DNA of 38,199 nt. Source: Deferribacterota bacterium (GTDB lineage Bacteria; Chrysiogenota; Deferribacteres; Deferribacterales; UBA228). The stretch spans positions 1 to 38,199 of the forward strand of contig JAXHVM010000002.1 of NCBI GenBank assembly GCA_034189185.1, given 5' to 3'. The stretch's first letter is position 1, and the number at the start of each line of letters is the position of its first letter. Both the position numbers and the translations under genes were made by a program. The notes beneath the pieces are model-generated. The model was not told the origin of the DNA. It ran no database searches and was given only the letters and a program-made list of their open reading frames with translations. Of the stretch, positions 1 through 38,199 are shown in pieces.

Positions 1-20
1 GCATTTTTATAGATGTAAAT

Positions 21-48
21 AAAAAAGGGCGTGATCACGCCCTTTTTT
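21..48 (-). terminator. Rho-independent terminator after dnaK
   Basis: A perfect 28-base palindrome has AAAAAAGGGCGTGA as its left arm and the mirror-image right arm ending in six T. It overlaps the first bases of the dnaK stop codon (47-49). Read on the minus strand it is a GC-rich hairpin followed by a T run, so it should end the hrcA-grpE-dnaK transcript. The symmetry means it could also stop transcription arriving on the plus strand. It closes the operon right after dnaK, so a dnaJ in the same transcript is unlikely. Confidence 0.9.
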
Positions 49-2023
49 ATTTCTTATCATCATCTTTTACTTCTTCATAATCTGCATCTACAACATCTTC
101 GTCTTGACTACCAGCTTCATTGGTACCGCCAGCCGACTTAGAACCTGCTTCACTTGTGCTGCCAGCTTGCCCAGCATCACCTTGGTCTCCAGCAGACTGC
201 CCAGCTTGTGATGCCTTATATATCTCTTCAGCTAATTTGTGTGAAACACTAGTCAATTTCTCGATAGCTGTCTTAATTTTATTTATATCATCCTCATTCT
301 GAACCTTTTTAAGTTCCTCTAAAGCTTTCTCAATCTCAGCCTTTGTATTTTCATCTATTTTATCACCGTGTTCTTTTAACGATTTTTCTGTAGAGTATAT
401 TATATTATCTGCTTGATTCCTTACCTCTATTAATTCTTTTTTCTTTTTATCATCCTCGGCATACATTTCAGCTTCTTTTACCATTCTATCAATTTCTTCT
501 TCAGTCAAGCCACTACTTGGAGTAATCCTTATAGATTGTTCCTTGCCAGTTCCTAGGTCTTTAGCGCTTACGTGTAAAATACCATTTGCGTCAATATCAA
601 AGGTTACCTCTATTTGAGGAATTCCTCTTGGAGCTGGCGGTATACCAACTAAGTCAAACCTTCCTATTGATTTATTGTCTTTTGCCATTTCGCGCTCACC
701 TTGTAATACGTGTATTGTAACTGACGTTTGGTTGTCGGCAGCAGTTGTAAATACCTGGCTTTTCTTAGTTGGGATAGTTGTATTCCTTGGAATAATCTTA
801 GTCATAACCCCACCTAATGTTTCAATACCAAGTGATAACGGTGTTACATCTAACAACAACACATCCTTGACTTCACCTTTCAAAACAGCTGCCTGAATAG
901 CTGCTCCAATTGCCACAACCTCATCTGGATTTATACCTTTGTGTGGTTCTTTGCCAAAAAATTCCTTTACCTTTTGTTGCACTAAGGGCATCCTAGTCAT
1001 ACCACCTACTAAGATTACCTCATCTATATCACTTGTAGTATATCCTGCATCTTCCAAGGCTCTCTTACAGGGCTCTAGTGTTCTTTCAACTAGGTCTCCA
1101 ACTAATGATTCTAGTTTTGCCCTAGATAATTTTTTAACCAAATGTTTCGGTCCACTTTGATCAGCAGTTATAAAGGGTAGATTAACCTCCGTCTCTAATG
1201 CTGATGAGAGTTCGTGCTTAGCTTTTTCAGCTGCCTCCTTTAATCTTTGTAAAGCCATCTTGTCTTTCCTTAGATCAATTCCATTCTCCTTCCTAAACTC
1301 TTCTGCAAGAAAGTCTACAATTCTATTATCAAAATCATCACCACCTAGAAAGGTATCGCCATTAGTTGATTTAACTTCAAAAACACCATCGCCCAATTCT
1401 AATATTGAGATATCAAAGGTTCCCCCTCCTAGATCATATACTGCAATTTTTTCATCTTTCTTTTTATCTAAACCATATGCAAGTGATGCTGCTGTTGGCT
1501 CATTGATTATCCTGAGCACATTTAAACCTGCAATCCTTCCAGCATCCTTAGTAGCTTGTCTTTGTGCATCATTAAAATATGCGGGTACCGTTATTACCAC
1601 ATCTGTTACAGTTTCACCTAGATAATCCTCAGCAGTCTTTTTGAGTTTCTGTAATATCATTGCTGATATCTCTGGTGGAGAATATTTCTTATCCCTCACT
1701 TCCACCCAGGCATCACCATTTTCTGCCTCAACTATTTTATAAGGTAAGATCTCCTTTGCTTTTTTAACCTGAGGATGGCTATATTTTCTACCCATCAATC
1801 TTTTAATGCTAAAGATTGTATTTTCCGGGTTTGTGATAGCTTGCCTCTTAGCTAACAAACCAACAAGGCGCTCCCCACTCTCGGTAAAAGCAACAACTGA
1901 AGGTGTTGTAGATTGCCCTTCAGCATTTATAATCACCTTTGTATTATTACCTTCTCTTAATGCTACAACAGAGTTTGTTGTGCCTAAATCAATGCCTATA
2001 GCTTTTCCGCTTTTAGTCGCCAT
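47..2023 (-). CDS. dnaK: Molecular chaperone DnaK (Hsp70)
   Basis: ATP-dependent cytosolic Hsp70 that binds exposed hydrophobic segments of unfolded proteins and works with DnaJ and GrpE. The N-terminal ATPase domain opens with the family signature [13 protein letters not shown] and also shows [14 protein letters not shown] and [11 protein letters not shown]. The substrate-binding domain follows, then a Gly/Ala/Ser-rich tail ending in acidic [17 protein letters not shown], the typical bacterial DnaK end. Length (658 aa) is normal. I chose ATG at 2023 because AGGAGG at 2035-2030 lies 6 bases upstream; the in-frame TTG at 2029 abuts that site. The gene overlaps the end of grpE by 11 bases, so its ribosome site is inside grpE and translation is probably coupled. 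Regulation is expected through the CIRCE/HrcA site at 3690-3716. Confidence 0.98.
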
Positions 2024-2654
2024 TTTCAACCTCCTTGTCTTGTTTTTCTTTTTTATTTACAGCAACTTTAACAGGCCTTATAACATTACCATGCATAAGA
2101 TAACCCTTTTGTAAAACCTTTGTTATTACATTATTCTCCTTATCATCCCTACTTTCAATCATCATTGCTTCATGAAAGTTTGGATCAAATTTTTCATCAT
2201 TCTCTACCTTAATATCCTCAACCCCATGTTTCTTTAATGCGTCTCTAAATTGTTTTAAAGTTAATTCAACACCTTCATACAATGACTCAAAGGAAGCACT
2301 TTCTTTAGAATGACTTAGGGCCATCTCTAAATGGTCAACCACGGGAAGGATGCTCACAGCAAATTTACTTATAGCATTTTTAATTTTATAATCACTGTCC
2401 TTTATAAGCCTTTTCTTCAAATTTTCGTAATCAGCCATTATGCGCAGAACTTCTTCCTTTTTTTTGCCCATTTCCTCTTTTAACTTTTTATTTTCTTCCT
2501 TTAATCTCTCATATTCTTTTTCTAATCTATCCAAAACTTCTTTATTTTCAATAAGTTCTTCTCCTGTATTATGATCATCTCCATCTTCTGTTCTATTCCT
2601 TTTAAATTCCTCTAAATCTTCGATTATTTCTTCATTCTTACCATTATTTGTCAT
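2013..2654 (-). CDS. grpE: Nucleotide exchange factor GrpE
   Basis: GrpE is the homodimeric nucleotide exchange factor that releases ADP from DnaK. The protein (213 aa from the chosen start) has a charged, disordered N terminus. A long Glu/Lys-rich coiled coil follows, then [14 protein letters not shown], the usual start of the GrpE core. The C-terminal beta domain includes [13 protein letters not shown] and [16 protein letters not shown], strong family signatures. Upstream in-frame ATGs lie at 2666 and 2657. I prefer 2654 because GGAGG lies about 5 bases before it, whereas the other two overlap or crowd that site. It overlaps the hrcA stop by 11 bases and the dnaK start by 11 bases, giving the tight order hrcA-grpE-dnaK. 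Confidence 0.96.
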
Positions 2655-3678
2655 CATAACCTCCATATTGTTTTAGTAAATTTGACAAAAAATCAGCTGT
2701 ATAGTTAATTATTGGTATTACTGACGGATAAGACATACTTTTTGGACCTAAAACACCAAGATAACCTACTATATTTTCGCTTTTATAATTTTTTGTTAGT
2801 AGTGCATAATCCTCTAGAATAGACTCCCCTATCTCTGAACCAATAAATAATTTTACTTCTTTCGCGTTTAAACATTTATTTATAATATTATAAATAAAGG
2901 ATTTTTCTTCAATAGATTTTAGTAGATTTTTTAATCTCTCAGCATCATTTATATACTCACCATCAATTATATTTGGTGTTCCAGCTACAAACACAAAATT
3001 CTTATTAATTGTTTTGAATAGATCATCTCCACCTTTTCTAATAGCATCCATTATCCTATCAAAATGTTCCTTGTCTATCATTAATTGTTTACTAATATGT
3101 TTCTTTATTTCAAATAGATTCTTGCCCACAAAATTATCATTCAAATAATTAGATATCTTCTTTAATTCGTCATCTTTAATTTTAGCATCTAAATTTAACA
3201 TTACATTATGCACTATGCCAGTTTTAGTAACAATAATTGCTATAACCTTTTCATTGTTGATTCTAACAAAATGTATATGCTTTAATACCATTGAACTTAT
3301 ATTTGGCTCAAAAATAAATACCACACTATTCGTCAATTCACTTATGGTATTGCATAGTCTTTCAAATATAGATTCAAAATTTGATCCCTCAATAACTTGT
3401 TTCAATCTCTCAGATATCTGATTATTTACAGCATCAATATTTATCAACTCATTAACATAATATTTAAAACCTTCATCTGTGGGTATTCTACCTGCAGATG
3501 TATAGGGGTGAGTAATCAAGCCTCTCTCTTCTAAATCACTCATAATGTTCCTGATTGTAGCAGCTGATACAGGTATAGGCCCGTGTTTTGCAATATATCT
3601 TGAACCTATTGGTTCTCTCTTCTCTATATACAAATCGACAATAGCTTTAAATATTTTTTTCTCTCTTTCGCTTAACAT
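2644..3678 (-). CDS. hrcA: Heat-inducible transcription repressor HrcA
   Basis: HrcA is the dimeric repressor that binds CIRCE operators and shuts off chaperone operons, using GroEL for folding feedback. The N-terminal winged-helix domain reads LSEREKKIFKAIVDLYIEKREPIGSRYI, followed by SAATIRNIMSDLEERGLI and THPYTSAGRIPTDEGFKYYV, all hallmark HrcA segments. The C-terminal end has the conserved-type VGYLGVLGPKSMSYPSVIPIINY. I placed the start at ATG 3678 (344 aa) with a GGTAGAG-like site just upstream. GTG at 3696 and ATG at 3690 are in frame but fall inside the operator. It is the first gene of the operon and carries the operator in its own leader, so it should be autoregulated. Confidence 0.96.
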   Translation of the reverse strand: MLSEREKKIFKAIVDLYIEKREPIGSRYIAKHGPIPVSAATIRNIMSDLEERGLITHPYTSAGRIPTDEGFKYYVNELINIDAVNNQISERLKQVIEGSNFESIFERLCNTISELTNSVVFIFEPNISSMVLKHIHFVRINNEKVIAIIVTKTGIVHNVMLNLDAKIKDDELKKISNYLNDNFVGKNLFEIKKHISKQLMIDKEHFDRIMDAIRKGGDDLFKTINKNFVFVAGTPNIIDGEYINDAERLKNLLKSIEEKSFIYNIINKCLNAKEVKLFIGSEIGESILEDYALLTKNYKSENIVGYLGVLGPKSMSYPSVIPIINYTADFLSNLLKQYGGYDDK

Positions 3679-3689
3679 AATCTCTACCA

Positions 3690-3716
3690 TTAGCACTCTA
3701 CTTAATTGAGTGCTAA
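3690..3716. promoter_or_regulatory. CIRCE operator (HrcA binding site)
   Basis: A perfect inverted repeat, TTAGCACTC-N9-GAGTGCTAA, matches the CIRCE consensus on every arm base. It lies 11 bases upstream of the chosen hrcA ATG and at or just after the predicted transcription start. HrcA bound here would block initiation, and the operator would also be present in the 5' end of the mRNA. Confidence 0.97.
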
Positions 3717-3718
3717 TA

Positions 3719-3749
3719 ATTATAATATACCTATAAGTTTCTTTGTCAA
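3719..3749 (-). promoter_or_regulatory. Sigma-70-like promoter of hrcA-grpE-dnaK
   Basis: On the minus strand, TTGACA (3749-3744) is a perfect -35 box. TATAAT (3724-3719) follows after 19 bases; an overlapping TTATAA gives an 18-base spacer. The predicted start point near 3712 falls inside the CIRCE element, the usual arrangement for HrcA repression. A perfect -35 with a housekeeping-type -10 suggests repression release rather than a heat-shock sigma factor drives induction. Confidence 0.75.
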
Positions 3750-3761
3750 CACCGGTTAAAG

Positions 3762-4028
3762 CTAATCTTTTAGATTATTTATCTTATATAATTCAGCTAA
3801 TAACTTGGCTACAACCTCATATAAGCTTGCAGGAATCTCTTCATTAATATCAAGAGAGTATAAAACCTCAATTAAATCTGCATCCTCTTTTATATGTATA
3901 CCATATTCTTTTGCCTTTTTTATAATCTCATCGGCAACAGAACCTTGACCCTTTGCAACTAGTTTAGGTGCATTATCTATTTGTTGTCTATATCTTAATG
4001 CTGCTGCTTTTTTATTCTTCTTATTCAT
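3762..4028 (-). CDS. Orphan FlhB C-terminal-domain-like protein
   Basis: A small protein (88 aa) resembling the cytoplasmic C-terminal domain of the flagellar/type III export switch protein FlhB (EscU/YscU/HrcU family), as seen in the stand-alone FhlB/YlqH type. Matching features are KAAALRYRQQIDNAPKLVAKGQG, IIKKAKEYGIHIKEDADLIEVLYSLDINEEIPASLYEVVAKLLAELYKI. The membrane part and the NPTH self-cleavage motif that precedes this domain in FlhB are absent, and no flagellar or secretion gene is nearby. It overlaps the upstream aminotransferase gene by 8 bases, so it is the last gene of a three-gene operon. Its function is not established; a role at an export gate elsewhere in the genome is only a guess. 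Confidence 0.82.
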   Translation of the reverse strand: MNKKNKKAAALRYRQQIDNAPKLVAKGQGSVADEIIKKAKEYGIHIKEDADLIEVLYSLDINEEIPASLYEVVAKLLAELYKINNLKD

Positions 4029-5319
4029 CTAAATTCTCTCTTAATAAAACTAAAGAATCATAGTATATCTCAATTATCTTATTAATTAGGCTTTCTTCTA
4101 AATGCAAAAAACTTAAAGCCCCACCACCATGCATTGTAAACATATTTCCCAGAAGTGCGACAGCCTGAAACATGTTATTCATTTTACTATCAACGTCATA
4201 TATAAATGTTGAGGGCATATTATATATATAATCTTCGTTTTTTACAAAAATTAAGCTAAACATTGAACCATAACCTGATGAAAAAGCATTTAAATTCATT
4301 TCATTTAGAAAACTATTAACTTTATCTTTAATGGTACTACCCATTTTATTTAAAAAAGTGTAATTTTTGTCCTTTAATAATTTTAACATCTCTTTACCAG
4401 CAACCATACTTATTGGATTTGCTGAAAATGTACCCCCCCCTACAACAATATCCTTTTTCTCTATTATTTCCATTATATCCTTTCTGCCACCATATGCACC
4501 AATTGGAAAACCCCCGCCTATAATCTTGCCCATAGTTATTAAATCAGGCTCAATATTATATAAATTTGAAATACTGCCATAGCAAAACCTAAACGCTGAT
4601 ATAATCTCATCAAAAATAAGAACTATATTATTCTTCTCTGTATAATCCCTTAAAAACGATAAATATTCATTTGTAGCAAGCACTGATCCAACTGAACCCA
4701 TAACTGGTTCTAAAATAATACACCCAATCTTTCCCCTATAAGCTTCAAGCAGCTCTTCTGAAGTCTTTTTATCATTAAAAGGTATTGCAATAGTATGGTT
4801 AGTGATTTTTCCTTCATAAGGTGCTTGAATAAAGTGTGATAGATCTGGATTGCCCCCATGCCAGCCACCCTCCATTTTAACAATGATATTTTTACCAGTA
4901 TAAGCTTGCGCAACCCTTGTAGCATACATTGTTGCTTCAGTCCCAGAGCAGCAAAATCTTAATTTGTCTATAAAGGGAATAGCATCACAAAGAATTTCGG
5001 CTAATTCATATTGATATATATTTACTGTTCCAACATGGGCATTATTATCTAAAACCTCTTTAACTTTATTTATAATAGCCATATTAGAATGGCCAAGTAT
5101 ATGTGTATAGTGACCCATCCATAGATCTATCAGCTTGTTATCATCAATGTCATATAAATAAATATTATTAGTCTTTTTTGTTATAAAGGGAAAAGGTTTT
5201 ATGTTTCTAATATTATGACAAACTCCTCTTGGAAATATATTTTTATAATTCTCAAATAATAATTTTGAATTTAAAAACTTCTTATTGTATAGTTCAACTA
5301 AATGTCTATGGCTCATCAT
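4021..5319 (-). CDS. Class III PLP aminotransferase, HemL-like
   Basis: Fold-type I PLP enzyme of aminotransferase class III, closest in pattern to glutamate-1-semialdehyde 2,1-aminomutase (HemL). Visible motifs are SGTEAT (residues 125-130), FDEII (cofactor-binding Asp about 237), and MGKIIGGGFPIGAYGGR with the predicted PLP lysine at K265. Length (432 aa) suits the family. It departs from classical HemL: the N-terminal IPGGVNSPVR-type motif reads FPRGVCHNIR, and the usual YHGH reads WHGG. A different substrate is therefore plausible, and I leave the symbol empty. It overlaps the DUF72 gene by 14 bases and the FlhB-like gene by 8, so the three are probably co-expressed. Two adjacent ATGs (5319, 5316) could serve as start. 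Confidence 0.8.
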   Translation of the reverse strand: MMSHRHLVELYNKKFLNSKLLFENYKNIFPRGVCHNIRNIKPFPFITKKTNNIYLYDIDDNKLIDLWMGHYTHILGHSNMAIINKVKEVLDNNAHVGTVNIYQYELAEILCDAIPFIDKLRFCCSGTEATMYATRVAQAYTGKNIIVKMEGGWHGGNPDLSHFIQAPYEGKITNHTIAIPFNDKKTSEELLEAYRGKIGCIILEPVMGSVGSVLATNEYLSFLRDYTEKNNIVLIFDEIISAFRFCYGSISNLYNIEPDLITMGKIIGGGFPIGAYGGRKDIMEIIEKKDIVVGGGTFSANPISMVAGKEMLKLLKDKNYTFLNKMGSTIKDKVNSFLNEMNLNAFSSGYGSMFSLIFVKNEDYIYNMPSTFIYDVDSKMNNMFQAVALLGNMFTMHGGGALSFLHLEESLINKIIEIYYDSLVLLRENLDE

Positions 5320-6091
5320 TGTATTCCTTTAAAATTTTATTTAAACTTTGTGCATTATACACTGAATATCCATCCCTTATATTGCAAAAAGCAACAAAAG
5401 TATCCTTTGTTACAATAGAAAGCTTATTGACCTCATTAGCTATACTCTTTAATTGTTTAGTATTGTAGTTAAATGCTATATTTTTATTCATTGACTGTAA
5501 ATATAAAAACTTATTACTGTATATTCTAAAATAAGCATATTTATTGGTTGTTATGGGAGTAAAAGGCGTCATATCCTCACTATGCAATGGAATATAATGG
5601 ATGATTGTTCCTATATTCTTTTCCCTAAACAAATTAAAATATCTCTCTTTATACCATGACCTATGGGGTAATGAAACAAAAAAAATATTTTTTTCAAATA
5701 ACCTTTTAAGATTGAGTATTGTTTCAACATTTTTTCTAGAGGCAGTGAAACTATAAGGAAAATCAGCCAATAAAACATAGACTATATTATCTTTATTTAG
5801 CGGGGCTAAAGCATCAATAAAGGTCCTCACATATTCTTCATTTAACGATTCTTTCAATAATTCTTTATATAATTTTATAGATAATGCTAAAGAATTGTTC
5901 CCAATATTTTCAGCTATCTGATCTATTGTTTTATAATAAGGCATTTTATGGAATGTAAAAGTAATTTCCACAAAACTTAAGCCCAAATTATTTATATAAT
6001 ACTTTAAATAATTGGTAGGGCGTAAAGAGACTGGATATATTTTATCTACCCAACTATTATGTCTAAACCCAGATGTGCCTACATATATCAT
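5306..6091 (-). CDS. DUF72 (YecE-like) family protein
   Basis: Recognised as a DUF72/YecE-type protein (261 aa) by its opening IYVGTSGFRHNSWVDKIYP, then FVEITFTFHKMP and an ALSIKLYKELL strand. Later come FVSLPHRSWYKERYFNLFREKNIGTIIHY and a YAYFRIYSN segment. The family adopts a TIM-barrel fold of unproven biochemical role. It is the first gene of the minus operon that continues with the HemL-like aminotransferase and the FlhB-like protein. An AGGAGA ribosome site sits upstream of ATG 6091. The family sequence does not reveal a substrate, so I assign none. Confidence 0.85.
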   Translation of the reverse strand: MIYVGTSGFRHNSWVDKIYPVSLRPTNYLKYYINNLGLSFVEITFTFHKMPYYKTIDQIAENIGNNSLALSIKLYKELLKESLNEEYVRTFIDALAPLNKDNIVYVLLADFPYSFTASRKNVETILNLKRLFEKNIFFVSLPHRSWYKERYFNLFREKNIGTIIHYIPLHSEDMTPFTPITTNKYAYFRIYSNKFLYLQSMNKNIAFNYNTKQLKSIANEVNKLSIVTKDTFVAFCNIRDGYSVYNAQSLNKILKEYNDEP

Positions 6092-6223
6092 ATATTAGTT
6101 TCTCCTAAGCTTAAAAATTATTCTATTATTTCATCTAGAATTCATATTGATAAAATCAATAATATATTATATTATCATCTTGACAATGAGTAATTATTCG
6201 TTAAAAAATATTTTTTATAAATT

Positions 6224-6297
<74 letters not shown>

Positions 6298-7076
6298 TTT
6301 ATATTAATTTTTCAGTTATTTTATGTTAAATTTGATATAATTTATCATGTCTCTTGTGAACACAAAAGAAACTAAAATAAATGCAAATGAGTAGTTATGG
6401 TTTTTCCAATATATCAAAATAATTTTTAGGCAACCTTAACATTGAAAAAATTTAGACATAAAAATCACAAAAACTAGATATAAACTTCTATTTATACCAT
6501 CTTTATTTAATACGTTTATAAATTAATTTTTAAATAATAGATTGTATTAAAAATTATCTCTTTATCAGTTTTATGTATATTTATATTACAGAATATTCAA
6601 GAGTGCAAAATTCTCTATCATTTAAATTTAATGTGTATAGCTGATTTTAGATTCCAATTAGACCTAATTCGACAATTTATAAATTATGTATGTAATTTTT
6701 ATAACTATTTCTCTCTTTAATATTATTTATAATATAAAACCCAAAAGGAATTTAAAATAATTTAAAGATACTTTGTTTTAGAATTAATAGATTACAGATG
6801 TTTATATTCAGCTATTCTTAAAATATCAACTAATAATGTTTAATAGAAAATCAATCATCATCTTCAATAAACTATAGATTTAAGAATTCATCTACTATAA
6901 GATGATATTTGAAACTAAGTTCGTATTTTCAAAATTTATCTTACGAATTTTAATTAATTATTTGACTTCAATTAAAAAATTAAATATAATGGTGTTAGTA
7001 ATTCTAAAAAATAGTCTAATGTTTAACGAATTACTTGATAAGTATAATTATATTTTAGAAAAAGGAGGATTTGTAT
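6298..7076. other. Gene-free AT-rich interval upstream of acyl-CoA operon
   Basis: About 780 bases with no convincing coding region on either strand. It is extremely AT-rich and full of stop codons. The only supported elements are the promoter at 6962-6990 and the ribosome site at 7061-7068 near its right end. I found no copy of the tRNA 3' end, no transposase remnant and no clear stem-loop. The single longer reading frame here (from 6902) lacks a ribosome site and runs into the dehydrogenase gene out of frame, so I do not call it. Confidence 0.6.
6962..6990 (+). promoter_or_regulatory. Sigma-70-type promoter of acyl-CoA operon
   Basis: TTGACT (6962-6967) and a perfect TATAAT (6985-6990) are separated by exactly 17 bases, an almost ideal housekeeping promoter. 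Transcription would start near 6997, giving a leader of about 80 bases before the dehydrogenase ATG at 7077. No operator-like inverted repeat is evident beside it. Confidence 0.75.
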
Positions 7077-7844
7077 ATGGAAGTAAAAGGAAGCACTTTT
7101 ATTGTAACAGGTGGCGCCTCTGGATTAGGAGAAGCTACGGTCCGAAGTATCGTGGAAAAAGGTGGCAGGGCTGCCATTTTTGACGTACAAGATGATAAAG
7201 GTAGTAAACTTGCCAAAGAACTTTCAGACAGCACAATATACTGCCACACTGACGTAACTAATGAGGCTCAGGTTCAAGAGAGCATCCAAAAGACATTGGA
7301 TAGTTGCGGAAGTATAAACGGACTGGTAAACTGTGCAGGAATAGCAATAGCTGAAAGGACTGTGAGCAAAAAAGGTCCTATGCTTCTAGATTCTTTCAAC
7401 AAGGTAATACAGGTAAACCTAGTGGGAACATTCAACGTAATCCGTCTTGCAGCAGCTCAAATGATGAACAACACCCCTAATGCTGACGAAGAGCGTGGTG
7501 TTATCATAAACACAGCATCTGTTGCCGCATTTGAAGGCCAAATAGGCCAAGTACCGTACTCAGCATCAAAAGCAGGAATAGTGGGAATGACACTCCCTCT
7601 TGCTAGAGAATTTGCAAGAAGCGGCATCCGAGTTGTCACAATTGCACCTGGACTTTTTGACACTCCCTTATTCTCCTTGCTTCCTGAAAATGCAAGGAAA
7701 TCCCTTGAAGCCCAGCTGCCTTTTCCTGCTAGGTTCGGCCGGCCAAGCGAATACGCTCTCATGGTACAGTGTATTATTGCCAACCCTGTGCTGAACGGGG
7801 AAACCATCCGTCTTGACTCAGCAATACGCATGCAGCCAAAATAG
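7077..7844 (+). CDS. HSD10-like short-chain 3-hydroxyacyl-CoA dehydrogenase
   Basis: NAD-dependent SDR (255 aa) strongly resembling type-2 3-hydroxyacyl-CoA dehydrogenase (HSD17B10), which oxidises 3-hydroxyacyl-CoA and 2-methyl-3-hydroxyacyl-CoA to 3-oxoacyl-CoA. The Rossmann motif VTGGASGLG is at residues 10-18, D36 suggests NAD preference, and LVNCAG is present. The catalytic set is S148, Y161 and K165 within VIINTASVAAFEGQIG and YSASKAG. The C terminus LNGETIRLDSAIRMQP is nearly diagnostic of HSD10. ATG 7077 is chosen because AAAGGAGG lies 8 bases upstream; an in-frame TTG at 7071 is less likely. It is first in the operon. G+C is high (31 of 60 bases at 7681-7740) against about 30% in the rest of the window. 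Confidence 0.92.
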   Translation: MEVKGSTFIVTGGASGLGEATVRSIVEKGGRAAIFDVQDDKGSKLAKELSDSTIYCHTDVTNEAQVQESIQKTLDSCGSINGLVNCAGIAIAERTVSKKGPMLLDSFNKVIQVNLVGTFNVIRLAAAQMMNNTPNADEERGVIINTASVAAFEGQIGQVPYSASKAGIVGMTLPLAREFARSGIRVVTIAPGLFDTPLFSLLPENARKSLEAQLPFPARFGRPSEYALMVQCIIANPVLNGETIRLDSAIRMQPK

Positions 7845-7872
7845 AAAAATCTAAATAAAAAAGGAGATAATA

Positions 7873-8658
7873 ATGACAGAGTATAAAAATATAATATATA
7901 ATAAAAAGGATAACATTGCCACTATAACCCTTAATAGACCTAATGTGCTAAATGCGTTAAATTTTGTATTACTGTCAGAGATACGTGATGCTATCCTTGA
8001 TGCTGAGGGGGATGATAACATCAAAGTCATTGTATTGACTGGTTCTGGCGATAAGGCTTTCTCAGCTGGTGCTGATATCCCTGAAATACTAAAGTTAAGC
8101 CCCATAGAAGCAAAGAATCATGCTTTATCAATCCATGATGTTACCAAACATATGGAGGGAATCAAGAAGCCTATAATAGCCAAAATAAACGGACTTTGCC
8201 TTGGCGGTGGGAATGAGATAGCCATGGCCTGTGACTTCAGAATCGCCTCTGATAACGCAATGTTTGGCCAACCTGAAGTTAATCTTGGTGTTATTCCCGG
8301 CGCTGGAGGAACTCAAAGGCTTACAAGACTTATAGGCAGGACAAAGGCTATGGAAATTGATATGTTAGGCGACATGATTGATGCCAACGAAGCTTACAGT
8401 ATTGGACTATTAAACAAGGTTGTTCCAGCTGACAATTTGGACAGAGCTGTGGATGAGTTTATACAAAAACTTTTGTCAAAAAGCTCTGTCATTCTAGAAA
8501 TAATAAAACTTGCAATAAATAAAGGAATAGAGATGGATCTGGATAAAGCCCTATATTATGAGGCTGAGTGTTTTGGCTCTGCAGCATCAACTGAGGATTT
8601 TAAAGAAGGATTAAGAGCGTTTCAGGAGAAAAGAAAAGCTCAATTTAAAGGGAAATAA
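7873..8658 (+). CDS. Enoyl-CoA hydratase (crotonase family)
   Basis: Crotonase-fold protein (261 aa) that should add water to 2-enoyl-CoA or dehydrate 3-hydroxyacyl-CoA. The oxyanion-hole segment AFSAGADI (about residues 62-69) and GLCLGGGNEIAMACD are intact. Both catalytic acids of true hydratases are present: E115 in GGGNE and E135 in GQPEVNLGVIPGAGGTQRL. That favours a hydratase over a mere crotonase relative. It follows the dehydrogenase by 28 bases with an AAGGAGA ribosome site. It would interconvert enoyl- and 3-hydroxyacyl-CoA for the dehydrogenase; the substrate chain cannot be read from sequence. A methylglutaconyl-CoA-type substrate is conceivable given the HMGS-like neighbour. Confidence 0.92.
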   Translation: MTEYKNIIYNKKDNIATITLNRPNVLNALNFVLLSEIRDAILDAEGDDNIKVIVLTGSGDKAFSAGADIPEILKLSPIEAKNHALSIHDVTKHMEGIKKPIIAKINGLCLGGGNEIAMACDFRIASDNAMFGQPEVNLGVIPGAGGTQRLTRLIGRTKAMEIDMLGDMIDANEAYSIGLLNKVVPADNLDRAVDEFIQKLLSKSSVILEIIKLAINKGIEMDLDKALYYEAECFGSAASTEDFKEGLRAFQEKRKAQFKGK

Positions 8659-8670
8659 AAAGGTAGAATA

Positions 8671-8895
8671 ATTAAAAAGAAGAGTTGCTTAAACTGTAAA
8701 TATTACATGTTAGGGGAAAAAGAAGAAAGGAATAGAATTGCTTTTGATTTTTGCGTTAAAACTAAAAAAAATCTACCAACAGCTGCATTTTCCTATAATG
8801 ATGTTTGTTGTGGAAATACAAGATGTTTTAATGTAGCAGCCTTTCGTTGTTTAGAGGAAATCGCGGAAGTCTGTAAATATTATGAGGTGAAATAA
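8671..8895 (+). CDS. Small Cys-rich protein of unknown function
   Basis: I do not recognise this protein. From the first ATG (8707) it has 62 residues, but the frame stays open upstream to a stop at 8656, adding IKKKSCLNCKYY. The extension supplies a CxxC pair, bringing the total to eight Cys: CLNC, one C in DFCVK, CC in VCCGN, then single C in TRCF, FRCL and VCKYY. The ATG at 8707 lacks a ribosome site, whereas AAAGGT lies before ATA/ATT codons at 8668-8673, so a non-standard start is possible; I set the start at ATT 8671. The Cys spacing suggests a zinc or iron-sulphur site. The stop overlaps the next gene's ATG by one base, implying coupling. Base composition is low (17 and 18 G+C in the two lines from 8701), unlike its neighbours. 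Confidence 0.55.
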   Translation: MKKKSCLNCKYYMLGEKEERNRIAFDFCVKTKKNLPTAAFSYNDVCCGNTRCFNVAAFRCLEEIAEVCKYYEVK

Positions 8896-10352
8896 TGGCA
8901 GGAATAATTTCTTATGGCAGTTATGTGCCACGTTACCGGTTAAACCGCAACCTGATATACCAGGCTATGGGCTGGATGAATCCTGCAAACATTCTAAATG
9001 CAAGCGGCGAGAAAGCGGTTGCAAATTTTGACGAAGATTCAATCACCATGGCTGTGGCAGCCAGTATGAACGCCTTGAGGGATATGGACCGTCAAAGTGT
9101 AGAAGGTGTATATTTTGCATCAACTACAATGCCTTACAAAGAAAGGCTTAATGCGGGGATTATAGTAGCTGCTCTTGGCTTAAACGATCAGATAAGAGCT
9201 GCTGATTTTTCTGGGGGCATAAAGTGCGGAACTACAGCCTTCCTTGCAGCCCTTGAAGGCGTGGAATCAAAGAGAGTAAACAATATTGTTGTAACTGCAT
9301 CGGATACCAGGCTGGGCAAACCAGCTTCCGCTCAGGAGCTGATCTTTGGGGATGCAGGTGCTTCAGTAATTATTGGTACTGATAATGTAATTGCTGAAGC
9401 AAAAGATTCCTATTCTGTAACCTACGATTTTGTTGATCATTTCAGGGGAGAATTTGCCAGGTATGATCGGCAGTGGGAAGATAGGTGGATACGCGATCTT
9501 GGATATATGGATATTTTACCCGAGGCTGTTGAAGGTCTTTTAAAAAAAACAGGTCTTAAGATATCTGACTTTACAAAAATAATCTACCCCTGCCACTATA
9601 GTGGAGCAAGAAAGGCCATTAATAAGAAACTTGGCATTTCGTCTGAGACAGAACAAGACAACCTTCAACAGCAAGTGGGAGAGACTGGAAGCCCCCACAC
9701 ATTACTTATGCTGACAGGCGCTCTTGAAAATTCCTCTCCAGGAGATAAGATTCTACTTGTTAGCTTTGGCTCTGGTTGTGATGCCATTTACCTTGAGGTA
9801 ACAGAAAATATAAAGAACCTTCCAAAAAGATATGGCCTTTCAAGAAGCCTCTCCAATAGAGCTGAGCTTAACAACTATACCAAGTACCTTGTCTGGCGGG
9901 ATACCCTTCCTGCGGATGCAGGACTTCGTTCCGAAGAAGACAAGTGGACCCGATGGTCTCAGCTCTGGAGAATGAGGCGTGAAATCCTCGGGCTGTGGGG
10001 AGTAAGATGCAAAAAGTGTGGAACAGTTCAATACCCAACACAGAGTGTTTGTGTTAATCCAAAATGCGGCGCAATAGGTGAAATGGAGCCCTACTGTTTT
10101 TCGGATAAAGTAGGCCATATAGTGAGCTTTACCGGAGACAACCTTGCTGCCTCACTTAATCCACCTGCCATTTACGGCCAGGTGATATTTGAGAATGGAG
10201 GTAAATACATGTTTGATTTTACAGACTGCGACCTAGAAAGCCTTTCAACCGGAATGAGTGTTGAGATGAGCTTCAGGCGGAAGTACCGGGACTATAAAAG
10301 GGATATTTCTGGTTATTTCTGGAAAGCAGTGCCAATCAATAAGGAGGTATAA
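8895..10352 (+). CDS. HMG-CoA-synthase-like protein fused to DUF35 domain
   Basis: Residues 1 to about 320 form a thiolase-fold synthase of the archaeal HMG-CoA synthase type. They show GIISYGSYVPRYRL, the acyl-accepting Cys C111 in GGIKCGTTAF, H234 in YPCHYSG, and GETGSPHTLLMLTGALE. Residues from about 365 on form a DUF35 unit: a zinc ribbon (C372, C375, C386, C391) followed by an OB fold (IVSFTGDNLAASLNPPAIYGQVIFENGG). In archaea, synthase and DUF35 protein are separate subunits of a complex with thiolase; here they are fused (485 aa). The position that holds the catalytic Glu in archaeal enzymes (SES before HPY) appears to be T77 in ASTTMPY, from remembered family sequence. So whether it makes HMG-CoA is uncertain. 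An AGGTGA ribosome site precedes ATG 8895. Confidence 0.85.
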   Translation: MAGIISYGSYVPRYRLNRNLIYQAMGWMNPANILNASGEKAVANFDEDSITMAVAASMNALRDMDRQSVEGVYFASTTMPYKERLNAGIIVAALGLNDQIRAADFSGGIKCGTTAFLAALEGVESKRVNNIVVTASDTRLGKPASAQELIFGDAGASVIIGTDNVIAEAKDSYSVTYDFVDHFRGEFARYDRQWEDRWIRDLGYMDILPEAVEGLLKKTGLKISDFTKIIYPCHYSGARKAINKKLGISSETEQDNLQQQVGETGSPHTLLMLTGALENSSPGDKILLVSFGSGCDAIYLEVTENIKNLPKRYGLSRSLSNRAELNNYTKYLVWRDTLPADAGLRSEEDKWTRWSQLWRMRREILGLWGVRCKKCGTVQYPTQSVCVNPKCGAIGEMEPYCFSDKVGHIVSFTGDNLAASLNPPAIYGQVIFENGGKYMFDFTDCDLESLSTGMSVEMSFRRKYRDYKRDISGYFWKAVPINKEV

Positions 10353-10354
10353 TT

Positions 10355-11560
10355 ATGGCTGATGGTATTAAAGATAAGGTTGCAATTCTGGGAATGGGAT
10401 GTACAAAGTTTGGGGAGCGATGGGAATCAAGCGAACAGGATTTAATACTTGAATCCTTTATTGAATGCATAGAAGACGCGGGCATTGAAAAAAAAGACAT
10501 CCAGGCTGCTTATTTCGGAACACACATAGACGAGATAAATGTGGGAAAGGGTGGTAACCCCCTAGCAGAAACACTCCATCTTCCTTATATACCTGTTACA
10601 AGAACAGAAAATTACTGTGCAACAGCTACTGAAGCCCTAAGAGCTGCATGTTATTCTGTTGCAGCCGGTGCTTACGATATTGTGCTAGCACTTGGAGCTG
10701 AAAAGCTAAAGGATACAGGCTACGGTGGTCTCCCCGAAGGAGCAGCCTTCGGCACTGAAATGCTCATGCGGGGAGCAAATGCAACAGCACCAGGTTTGTT
10801 TGCTCAACTAGCCACCGCATATGCCGCCAAGCATAAAATTCCAATGGATAAGTTAAAAGATGCTATGGCCCATATATCTGAGAAAAGTCATGCAAACGGG
10901 GCGCTTAATCCTAAGGCTCACTTGCGTAAAGCGGTAACCGCTGAGCAGATTAAAGCAGCACCCATGATTGCTTACCCTTTGGGGCTTTTTGACTGCTGCG
11001 GAGTAAGTGATGGTTCTGCAGCAGCTATTGTAACCACACCAGAAATTGCAAAAAGCCTTAAGAAAAACCAGGGGATAATTACTATCAAAGCCCTACAAAT
11101 AGCTGTGAGCTCAGGTGAAGAGGCGCTTTACACCGAATGGGACAATGCACATCTTGTTACTACAAGAGTAGCCGCCTCAAAAGCCTATAAAGAGGCGGGA
11201 ATAAAAAACCCGCGTGAGGAAGTCAGCATGATGGAAGTACATGACTGTTTTTCCATCACTGAGCTCATTACAATGGAAGATCTCCACATATCACCCAAAG
11301 GTGGAGCTTATGATGATGTTATGAGTGGGTTCTACGATCTTGACGGCTACATCCCCTGCCAGGTGGACGGCGGGCTTAAGTGCTTCGGTCACCCCATAGG
11401 TGCGTCCGGACTAAGGATGCTTTATGCAATATATGAACAACTCCTCGAACGAGTACCCGAAGAGAGAAAGGTTAAGCGGCTGAAGTACGGGCTTACGCAT
11501 AACTTAGGCGGTGCACCAATGAGAAATGTTGTTTCTGTTGCCATAATTGGAAGAGAATAA
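10355..11560 (+). CDS. SCP2-type thiolase (acetyl-CoA acetyltransferase family)
   Basis: Thiolase-superfamily enzyme (401 aa) of the SCP2/archaeal subtype, which condenses or cleaves 3-oxoacyl-CoA. C88 in ENYCATATEALRAA is the nucleophile, H296 sits in MMEVHDCFSITE, and H346 in CFGHPIGASGLR. The second Cys of classical thiolases is replaced by THNLGGAPMRN, as in DUF35-partnered thiolases. In archaea such proteins form a complex with HMG-CoA synthase and DUF35; the benzoylsuccinyl-CoA thiolase BbsAB also pairs a thiolase with a DUF35 subunit. It starts 3 bases after the fusion gene with AAGGAGGT upstream. Its 3' part is very G+C-rich (38 of 60 bases at 11341-11400). It ends the operon. Confidence 0.9.
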   Translation: MADGIKDKVAILGMGCTKFGERWESSEQDLILESFIECIEDAGIEKKDIQAAYFGTHIDEINVGKGGNPLAETLHLPYIPVTRTENYCATATEALRAACYSVAAGAYDIVLALGAEKLKDTGYGGLPEGAAFGTEMLMRGANATAPGLFAQLATAYAAKHKIPMDKLKDAMAHISEKSHANGALNPKAHLRKAVTAEQIKAAPMIAYPLGLFDCCGVSDGSAAAIVTTPEIAKSLKKNQGIITIKALQIAVSSGEEALYTEWDNAHLVTTRVAASKAYKEAGIKNPREEVSMMEVHDCFSITELITMEDLHISPKGGAYDDVMSGFYDLDGYIPCQVDGGLKCFGHPIGASGLRMLYAIYEQLLERVPEERKVKRLKYGLTHNLGGAPMRNVVSVAIIGRE

Positions 11561-12029
11561 GGCCATTAATATCACCTAAGCTTAAAAGCTGTGTCGTGAA
11601 TGCTAGGATCATGGGCCTTTTAGAGTGATTATCTTGTAAGAATGCATATGAGTTCTTAGGGCCCATCATCCTATTCTTTTGAATTACCGTTAAACCCTAT
11701 AGTGTAGATTATAAAATAAAGACATTAATAAGGTCAGAAGTCAAATTCTAAAACAGAATTTATTCCTATAATTTTGAACAACTAAAGATATACCAGAATA
11801 AAGATTCTGCTTTTTAGTTTGCCGGGGATAAAAATTTCAATAAATTTTATTGCTAACTAAGAAAAACTTATAAAAGAATACATCAATAACTGATAAAATT
11901 TATATTTAGTGACACAAAAAGTATAATTTTGAGTTTTGAACACAGCTATCCTTTTGATGCCTCAGAGCCCTCCTTTATTTTGCTTGCTACTATAGCTGAG
12001 TGGCTAGTTGATAATTACATACTAATAAT
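11561..12029. other. Intergenic interval between convergent operons
   Basis: About 470 bases separating the thiolase gene from the convergently transcribed synthase at 12030. It contains the nested inverted repeat and otherwise AT-rich DNA returning to genome-like composition. A short open stretch on the minus strand near 11950-12010 could be a remnant of a lost gene but is too short to identify. No transposase or tRNA fragment is visible. Confidence 0.55.
11604..11673. repeat. Nested inverted repeat downstream of thiolase gene
   Basis: A 14-base outer stem (TAGGATCATGGGCC at 11604-11617 with GGCCCATCATCCTA at 11660-11673, one mismatch) encloses about 42 bases. Inside is a second stem, TAAGAA (11637-11642) with TTCTTA (11653-11658). 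It starts 43 bases after the thiolase stop, so it may stabilise or terminate the operon transcript, although no T run follows. A small element end or a structured RNA is an alternative. Confidence 0.6.
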
Positions 12030-13244
12030 TTATTTATCAGTAAATTGTAATGTTTCATAATGCTTTTTTACTTTTGCAAAAGCATCTAACGCCCTTTCAA
12101 GTTGTTCTTCAGTATGAGTAGCCATCACACTTGTTCTAAGCAAAGATCTACCAGGTGGAACAGCAGGTGGAACTACTGGATTTACAAATATCCCAAGTTC
12201 TTCTAGATGTTTGCATATTTCATATGTTTTTTCTTCGTCTCCAATAATCACAGGCACTATAGGTGTAGAACTTTTACCTATATCGTAACCCAAACTTTTT
12301 AAACCCTCCAACCAAAATTCTGTATTTTTCCACAATCTTTCTCTTCTTTCAGGCTCATTATCAATAATTTCAAAAGCTTTTTTTGCGGCAGCGACAAGAG
12401 CAGGTGGTAAACTTGCACTAAAAAGCATTGATCTACCCACATGTTTAATAAATTCAATAACTTCTTTATTTGATGCAATAAAACCACCAATAGTTGCTAG
12501 TGACTTGCTAAATGTTCCCATTATAATATCTGCCTCATCCATTAAATTATAGTATTCTGCAACACCACGGCCCCCATCACCTAATACTCCTATACCATGT
12601 GCATCATCAACCATAACCCTAGTAGAGTATTTCTTAGCTAATGAGATTATAGATGGCAAATCTGCCAAATCACCCTCCATGCTAAAAACGCCATCAACAA
12701 TTATCAATTTCTCTCTGTTTATATTACAATGTAATAATAATTCAAGGGCACGCATATCATTGTGAGGATATCTTTTAAAATCGTTTTGCGCTAGCTTACA
12801 TCCATCTATAATACTCGCATGATCATATTTATCTAATATTGCCAGTGGACGGCTATCCAAAGGATTGCCATTTAGTAAAGCCTGTAAAGCTCCTAAATTC
12901 GCTTGCATTCCAGTTGCAAAAACTAGAGCTGCCTCTTTAGAAAAAAAGTTGGCTATTGTAGCCTCTAATTCTTCATGCAGCTCAGTAGATCCATTGAGCA
13001 ACCTGCTACCAGCGCATCCAGTTCCATAAGTCTTTATTGCATTAATCGCTGCTTCTTTAACCATTTCATTCTCTGTTAAACCCAAATAATTGTTTGACCC
13101 TAACATAATAAATTTCTTACCATTAATAACAACCTCGGGCCCTTGTATTGAAGACAACTTCCTATAGTAAAAATATTTATTTGCCTTTTTTAATTCCTCA
13201 ACTTTGTAACTAAATTGATAACATTTTTTAAATATATCTCCCAT
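12030..13244 (-). CDS. Serine palmitoyltransferase-like alpha-oxoamine synthase
   Basis: PLP enzyme of the alpha-oxoamine synthase family, which condenses an amino acid with an acyl thioester and releases CO2. Family members include serine palmitoyltransferase (SPT), BioF and KBL. Motifs: GSNNYLGL (residues 49-56), GTGCAGSRLLNGSTELHEELE, DKYDHASIIDGC, DDAHGIGVLG with D213/H216, and the PLP lysine K247 in GTFSKSLATIGG. The stretches RRERLWKN and FVNPVVPPAVPPGRSLLRTSVMATHT match bacterial SPT better than BioF or KBL, from remembered sequences. At 404 aa the length fits. It begins one base after the epimerase stop, with AGGTGG upstream, so the two form an operon. A long-chain 3-ketosphinganine-type product is plausible; BioF or an alkylketone role is the alternative. 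Confidence 0.85.
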   Translation of the reverse strand: MGDIFKKCYQFSYKVEELKKANKYFYYRKLSSIQGPEVVINGKKFIMLGSNNYLGLTENEMVKEAAINAIKTYGTGCAGSRLLNGSTELHEELEATIANFFSKEAALVFATGMQANLGALQALLNGNPLDSRPLAILDKYDHASIIDGCKLAQNDFKRYPHNDMRALELLLHCNINREKLIIVDGVFSMEGDLADLPSIISLAKKYSTRVMVDDAHGIGVLGDGGRGVAEYYNLMDEADIIMGTFSKSLATIGGFIASNKEVIEFIKHVGRSMLFSASLPPALVAAAKKAFEIIDNEPERRERLWKNTEFWLEGLKSLGYDIGKSSTPIVPVIIGDEEKTYEICKHLEELGIFVNPVVPPAVPPGRSLLRTSVMATHTEEQLERALDAFAKVKKHYETLQFTDK

Positions 13245-13245
13245 A

Positions 13246-14208
13246 TCACAACCACCTATTTGATTTATACCATTCTAATGTTAAATCTAAGCCTTTGTCT
13301 AAATCATAGACTGGATTATACCCTATAATATTTTTTAAATCGCTAATATCACAGAACCAACTTTTTTTAAATATTTCTTTTATTTTGTCAATAGTTAAAA
13401 TTGAAGGTTTTTTTCTAAAGTAGTTTAATAGTGTATTAACTGCTGCAGCAACGTAAACAAAAAATTTTGGAATATAAACAAACCTTGGCTTAATATCCAT
13501 TTTTTTAGAAAGAGTCTTTACAACATCATCCCATAAATATTTTTTCCCGTCTGAAGCTATGACAATACCCCTAATATTATTCTCTTTCTCCAATAATAGC
13601 AATAATATATTAACTAAATCAACTATAAATATAAAGGAATAAAAACTATTTTTATTCAAAATAGGGCCATAGCCATTTTTTACAAATTTAAAATATTTTA
13701 ACAATTCCCTTTCACCAGGGCCATAAACAGCTGTTGGTCTAACAATAATAATTGGAAAGTTTGCACTATATTTCAATAAATGATATTCAGCCAATAATTT
13801 ACTTTTAGCATAGTGTGTTTTTGGATTCTCAGTTGTATCAAAAGAAATAATCTCTTCTTCACCCCCATTAATAGCGAGAGTAGATAAAAAAAAGAAACCC
13901 TTCAACTTATTTTTCTGCTTTAAAATATTGCGTACAAGATTAACAGTGCCAATGTAATTAACATCATAGAATTCTCTATAATTTTTTGCCTTAACTACCC
14001 CTGCAATGTGATAAACATAGTCAACTTCTGGCAATTTCAAATTACTATCCGTTAAATCCCCTTTTACAATTTCTACAGTTTCATTATGTGTTTCTAATTT
14101 TGAGGGATCTCTCACTAAGGCATACAATTTGTACCCTTTAGGTTGCAATGCCTCCAATAGATTGCTACCTATAAACCCACTAGCACCTGTTATAAGTATT
14201 CTCTTCAA
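13246..14208 (-). CDS. NAD-dependent epimerase/dehydratase-family protein, CerR-like
   Basis: Extended SDR protein (320 aa). The dinucleotide motif GASGFIG is at residues 8-14, and HIAGVVKAKNYREFYDVNYIGTVNLV follows. The catalytic pair Y133/K137 is in THYAKSKLLAE, and IIVRPTAVYGPGE is typical of the family. The start codon is TTG at 14208, with AAGGA 8 bases upstream. Because it is followed at once by the SPT-like gene, it resembles CerR, the epimerase-family ceramide reductase described beside spt in Caulobacter. On this reading it would reduce the 3-oxo group of the sphingoid product. The sequence alone cannot exclude a sugar-nucleotide or sterol-type substrate. Confidence 0.8.
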   Translation of the reverse strand: MKRILITGASGFIGSNLLEALQPKGYKLYALVRDPSKLETHNETVEIVKGDLTDSNLKLPEVDYVYHIAGVVKAKNYREFYDVNYIGTVNLVRNILKQKNKLKGFFFLSTLAINGGEEEIISFDTTENPKTHYAKSKLLAEYHLLKYSANFPIIIVRPTAVYGPGERELLKYFKFVKNGYGPILNKNSFYSFIFIVDLVNILLLLLEKENNIRGIVIASDGKKYLWDDVVKTLSKKMDIKPRFVYIPKFFVYVAAAVNTLLNYFRKKPSILTIDKIKEIFKKSWFCDISDLKNIIGYNPVYDLDKGLDLTLEWYKSNRWL

Positions 14209-14294
14209 ATTTATATCCTTAAATTAATTATTTACAAATATTTTAAATTATATATAATATTAGCTTATTATCAATAGTATATTTTTGTTGCCCA

Positions 14295-15101
14295 ATGAGA
14301 AGTATAACTAAAGCAATATTATTAAGTGCTGGTCAAGGTAAGAGGCTATCTCCTTTAACAAAGGATAGGCCTAAGTGTTTAATTAAAATTAACAATATAA
14401 CAATAATAGAACATCAAATTAATGCACTTAATAAATCAGGGATTAAAGATATAATTATTGTAACTGGATTTAAATCCGTCACTGTTGAAAATTATGTAAA
14501 TAGTATCTATGGTAATTTAGATTTAAATATTAAGTTCTGCTATAATCCTTTCTATCAGGTATCAGATAATTTAGCTACATGCTGGATAACAAGAGAAGAG
14601 TTTAATAGTGATTTTTTAATTATTAACGGTGATGATATCTTTGAAAGCTCTTTAATTGAAAAGCTATTGAGTACAAACTTATCTTATATTACAGTTGCAG
14701 TTAATATAAAGAACAAATATGACGAAGATGATATGAAGGTTATAAGCGATACAAAAAATAATAAATTAATAGAGGTAGGCAAACATATTGATCATAATAG
14801 AGCAAATGGGGAGGCAATTGGTATACATCTATTTAGAGGTAAAGGCACAAAACTATTTAAAGAAACAGTAGAAAAATTAATGAGAGATCCTTCTGGTTTA
14901 AAAAAATGGTACTTATCAGCTATTGATATGTTAGCAAAAAAAGATATTGTATCGATATACAATGTATCAGATTATAAATGGTGTGAGATAGACTTTCCTA
15001 CCGACTTAAACAAAGCAGAAGAACTTGTAAAAAAAATTGAATCAAGTACACATGATAAATATGAGAAATATAAGAGAAGCACAGAAGACAAGGGAAACTA
15101 A
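14295..15101 (+). CDS. LicC-like sugar/alcohol-phosphate nucleotidyltransferase
   Basis: Nucleotidyltransferase (268 aa) of the LicC/phosphocholine cytidylyltransferase type. It opens with AILLSAGQGKRLSPLTKDRPKCLI, the NTP-binding loop and catalytic Lys. INGDDIF supplies metal-binding acids, SDNLATCWITREEF is LicC-like, and the C-terminal KWCEIDFPTDLNKAEEL is typical. The expected reaction couples CTP with a phosphorylated alcohol (choline, inositol or glycerol phosphate) to make a CDP-activated head group; a sugar phosphate is also possible. It is transcribed divergently from the epimerase across an 86-base AT-rich gap and overlaps the his genes downstream. That placement lets it serve either a lipid pathway or be a passenger in the his operon. 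No clear ribosome site precedes ATG 14295. Confidence 0.8.
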   Translation: MRSITKAILLSAGQGKRLSPLTKDRPKCLIKINNITIIEHQINALNKSGIKDIIIVTGFKSVTVENYVNSIYGNLDLNIKFCYNPFYQVSDNLATCWITREEFNSDFLIINGDDIFESSLIEKLLSTNLSYITVAVNIKNKYDEDDMKVISDTKNNKLIEVGKHIDHNRANGEAIGIHLFRGKGTKLFKETVEKLMRDPSGLKKWYLSAIDMLAKKDIVSIYNVSDYKWCEIDFPTDLNKAEELVKKIESSTHDKYEKYKRSTEDKGN

Positions 15102-15654
15102 AGAAACCTCAATTAATATATATTTAAATTTGGATAACTACAAAGATCCTAGTATATCTACGGGAATACCCTTTTTTGATCATATGCTTACCCAAATAGC
15201 AGTGCACTCATCTTTTACCTTAGAACTTAAAGCAAAAGGAGATATAGAGGTAGACTTTCATCATACTGTTGAGGATACAGGCATTGTATTTGGACAGGTA
15301 TTAAATGAAGCGCTCAATAAAAAGGTGGGTATTGCAAGATATGGCTTTGCCCTTCTACCTTTAGATGAAACATTAATAGAAGTTGCACTTGATATTAGTG
15401 GCAGAGCTTTTTTAAACTATGATGTCCAAATAGAAAGAGATAAAATAGGAAATTTTGATACTGAACTAATCTATGAATTCTTACACGCCTTTGTAATTAA
15501 TTCTAATGTAACCTTACATATTACTAAGAGATATGGAAAAAATTCACATCATATTGCAGAAGCTATATTCAAAGGCTTGGCTCATTCATTAAAAAATGCT
15601 GTAAAAATCACAGATAATAAAATTCCATCCTCTAAAGGTTTAATAGGGCAGTAA
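15061..15654 (+). CDS. hisB: Imidazoleglycerol-phosphate dehydratase HisB
   Basis: Catalyses step six of histidine synthesis, dehydrating imidazole glycerol phosphate to imidazole acetol phosphate. The manganese-binding His motifs are clear: FFDHML, DFHHTVEDTGIVFGQ and SHHIAEAIFKGLAHSLKNAV. It is the monofunctional dehydratase (197 aa) without the phosphatase domain of enterobacterial HisB. ATG 15061 gives the usual start MRNIREAQKTRETKET; ATG 15052 and TTG 15037 are alternatives. The gene overlaps the end of the nucleotidyltransferase by about 40 bases and its TAA shares one base with the hisH ATG, so translation is coupled. Confidence 0.95.
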   Translation: MRNIREAQKTRETKETSINIYLNLDNYKDPSISTGIPFFDHMLTQIAVHSSFTLELKAKGDIEVDFHHTVEDTGIVFGQVLNEALNKKVGIARYGFALLPLDETLIEVALDISGRAFLNYDVQIERDKIGNFDTELIYEFLHAFVINSNVTLHITKRYGKNSHHIAEAIFKGLAHSLKNAVKITDNKIPSSKGLIGQ

Positions 15655-16265
15655 TGATCTCTATCTTAGATTATGGAATGGGTAATATTCAAAGTGTTTA
15701 TAATGCCTTTCTCTATAACAACATAAAAGCAAAGGTTATAACAGAAGCTAAAGAACTTAATCTAGCAGATAAACTTGTATTCCCTGGTGTTAGTTCATTC
15801 CCAGATTGTATAAAAGAACTAAATAGAAAAAATTTAACTGAAGCATTAATTCAGTTTATAAATAGTGGCAAACCCTATCTTGGCATATGCTTGGGAATGC
15901 ACATATTATATGAGATAAGTTATGAGATAATGATAACCAATGGACTTTCTATAATTCCTGGGAAGATCGAAAGATTTTCACAAAAAAATATTAATAATAA
16001 AATAAAAATCCCACACATTGGGTGGAACAATATAAAATTAGTAAAAGAAAATAATCTATTCAAAGATATCCCTGATAGTACATACTTTTATTTTGATCAT
16101 TCTTTTGCATCTTTTGATATAGATCATTTTAATATAGCCACCTGTGATTATGGAGTATCCTTCTCAGCAGCTATCTCTAAAGATAATGTTTATGGCTTGC
16201 AATTTCATCCAGAAAAAAGTGCAAAATATGGTCTTAGAATAATAAAAAATTTTGCTAATCTATGA
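15654..16265 (+). CDS. hisH: Imidazole glycerol phosphate synthase glutaminase subunit HisH
   Basis: Class I glutamine amidotransferase that releases ammonia for the HisF cyclase. It opens with ISILDYGMGNIQSVYNAF. The nucleophile C79 is in PYLGICLGMH, and the His/Glu of the triad are in GLQFHPEKSAKYG. IPHIGWNNI is also typical. Length (203 aa) is normal. It shares a TAATG junction with hisB and a 4-base ATGA overlap with hisA. HisF, its obligate partner, is not in this window, so the histidine genes are split across the genome. Confidence 0.96.
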   Translation: MISILDYGMGNIQSVYNAFLYNNIKAKVITEAKELNLADKLVFPGVSSFPDCIKELNRKNLTEALIQFINSGKPYLGICLGMHILYEISYEIMITNGLSIIPGKIERFSQKNINNKIKIPHIGWNNIKLVKENNLFKDIPDSTYFYFDHSFASFDIDHFNIATCDYGVSFSAAISKDNVYGLQFHPEKSAKYGLRIIKNFANL

Positions 16266-16993
16266 TTATTATTCCAGCAATAGACATCTATGAAGGTAAA
16301 GTTGTTAGATTATTAAAGGGCAACTTCAATAAACCCACCTATTACAGCGGCAGCCCCCTTGATTACATTAATTATTTTAATAAGTGCGGTATTAAAAGAG
16401 TGCACATTGTAGATTTAAATGGTGCCAAAGATGGTAGTAAAATAAATTATGATATTATAGATGAGATCGTAAAAAATAGTCATGTAAACATTCAAATAGG
16501 TGGTGGCATTAGATCAATAAAAAGGGTTGAAGAATTATTTAACCTAGGTGTTAAGTATATTATACTTGGAACGCTATCCATAAAAGATGTGAAGCAAACT
16601 ATTAAAATAATTGAAAGGTTTCCAAAAAAAATAATCCTATCCCTTGATGCTTATAATGAGATAGTTTTATCTAACGGCTGGCAAAAACAGACTAAATTAA
16701 CAATTGATGACTTTTTAAATATATATAATAATCTTCCAGTTGAAAGCATAATATATACTGATGTCTCAAGAGATGGCACCTTAGAAGGTTATAACATAAC
16801 TTCTCTAAAAGAAGTTTGTACAAAGAGTAATATTCCCATAATAGCGTCAGGGGGATTTAGTTGTGCTAGTGATATTTGTAAAGTCAAAGATATCAAAAAT
16901 TTAAAAGGTATAATCATTGGCAAAGCATTATATGAAGAAAAGATAGACTTAAAAAACATTGTCAATATCATCAAAGATGAACAAAACTATTAG
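16262..16993 (+). CDS. hisA: ProFAR isomerase HisA
   Basis: TIM-barrel isomerase converting ProFAR to PRFAR in histidine synthesis (243 aa). The N-terminal catalytic Asp is in IPAIDIYEGKVVRLLKG, the second acid in IIYTDVSRDGTLEGYN. Phosphate-binding loops IQIGGGIRS and IIASGGFS are present. The YTDVSRDGT form fits HisA rather than HisF. It overlaps hisH by 4 bases and pgpA by about 17 bases, continuing the same plus-strand transcript. Confidence 0.95.
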   Translation: MIIIPAIDIYEGKVVRLLKGNFNKPTYYSGSPLDYINYFNKCGIKRVHIVDLNGAKDGSKINYDIIDEIVKNSHVNIQIGGGIRSIKRVEELFNLGVKYIILGTLSIKDVKQTIKIIERFPKKIILSLDAYNEIVLSNGWQKQTKLTIDDFLNIYNNLPVESIIYTDVSRDGTLEGYNITSLKEVCTKSNIPIIASGGFSCASDICKVKDIKNLKGIIIGKALYEEKIDLKNIVNIIKDEQNY

Positions 16994-17435
16994 CACTATT
17001 TTATTGTCCACTGCTACCTTAAGTATATTGGGAAAATCAAAATACATGCCTGGCACTATTGGTAGTTTTGCTGCTATACCAATATTTTACTGTTTTTCAA
17101 ACAAGATATTATTATTTAAACTGCTTTTTTTCATATTTATCTTTATCATTGCCATAATATCCTCAGATTATTATGAAAAATTTTATAATATAAAAGACCC
17201 AAAATCTATTATTATTGATGAAACATGCGGATACATGCTGGTTTTATTATTTATACCATTTACATATAGTTATTTAATATCTTCCTTTATTCTTTTTAGA
17301 GTTTTTGATATTATAAAATTGTACCCTATAAAAAAAATTGAATCTATAAAAGGTGGATTTGGAATAGTTTTAGATGATATTGCAGCAGGTTGCTACACCT
17401 TAGCAGTTTTATGGTTATGGATAGTTTTAATATAA
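16977..17435 (+). CDS. pgpA: Phosphatidylglycerophosphatase A
   Basis: Integral inner-membrane phosphatase (152 aa) that dephosphorylates phosphatidylglycerophosphate to phosphatidylglycerol. PgpA signatures are MPGTIGSFAAIP near the N terminus, KDPKSIIIDETCGYML in the middle and GIVLDDIAAGCYT at the end. Several hydrophobic segments lie between them. ATG 16977 gives MNKTISTILL and lies 17 bases inside hisA; ATG 16959 would add six residues. The gene overlaps the start of cinA. Confidence 0.92.
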   Translation: MNKTISTILLSTATLSILGKSKYMPGTIGSFAAIPIFYCFSNKILLFKLLFFIFIFIIAIISSDYYEKFYNIKDPKSIIIDETCGYMLVLLFIPFTYSYLISSFILFRVFDIIKLYPIKKIESIKGGFGIVLDDIAAGCYTLAVLWLWIVLI

Positions 17436-18670
17436 ATAATAGTTGTGCAATATTTGCAATAGGAAACGAACTCTTAGATGGCTCCACTATTGATACAAAT
17501 TCTTCTTATATATCTAAAAAACTCGTTAAAAATGGTTTTAAAGTTAACCAAATAAGTATATTGCCAGACAACTTGGATATTATTGTTAATACTTTAAAAA
17601 ATAGCCTAAATAAGCATAAAATTATTATAACAACGGGAGGTCTTGGCCCAACATTTGATGATTTGACAACTAAAGGCATATCTCTAGTTAGTGAAAAAAA
17701 ACTGATACTATATAATGAGCTCCTTAAAGATTTAGAGGAAAAGTTTAGAAGAAGAAAAAAAACTTTGGATCAAGAACAAATCAAGCAGGCAGAATTGCCT
17801 GAGTCTTCAACAATCTTCAGAAATAGTATAGGTACAGCCCCCGGATTCGCTGTTAAAGTTAATAAAAGCTTAATAGTTGCTTTGCCTGGAATTCCAAGTG
17901 AAATGAAACAAATATTTAATGATTATGTATTGCCATATCTGACAAGGCAATATCAACCAAATAAAACCTACACAAAAGACCTATATTTTTCAAATATAAC
18001 AGAATCTGCGGTTAACAAAGTCTTATTAGAAGAACATATTACACAAAAGGTTAATACAACCTTGAATGTTTCAAAGGGAAAAATTATTGTTAGATTAAAA
18101 TCTGCTAGTGATAAGCTATTAAATGAAGCACTAGAAGTACTACAAGATAAGCTTAGAGCTTATTATTTTGGTGCAGATGATGAGACATTAGAAGAAGTTG
18201 TAGTTGAAAGTTTGGAAAAAAAGAATCTCACACTTTCTACTGCAGAAAGCTGTACAGGTGGCCTTGTTGGAAAATACATAACAAATGTACCAGGCTCATC
18301 AAACATATATAATGGAGGCGTGATAGTATATAGTAATGAAGCAAAGATAAAATTATTAAACATAGATAAAAAACTTCTAGAGGAAAAAGGAGCCGTTAGT
18401 TATGAGGTTGCAAGGGATATGGCTTTAAATGCTTCTTCAATCTTTAATACAGATGTATCGGTTTCAATAACAGGCATAGCAGGACCAGGTGGTGGTTCGC
18501 CTGAAAAGCCAGTTGGATTAGTATATATTGGCTTATATTATAAAGGTAAATATAAAATCTTTAGATATTATCTATCAGGAAATAGGGATAATATAAGAGA
18601 AAGAAGTGCAAGTATAGCTATGTCATTAATACTCAGGGCTTCAAGGGATGAGGGCATTTTTGGGGATTGA
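17417..18670 (+). CDS. cinA: CinA-family NMN deamidase / molybdopterin-binding-like protein
   Basis: CinA has an N-terminal MoeA/MogA-like (COG1058) domain with ADP-ribose pyrophosphatase activity in some members. Its C-terminal PncC domain deamidates NMN and so recycles pyridine nucleotides. The first domain shows IFAIGNELLDGSTIDTNSSYI and ITTGGLGPTFDDLT. The second shows LSTAESCTGGLVGKYITNVPGSSNIYNGGVIVYSNEAK and ITGIAGPGGGSPEKPVGLVYI. Length (417 aa) is typical. I chose ATG 17417; ATG 17411 and TTG 17390 are in frame, and all overlap pgpA. It overlaps thpR by 23 bases and stands two genes before recA, recalling the cinA-recA pairing of other bacteria. Confidence 0.93.
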   Translation: MDSFNINNSCAIFAIGNELLDGSTIDTNSSYISKKLVKNGFKVNQISILPDNLDIIVNTLKNSLNKHKIIITTGGLGPTFDDLTTKGISLVSEKKLILYNELLKDLEEKFRRRKKTLDQEQIKQAELPESSTIFRNSIGTAPGFAVKVNKSLIVALPGIPSEMKQIFNDYVLPYLTRQYQPNKTYTKDLYFSNITESAVNKVLLEEHITQKVNTTLNVSKGKIIVRLKSASDKLLNEALEVLQDKLRAYYFGADDETLEEVVVESLEKKNLTLSTAESCTGGLVGKYITNVPGSSNIYNGGVIVYSNEAKIKLLNIDKKLLEEKGAVSYEVARDMALNASSIFNTDVSVSITGIAGPGGGSPEKPVGLVYIGLYYKGKYKIFRYYLSGNRDNIRERSASIAMSLILRASRDEGIFGD

Positions 18671-19193
18671 GCCCCCAATTTGTGGGCCAGATCTATTTTA
18701 TTCATTAGCCACATCATTTAAAGAATATTGTAAGGCTTCCTTTGTAAAAAAAGAAAATTATCATATAACCTTATTCTTCTTTGGCGAAATAACTAATAAG
18801 ACTAAGGATAATATTATTGAGGTTCTAGAACAATTAGATTTTGAGAAAATTGATATTAGTCTACATGGTGTAGGTTGTTTTTACAAAAATAATACACCTA
18901 GAGTTTGTTTTGTTGAAGGCAGATCAGAAAAACTAAGTATACTACATAATATAATTAGAAAACGTTTTAAAATAAATAAGATCCATTTCGATGATAAAAG
19001 CCTAAAAATACATTTAACGCTTTTTAGGGTAAAAAAAGTATATTCACTTGAAGGATTTAATAACAATATTAATTTTATAAATAAAAATTTTAAACCCCTT
19101 AACTTTTTAATTGAACATATTATTTTATATAATAGTTTATTATCATCAATGGGACCAACCTATAAAAAAATATACCAAAAAAGGTTAACATAG
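18648..19193 (+). CDS. thpR: RNA 2',3'-cyclic phosphodiesterase ThpR
   Basis: Member of the 2H phosphoesterase superfamily (once called 2'-5' RNA ligase), which opens 2',3'-cyclic phosphates on RNA ends. The two HxT catalytic motifs are HITLFFFGEI and HLTLFRVKK, spaced as expected in a 181-aa protein. The start MRAFLGIEPP is also typical. It overlaps cinA by 23 bases and is followed 9 bases later by recA, an order seen in several other bacteria. Confidence 0.92.
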   Translation: MRAFLGIEPPICGPDLFYSLATSFKEYCKASFVKKENYHITLFFFGEITNKTKDNIIEVLEQLDFEKIDISLHGVGCFYKNNTPRVCFVEGRSEKLSILHNIIRKRFKINKIHFDDKSLKIHLTLFRVKKVYSLEGFNNNINFINKNFKPLNFLIEHIILYNSLLSSMGPTYKKIYQKRLT

Positions 19194-19202
19194 AGGTGAA
19201 AA

Positions 19203-20243
19203 ATGGATGACAACAAAGAAAAATATAAGGCTATTGATTTAGCATTATCAAAGATAGAGAAAGACTTTGGCAAAGGCTCTATTATGCGCCTTGGTGATAG
19301 AGCAAAGGAAAAATTACCTGTTATATCAACAGGAGCACTATCTCTCGATATAGCAACTGGTATAGGTGGCATACCTAGGGGTAGGATTGTAGAAATATAT
19401 GGGAGAGAATCAAGTGGAAAGACAACATTAGCTCTACATATGATTGCTGAAGCCCAAAAGGCTGGAGGAGTTGCTGCCTTTATTGATGCAGAACACGCAT
19501 TAGATCCAACATATGCAAAGGCTATTGGTGTTGACACAGACAACCTTTTAGTATCACAACCTGATACTGGAGAATCTGCATTAGAAATTACAGAAACTTT
19601 GGTAAGGAGTGGTGCAGTTGATATTGTAGTTATAGATTCAGTTGCAGCTCTAACTCCAAAAGCCGAGATAGAAGGTGATATGGGAGATGCTCATATGGGT
19701 TTACAAGCTAGGCTTATGAGCCAAGCATTGAGAAAGCTGGCATCAATAGTGAGTAAAACAAAAACCTCTCTATTATTCATAAATCAAATAAGGCAAAAAA
19801 TAGGTATTATGTTTGGAAATCCTGAAACTACCACTGGAGGCAATGCTCTAAAATTTTATGCCACAATGAGAATAGAAGTAAAAGATACCTCAGTTATTAA
19901 AAGCAAAGATGAAGCAATTGGTAAACATGTTATAGCAAAAATAGTTAAAAACAAGGTTGCACCCCCCTTTAAAAAGGCAGAATTTGATATATTAAATGAT
20001 GGCATATCTAGAGAATTAATACTTTTAGACTATGGTGTAAATTATGGAATAATAGAAAAGTTAGGCACTTGGTATAGTTATAATAATACAAAGCTAGGGC
20101 AAGGCAGGGAAAATGCTAGAGATTTCCTAAAAAATAATAAAGAGCTTACTGATGAAATGGAAAGAAAGATAAAAGAAAAGCTAGGCCTATTAAACACAGA
20201 CGTTAATACAAACAATAAAAAGGGAGAGGGAAAAGATGTATAA
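19203..20243 (+). CDS. recA: Recombinase RecA
   Basis: ATP-dependent strand-exchange protein of homologous recombination and co-protease for LexA-type repressors. The Walker A motif GRESSGKT is at residues 67-74, and [22 protein letters not shown] carries Walker B and loop L1. [30 protein letters not shown] covers loop L2. Length (346 aa) is normal. An AGAGGTGA ribosome site precedes ATG 19203. I see no LexA-like operator directly upstream, and the gene sits deep in a long operon. Its last 8 bases overlap pilT. Confidence 0.98.
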
Positions 20244-21330
20244 TCTTAGAGAAGTCTTTAACCGTGCATTACAAGAAAAAGCTTCTGACATACACCTTAA
20301 AGCTGGTAAAAGCCCTGTATTTAGGTTAAATGGCACATTAAAAACTGTAGATACCTTTCCAAGATTATTACCAGAAGATACAGAAGAAATACTAAAACAT
20401 ATTATACCAGAGCATTTAAAAAAAATTTTTGATGAAAAATATGAAGCTGACTTTTCAGTGGGCTTTAAAAAGTTGGGCAGGTTTAGAGTAAATGCTTACA
20501 AACAAAGAGGGACAATTGCCCTATCATTAAGATCCATACCCTTTGAAGTCCCAGATATAGATAGTTTAAACCTGCCAAGTATTATAAAGAAATTAGCTCT
20601 TGAAAACAGAGGATTAATACTCATCACAGGGACTACTGGTAGTGGTAAATCAACAACCTTGGCCTCAATGATTAACTATATAAATGAAAGAAAAAGTGTT
20701 AATATTATAACAATAGAGGATCCTATAGAGTACTTATTATCTGATAAAAAATCTATTATTTCTCAAAGAGAACTAGGGACAGATACAACCTCTTTTTCAT
20801 TGTCATTAAGACAATCACTAAGGCAAGACCCTGATATAATCTTAGTTGGTGAAATGAGAGATGTGGAAACTGTAGAAACAGCACTAATGGCTGCTGAAAC
20901 AGGTCACCTCGTTTTATCAACGCTACACACCCTTGATGCGCCAGAAACAATTAACAGAATAGTCTCGCTCTTTCCGCCCTATCACCAAAATAATATCAGA
21001 TACCAGCTATCCTCAGTTTTAAAAGCAATTGTCTCGCAAAGACTTATGCCTAAAGCAGGAGGAGGTGGTAGAATCCCTGCAGTTGAGATTATGGTTAATA
21101 CTGAAGCAGTTAAAGAATGTATCGTAGATAATACAAAAATTAAACGTATAAAAGATTATATTGAGGATGGTAAAAATATTTATGGATCACAAACCTTTGA
21201 TCAGTCTATATTTGAACATTACAAAAAAGGACTGGTTACCTTCGAAGAAGCTATCAAATGGGTTACAAGCCCTGATAATTTTCAACTAAAGGTTAGTGGG
21301 ATAGTAAGCTATAATAATAAAGATGGATAA
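20236..21330 (+). CDS. pilT: Type IV pilus retraction ATPase PilT
   Basis: Hexameric cytoplasmic ATPase that powers type IV pilus retraction and twitching. It begins with [23 protein letters not shown], the typical PilT N-terminal domain. The Walker [11 protein letters not shown] is at 131-140. [25 protein letters not shown] (Walker B) and [14 protein letters not shown] with its His box follow. Near the C terminus [11 protein letters not shown] matches PilT rather than PilB. It is 364 aa and overlaps recA and recX by 8 bases each. No other pilus gene is in the window. Confidence 0.95.
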
Positions 21331-21781
21331 TATATATCTAAGGGCAAAAAAATATCTGTACAAGATTTTAGCTAGAAGAGATTATACTAAATATGAATTA
21401 AAATTAAAATTAAAAAATAAATTTAGTCTAGATGAAGATTCAATAGATAAAATTATTAAGGATCTTGAAAATAATCACTTAATTGATGATAAAAGGTATA
21501 AAAATCTGTTTATTGAAAATAAAATTAGAAATGGATATGGTCTAGTATATATAAAATATACATTATATAAAAAGGGTATTGAAGCATCTGAAGAAGAAAT
21601 CTATAATATTGCTAGTAAAAATGGATATAATTTTAAAGATATAATGAATGATTTATTAGAGAAAAAGAACTTAAAGAGTGTTGAAAAAAAATATAATTTC
21701 TTAATCAGAAGAGGTTTTACAGCTCAAGAAGTAAAAGATATATTAAAGGAGGAAATACACAATGGAAGTACTTTTTTTTAA
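21323..21781 (+). CDS. recX: Regulatory protein RecX
   Basis: RecX binds RecA filaments and limits their extension. The protein (152 aa) is composed of three-helix RecX repeats. Evidence is [66 protein letters not shown] near the N terminus and [22 protein letters not shown] at the C terminus. It is one gene away from recA, separated by pilT, instead of adjacent as usual. It overlaps pilT by 8 bases and rplI by 20. Confidence 0.88.
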
Positions 21782-22208
21782 AGACGTTGAAGGTGTAGCT
21801 AAAGCAGGTGAAATAAAAAATGTTAAAGATGGATTTGCAAGGAATTATCTCTTTAAAAAGAAATTAGCAGTAAAGGCAACTAAAGGAAACAGAGAGAAAT
21901 TAAAGAAACTGCAAGAAAAGCTTTTACAAGAAGAAGCAGCAAAGATAAAAAGAGCAGAAGAATTGTCTAAAAAAATAGAGGAGACTAAAATAAGTTTTAC
22001 AAAAAAATCTGGAGAAAAAGGACGTCTCTATGGTGCAGTAACAAGTCAGGATATTGCAAATGAATTATCAAACAAAGGTATTGATATTGACAAGAAACAA
22101 ATAGCTCTAGAAAACCCTATCAAAGAGTTGGGAACTCATAAGATAACAATAAATTTATATAAGAATATAAAAGCTACCCTTGAGGTTGAAGTAAATGGAG
22201 AAAGCTAA
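21762..22208 (+). CDS. rplI: Ribosomal protein bL9
   Basis: Large-subunit protein L9 (148 aa) that binds 23S rRNA near the L1 stalk. The N-terminal domain [39 protein letters not shown] is diagnostic. A charged connecting helix ([23 protein letters not shown]) leads to the C-terminal domain with [16 protein letters not shown] and [14 protein letters not shown]. An AAAGGAGG ribosome site precedes ATG 21762 within recX. It overlaps dnaB by 14 bases, the common rplI-dnaB pairing. Confidence 0.98.
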
Positions 22209-23544
22209 TTATACGACCTCAAAAATACCTCCCCACAATTTAGAGGCTGAACAAGCAGTTTTAGCATCTATTATATTAGATGAAAGAGCACTTGATAAAA
22301 TTATTAACTTTATAAATAAAGATGATTTTTACCATCCCTATCACAAGCTAATCTATGGAACTCTAATAGAGCTTAGCAAGGAAAATAAGCCCTTAGATCT
22401 AATTACTCTGGTATCTAAACTAGAAGATAAAAATAAGCTAGCAGAAGCAGGTGATTACTCTTATATATCATCCTTAGTTGAGATGCTCCCAAATGCATCA
22501 AATATTTTTTACTATGCAGAAGTTGTAAAGGAAAAATCACTTCTAAGAAAGCTTATTAATATATCAAGGGAGATTAGTGAAAAATCCTACACATGCACTG
22601 GTAATATAGATGAATTGTTAGACGAACTTGAAAAAAACGTTTTTAAATTATCCGAATATAAATTAAGTGATAATATGCAACCCTTAGGTAATTTGATTGA
22701 AGATGCCCTGCACAGCCTAGAGACTGTTTATCAAAATCAAGGAAGCACATCAGGTTTACCTACTAGCTATATAGACTTAGATAAATTAATTGAGGGTTTT
22801 CAACCTGGAGATTTCGCAATTGTTGCAGGTAGACCTAGTATGGGTAAAACTGCATTTGCAATAAATATTGCAGTTAATATAGCAAGTAAATTAAAAAAAT
22901 CTGTAGCTATTTTTTCATTAGAGATGTCAGCTAGACAGCTAGTACAGAGAATTATATCAAGTGAGGCACGAATAAATTCAACAAAATTAAAAAATGGATC
23001 TCTTTCGCTAGAGGAATGGCAAAATCTTGCAGCAGTTGGAAGCAATTTGAGTGAATTAAAATTATTTATTGATGATACACCGGCTGTATCAGTTATGGAA
23101 ATTAGGGGCAAATGTAGAAGGCTGAAAAGAGAATATGGGCTTGATCTTATTATTATTGATTATCTGCAATTAATGGGTGGCAGTAGGGCTGACAATAGAG
23201 AGCAGCAAATATCTGAAATTTCTAGATCAATAAAATCACTAGCAAAAGAACTTGATGTCCCAATAATAGCATTATCACAATTAAACAGAAGTGTAGAAGC
23301 TAGAACTGATAAAAGGCCCTATCCATCTGATTTAAGGGAGTCTGGCGCAATAGAACAAGATGCAGATTTAATCCTGTTTTTATATAGAGATGAGGTTTAT
23401 AATAAAGACACTAAGTTACAAGGTATAGCTGAAATTATAGTATCTAAGCATAGAAATGGCCCAACTGGTACGGCTTATCTTGCCTTCATAAAGGAATGTA
23501 CTAGATTTGAAAATGCTGCGCTAGAAGGAATTGTTGGTAGTTAA
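22195..23544 (+). CDS. dnaB: Replicative DNA helicase DnaB
   Basis: Hexameric 5'-3' helicase of the replication fork (449 aa). The N-terminal domain has [22 protein letters not shown]. The RecA-like motor has Walker [41 protein letters not shown] as Walker B, and [16 protein letters not shown] and [22 protein letters not shown]. No intein is present. It ends the plus-strand chain and its last 4 bases overlap the convergent peptidase gene, so there is no room for a separate terminator between them. Confidence 0.98.
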
Positions 23545-24731
23545 AGCTCTATAATTTTATTACAATTGCCAGTAATTGATATTGCACCTTCTTTTGTTAT
23601 TAAATAAGTATTTTCACTGCCTACTATACATCTATTATCAACACATTTTTTGGGCTCAACAGCCAAAGTCATAGATTCCTCTAAAGGATCTAAAAAACTT
23701 CTAGCTATTACAGGATATTCATCAACAGTCAGCCCTATACCATGACCTAAAAACTTTACTTGGTTTGAACCATATCCCATGAAATTTATTTTAAAATCCT
23801 TATCTAAGCTATTCATTATTGTTTCATATATATTTGCAGGTATACCACCTGGCTTCATCATACTAACTATTAAGCCTTCAATTTCGATGCACTTTTCATG
23901 CTCATATCCAATATTTTTCTCTGCACTACCTAGACAATAGACAATAGTTTTGTCAGTATTATAACCACCTATATTACAAACCATATCAATGATAATTGTA
24001 TCTCCTTTTCTAAGTAACCTTTCTTTGCTCCCAAAAAAAGGCGCAGAAGTACTTAAGCCTTTAGAGCCAACAGGACCATCATGAGCGTTATAAAAACAAC
24101 CATTCTCACTAAAACTAACATCCCCTGTGAACAATCCTATGCTCAAATTATTTGACCTTGTTATTAGCTCGTGACCTCTATCAACCATATAACTATAAAT
24201 CTTAAATCCCAGTTCAAATTCACTAATGCCTTCTTTTATTTCGTTTCTCGCAAACTTTTCCAAGGCATCCCTCAAAATAATTCCAGAAGCCTTCTGCATT
24301 TCAATCTCATATTCACTCTTAACTGCTCTTGTCATATAATAGGGCTTATCTAAGGCTAATATATCTGAAAAAGCAAAATATTTATTAAATCTCTCAGAGG
24401 TAAGTATATTTGTTTTAGCCTTATGCATATATAATCTGCCTCTGTTTGCCTTGATATGATCCTTTATCTGCCTAAAACTCCTTATAGGATAAATATTTCT
24501 TAAAGGGCTTTCAATTATTGCCCTATCATAGCTCTTTTTCACAAAGAATAATGATTCTGAGTCTCTTGGAATTATAAAAACACCGTTCTGCATAGTTCCT
24601 GTAAAATAGAATATATCTAAACTATCAAAAAAAACAGCCAAAGCCCATTCACTATCATAAAGACTTAGGTTTTTTCTAAATCTTTCTTCTCTAATAATTA
24701 ATTCATTTTCTAAATTGTATTTTTTAACCAT
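23541..24731 (-). CDS. M24-family metallopeptidase (Xaa-Pro peptidase-like)
   Basis: Creatinase/prolidase-fold metallopeptidase (396 aa), probably an Xaa-Pro aminopeptidase or dipeptidase. The metal ligands are visible in order: IIDMVCNIGGYNTDKTIVYCLG (two Asp), FLGHGIGLTVDEYP (His), TLAVEPKKCV (Glu) and CIVGSENTYLIT (Glu). An N-terminal creatinase-like domain (WALAVFFDSLDIFYFTGTMQNGVFIIPRD) precedes them. ATG 24731 directly abuts the sigma-factor stop, so it is the last gene of the minus operon. The exact substrate cannot be fixed from the motifs. Confidence 0.9.
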   Translation of the reverse strand: MVKKYNLENELIIREERFRKNLSLYDSEWALAVFFDSLDIFYFTGTMQNGVFIIPRDSESLFFVKKSYDRAIIESPLRNIYPIRSFRQIKDHIKANRGRLYMHKAKTNILTSERFNKYFAFSDILALDKPYYMTRAVKSEYEIEMQKASGIILRDALEKFARNEIKEGISEFELGFKIYSYMVDRGHELITRSNNLSIGLFTGDVSFSENGCFYNAHDGPVGSKGLSTSAPFFGSKERLLRKGDTIIIDMVCNIGGYNTDKTIVYCLGSAEKNIGYEHEKCIEIEGLIVSMMKPGGIPANIYETIMNSLDKDFKINFMGYGSNQVKFLGHGIGLTVDEYPVIARSFLDPLEESMTLAVEPKKCVDNRCIVGSENTYLITKEGAISITGNCNKIIEL

Positions 24732-25616
24732 TTATAAAATCTGCTCTATATTCATTCTTTTGTTGTTCACTAGATTTTTTAATTTATCTAATACCCTTTT
24801 TTCAATTTGTCTTACCCTTTCTCTAGTAATAGAGAAATCCTCACCAATCTTTTCTAAAGTCTCCTGCTCACATCCATTTAAACCAAATCTTCTTATTATA
24901 ATATCTTTTTCTGTATCATTAAGACAATCGAGTAACTTATTCAAAAGTCTTTGTAAGCTCTTGTTACGTGCCACTGTATATGGATCTAGCTCTTCATTCT
25001 CAATAACAATCAATTCATGGAGCGTTACCTTCTCATCATCCTTTAAAGGATAATCCATTGAAGAATCTTGCCTCATTGCATCATACACCCTTTTTAATAA
25101 ATCCATGGTTATATCAGTGTGCTTGGCAATTTCTGATATAGTTGGCTCTCTGCCTAGCCTATGTTTTAACCTATCTTGTGTTTTTAACACTTTGTTGATT
25201 AGCTCAGTTATATGTATAGGTATACGCACGATTTTTGTTTGATTTAGTAGTGCCCTTTCAATTGACTGTTTTATCCACCATGTAGCATAGGTGCTAAATT
25301 TAAACCCCTTTGTATAGTCAAATTTTTCAACTGCTCTTATTAGCCCAATATTACCCTCCATAGCAAGATCTGGTAGAGATAAACCCCTACCAGTATATTT
25401 TTTAGCAATTGCTACAACCAATCTAAGGTTAGATTTTATCATCAAATCCTTAGCCTCTTGATCACCCTCTTGTATCTTCTTTGCTAATTCTGACTCTTCT
25501 TCCCTTGTTAGTATTGGGTATGAAGAAATCTCCTTAAGATATATCCTAAAGATTTCAATATTTGTAACATTTTGAATTAATGCCGAATTATTATCAGAAT
25601 TTTTAAAATCACTCAC
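24732..25616 (-). CDS. rpoS: RpoS-type alternative sigma factor
   Basis: Group 2 sigma-70 factor (294 aa) lacking region 1.1. Region 1.2 is [31 protein letters not shown]. Region 2 contains [57 protein letters not shown]. Region 3 has [13 protein letters not shown] and region 4 ends in [28 protein letters not shown]. The stretch [38 protein letters not shown] is RpoS-like. The start is GTG 25616 with a G-rich site upstream. It lies after pcm, the neighbour of rpoS in many proteobacteria, supporting the call. RpoD is excluded by length. Confidence 0.88.
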
Positions 25617-25667
25617 ACTTTCCCCCCATGCACAAAATATAATTATATTTTTTTATATAATATTATT

Positions 25668-26276
25668 TTAATCTAATATAAAATCAACAAACTTACAAGG
25701 CGCCAACTTATAAATTAACAATTTATTGACGTCTTTCACAATTTTAACTATCCTGCCTTTGTAAGGCAGAACCATAACTCCTCCCACATAAAGCTGTTCT
25801 ACTAATAAATCTGGAACCTGAGTCAACTCTGCTGATATAATTATATTATTAAATGGGGCGTATTTAGGGAGCCCCTCAATACCGTTTGATAGGCTAAATA
25901 TAACATTGCCAATATAAAGTTTTCTTATAACATTTGAAGCTCTTAGGTATAACTTTGGGTTAATCTCAATCGTATAGACATCTCTAAATATGTTAGCTAA
26001 TATAGCAGTTTGATACCCTGAACCTGTTCCAACTTCTAAAACATTATGCTCTTTTTTCAAATTTAGATAAGAGATCATATATGCCATTGTAGATGGCTTA
26101 GTCATAGTTTGATTAAAACCAATAGGCAGAGATAAATCCATATAAATCTTATATTTTAAAGCCTTGTCAAGAAAATATTCCCTAGGAACCTTACCAAAAG
26201 CTTCCATTATTAATCCATTATTATTGCAGGATGGTCCTATAATTTCATTTAAAAATCTTTCTTTTCTTGTCAACAT
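25668..26276 (-). CDS. pcm: Protein-L-isoaspartate O-methyltransferase
   Basis: SAM-dependent repair methyltransferase acting on isoaspartyl residues in damaged proteins (202 aa). The PCMT signatures are MEAFGKVPREYFLD, LPIGFNQTMTKPSTMAYMISYL and the SAM-binding motif VLEVGTGSGYQTAILANI, followed by VYTIEINPKLY. IIISAELTQVPDLLVEQLYVGGVMVLPY replaces the more usual VTAA form, a small deviation. It lies 51 bases before the sigma factor and 4 bases after argB. Confidence 0.9.
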   Translation of the reverse strand: MLTRKERFLNEIIGPSCNNNGLIMEAFGKVPREYFLDKALKYKIYMDLSLPIGFNQTMTKPSTMAYMISYLNLKKEHNVLEVGTGSGYQTAILANIFRDVYTIEINPKLYLRASNVIRKLYIGNVIFSLSNGIEGLPKYAPFNNIIISAELTQVPDLLVEQLYVGGVMVLPYKGRIVKIVKDVNKLLIYKLAPCKFVDFILD

Positions 26277-26280
26277 AAAA

Positions 26281-27147
26281 CTATCTTACTATCTGCGTTC
26301 CTATCCCTTTATCTGTAAATAGTTCTAACAATAGTGAATGTATAATGGTTCCATTTATAATATGTACTTTATTAACCCCTGATCTAACAGCATGAATAAC
26401 GGCCTCTAATTTTGGTATCATCCCACCGTTAATATAACCCTCACTGTTTAAGCTCTCAAGCTTATCTAATGTAATAGTTGAAACTAACTTCCCACTTTTA
26501 TCAAGTAAGCCCTCTACATCTGTAAGCACAATTAATTTTTCAGCATTTAAAGAGGCAGCTAAATAACCAGCAACCATATCAGCATTTATATTATAGGTTA
26601 CAAACTCTTCATCAACCCCAATTGGAGCAATAACAGGTATATAACTACTTTCCACTTGTTTTATTAGTTCACTATTTATAGCTGTAATTATACCAACCTG
26701 CCCTAAATCAACAAATTTATTATCTGAATACATCTTCTTCTTCTCAACTCTTATTATTGGGCCATCTTTTCCAGAGAGACCAATCGCTTTACCACCCATT
26801 TTATTAATTAAATTGACTATATCTTTATTGACATTGCCAGATAACACCATTTCAACTAATTCCATTGTCTCATTATCGGTAATCCTAAGTCCGTTTACAA
26901 ATTTTGATTTAACCCCAACCCTTTTTAATAATGTATTAATTTGAGGTCCTCCCCCATGAACTATAATTATATTTATACCTATAAACTTCAGAAGCACAAT
27001 ATCCTTTGCAAAGTTAGCACGTAAATTTTCATCTACCATTGCAGAACCACCATATTTAATAACAATAGTCTTGCCATAAAACCTTCTGATATAAGGTAGA
27101 GCTTCAATTAGGATATTGGCTTTCTTTATTTCATTTTCTATATTCAT
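26281..27147 (-). CDS. argB: Acetylglutamate kinase ArgB
   Basis: Amino acid kinase-fold enzyme (288 aa) that phosphorylates N-acetylglutamate, the second step of arginine synthesis. [66 protein letters not shown] and [14 protein letters not shown] are all characteristic. Its ATG overlaps the rlpA stop by 4 bases, so it is translated from the same mRNA. No other arginine gene is in the window. Confidence 0.97.
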
Positions 27148-27935
27148 TTTTCAGCTATAACAAAAGCATCGGGGTAGACACCCTGAATATCTCTTAAAAA
27201 ATCCTCTGCTTTTTCCCTATCTTTAAAACCACAAATATAAACTCTATAAAAGATTTTTCCATTTATATCAACGCTTTTAATCTTTGTATTATCCAATCTA
27301 TTTGCTAGATTAGTTGCATTACTATAGGAATTAAAAGATCCTATCTGAATTGCAAAGCTCCCTTTATCTATATCTAATTTTTTACCTCTTACCATATAGT
27401 AATTGGGGTTTTCCGATAAAAGCGTTACCCTAACCCGTGCAAGTCCTTTATCAACTATGCCAATTTTTTTAGCAGCGCTATAGGACAAATCAATTATCCT
27501 ACCTCTGACAAAAGGCCCTCTATCATTAATTCTAACTACAACTTTTTTACCATTTTCTAAATTATCTACTGAAACATAACTTCCAAGCGGAAGGGTTTTA
27601 TGTGCAGCTGTCATCTTATACATATCATAAACCTCACCACTAGCTGTTAATTGCCCATGCTCTTCACTACCATACCAAGATGCTATACCTGTCTCAGTGT
27701 ATTTATCTACACTAGCTAAAGGATAGTAGGTCACCCCCCTAATAACATAGGGTTTGCCATAACTTACCCTAGAATATTTAGTATTACTACTATAATATCT
27801 ACCATAATAGGAATCCCCTTGCGCAGAATTTGCACAAGAGACAATATAAAAGGCAAAAAAATACAAAATACACCTAAACAAAATTCTTATATAAATCTTT
27901 AAGTTTATCGACAACCTCCGATAAATTATTAGCAT
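27144..27935 (-). CDS. rlpA: RlpA-like septal ring lipoprotein with SPOR domain
   Basis: Outer-membrane lipoprotein of the RlpA family; some members are lytic transglycosylases acting on denuded glycan at the septum. A hydrophobic segment ends in a lipobox (FAFYIVSC). The double-psi beta-barrel reads [70 protein letters not shown]. The C-terminal SPOR domain is [22 protein letters not shown]. The start is uncertain because the gene overlaps mnmH. ATG 27935 gives a 34-residue signal; TTG 27881 would give 16 residues; GGAGG near 27918 precedes only TTG/ATA codons. It overlaps argB by 4 bases. Confidence 0.88.
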
Positions 27936-28926
27936 TAAGATTAATACTAATATTTTTTGGATATGATTTCTCATATAAGGGGTCATAATAATCTAGAATA
28001 ATTTTTTCGCTAAACTCATAAAATCTGTTCTGACATAACAATTCTCTTAGTAATTCTATATCATTTTTACTCATATATCTCTTTATCTTATCGAAGCATT
28101 TAATAATTTCTTCCTTATATAGTTGTGGTTTATACTCCTGGATAATAAAGTCAACCCGTTTTTTTAGTTCTCTGTCAATATATACATTAATGCCAGATCT
28201 CATATTTTGAAATAATCTTTTAGGTACAGAAACCTTACCAATCCTTTTGCTTTCACCTTCTACAAAAACAACCTTTGGAAACTTACTCTTATACAAACTA
28301 TACCAAAGTGCACTTTCAAAATTTTTTTGTGTTACCCTTTGATAATTGTCCTCACCTATATGGCCAAAATTTGAACCTTTATGTGCAGCAGCCCCCTCTA
28401 AATCTAATAGGGGTATATTTTCTTCCTCTAACAACCTTAATATTTTTGTCTTTCCACAACCTGTAGGACCATAGAGTGTTATGCACTGAGGTAAAATAGA
28501 ATCCTCAAAATAATTAAATACCTTCTTGCGAAATGATTTGTATCCCCCATGCAATCTAACAGTATTAACATATAGTAGTCCTAATAAATTTTGTACAACC
28601 TTACTTCTATCACCACCCCTAAAACAATATAATAATAATGGCTTATTTCTTGCGTATGAGATAATTTCCTCTAAAGTATCTGCTAACTTATGTTGTATTA
28701 ATCTTAAGGCAGTTATTCTAGCTTTATGATGAGATTCATTAACATAAATTTTACCAACCACATCCCTTTCATAATCATTTAATATAGGTATATTTACAGC
28801 TGTGGGTAAATGATCCTCAAAAAATTCTGAAGGGGATCTAACATCAATAATTGTATATGAGTTAAAACCTTTATCTATTAACTCATCTATATTGATTAGA
28901 CTACTATCGCTTGTTTTTAATATCAT
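27874..28926 (-). CDS. mnmH: tRNA 2-selenouridine synthase MnmH
   Basis: Replaces the sulphur of 2-thiouridine by selenium at the wobble base of certain tRNAs, through a geranylated intermediate, using selenophosphate (350 aa). The N-terminal rhodanese domain has [23 protein letters not shown] and the catalytic C101 in [11 protein letters not shown]. The C-terminal P-loop is GPTGCGKT at 153-160. [11 protein letters not shown] between them is typical of the family. It overlaps the upstream aminopeptidase by 23 bases. Its presence implies that the organism makes selenophosphate (SelD), which is not in the window. Confidence 0.95.
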
Positions 28927-30403
28927 ATTCTTTAGATATTAACTCATAGAGGGTTTTAAGACCAAATGAAGTAGCACCACTGCCATATATGGGGTGTTCC
29001 TCTGTTAAAAATGCAGGCCCTGCGATATCTAGGTGTAACCATGGTGTAGTGCCTACAAACTCTTGCAAAAAAAGAGCTGCAATTATAGCACCTGCCTCTC
29101 TTTTGTCTTTTGAAATATTTTGAAGATCTGCTATTTTACTTTTTATCCTATCCTTATATCCTTTATAGAGAGGCAATCTATAGAAATCCTCCCGAGCTCT
29201 TTTAGAAGCCTCAATAAACTTAGTGGATAAATCTTCATCATTTGTAAAGTAGCCAGCACAATAACTTCCCAAAGCAACAACCATCGCACCTGTTAAAGTA
29301 GCTATATCTATAATTAATCGTGCATTATTATTTTTGACTGCATAGGCCAAACTATCAGCTAAAATTAACCTACCTTCCGCATCAGTATTTAAAATCTCAA
29401 CTGTCTTTCCTGAATATGATTTATATATATCCCCTGGTTTATAACTATCTGCGCTAACACTATTCTCGACTAAGGGTATCAAAGATATAATATTACATCT
29501 AACATTTAAATCGGCTAGCAAATTTATAATAGAATATGCTATTGCTGCCCCTGACATATCACTTTTCATAGTCTCAATAAAACCAGTAGGTTTTAGATTG
29601 GTACCACCACTATCAAAGGTAACGCCCTTGCCAACAACATATATAAAATCCCTATTTTCTTTACCTTCATATCTCATCTTAATAAATCGCTGCTTATTTT
29701 TGCTACCTCTACCAACAGCTGATATTAAATTGAAACCCCTTTGTTCAATCTCTTTATCATCCCATATCTGGATGTCAATATTCTTGTTACTATTTAATCT
29801 AACATATTCGGAAAAAGTTGATGGGGTTATTTCATTTGCAGGTTCATTAATAAGGTTTCTGGCAATATCTATATGTTTAAATAAAATAGGTATATAATCA
29901 TATCCATTTTCTATAAAATTAATTATTTTTTTATTAGAAGTAACTATATTTAAGGTATCCAATGAAAATTCCTTTTTATCACTTTTATATCTCTCAAAGA
30001 AATAGCTACCATAGAAAAGACCCTCTATAAATGATTTGCTGAATTCATAGCTATCAGAAATTTCAAGCACATCCTCAAAGGGAATATAATACATAGTCCT
30101 ACAATATTGATCTTTTAGAAAGGTTATTGCCTTTTTCCCTGCAATTAAAAAATCTTTAGCTTCATACGTAAACTCTAAAGAATATAAAATAACACTATAT
30201 TTAAAAGCACCATCCCTTATATAAGCTGTTTTTATCCTATTGTCGCTATCACCTTTATTTGCTTTAATTAGATTTTCAAAAAATCTAACATTATCTTCAC
30301 CAAATATCTCCTTTAGATATAATGAGTCTTTTTTAAATGGCACAAAAACCGGATATTCTATTTTTTTCTTTAAATCTTCTTTTTTTTGAATTATAACTTT
30401 CAT
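28904..30403 (-). CDS. pepA: Leucyl aminopeptidase (M17)
   Basis: Hexameric dimetal exopeptidase that removes N-terminal residues from peptides (499 aa). The M17 core is clear: VVGKGVTFDSGGTNLKP with the first metal-binding Asp and catalytic Lys, MKSDMSGAAIAYSII, and NTDAEGRLILADSLAYA with catalytic Arg. TPWLHLDIAGPAFL lies near the end. The divergent N-terminal domain is normal for the family. It heads the minus-strand operon. The 56-base gap to parA must hold promoters for both directions. Confidence 0.94.
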   Translation of the reverse strand: MKVIIQKKEDLKKKIEYPVFVPFKKDSLYLKEIFGEDNVRFFENLIKANKGDSDNRIKTAYIRDGAFKYSVILYSLEFTYEAKDFLIAGKKAITFLKDQYCRTMYYIPFEDVLEISDSYEFSKSFIEGLFYGSYFFERYKSDKKEFSLDTLNIVTSNKKIINFIENGYDYIPILFKHIDIARNLINEPANEITPSTFSEYVRLNSNKNIDIQIWDDKEIEQRGFNLISAVGRGSKNKQRFIKMRYEGKENRDFIYVVGKGVTFDSGGTNLKPTGFIETMKSDMSGAAIAYSIINLLADLNVRCNIISLIPLVENSVSADSYKPGDIYKSYSGKTVEILNTDAEGRLILADSLAYAVKNNNARLIIDIATLTGAMVVALGSYCAGYFTNDEDLSTKFIEASKRAREDFYRLPLYKGYKDRIKSKIADLQNISKDKREAGAIIAALFLQEFVGTTPWLHLDIAGPAFLTEEHPIYGSGATSFGLKTLYELISKEYDIKNKR

Positions 30404-30459
30404 AATGACACCAAAATAATATAATATATTAATAATGCTTATAATACCTTATATAAATA
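30404..30459. promoter_or_regulatory. Divergent promoter region pepA / parA
   Basis: A 56-base, almost purely A/T gap separates the divergent aminopeptidase and parA genes. TATAAT at 30440-30445 could be the -10 box for parA, but no good -35 accompanies it. No Shine-Dalgarno site precedes the parA ATG, and the implied leader is under 10 bases, so parA may be nearly leaderless. Confidence 0.35.
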
Positions 30460-31239
30460 ATGATTAAAACATTGTCAATTACAAATCAAAAAGGTGGGGT
30501 TGGGAAAACAACAACTGCAGTAAATCTGGCAGCCTGTTTGTCATCAGCTGATTTTAAAATTCTCCTTATAGATATGGATCCACAAGCTAATGCCACGAGT
30601 GGATTAGGACTATTATCATCTAACATCACATATAGTATATATGATGTATTAATGAATGATGTAAATATTGAGGATGTTATACAAAAAGTTGATTTTGAGA
30701 AACTAGATATTGCACCAAGCAAGATAGATTTAACAGCAGCTGAATTAGAACTGGTAAGCATTATATCAAGAGAAAACCAGCTAAAAAAGAAGATTAATAA
30801 TATTAAAAATAAATATGATTTTATAATTATTGACTGCCCTCCATCACTAGGTCTTTTAACTATAAACGCATTGGTTGCATCAGATTCAGTATTAATACCA
30901 CTACAGTGCGAATACTATGCTCTAGAAGGCCTATCAAAATTGTTATCTACTATAGATTTAGTTAAAGAGGATTTAAATAGCAATCTTTCTATTGAAGGTA
31001 TACTTTTAACTATGTACGATCCAAGAAACAATCTATCAAAGGAGGTCGAAAAAGAAGCAAAAAACTATTTTGGCAATCTAGTTTTTAATACAAAAATTCC
31101 ACGAAATGTTAAACTATCTGAAGCCCCTAGTTACGGTCAGCCAATTATTATCTATGATGCAACCTGTAAAGGTGCAGAGAGTTATGTAGAGTTTGTAAAG
31201 GAGTTTTTAGCAAGATATGAAAAAGAAACCATTGGGTAG
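30460..31239 (+). CDS. parA: Chromosome partitioning ATPase ParA (Soj)
   Basis: Deviant Walker ATPase (259 aa) that positions chromosome origins with ParB. The deviant Walker A, QKGGVGKTTTAVNLAACLS (residues 10-28), and LLIDMDPQANATSGLG are diagnostic. FIIIDCPPSLGLLTINAL is the Walker B region. The short N terminus without a helix-turn-helix shows the chromosomal Soj type rather than a plasmid ParA. It overlaps parB by 23 bases. I did not see a parS-like palindrome in the window. Confidence 0.96.
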   Translation: MIKTLSITNQKGGVGKTTTAVNLAACLSSADFKILLIDMDPQANATSGLGLLSSNITYSIYDVLMNDVNIEDVIQKVDFEKLDIAPSKIDLTAAELELVSIISRENQLKKKINNIKNKYDFIIIDCPPSLGLLTINALVASDSVLIPLQCEYYALEGLSKLLSTIDLVKEDLNSNLSIEGILLTMYDPRNNLSKEVEKEAKNYFGNLVFNTKIPRNVKLSEAPSYGQPIIIYDATCKGAESYVEFVKEFLARYEKETIG

Positions 31240-32065
31240 AGGTTTAGAGGCTCTTATACCAAGAAGTGAATCAAAAAAAGAAATATTTCAACTAAACATT
31301 GATGAAATAGTACCAAATTGCGAACAACCAAGAAAAAGCTATGATGAAGAAAGCCTTACAGAATTAGCAGAGTCAATAAAAGAGCACGGTATTATTCAAC
31401 CAATAATAGTTACTAAAGTTGATAACAAATACAAAATTATAGCTGGCGAAAGGCGTTTCAGAGCTGCAAAAAAAATAAATCTAAAACAAATACCTGCTAT
31501 TATCAAAAATATAGATAGGGATGGCAAAATATTAGAGTTAAGCTTAATAGAAAATATCCAGAGAGAAGATTTAAACACAGTTGACTTAGCAAGGGCCTAC
31601 AAATTTTTAATTAATAGGTGTTCATATACGCAAGAGGAGTTGTCAAAAGTTATCGGGAAAAGCAGAAGCTCAATTGCAAATACCCTCAGATTATTAAAAC
31701 TGCCACAGGAGGTTTTAGAAGGCTTAAAAAATAATAAAATTACTGAAGGACACGCAAGAACACTACTAGCTCTAGAAGAACAAAACTATATTAGAGATGT
31801 GTATAAGAAAATTTTAGATAATAATCTAAGTGTAAGAGAGACAGAACAACTAATAAAAAAACTAAAAAATAAAAACTCCAAAAAAATAAAAAGTGAAAAC
31901 CCCTTTAAGCCTTTTATAAATGATTTAGAAAAACAGCTTGAAAATTTCTTTAATACAAAAGTAGTTATTAGTGGTAGGGAAACAAAAGGATCTATAAAAA
32001 TAACCTATAATAGTAAAAAAGAGTTAGAGCAGATTATAAGTAAATTAAGAGGTGAACGATGTTAA
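31217..32065 (+). CDS. parB: ParB/Spo0J partition protein
   Basis: CTP-dependent DNA clamp that loads at parS and stimulates ParA (282 aa). It opens with the usual KPLGRGLEALIP, the ParA-activating peptide. The CTP-binding motifs are IVPNCEQPRKSYDEESLTELAESIKEHGIIQPIIV, IIAGERRFRAAK and SLIENIQREDLN. The helix-turn-helix YTQEELSKVIGKSRSSIANTLRLLKLP follows, then a C-terminal dimer domain. It overlaps parA by 23 bases and the bactofilin gene by 7. Confidence 0.96.
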   Translation: MKKKPLGRGLEALIPRSESKKEIFQLNIDEIVPNCEQPRKSYDEESLTELAESIKEHGIIQPIIVTKVDNKYKIIAGERRFRAAKKINLKQIPAIIKNIDRDGKILELSLIENIQREDLNTVDLARAYKFLINRCSYTQEELSKVIGKSRSSIANTLRLLKLPQEVLEGLKNNKITEGHARTLLALEEQNYIRDVYKKILDNNLSVRETEQLIKKLKNKNSKKIKSENPFKPFINDLEKQLENFFNTKVVISGRETKGSIKITYNSKKELEQIISKLRGERC

Positions 32066-32469
32066 GGCAAAGAGAAGAGCAGCCAAAAATAAATGCTTTT
32101 TTAGGGAAAGACACAAGTTTTAATGGGACCTTAGTCTTTGAGGGGGCTGTCAGAATAGATGGTTCAATGGAAGGCAACATAAAAACCAACGATACACTTG
32201 TTTTATCAGAAACATCTAAGATCAAAGCAGATATTGAGGCAGGTATAGTCAAAATATCAGGATCCTTTGATGGTAAAATTATAGCCAAAGAAAGGGTAGA
32301 GCTATATAAACCAGCAAATATTTCAGGAGTTATAAACACGCCTTCAATAACCATTGAAGATGGTGTTATCTTTAATGGTACAATAGAGATGTCTAAAACA
32401 AAAACAACATTAAAAGAGGTGAAAAGTGAAAAGAAAGGCTTTGATAGCAGCAAATTGGAAAATGAATAA
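32059..32469 (+). CDS. Bactofilin
   Basis: Bactofilin cytoskeletal protein (136 aa), a polymer-forming right-handed beta helix. The core has regularly spaced short strands: FLGKDTSFNGTLVFEGAVRIDGSMEGNIKTNDTLVLSETSKIKADIEAGIVKISGSFDGKI. Short Lys/Glu-rich tails flank it, with no membrane segment. It overlaps parB by 7 bases and tpiA by 44. A bactofilin beside parAB recalls the BacNOP-ParAB linkage of Myxococcus, where bactofilins act as a scaffold for the partition system. Confidence 0.92.
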   Translation: MLRQREEQPKINAFLGKDTSFNGTLVFEGAVRIDGSMEGNIKTNDTLVLSETSKIKADIEAGIVKISGSFDGKIIAKERVELYKPANISGVINTPSITIEDGVIFNGTIEMSKTKTTLKEVKSEKKGFDSSKLENE

Positions 32470-33193
32470 GGATATCAATGAATCCTTAATTTTTATTAAT
32501 AGGTTAAGTGATAAAGAAATTGATTACAATAAAGTAGATGTGCTTATAGCCCCACCATTTACAAGCTTGTATTGCATTTCTTGTGAAATCAAAAAGAAAT
32601 TGCCAAACCTGCTTTTATCAGCCCAAAATATATATTTTGAAAAAGAGGGGGCTTTCACAGGTGAAATATCAGCAAAAATGGTGGGCTCAACGGGGGCAAC
32701 TTTTACTATACTGGGTCACTCTGAAAGAAGGCAATATTTCAAGGAAGACGATGAGATAATTAATAAAAAAATAAAGGCTGCCCTAGATTTTAACTTAAAT
32801 ATTATTTTGTGTATAGGAGAAAATATATTCGAAAGAGAAGCAGACGTTGCTACTGAGGTTGTTTTGTCTCAACTAGGTAGATCCCTTAAAGATATTAACA
32901 ATGACTTTATAAATAATATAGTAATAGCCTATGAGCCTGTATGGGCTATTGGCACAGGTAAAACTGCTTCTAGCGAAGATGCTAATGATATGCACAGTAA
33001 AATAAGGGGTAAAATAAAAGATTTATACAATTATGATGTTGCAGAGAATATAAAAATTCTATATGGTGGCAGCGTAAAACCTGAAAATATAAAAGAGCTA
33101 ATGAATAAAGAACATATTGACGGAGCATTAGTAGGAGGCGCAAGCTTAGATGTTGAAAAATTTTATAAAATAATTAGCTTTTACAATCAATAA
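32426..33193 (+). CDS. tpiA: Triosephosphate isomerase
   Basis: Glycolytic TIM-barrel enzyme interconverting dihydroxyacetone phosphate and glyceraldehyde 3-phosphate (255 aa). The catalytic Lys is in AANWKMNK, His in ILGHSERRQYF and Glu in IAYEPVWAIGTGKTAS. ILYGGSVKPENI and GALVGGASL bind phosphate. The start is GTG 32426 with GAGGTGA just upstream. It lies within the bactofilin gene for 44 bases. Confidence 0.97.
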   Translation: MKRKALIAANWKMNKDINESLIFINRLSDKEIDYNKVDVLIAPPFTSLYCISCEIKKKLPNLLLSAQNIYFEKEGAFTGEISAKMVGSTGATFTILGHSERRQYFKEDDEIINKKIKAALDFNLNIILCIGENIFEREADVATEVVLSQLGRSLKDINNDFINNIVIAYEPVWAIGTGKTASSEDANDMHSKIRGKIKDLYNYDVAENIKILYGGSVKPENIKELMNKEHIDGALVGGASLDVEKFYKIISFYNQ

Positions 33194-33223
33194 ATATAGT
33201 AAGAAATAAAAGGAGGGTTTCAA

Positions 33224-33532
33224 TTGTTTACAATAATATTAGCTATACATATATTTGTTTGTTTACTACTTGTACTTGCAATATTGATACAACCTAGTAA
33301 AAGTTCAGATCTTAGTTCTACATTGGGAGGGGGTATAGCTACAGATTTATTTGGCCCTGGTGCCCCTGCTAGTATTATGAATAAAATAACTACAATCCTA
33401 GTAATTATATTTATGCTTACTTCAATTAGTTTAACCATTCTCTCAAAGGGTACCTATGAAAGCTCTGTAATAAATGAAATGCAAAATAACAAGATAAACA
33501 CTCAGGAAAACATCCCCACTGAAAGCAAATGA
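33224..33532 (+). CDS. secG: Protein translocase subunit SecG
   Basis: Small SecYEG subunit (102 aa) with two membrane helices: TIILAIHIFVCLLLVLAILIQ and MNKITTILVIIFMLTSISLTIL. Between them sits a Gly-rich loop containing SSTLGGGIATDLFGPG, the characteristic SecG signature. The start is TTG 33224 with a strong AGGAGGG 6 bases upstream. It follows tpiA, a common tpiA-secG pairing. The ATGA at its stop overlaps the next gene by 4 bases. Confidence 0.93.
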   Translation: MFTIILAIHIFVCLLLVLAILIQPSKSSDLSSTLGGGIATDLFGPGAPASIMNKITTILVIIFMLTSISLTILSKGTYESSVINEMQNNKINTQENIPTESK

Positions 33533-35172
33533 ATAAAAAAATAGCTACTTTACTTTTATTACTTGTTCTTATTATAGTCTCTTGTAGTGATAACAATAAT
33601 ACAAACAAAGAAAAAGATAGCGGAAAAATTGCTCAAATAGAAAATGAACGATATGGAGGCGTATTAATTGAAGGCAGCATTGGTGATGCAAACAATTTAA
33701 TACCTATATTAGCTAATGATTTAACCTCCCATATGATAGCCTCAATGGTCTATAATGGATTGTTAAAATATGACAAAAATTTAAAATTAGTGGGTGATCT
33801 AGCAAAAAGCTGGAGAGTATCTGAAGATAGAAAAGAAATAACCTTTACTTTAAAGGAAGATGTTAAATGGCATGATGGCAAACCCTTCACAGCTGATGAT
33901 GTAATATTTACATATAATACAATTGTAGATGATAATACACCCACACCCTATGATGCTGATTTTAGAAAAATAACTAAGATAGAAAAAATAAATAACTATA
34001 AAATTAAAGTCTACTATGATGAACCATACGCACCTGCACTTGCTTCTTGGACAATGCATATACTTCCAAAACATCTATTAGAAAATTCAGATATTACCAA
34101 ATCCTATCTTCAAAGGAAGCCTGTAGGGACTGGACCCTTTAAATTTAGTAATTGGGATGCAGGCTCATATATAAAATTAATATCAAATGAAGACTATTTT
34201 GCTAAAAGGCCTTTTCTAGCTGGTTATATACTAAGAATAATACCAGACCAAACAAGTATGTTTATGGAATTATTAAACGAAAAAATTGATTTAATGAACC
34301 TAACCCCCATTCAATACACCAAACAAACAAACAATAGTAGATTTACAGATAAATTTAATAAATTTAAGTATCTATCTGATACTTATACCTTTGTTGGATA
34401 TAACCTAGAAAAAGAAATCTTTAAAGACAAAAGAGTTAGGCAGGCATTAAGTTATGCAACACCAAAAGAGAAAATAATTTCAGGGGTTCTTTTAGGTTTG
34501 GGAAAGATAGCTACTGGTCCTTATAAACCAGGAACAACTTGGTATAATGAAAATATAAAAAGATATGAATATAACATAGAAAAAGCAAAGATGCTCTTAG
34601 ATGAGGCTGGTTATCACTATGACAAAGAAGAGAATATAAGAAAAAAGGGAGATAATAGATTGTCCTTTACTATTATAACTAACCAAGGCAATGAAAACAG
34701 AAAAAAAGTTGCTACTATATTACAAGAAAGCTGGGAAAAAATAGGGGTTAATATTGATATAAGAGTATTAGAATGGGCAACCTTTATCAATGAATATATT
34801 AATAAAAGAAATTTTGATGCTGTTGTATTAGCGTGGAATATTGTCCCTGATCCAGACATTTATGATGTCTGGCATTCAAGTAGATGCAAGAAAGGCGGGC
34901 TAAACTTTACATGCTACAAAAATAAAGAACTCGATAAATTAATTGAAAAAGGGAGAAAGACCTTTGATACAGAAGAAAGGAGAGCAATATATTTTAAGAT
35001 ACAGGAAATATTAGCAGAAGAACAACCTTATACATTCTTATATTACCCAGATGCACTAGTTGGATTACACAAAAGATTTCACAATGTAAAACCAGCACCA
35101 GCTGGTATAAAATATAATATCGAAGAGTGGTTTGTACCCAAAAATGAGAGAATCTATAACTACGTTCCCTAG
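33529..35172 (+). CDS. Peptide ABC transporter substrate-binding lipoprotein
   Basis: Family 5 extracellular solute-binding protein (547 aa) of the Opp/Dpp type. It carries a lipoprotein signal ending in LIIVSC, so it is anchored at the cell envelope. Family features are LAKSWRVSEDRKEITFTLKEDVKWHDGKPFTADDVIFTYNTI, KPVGTGPFKFSNWDAGSYIKL, and late ILQESWEKIGVNIDIRVLEWATF. It overlaps secG by 4 bases and precedes two permease genes, so the three form one uptake system. Substrate may be oligopeptide, dipeptide or nickel. Confidence 0.93.
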   Translation: MNKKIATLLLLLVLIIVSCSDNNNTNKEKDSGKIAQIENERYGGVLIEGSIGDANNLIPILANDLTSHMIASMVYNGLLKYDKNLKLVGDLAKSWRVSEDRKEITFTLKEDVKWHDGKPFTADDVIFTYNTIVDDNTPTPYDADFRKITKIEKINNYKIKVYYDEPYAPALASWTMHILPKHLLENSDITKSYLQRKPVGTGPFKFSNWDAGSYIKLISNEDYFAKRPFLAGYILRIIPDQTSMFMELLNEKIDLMNLTPIQYTKQTNNSRFTDKFNKFKYLSDTYTFVGYNLEKEIFKDKRVRQALSYATPKEKIISGVLLGLGKIATGPYKPGTTWYNENIKRYEYNIEKAKMLLDEAGYHYDKEENIRKKGDNRLSFTIITNQGNENRKKVATILQESWEKIGVNIDIRVLEWATFINEYINKRNFDAVVLAWNIVPDPDIYDVWHSSRCKKGGLNFTCYKNKELDKLIEKGRKTFDTEERRAIYFKIQEILAEEQPYTFLYYPDALVGLHKRFHNVKPAPAGIKYNIEEWFVPKNERIYNYVP

Positions 35173-35178
35173 CACATA

Positions 35179-36153
35179 ATGCTAACATATATCATAAAGC
35201 GATTACTTCTAATGATCCCTCTACTTATTGGTATAACATTTATCTGTTTCATAGTAATACATTTAGCCCCAGGGGACCCAACGGAAATAACAAATGCACT
35301 AAACCCAAAAGCTAGTGAACTAGCAAGGGAACGGTTCAGAAAGATGTATAACCTAGATAAACCTTTGCATATCCAATATTATCTATGGTTAAAAAAATTT
35401 GTAGTCTTTGATTTTGGAAACTCCTTTACACAAGATAGACGCCCTGTATTAGAAAAAATTATTGAGAGACTACCCCTAACAATTTATCTAAATATTAGCG
35501 CACTTATTATTATATTTATGGTAGCTATCCCCTTAGGAGTTTTTTCTGCCTACTACAGAGATAGCCTTTTTGACAAAATAACAACAATATTTGTCTTTAT
35601 TGGTTTTGCAATCCCATCTTTCTGGTTAGCCTTGTTATGTTTGTATTATTTTGGGGTTATTTTACATATATTACCTATATCAGGTATACATTCATACAAT
35701 TTTGAGAAACTAAGTTTATTAGGGAAATTGCTTGATATTGCTAAACATTCGCTATTACCTATCTTATTATCAGCATTCTCAAGCTTGGCTGGTGTTAGTA
35801 GATATGCAAGAAATAGCACATTAGAGGTCCTCTCAGAGGATTATATTGAAGCAGCAAGGGCAAGAGGGATTAATGAAGGAAAGATTTTATTTGGCTATGC
35901 CTTTAGAAATAGTTTACTACCAATTATTACAGTAATTGGCCTTTCAATACCAGCATTAATTGGTGGGAGTGTTATCTTTGAATCTATATTTGCACTCCCT
36001 GGAATGGGGCAATTATTTTATCAATCAGTTATGATGAGAGATTACCCAACAATTATGGGCATATTAGTAATGGGCTCCTTTTTAACATTAATAGGTAATT
36101 TAATTGCAGATATTCTTTATATGATTGTTGATCCAAGAGTTAGAACAAATTGA
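35179..36153 (+). CDS. ABC transporter permease, DppB/OppB family
   Basis: Inner-membrane permease (324 aa). It starts with YIIKRLLLMIPLLIGITFICFIVIHLAPGDP, the standard OppB N-terminal helix and conserved motif. The cytoplasmic EAA loop is IEAARARGINEGKILFGYAFRNSLLPIITVIGL. The C terminus DILYMIVDPRVR is also typical. It follows the binding protein by 6 bases and overlaps the second permease region at its stop. Confidence 0.94.
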   Translation: MLTYIIKRLLLMIPLLIGITFICFIVIHLAPGDPTEITNALNPKASELARERFRKMYNLDKPLHIQYYLWLKKFVVFDFGNSFTQDRRPVLEKIIERLPLTIYLNISALIIIFMVAIPLGVFSAYYRDSLFDKITTIFVFIGFAIPSFWLALLCLYYFGVILHILPISGIHSYNFEKLSLLGKLLDIAKHSLLPILLSAFSSLAGVSRYARNSTLEVLSEDYIEAARARGINEGKILFGYAFRNSLLPIITVIGLSIPALIGGSVIFESIFALPGMGQLFYQSVMMRDYPTIMGILVMGSFLTLIGNLIADILYMIVDPRVRTN

Positions 36154-36155
36154 AA

Positions 36156-36962
36156 ATGAAGAAAAAGTATATTTTTCTATCAGTCAGCCTATTAATAATT
36201 ATTTTTTTTATAGCACTCTCCCTATTTGCACCCTTTATTAGCCTTTATGATCCTAATAAAATTAATTTAAATAATATATTACTTCCTCCCTCCCAAAAAC
36301 ATATATTTGGAACCGATGAGTTAGGTAGAGATGTCTTCTCAAGGGTTTTATATGGGGGAAGGGTCTCTTTACTTGTTAGTTTTACTGCTGTTTTTATATC
36401 AGTTACAATTGGCACAATCTTTGGGTTAGTTGCTGGCTATTTTGGTAGATTATTAGAGGCTTTCATAATGAGGTTTGTTGATATTATGCTTTGCTTTCCA
36501 GCTTTCTTCTTAATCTTGGCAGTAATTGCATTTTTAGAACCCTCTGCATTCAATGTAATGGTTGTTATTGGCCTAACAAGTTGGATGGGGGTAACCCGTT
36601 TTGTTGCAGCCGAAACAAAATCAATTAAAAATAGAGATTTTATAATATCTGCAAAGGTAAGTGGACTTCCAACGCCCACCATAATAATAAAATATATATT
36701 GCCTAATATTTACTCACCAATCTTTGTATCTGCTGTCCTTGGAATATCCTCTGCAATAATTGTAGAATCTTCTCTAAGTTTCCTTGGTTTAGGTGTACAG
36801 CCTCCAACACCCTCTTGGGGTAACATATTAAGCTCTGGCAAGGACTATATTATGTTTGCATGGTGGCTTTCCTTGTTCCCAGGACTTGCAATATTCGCAA
36901 CAGTTCTTTCTTTTAATATGCTAGGTGAGGCATTGAGGGATATTTTAGATCCAAAGAAATAA
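36156..36962 (+). CDS. ABC transporter permease, DppC/OppC family
   Basis: Second permease (268 aa) forming a heterodimer with the OppB-like protein. FAPFISLYDPNKINL, HIFGTDELGRDVFSRVLYGGRVSLLVS, the EAA loop IISAKVSGLPTPTIIIKYILPNIYSPIFV and SFLGLGVQPPTPSWGNIL all mark OppC. ATG 36156 is preferred; TTG 36150 overlaps the previous stop. No ATPase gene follows: the next gene is convergent, so OppD/OppF-type ATPases must come from another locus. Confidence 0.94.
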   Translation: MKKKYIFLSVSLLIIIFFIALSLFAPFISLYDPNKINLNNILLPPSQKHIFGTDELGRDVFSRVLYGGRVSLLVSFTAVFISVTIGTIFGLVAGYFGRLLEAFIMRFVDIMLCFPAFFLILAVIAFLEPSAFNVMVVIGLTSWMGVTRFVAAETKSIKNRDFIISAKVSGLPTPTIIIKYILPNIYSPIFVSAVLGISSAIIVESSLSFLGLGVQPPTPSWGNILSSGKDYIMFAWWLSLFPGLAIFATVLSFNMLGEALRDILDPKK

Positions 36963-36977
36963 AAAACTTTTTTATCA

Positions 36978-38108
36978 CTAGTCTAGTTTCTTTCCATATA
37001 CCCTATAAACTTTAAATAGCTCACTATGCCCAAGAGAGATTAAATCATTTATCCCCTTATTATCCTCTAATACCCATGAGGCATCAAGATATCTAAAACC
37101 CTTCTTTTTAAAAACCTCTTGGGTGCTTTTAAGTAGGTGTGAAATTAAAGCAGTTGCCAATATATTTTTATGATACCTTCTCCTTACCCCCAATAGGGCA
37201 CCCCTTAATAATTCATACTTTCTTAGTTTTAAACGATATAAAATTTTTAAAAAACCTAGTGGAAACAAGTGTCCATTTAAATCCTTAATTATTTCATTTA
37301 GGTTTGGAAAATTTATAAGCATGCCAGATGGAAATCCATTGTAATATGCTACAAGAGCAAAATCATCCTCTATTACATTCTTTAATTGTTTTGCTATATA
37401 GTAAAATTCATTTTCAGTGAAAGGAATAAACCCCCAATTATTTGTCCATGAATCATTGAACATATCCATTAGCATCTTAGATGCACCTTTCAATTCTTTT
37501 TTATTAACAGGCTTAACCTCAATCTTTTCTTTAGTTTTCTCAATTAATCTTATCATAAAGGGTGATAATTTTTCTGTCAAATCCAATATATAGCAATTTA
37601 AATCCTTTTCTTTTGAATAACCTAGCATCTCTAAATATTCAGCATAATATGGCTTAGCATGGCCCATCATAAAAGAAGGGGAGGAATCAAAACCTTTCAC
37701 CAAAAGACCTACTTCATCATTTGTAGAGAAATTAAAGGGGCCCATAATATGCTCCATTCCCTCATTTTTTACCCATTCTTCAGCAGTCATAAGAAGCCTT
37801 CTAAATACATCGATATCATCAATAGCTTCTAAAAAACTAAAGAAACCACATTTTTCTTTATGTTGTTCTATATATAAATAATCTATATGAGCCCCAATTC
37901 TGCCAACACACCTGTTCTTATGGAAAGCCAAAAAAAACTGTACTTTAGCATGTTCAAAGAAAGGATTTTTAACGCTAAAATGCTCCTTTCTCTCTAAAAT
38001 TAGAGGGGGAACCCAATAAGGATCATCCCTATATATTGCAAAGGGTAACTTGATAAAGGTCATTAAATCTCTTTTATTTTCAACTGGCTTTATTAATATA
38101 TCTTCCAT
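36978..38108 (-). CDS. GNAT-fold acyltransferase, YghO / bacterial ceramide synthase-like
   Basis: Large GNAT-like protein (376 aa) of the family that includes E. coli YghO and, as I recall, the Caulobacter bacterial ceramide synthase. Typical stretches are PFAIYRDDPYWVPPLILERKEHF, NPFFEHAKVQFFLAFHKNRCVGRIGAHID, GFFSFLEAIDDIDVFRRLL, GMEHIMGPFNFSTNDEVGLLVKGFDSSPSFMMGHAKPYYAEYLEMLGY and, near the end, FRYLDASWVLEDN. In the ceramide pathway such an enzyme N-acylates the sphingoid base. The SPT-like and CerR-like genes at 12-14 kb make that role attractive here, but the 23-kb separation weakens it and many family members are uncharacterised. It is convergent with the permease gene and stands alone; only an AT-rich leader is seen upstream to the window end. 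Confidence 0.72.
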   Translation of the reverse strand: MEDILIKPVENKRDLMTFIKLPFAIYRDDPYWVPPLILERKEHFSVKNPFFEHAKVQFFLAFHKNRCVGRIGAHIDYLYIEQHKEKCGFFSFLEAIDDIDVFRRLLMTAEEWVKNEGMEHIMGPFNFSTNDEVGLLVKGFDSSPSFMMGHAKPYYAEYLEMLGYSKEKDLNCYILDLTEKLSPFMIRLIEKTKEKIEVKPVNKKELKGASKMLMDMFNDSWTNNWGFIPFTENEFYYIAKQLKNVIEDDFALVAYYNGFPSGMLINFPNLNEIIKDLNGHLFPLGFLKILYRLKLRKYELLRGALLGVRRRYHKNILATALISHLLKSTQEVFKKKGFRYLDASWVLEDNKGINDLISLGHSELFKVYRVYGKKLD

Positions 38109-38199
38109 AATAAATTTTTATATCATAAATTATTATAAATTGGTATAAAAAAATCTTTTTATTTTAAAATTTTATTTAAATAAATAATGTATTATCAAT

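Follow-up and report, generated by a model that had tools for sequence, protein, structure and literature searches.

A G+C-rich block of acyl-CoA genes in an AT-rich window

A run of acyl-CoA genes stands out by its base composition in the 38,199-nt stretch of Deferribacterota DNA analysed here (contig JAXHVM010000002.1, hereafter the window), raising the questions of where these genes came from, how long ago they arrived and which reactions their products would carry out together. Five open frames, all on the plus strand, constitute the block (7077-11560), and the features discussed below are as follows:

6223-6298, tRNA-Arg(TCT), upstream of the block
6962..6990, plus strand, sigma-70-like promoter TTGACT-N17-TATAAT, a consensus match only (11/12)
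7077..7844, plus strand, HSD10-like dehydrogenase (PF00106), with its ATG at 7077 behind AAAGGAGG
7873..8658, plus strand, crotonase-fold enoyl-CoA hydratase (PF00378)
8671..8895, plus strand, small Cys-rich orphan ORF of about 73-74 aa, with a possible ATT start at 8671
8895..10352, plus strand, HMGS-like/DUF35 fusion, HMGS-like at residues ~1-340 and zinc-ribbon/OB (DUF35/ChsH2-like) at ~357-482
10355..11560, plus strand, SCP2-type thiolase (PF22691; NF004810, 648.6 bits versus a cut-off of 403)
about 11606-11672, plus strand, long-loop inverted repeat after the thiolase gene, a weak candidate for the transcription end

An earlier, sequence-only reading had described four of the five genes as G+C-rich, and its line counts (31, 27, 38 and 18 of 60) were reproduced exactly. 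The G+C content is 42.8% in the block versus 31.0% in the rest of the window, and lies beyond the range of just 27.3-33.4% determined in 495 same-sized windows that exclude the block. By gene, 45.6% (dehydrogenase), 38.2% (hydratase), 44.1% (HMGS-DUF35) and 45.8% (thiolase) were determined, with GC3 values of 0.32-0.40 for these four large genes versus 0.20-0.27 for the 29 other genes of the window. The same four are foreign in codon usage too, their fit to the window falling below that of native genes by 4.6 SD in the hydratase, the least deviating, and by 10 SD in the dehydrogenase, the most deviating. The sliding G+C and codon-usage check that had been proposed therefore sets the block apart from the window, and both of its flanks are made up of AT-rich native genes. 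The genes are closely spaced and preceded by good ribosome sites, and the stop codon of the Cys-rich ORF runs into the ATG of the fusion gene (TAATG), so that co-transcription of the five genes is likely.

The borders of the block agree in part with what had been claimed for them. The upstream DNA (6299-7076) is indeed AT-rich (18.8% G+C) with no evident gene. The supposedly near-ideal promoter does match 11 of 12 consensus positions, its 3′ edge lying 86 nt ahead of the first ATG, but promoter-like matches in the region number 22 versus a shuffled expectation of 17.2 ± 5.3, i.e. there is no excess. Likewise, the terminal inverted repeat exists, but has a loop of ~40 nt and lacks a T-run, and the intrinsic-terminator scan called none at this site; the segment 11561-11700 folds at -33.7 kcal/mol (z -1.67). 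A link between acquisition and the tRNA-Arg gene, such as a tRNA-guided insertion or a tRNA-integrated genomic island, found no support, as the 21-mer of the tRNA 3′ end occurs only once in the window and no integrase was recognised among the window ORFs. A direct repeat, TC(T/A)CCTAAGCTTAAAA, identical at 15 of 16 positions, brackets the tRNA and the block (6101-6116 and 11572-11587), and may have arisen by chance at such composition.

Dehydrogenase, hydratase and a small Cys-rich ORF

The gene identities that the sequence-only reading had assigned were found correct by profile and solved-relative matches. The dehydrogenase, whose Ser/Tyr/Lys motif region is present, has 3-hydroxyacyl-CoA dehydrogenases type II as its best solved relatives, and the hydratase has short-chain enoyl-CoA hydratases. 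The nearest relatives found for the dehydrogenase are 73-74% identical and belong to the Desulfobacterales genomes G040 and G041, where they adjoin a different thiolase, with a separate DUF35 gene visible in G041. No close source of the hydratase was found in the order or in the Desulfobacterota genomes searched, the best matches having 43-49% identity in the latter and 47% within the order.

The Cys-rich ORF differs in composition from the foreign block in which it is embedded, having 30.6% G+C and native-like codon usage. No ATG, GTG or TTG precedes its first Cys codon, leaving ATT or ATA as possible starts. It matched no family in Pfam or NCBIfam, searches of plasmids and of 51 genomes of the phylum yielded no convincing homologue, and in 15 relatives no counterpart precedes the HMGS gene; its single-sequence fold (pLDDT 54) suggested no family either. 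Nothing was found in support of a glycyl-radical-enzyme small subunit. The ORF may not be translated.

An HMGS-like/DUF35 fusion family lacking the catalytic triad

The N-terminal part of the fusion protein aligns to archaeal HMGS and PhlA, and its C-terminus to DUF35. Its AlphaFold model (pTM 0.86) has PhlA and archaeal HMGS as best PDB matches, with target TM-scores of 0.89 to 6ESQ_I and 0.87 to PhlA, indicating an HMGS fold. At the positions where Cys, Glu and His are expected for catalysis, the alignment places Ile109, Thr77 and Pro232, and none of the three is kept in any of 51 fusion proteins, the second fusion of the same genome included. The NCBIfam HMGS scores also fall below the curated cut-offs (NF003274, 228.3 versus 244; TIGR00748, 173.6 versus 353). 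In the C-terminal domain, for which PF12172 scores above and PF01796 slightly under the cut-off, the zinc ligands Cys372/375/386/391 are kept in all 50 sequences covering the site. Judged by both residues and scores, the fusion protein is not an HMG-CoA synthase, although the loss of the triad, as read from the alignment, could hide another chemistry; most likely it is a catalytically dead scaffold for the neighbouring thiolase.

Because the residue test was negative, HMGS annotation should be avoided for the fused subfamily, which occurs in Desulfobacterota, Myxococcota and Actinomycetota and whose members match HMG-CoA synthase models and so are easily mistaken for mevalonate-type enzymes. 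No description of a fused HMGS-like/DUF35 family was found in open-licence papers, and the combination of fusion, dead triad and β-oxidation setting appears to be a variant not described in that literature. It offers a case, open to testing, of a former enzyme serving catabolism as a scaffold.

Related genes were seen on two other contigs of this genome. Contig C5 (1043-3681) encodes the second dead fusion (32-34% identical) together with a thiolase (42%), near a 3-hydroxyacyl-CoA dehydrogenase, an acyl-CoA dehydrogenase, AMP-ligases and a hydratase. Contig C88 (4524-7301) carries an acyl-CoA dehydrogenase, then a canonical HMGS paralogue without the DUF35 fusion, in which Cys, Glu and His are all kept, and then a thiolase truncated where the contig ends.

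The partner thiolase and its gene neighbourhoods

The thiolase has its catalytic residues intact, namely Cys88, His296 in an HDCF motif and His346 of the GHP motif, and Cys88, HDCF and His346 are conserved in 43 of 43 sequences. HDCF is the SCP2-thiolase signature, with aldolases carrying YDCY or YDHF instead (PMC12329534). The protein is hence classed as an SCP2-type thiolase on sequence grounds, and thiolysis of a 3-oxoacyl-CoA is predicted. Its gene lies directly 3′ of the HMGS-like gene in all 47 loci uncut by a contig end, and among relatives the fusion-thiolase pair is often accompanied by acyl-CoA dehydrogenases, SDR proteins, hydratases, AMP-ligases and TetR regulators. The same functional enzyme order recurs in Desulfosarcina alkanivorans, where SDR10, ECH, thiolase and DUF35 genes form one run (4226547-4229919), but there the thiolase is only 35% identical and the DUF35 protein is separate. 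A further D. alkanivorans locus (L101, ~10335-14279), in a large β-oxidation region, encodes a fusion and a thiolase that are less closely related (48% and 65%), and an SDR match falls between the two.

Predicted role in β-oxidation and alternative functions

We consider the block, with a probability of about two in three, an old horizontally gained catabolic operon for the lower half of β-oxidation, with the dead HMGS-like/DUF35 protein as a scaffold holding the thiolase. In the proposed sequence of steps, the hydratase would hydrate an enoyl-CoA, the HSD10-like dehydrogenase would oxidise the resulting 3-hydroxyacyl-CoA, and the thiolase would split the 3-oxoacyl-CoA with CoA, while the fusion protein would hold the thiolase and shape its acyl-CoA channel, a role proposed by analogy with that of PhlA and PhlB for PhlC and of HMGS and DUF35 in the archaeal complex. 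The operon itself contains no acyl-CoA dehydrogenase or CoA ligase. Thiolases can run in the condensing direction too; we infer both the formation of the complex and the direction of flux. SCP2-type thiolases point to 2-methyl-branched substrates. Since HSD10 has a known role in isoleucine breakdown (PMC10218265), the dehydrogenase and the thiolase type together suggest a substrate of this kind. The substrate may be bulky or 2-methyl-branched, in the latter case with propionyl-CoA as one product, which methylmalonyl-CoA mutase, present in the genome, could handle.

The sequence-only reading had also offered a synthetic route from acetyl-CoA through acetoacetyl-CoA and an HMG-like to a glutaconyl-like CoA. 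Here the thiolase would make acetoacetyl-CoA from acetyl-CoA, the HMGS-like protein would convert it to HMG-CoA and the hydratase would yield the glutaconyl-like CoA. The operon does share all three modules with the archaeal thiolase/HMGS/DUF35 complex (6ESQ), to which the present thiolase is nearest by sequence (5.9e-56) and the HMGS-like fold close in structure (rmsd 2.2-2.4 Å), and an NCBIfam HMGS model matches the fusion. But here DUF35 is fused and the setting is not that of mevalonate: the score of 228 stays under the curated 244, the homologous loci have catabolic neighbours, and a separate canonical HMGS is available on contig C88. Above all, the route is contradicted because the HMGS-like family lacks the Cys/Glu/His triad throughout, and we regard it as very improbable.

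Instead of a thiolase, the complex could be an acyltransferase with a non-CoA acceptor, like PhlABC or MucABC. PhlABC (PpATase, the Pseudomonas diacetylphloroglucinol acyltransferase) likewise combines an inactive HMGS-like subunit without Cys and Glu with a DUF35 protein and a thiolase-fold partner that is active, and its PhlA and PhlB are reported to be required for complex assembly and not directly for acyl transfer (PMC6392133). Among solved folds, that of PhlA comes closest to the HMGS-like domain, and a dead HMGS-like subunit (by alignment, with the fold by model) beside an active thiolase-fold subunit is likewise found here, from which we infer a PhlABC-like physical complex of the three modules. 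In our operon, however, the HMGS-like and DUF35 parts form one polypeptide, the thiolase has the HDCF motif and is far less close to PhlC (2.5e-21) than to the 6ESQ thiolase, and no polyketide synthase or other polyketide gene lies nearby in the window; instead, the hydratase and dehydrogenase of the operon and the acyl-CoA dehydrogenases of homologous loci suit β-oxidation, making an acyltransferase unlikely. Somewhat less so, though still improbable, is a thiolase for aryl- or alicyclic 3-oxoacyl-CoA in the breakdown of aromatics or hydrocarbons, as several homologues occur in hydrocarbon-degrading Desulfobacterales. BbsAB works in a β-oxidation setting, and BbsA, a DUF35 protein, has no HMGS-like domain. 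This benzoylsuccinyl-CoA thiolase shares with our pair the partnership of an SCP2-type thiolase with a zinc-ribbon/OB protein (PMC12329534), but the present thiolase scores only 132 on the BbsB equivalog model (cut-off 750), placing it outside BbsAB. Moreover, no PF02901 glycyl-radical enzyme was matched in the genome, and therefore no fumarate-addition activation of hydrocarbons was found. Of the BbsAB-type, β-oxidation-like cleavage of a branched acyl-CoA suggested earlier, the cleavage is favoured by the gene neighbourhoods and the HDCF motif, but the proteins do not belong to BbsAB, and the branched substrate is only a conjecture.

Extending β-oxidation with a scaffolded thiolase beyond this locus, we tentatively raise the possibility, doubtful at present, that anaerobic thiolase complexes of this kind make up a widespread class so far undescribed. 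In these, a dead HMGS fused to a zinc-ribbon/OB domain would form an acyl-CoA channel dedicated to the breakdown of branched or bulky acids, and the complex of this operon would have a Cys-rich small subunit in addition.

An old transfer with Desulfobacterales affinity

The best relatives of the fusion (83%, 82% and 81% identity) and of the thiolase (87%) belong to Desulfobacterales, which are sulfate-reducing bacteria, and in trees both proteins nest inside this order (support 100/99 for HMGS, 100/100 for the thiolase). Among 51 genomes of the phylum, the two genes were found in this genome only (match at E 1e-60), the second match of the search being its own paralogue. Composition, phylum-wide absence and trees agree on the horizontal gain that had been proposed, so the gain of the core genes, with Desulfobacterales affinity, is well supported at the sequence level.

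A recent date, as also proposed, is contradicted by third codon positions. Their identity to the nearest relatives is ~0.40 for fusion and thiolase, and where the nearest relative has the same residue, A/T-ward outnumber G/C-ward differences by 151:52 in the fusion and 129:29 in the thiolase. The GC3 of the two genes (0.38-0.40) lies between that of the relatives (0.61-0.78) and that of the native genes. Such intermediate GC3 and A/T-ward shift indicate partial amelioration, by which the transfer is old and contamination unlikely. A contaminant or a chimeric assembly involving a co-sampled Desulfobacterales genome might be suspected from the fragmented assembly (312 contigs) and the high-G+C block within a single contig, but is hardly credible against these third-position data, the AT-rich native genes on both sides and the scattered position of the operon genes in the nearest relatives. 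The locus thus presents a clear old inter-phylum transfer of a catabolic module.

As the dehydrogenase relatives lie beside another thiolase and the hydratase has no close source, the operon is probably a mosaic assembled from parts. The sister genome G001 (64% complete) has no match to the gene flanking the block downstream. On its contig C56, an SCP2-type thiolase adjoins an SDR, and a gene resembling, by eye, 4-hydroxybutyryl-CoA dehydratase lies close by.

Follow-up and report, generated by a model that had tools for sequence, protein, structure and literature searches.

In the DAPG acyltransferase PhlABC (PDB 5m3k, 9skh), the 3-hydroxy-3-methylglutaryl-CoA synthase (HMGS)-like subunit PhlA lacks the catalytic Cys and Glu, all three subunits are required, and only PhlC acts (PMC6392133). 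In the related CsATase, the PhlC C88S variant is inactive (PMC12955522). DUF35 proteins hold such complexes together (PMC12329534). Other described assemblies are the archaeal thiolase/HMGS complex (PDB 6esq), whose HMGS is active (Glu82, Cys114 and His), the multi-component acyltransferase MucABC (PDB 9vbo), and the benzoylsuccinyl-CoA thiolase BbsAB (PDB 7pxp), in which a degradative SCP2-type thiolase has a DUF35 partner.

Here we describe a 38,199-nucleotide stretch of a Deferribacterota genome (contig JAXHVM010000002.1, hereafter the window) in which an HMGS-like domain and a DUF35 module form one chain, encoded beside a thiolase (Table 1). We consider it probable that this fusion is a catalytically dead pseudo-HMGS/DUF35 scaffold that assembles with the downstream SCP2-type thiolase, with only the thiolase being catalytic. 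As in PhlABC, three components are encoded together: an HMGS-like one with a dead site that has lost both Glu and Cys, a DUF35 one, and a thiolase-like one with an intact site. PhlABC, however, consists of three separate proteins and carries out a CoA-independent biosynthetic C-acylation, whereas here the HMGS-like and DUF35 parts share a chain in a beta-oxidation setting. The lost Glu, Cys and His columns also differ, reading Thr, Ile and Pro in the fusion and, in our alignment, Cys, Gly and Gln in PhlA.

The archaeal complex contains the same three folds, its chains 6esq_E and 6esq_A being closest to the DUF35 part and the thiolase, respectively, but there the HMGS site is retained and DUF35 is not fused. 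In MucABC, the HMGS-like subunit reads Cys and Glu at the Glu and Cys columns; unlike here, the subunits are separate, and the match is more distant (E=2e-13). BbsAB resembles the locus through its thiolase (E=7e-36) and, weakly, its DUF35 partner (E=0.64), whereas no HMGS-like chain of the BbsAB complex was matched. Our open-access literature search found nothing on an HMGS-like/DUF35 fusion, which does not prove that the fusion is unpublished.

Table 1. Features of the locus, in window coordinates.
Feature	Position	Strand	Details
Short-chain dehydrogenase; may be the 3-hydroxyacyl-CoA dehydrogenase of this gene run	7071..7844	+	Pfam adh_short, E=2e-47
Enoyl-CoA hydratase/isomerase family protein	7873..8658	+	Pfam ECH_1, E=7e-74
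HMGS-like/DUF35 fusion ORF	8895-10352	+	485 aa; ORF confirmed
HMG-CoA-synthase-like (thiolase-superfamily) domain without catalytic residues	8895..9902	+	Residues 1-336; matches to NCBIfam PRK04262, PDB 6esq_I and PhlA (5m3k/9skh)
T77, in the column of the catalytic Glu (archaeal Glu82)	9123..9125	+	Alignment; Thr in 90/90 relatives
I109, in the acyl-Cys column (archaeal Cys114)	9219..9221	+	Alignment
C111, acyl-Cys of the earlier note	9225..9227	+	Unconserved among relatives
P232, in the column of the catalytic His; H234 is two residues further on	9588..9590	+	Alignment
DUF35-type zinc ribbon and OB fold	9963..10349	+	Residues 357-485; Pfam PF12172, PDB 6esq_E
SCP2-type thiolase, probable catalytic partner	10355..11560	+	NCBIfam PRK06157; catalytic residues present

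Domains and fold of the fusion

Against the curated HMGS models PRK04262 (NCBIfam) and TIGR00748, the fusion scores 228 and 174 bits, under the respective cut-offs of 244 and 353. In the DUF35 part, Pfam PF12172 reaches 31.1 bits, above its cut-off of 23.2, while PF01796 stays at 23.0 bits, under its cut-off of 27.1; the OB domain is supported by the match to PDB 6esq_E (E=1.3e-14). The fused zinc ribbon recognized in the earlier note is present and conserved. Among the 90 relatives compared (69 short forms and 21 long forms), its ligands C372, C375, C386 and C391 are kept in 68/68 short forms whose sequence covers this region and in 21/21 long forms. The fusion carries both DUF35 domains together with these four cysteines.

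An AlphaFold2 model of the fusion (mean pLDDT 83.8, pTM 0.88) has the HMGS/KAS III fold, with 6esq_I as the best structural match (TM to target 0.91), followed by PhlA (about 0.87) and the MucABC subunit. Residue positions in the fusion are taken from sequence alignment and not from model coordinates.

Catalytic columns of the HMGS-like domain

HMMER and MAFFT alignments agree on the active-site columns. In a gap-free stretch, GSESHPY of archaeal HMGS (6esq_I) pairs with ASTTMPY of the fusion, with residues S76-T77-T78-M79-P80-Y81 confirmed, and T77 falls on the catalytic Glu. The replacement of this Glu by Thr had been proposed in the earlier note, which named alignment with archaeal HMGS as a check; the column holds no conserved Glu and is Thr in 90/90 relatives. 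The same note took C111 as the acyl-Cys and H234 as the catalytic His, and both assignments failed. The archaeal catalytic Cys (FACKAGT) pairs with I109, and C111 pairs with the Ala of CKAGT; the archaeal catalytic His (VFHQP) pairs with P232, and H234 pairs with the next Pro. The Asn of GNTYSG corresponds to E263.

The Cys column contains Leu, Ile or Gln across the 90 relatives, with Leu or Ile in every short form but one and Gln in 20/21 long forms (e.g. L083, L085, L090). The His column contains Pro, Asp, Gln, Ala or Ser. The three catalytic columns are free of Glu, Cys and His in all 90 relatives, the Asn is likewise lost in 90/90, and Glu, Cys and His are also absent from 16 more distant fusions (L106-L121) fetched separately. 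Because no relative has these residues in the catalytic columns, a two-residue alignment shift cannot rescue the triad. An active site shifted to C111 and H234 was rejected, as neither residue is conserved: at the C111 position the 69 short forms have Ala (44), Ser (20), Cys (4) or Gly (1), at the H234 position 42 of them have His, and none of the 21 long forms has Cys or His at the respective position. On these alignments, the catalytic loss is more complete than the earlier note supposed, and the fusion is probably not an HMG-CoA synthase.

A functional HMGS of the mevalonate pathway or of ketogenesis, working with unusual catalytic residues, is what the nearest curated models would suggest, and it would account for the overall likeness to archaeal HMGS and for gene partners like those of the archaeal complex. 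We regard it as extremely improbable, as the catalytic residues are gone in all relatives, the fusion having T77, I109 and P232 in place of Glu, Cys and His, its scores lie under the curated HMGS cut-offs, and its gene context is one of beta-oxidation. Additionally, an unfused HMGS in the source genome (L003/L055), adjoining a thiolase, keeps all residues (SES, FACKAGS, FHQP), and therefore an HMGS with an intact active site is available elsewhere in that genome. The distinction matters for annotation: the nearest curated models name homologues HMG-CoA synthase, from which a false mevalonate step could be inferred.

The former active-site columns, picked by hand, have an entropy of 0.82 bits against a domain average of 1.25 bits, and only 8 of 10,000 random sets were as low. 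Because these columns are more conserved than the domain, their constraint argues that the cavity still matters, whether it now walls the thiolase pocket or forms a new site. It also counts against the preferred reading of the fusion as a scaffold, being more than a purely structural role need require. Seven residues, H182, D191, W194, E195, W198, R200 and D201, are invariant and specific to the fusion family, and might point to a newly acquired site for binding or catalysis.

These features, the stronger constraint on the old cavity wall and the several charged or aromatic residues invariant in the fusion family only, would also suit an HMGS-like domain that has gained a new activity in the old cavity, such as hydrolysis, decarboxylation or a lyase step, with non-classical residues. 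In the same direction, 47/50 sequences keep Cys at C233, which adjoins the His column, and the Gln at the Cys column of most long forms recalls KSQ decarboxylases. Gln at the acyl-Cys site is a feature of KSQ domains and decarboxylases, but KSQ-type decarboxylation requires an active-site His, which is absent here. Moreover, the Gln is missing from the protein encoded in the window, and the intact neighbouring thiolase is enough for the expected step. A new activity is unlikely in our judgement; the conserved old site may have a ligand-binding role, with a new activity the less likely of the two.

The thiolase partner and its gene neighbourhood

The downstream thiolase scores 648.6 bits against NCBIfam PRK06157, above the cut-off of 403, and its catalytic residues C88, H296/C298 (HDCF), H346 (GHP) and N383 are invariant in 38 sequences. 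Its identification as BbsB was rejected on score (132 bits against a cut-off of 750). The earlier note placed a thiolase 3 bases downstream; the ORF does adjoin the fusion, at a gap of 2 bases (stop codon ending at 10352, ATG at 10355). A thiolase lies directly 3' of the fusion in all loci whose sequence extends far enough (47/47), in most cases at a spacing of 0-3 bases; this count includes L028, where the genes overlap by 67 bases. Genes often found near the fusion in relatives encode acyl-CoA dehydrogenases, an MFE-2-type (MaoC) hydratase, an SDR, enoyl-CoA hydratase, 3-hydroxyacyl-CoA dehydrogenase and a TetR regulator.

The loss of catalytic residues, the conserved fusion, the constant adjacency of an intact thiolase and the beta-oxidation gene context are direct observations. 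We propose that the fusion and the thiolase form a PhlABC-like or archaeal-type complex in which DUF35 would bridge the two thiolase-fold subunits and help to make a CoA/acyl tunnel, while the dead HMGS cavity may line the acyl pocket or help to give it its shape. Beta-oxidation would run through the dehydrogenase and the enoyl-CoA hydratase encoded upstream and end at the thiolase, whose step would be the thiolysis of a 3-ketoacyl-CoA that is probably bulky or unusual. The earlier note had suggested a repurposed synthase; its option of a scaffold acting with the thiolase is the better supported one, and a Claisen or retro-Claisen enzyme acting through C111 and H234 is unsupported, since both lie in the wrong columns and are unconserved.

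Steroid aldolases, too, have DUF35 partners (PMC12329534), and PhlABC and MucABC are acyltransferases, so that the complex could instead be a retro-aldolase or a biosynthetic acyltransferase, like Ltp2/Sal-DUF35 or PhlABC, and not a thiolase. We judge this very unlikely. The partner keeps the nucleophilic Cys88, which is Gly in Sal, and has HDCF where the aldolases have YDHF or YDCY, and the neighbours are fatty-acid-type beta-oxidation genes, which speaks against either enzyme. If the fusion is indeed a scaffold for a thiolase, it would take the pseudo-HMGS/DUF35/thiolase architecture beyond biosynthetic acyltransferases and into degradation. The fused proteins would also make substrate hand-over in DUF35 complexes, described as an open question (PMC12329534), testable.

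A 62-aa cysteine-rich ORF (CCGNTRC; 8707-8895, + strand) precedes the fusion, its stop codon overlapping the fusion ATG (TAATG); it had no NCBIfam match. Several relatives (L006, L009, L027, L029, L032, L036, L040 and L053) have another, different protein here, about 110 aa long and carrying the motif CCGxxG. Promoter and terminator scans gave signals near chance level. Farther downstream, at 12030-14208 (- strand), a serine-palmitoyltransferase/BioF-like enzyme (503 bits against a cut-off of 640) adjoins an NAD-dependent epimerase.

Relatives, long forms and origin

One scan of genome contigs returned 49 loci, whose titles are mostly Desulfobacterales, Desulfobacteraceae or Deltaproteobacteria, plus a few Actinomycetota; the dead fusion is common across sulfate reducers. 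Of 291 genomes sampled from the class to which Desulfatibacillum alkenivorans belongs, 100 had matches. By our own tally of the table, about 65 of these matches fall in open frames some 700-960 residues long. No match above the archaeal HMGS cut-off was found in 97 genomes (0/97).

L083 (1501-4236, about 910 aa), the sole long form scanned with Pfam, combines HMGS-like, DUF35, SDR and SCP2 domains in one chain, a set that recalls peroxisomal MFE-2 with a thiolase scaffold added to it. L063 and L065 contain homologues of similar size (about 910 aa); going by length only, we take the other long forms to share this architecture. In L096, L097, L099, L101, L102 and L104, the long form likewise has a thiolase encoded after it. 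As a possibility that we advance tentatively, short of expecting it, a large bacterial family of dead, DUF35-fused HMGS may provide the obligatory scaffold or substrate-guiding chamber of an anaerobic beta-oxidation thiolase, one lineage being also fused to the substrate-making dehydrogenase, such that the 3-ketoacyl-CoA would be passed on inside one assembly.

In an unrooted tree, one branch (support 96/86) separates all fusions from intact HMGS and PhlA. This would be compatible with independent losses in PhlA and in the fusions, provided that their ancestor was active. The copy in the window clusters with Desulfobacterales copies (81-83% identity), and among the relatives searched no other genome of the source's order has a copy. 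GC content is 38-46% in the gene run and 27-35% in the remaining window genes that were measured. Because of this grouping, the absence from the order-mates searched and the GC contrast, horizontal transfer of the gene run is likely.

The source genome encodes a second fusion (L002/L054), beside a thiolase and a 3-hydroxyacyl-CoA dehydrogenase, and this copy also lacks the catalytic residues. The region around it (L054, 1-14335) contains, by eye, two acyl-CoA dehydrogenases, several AMP-ligases and an enoyl-CoA hydratase, and reads as an acid-degradation cluster.
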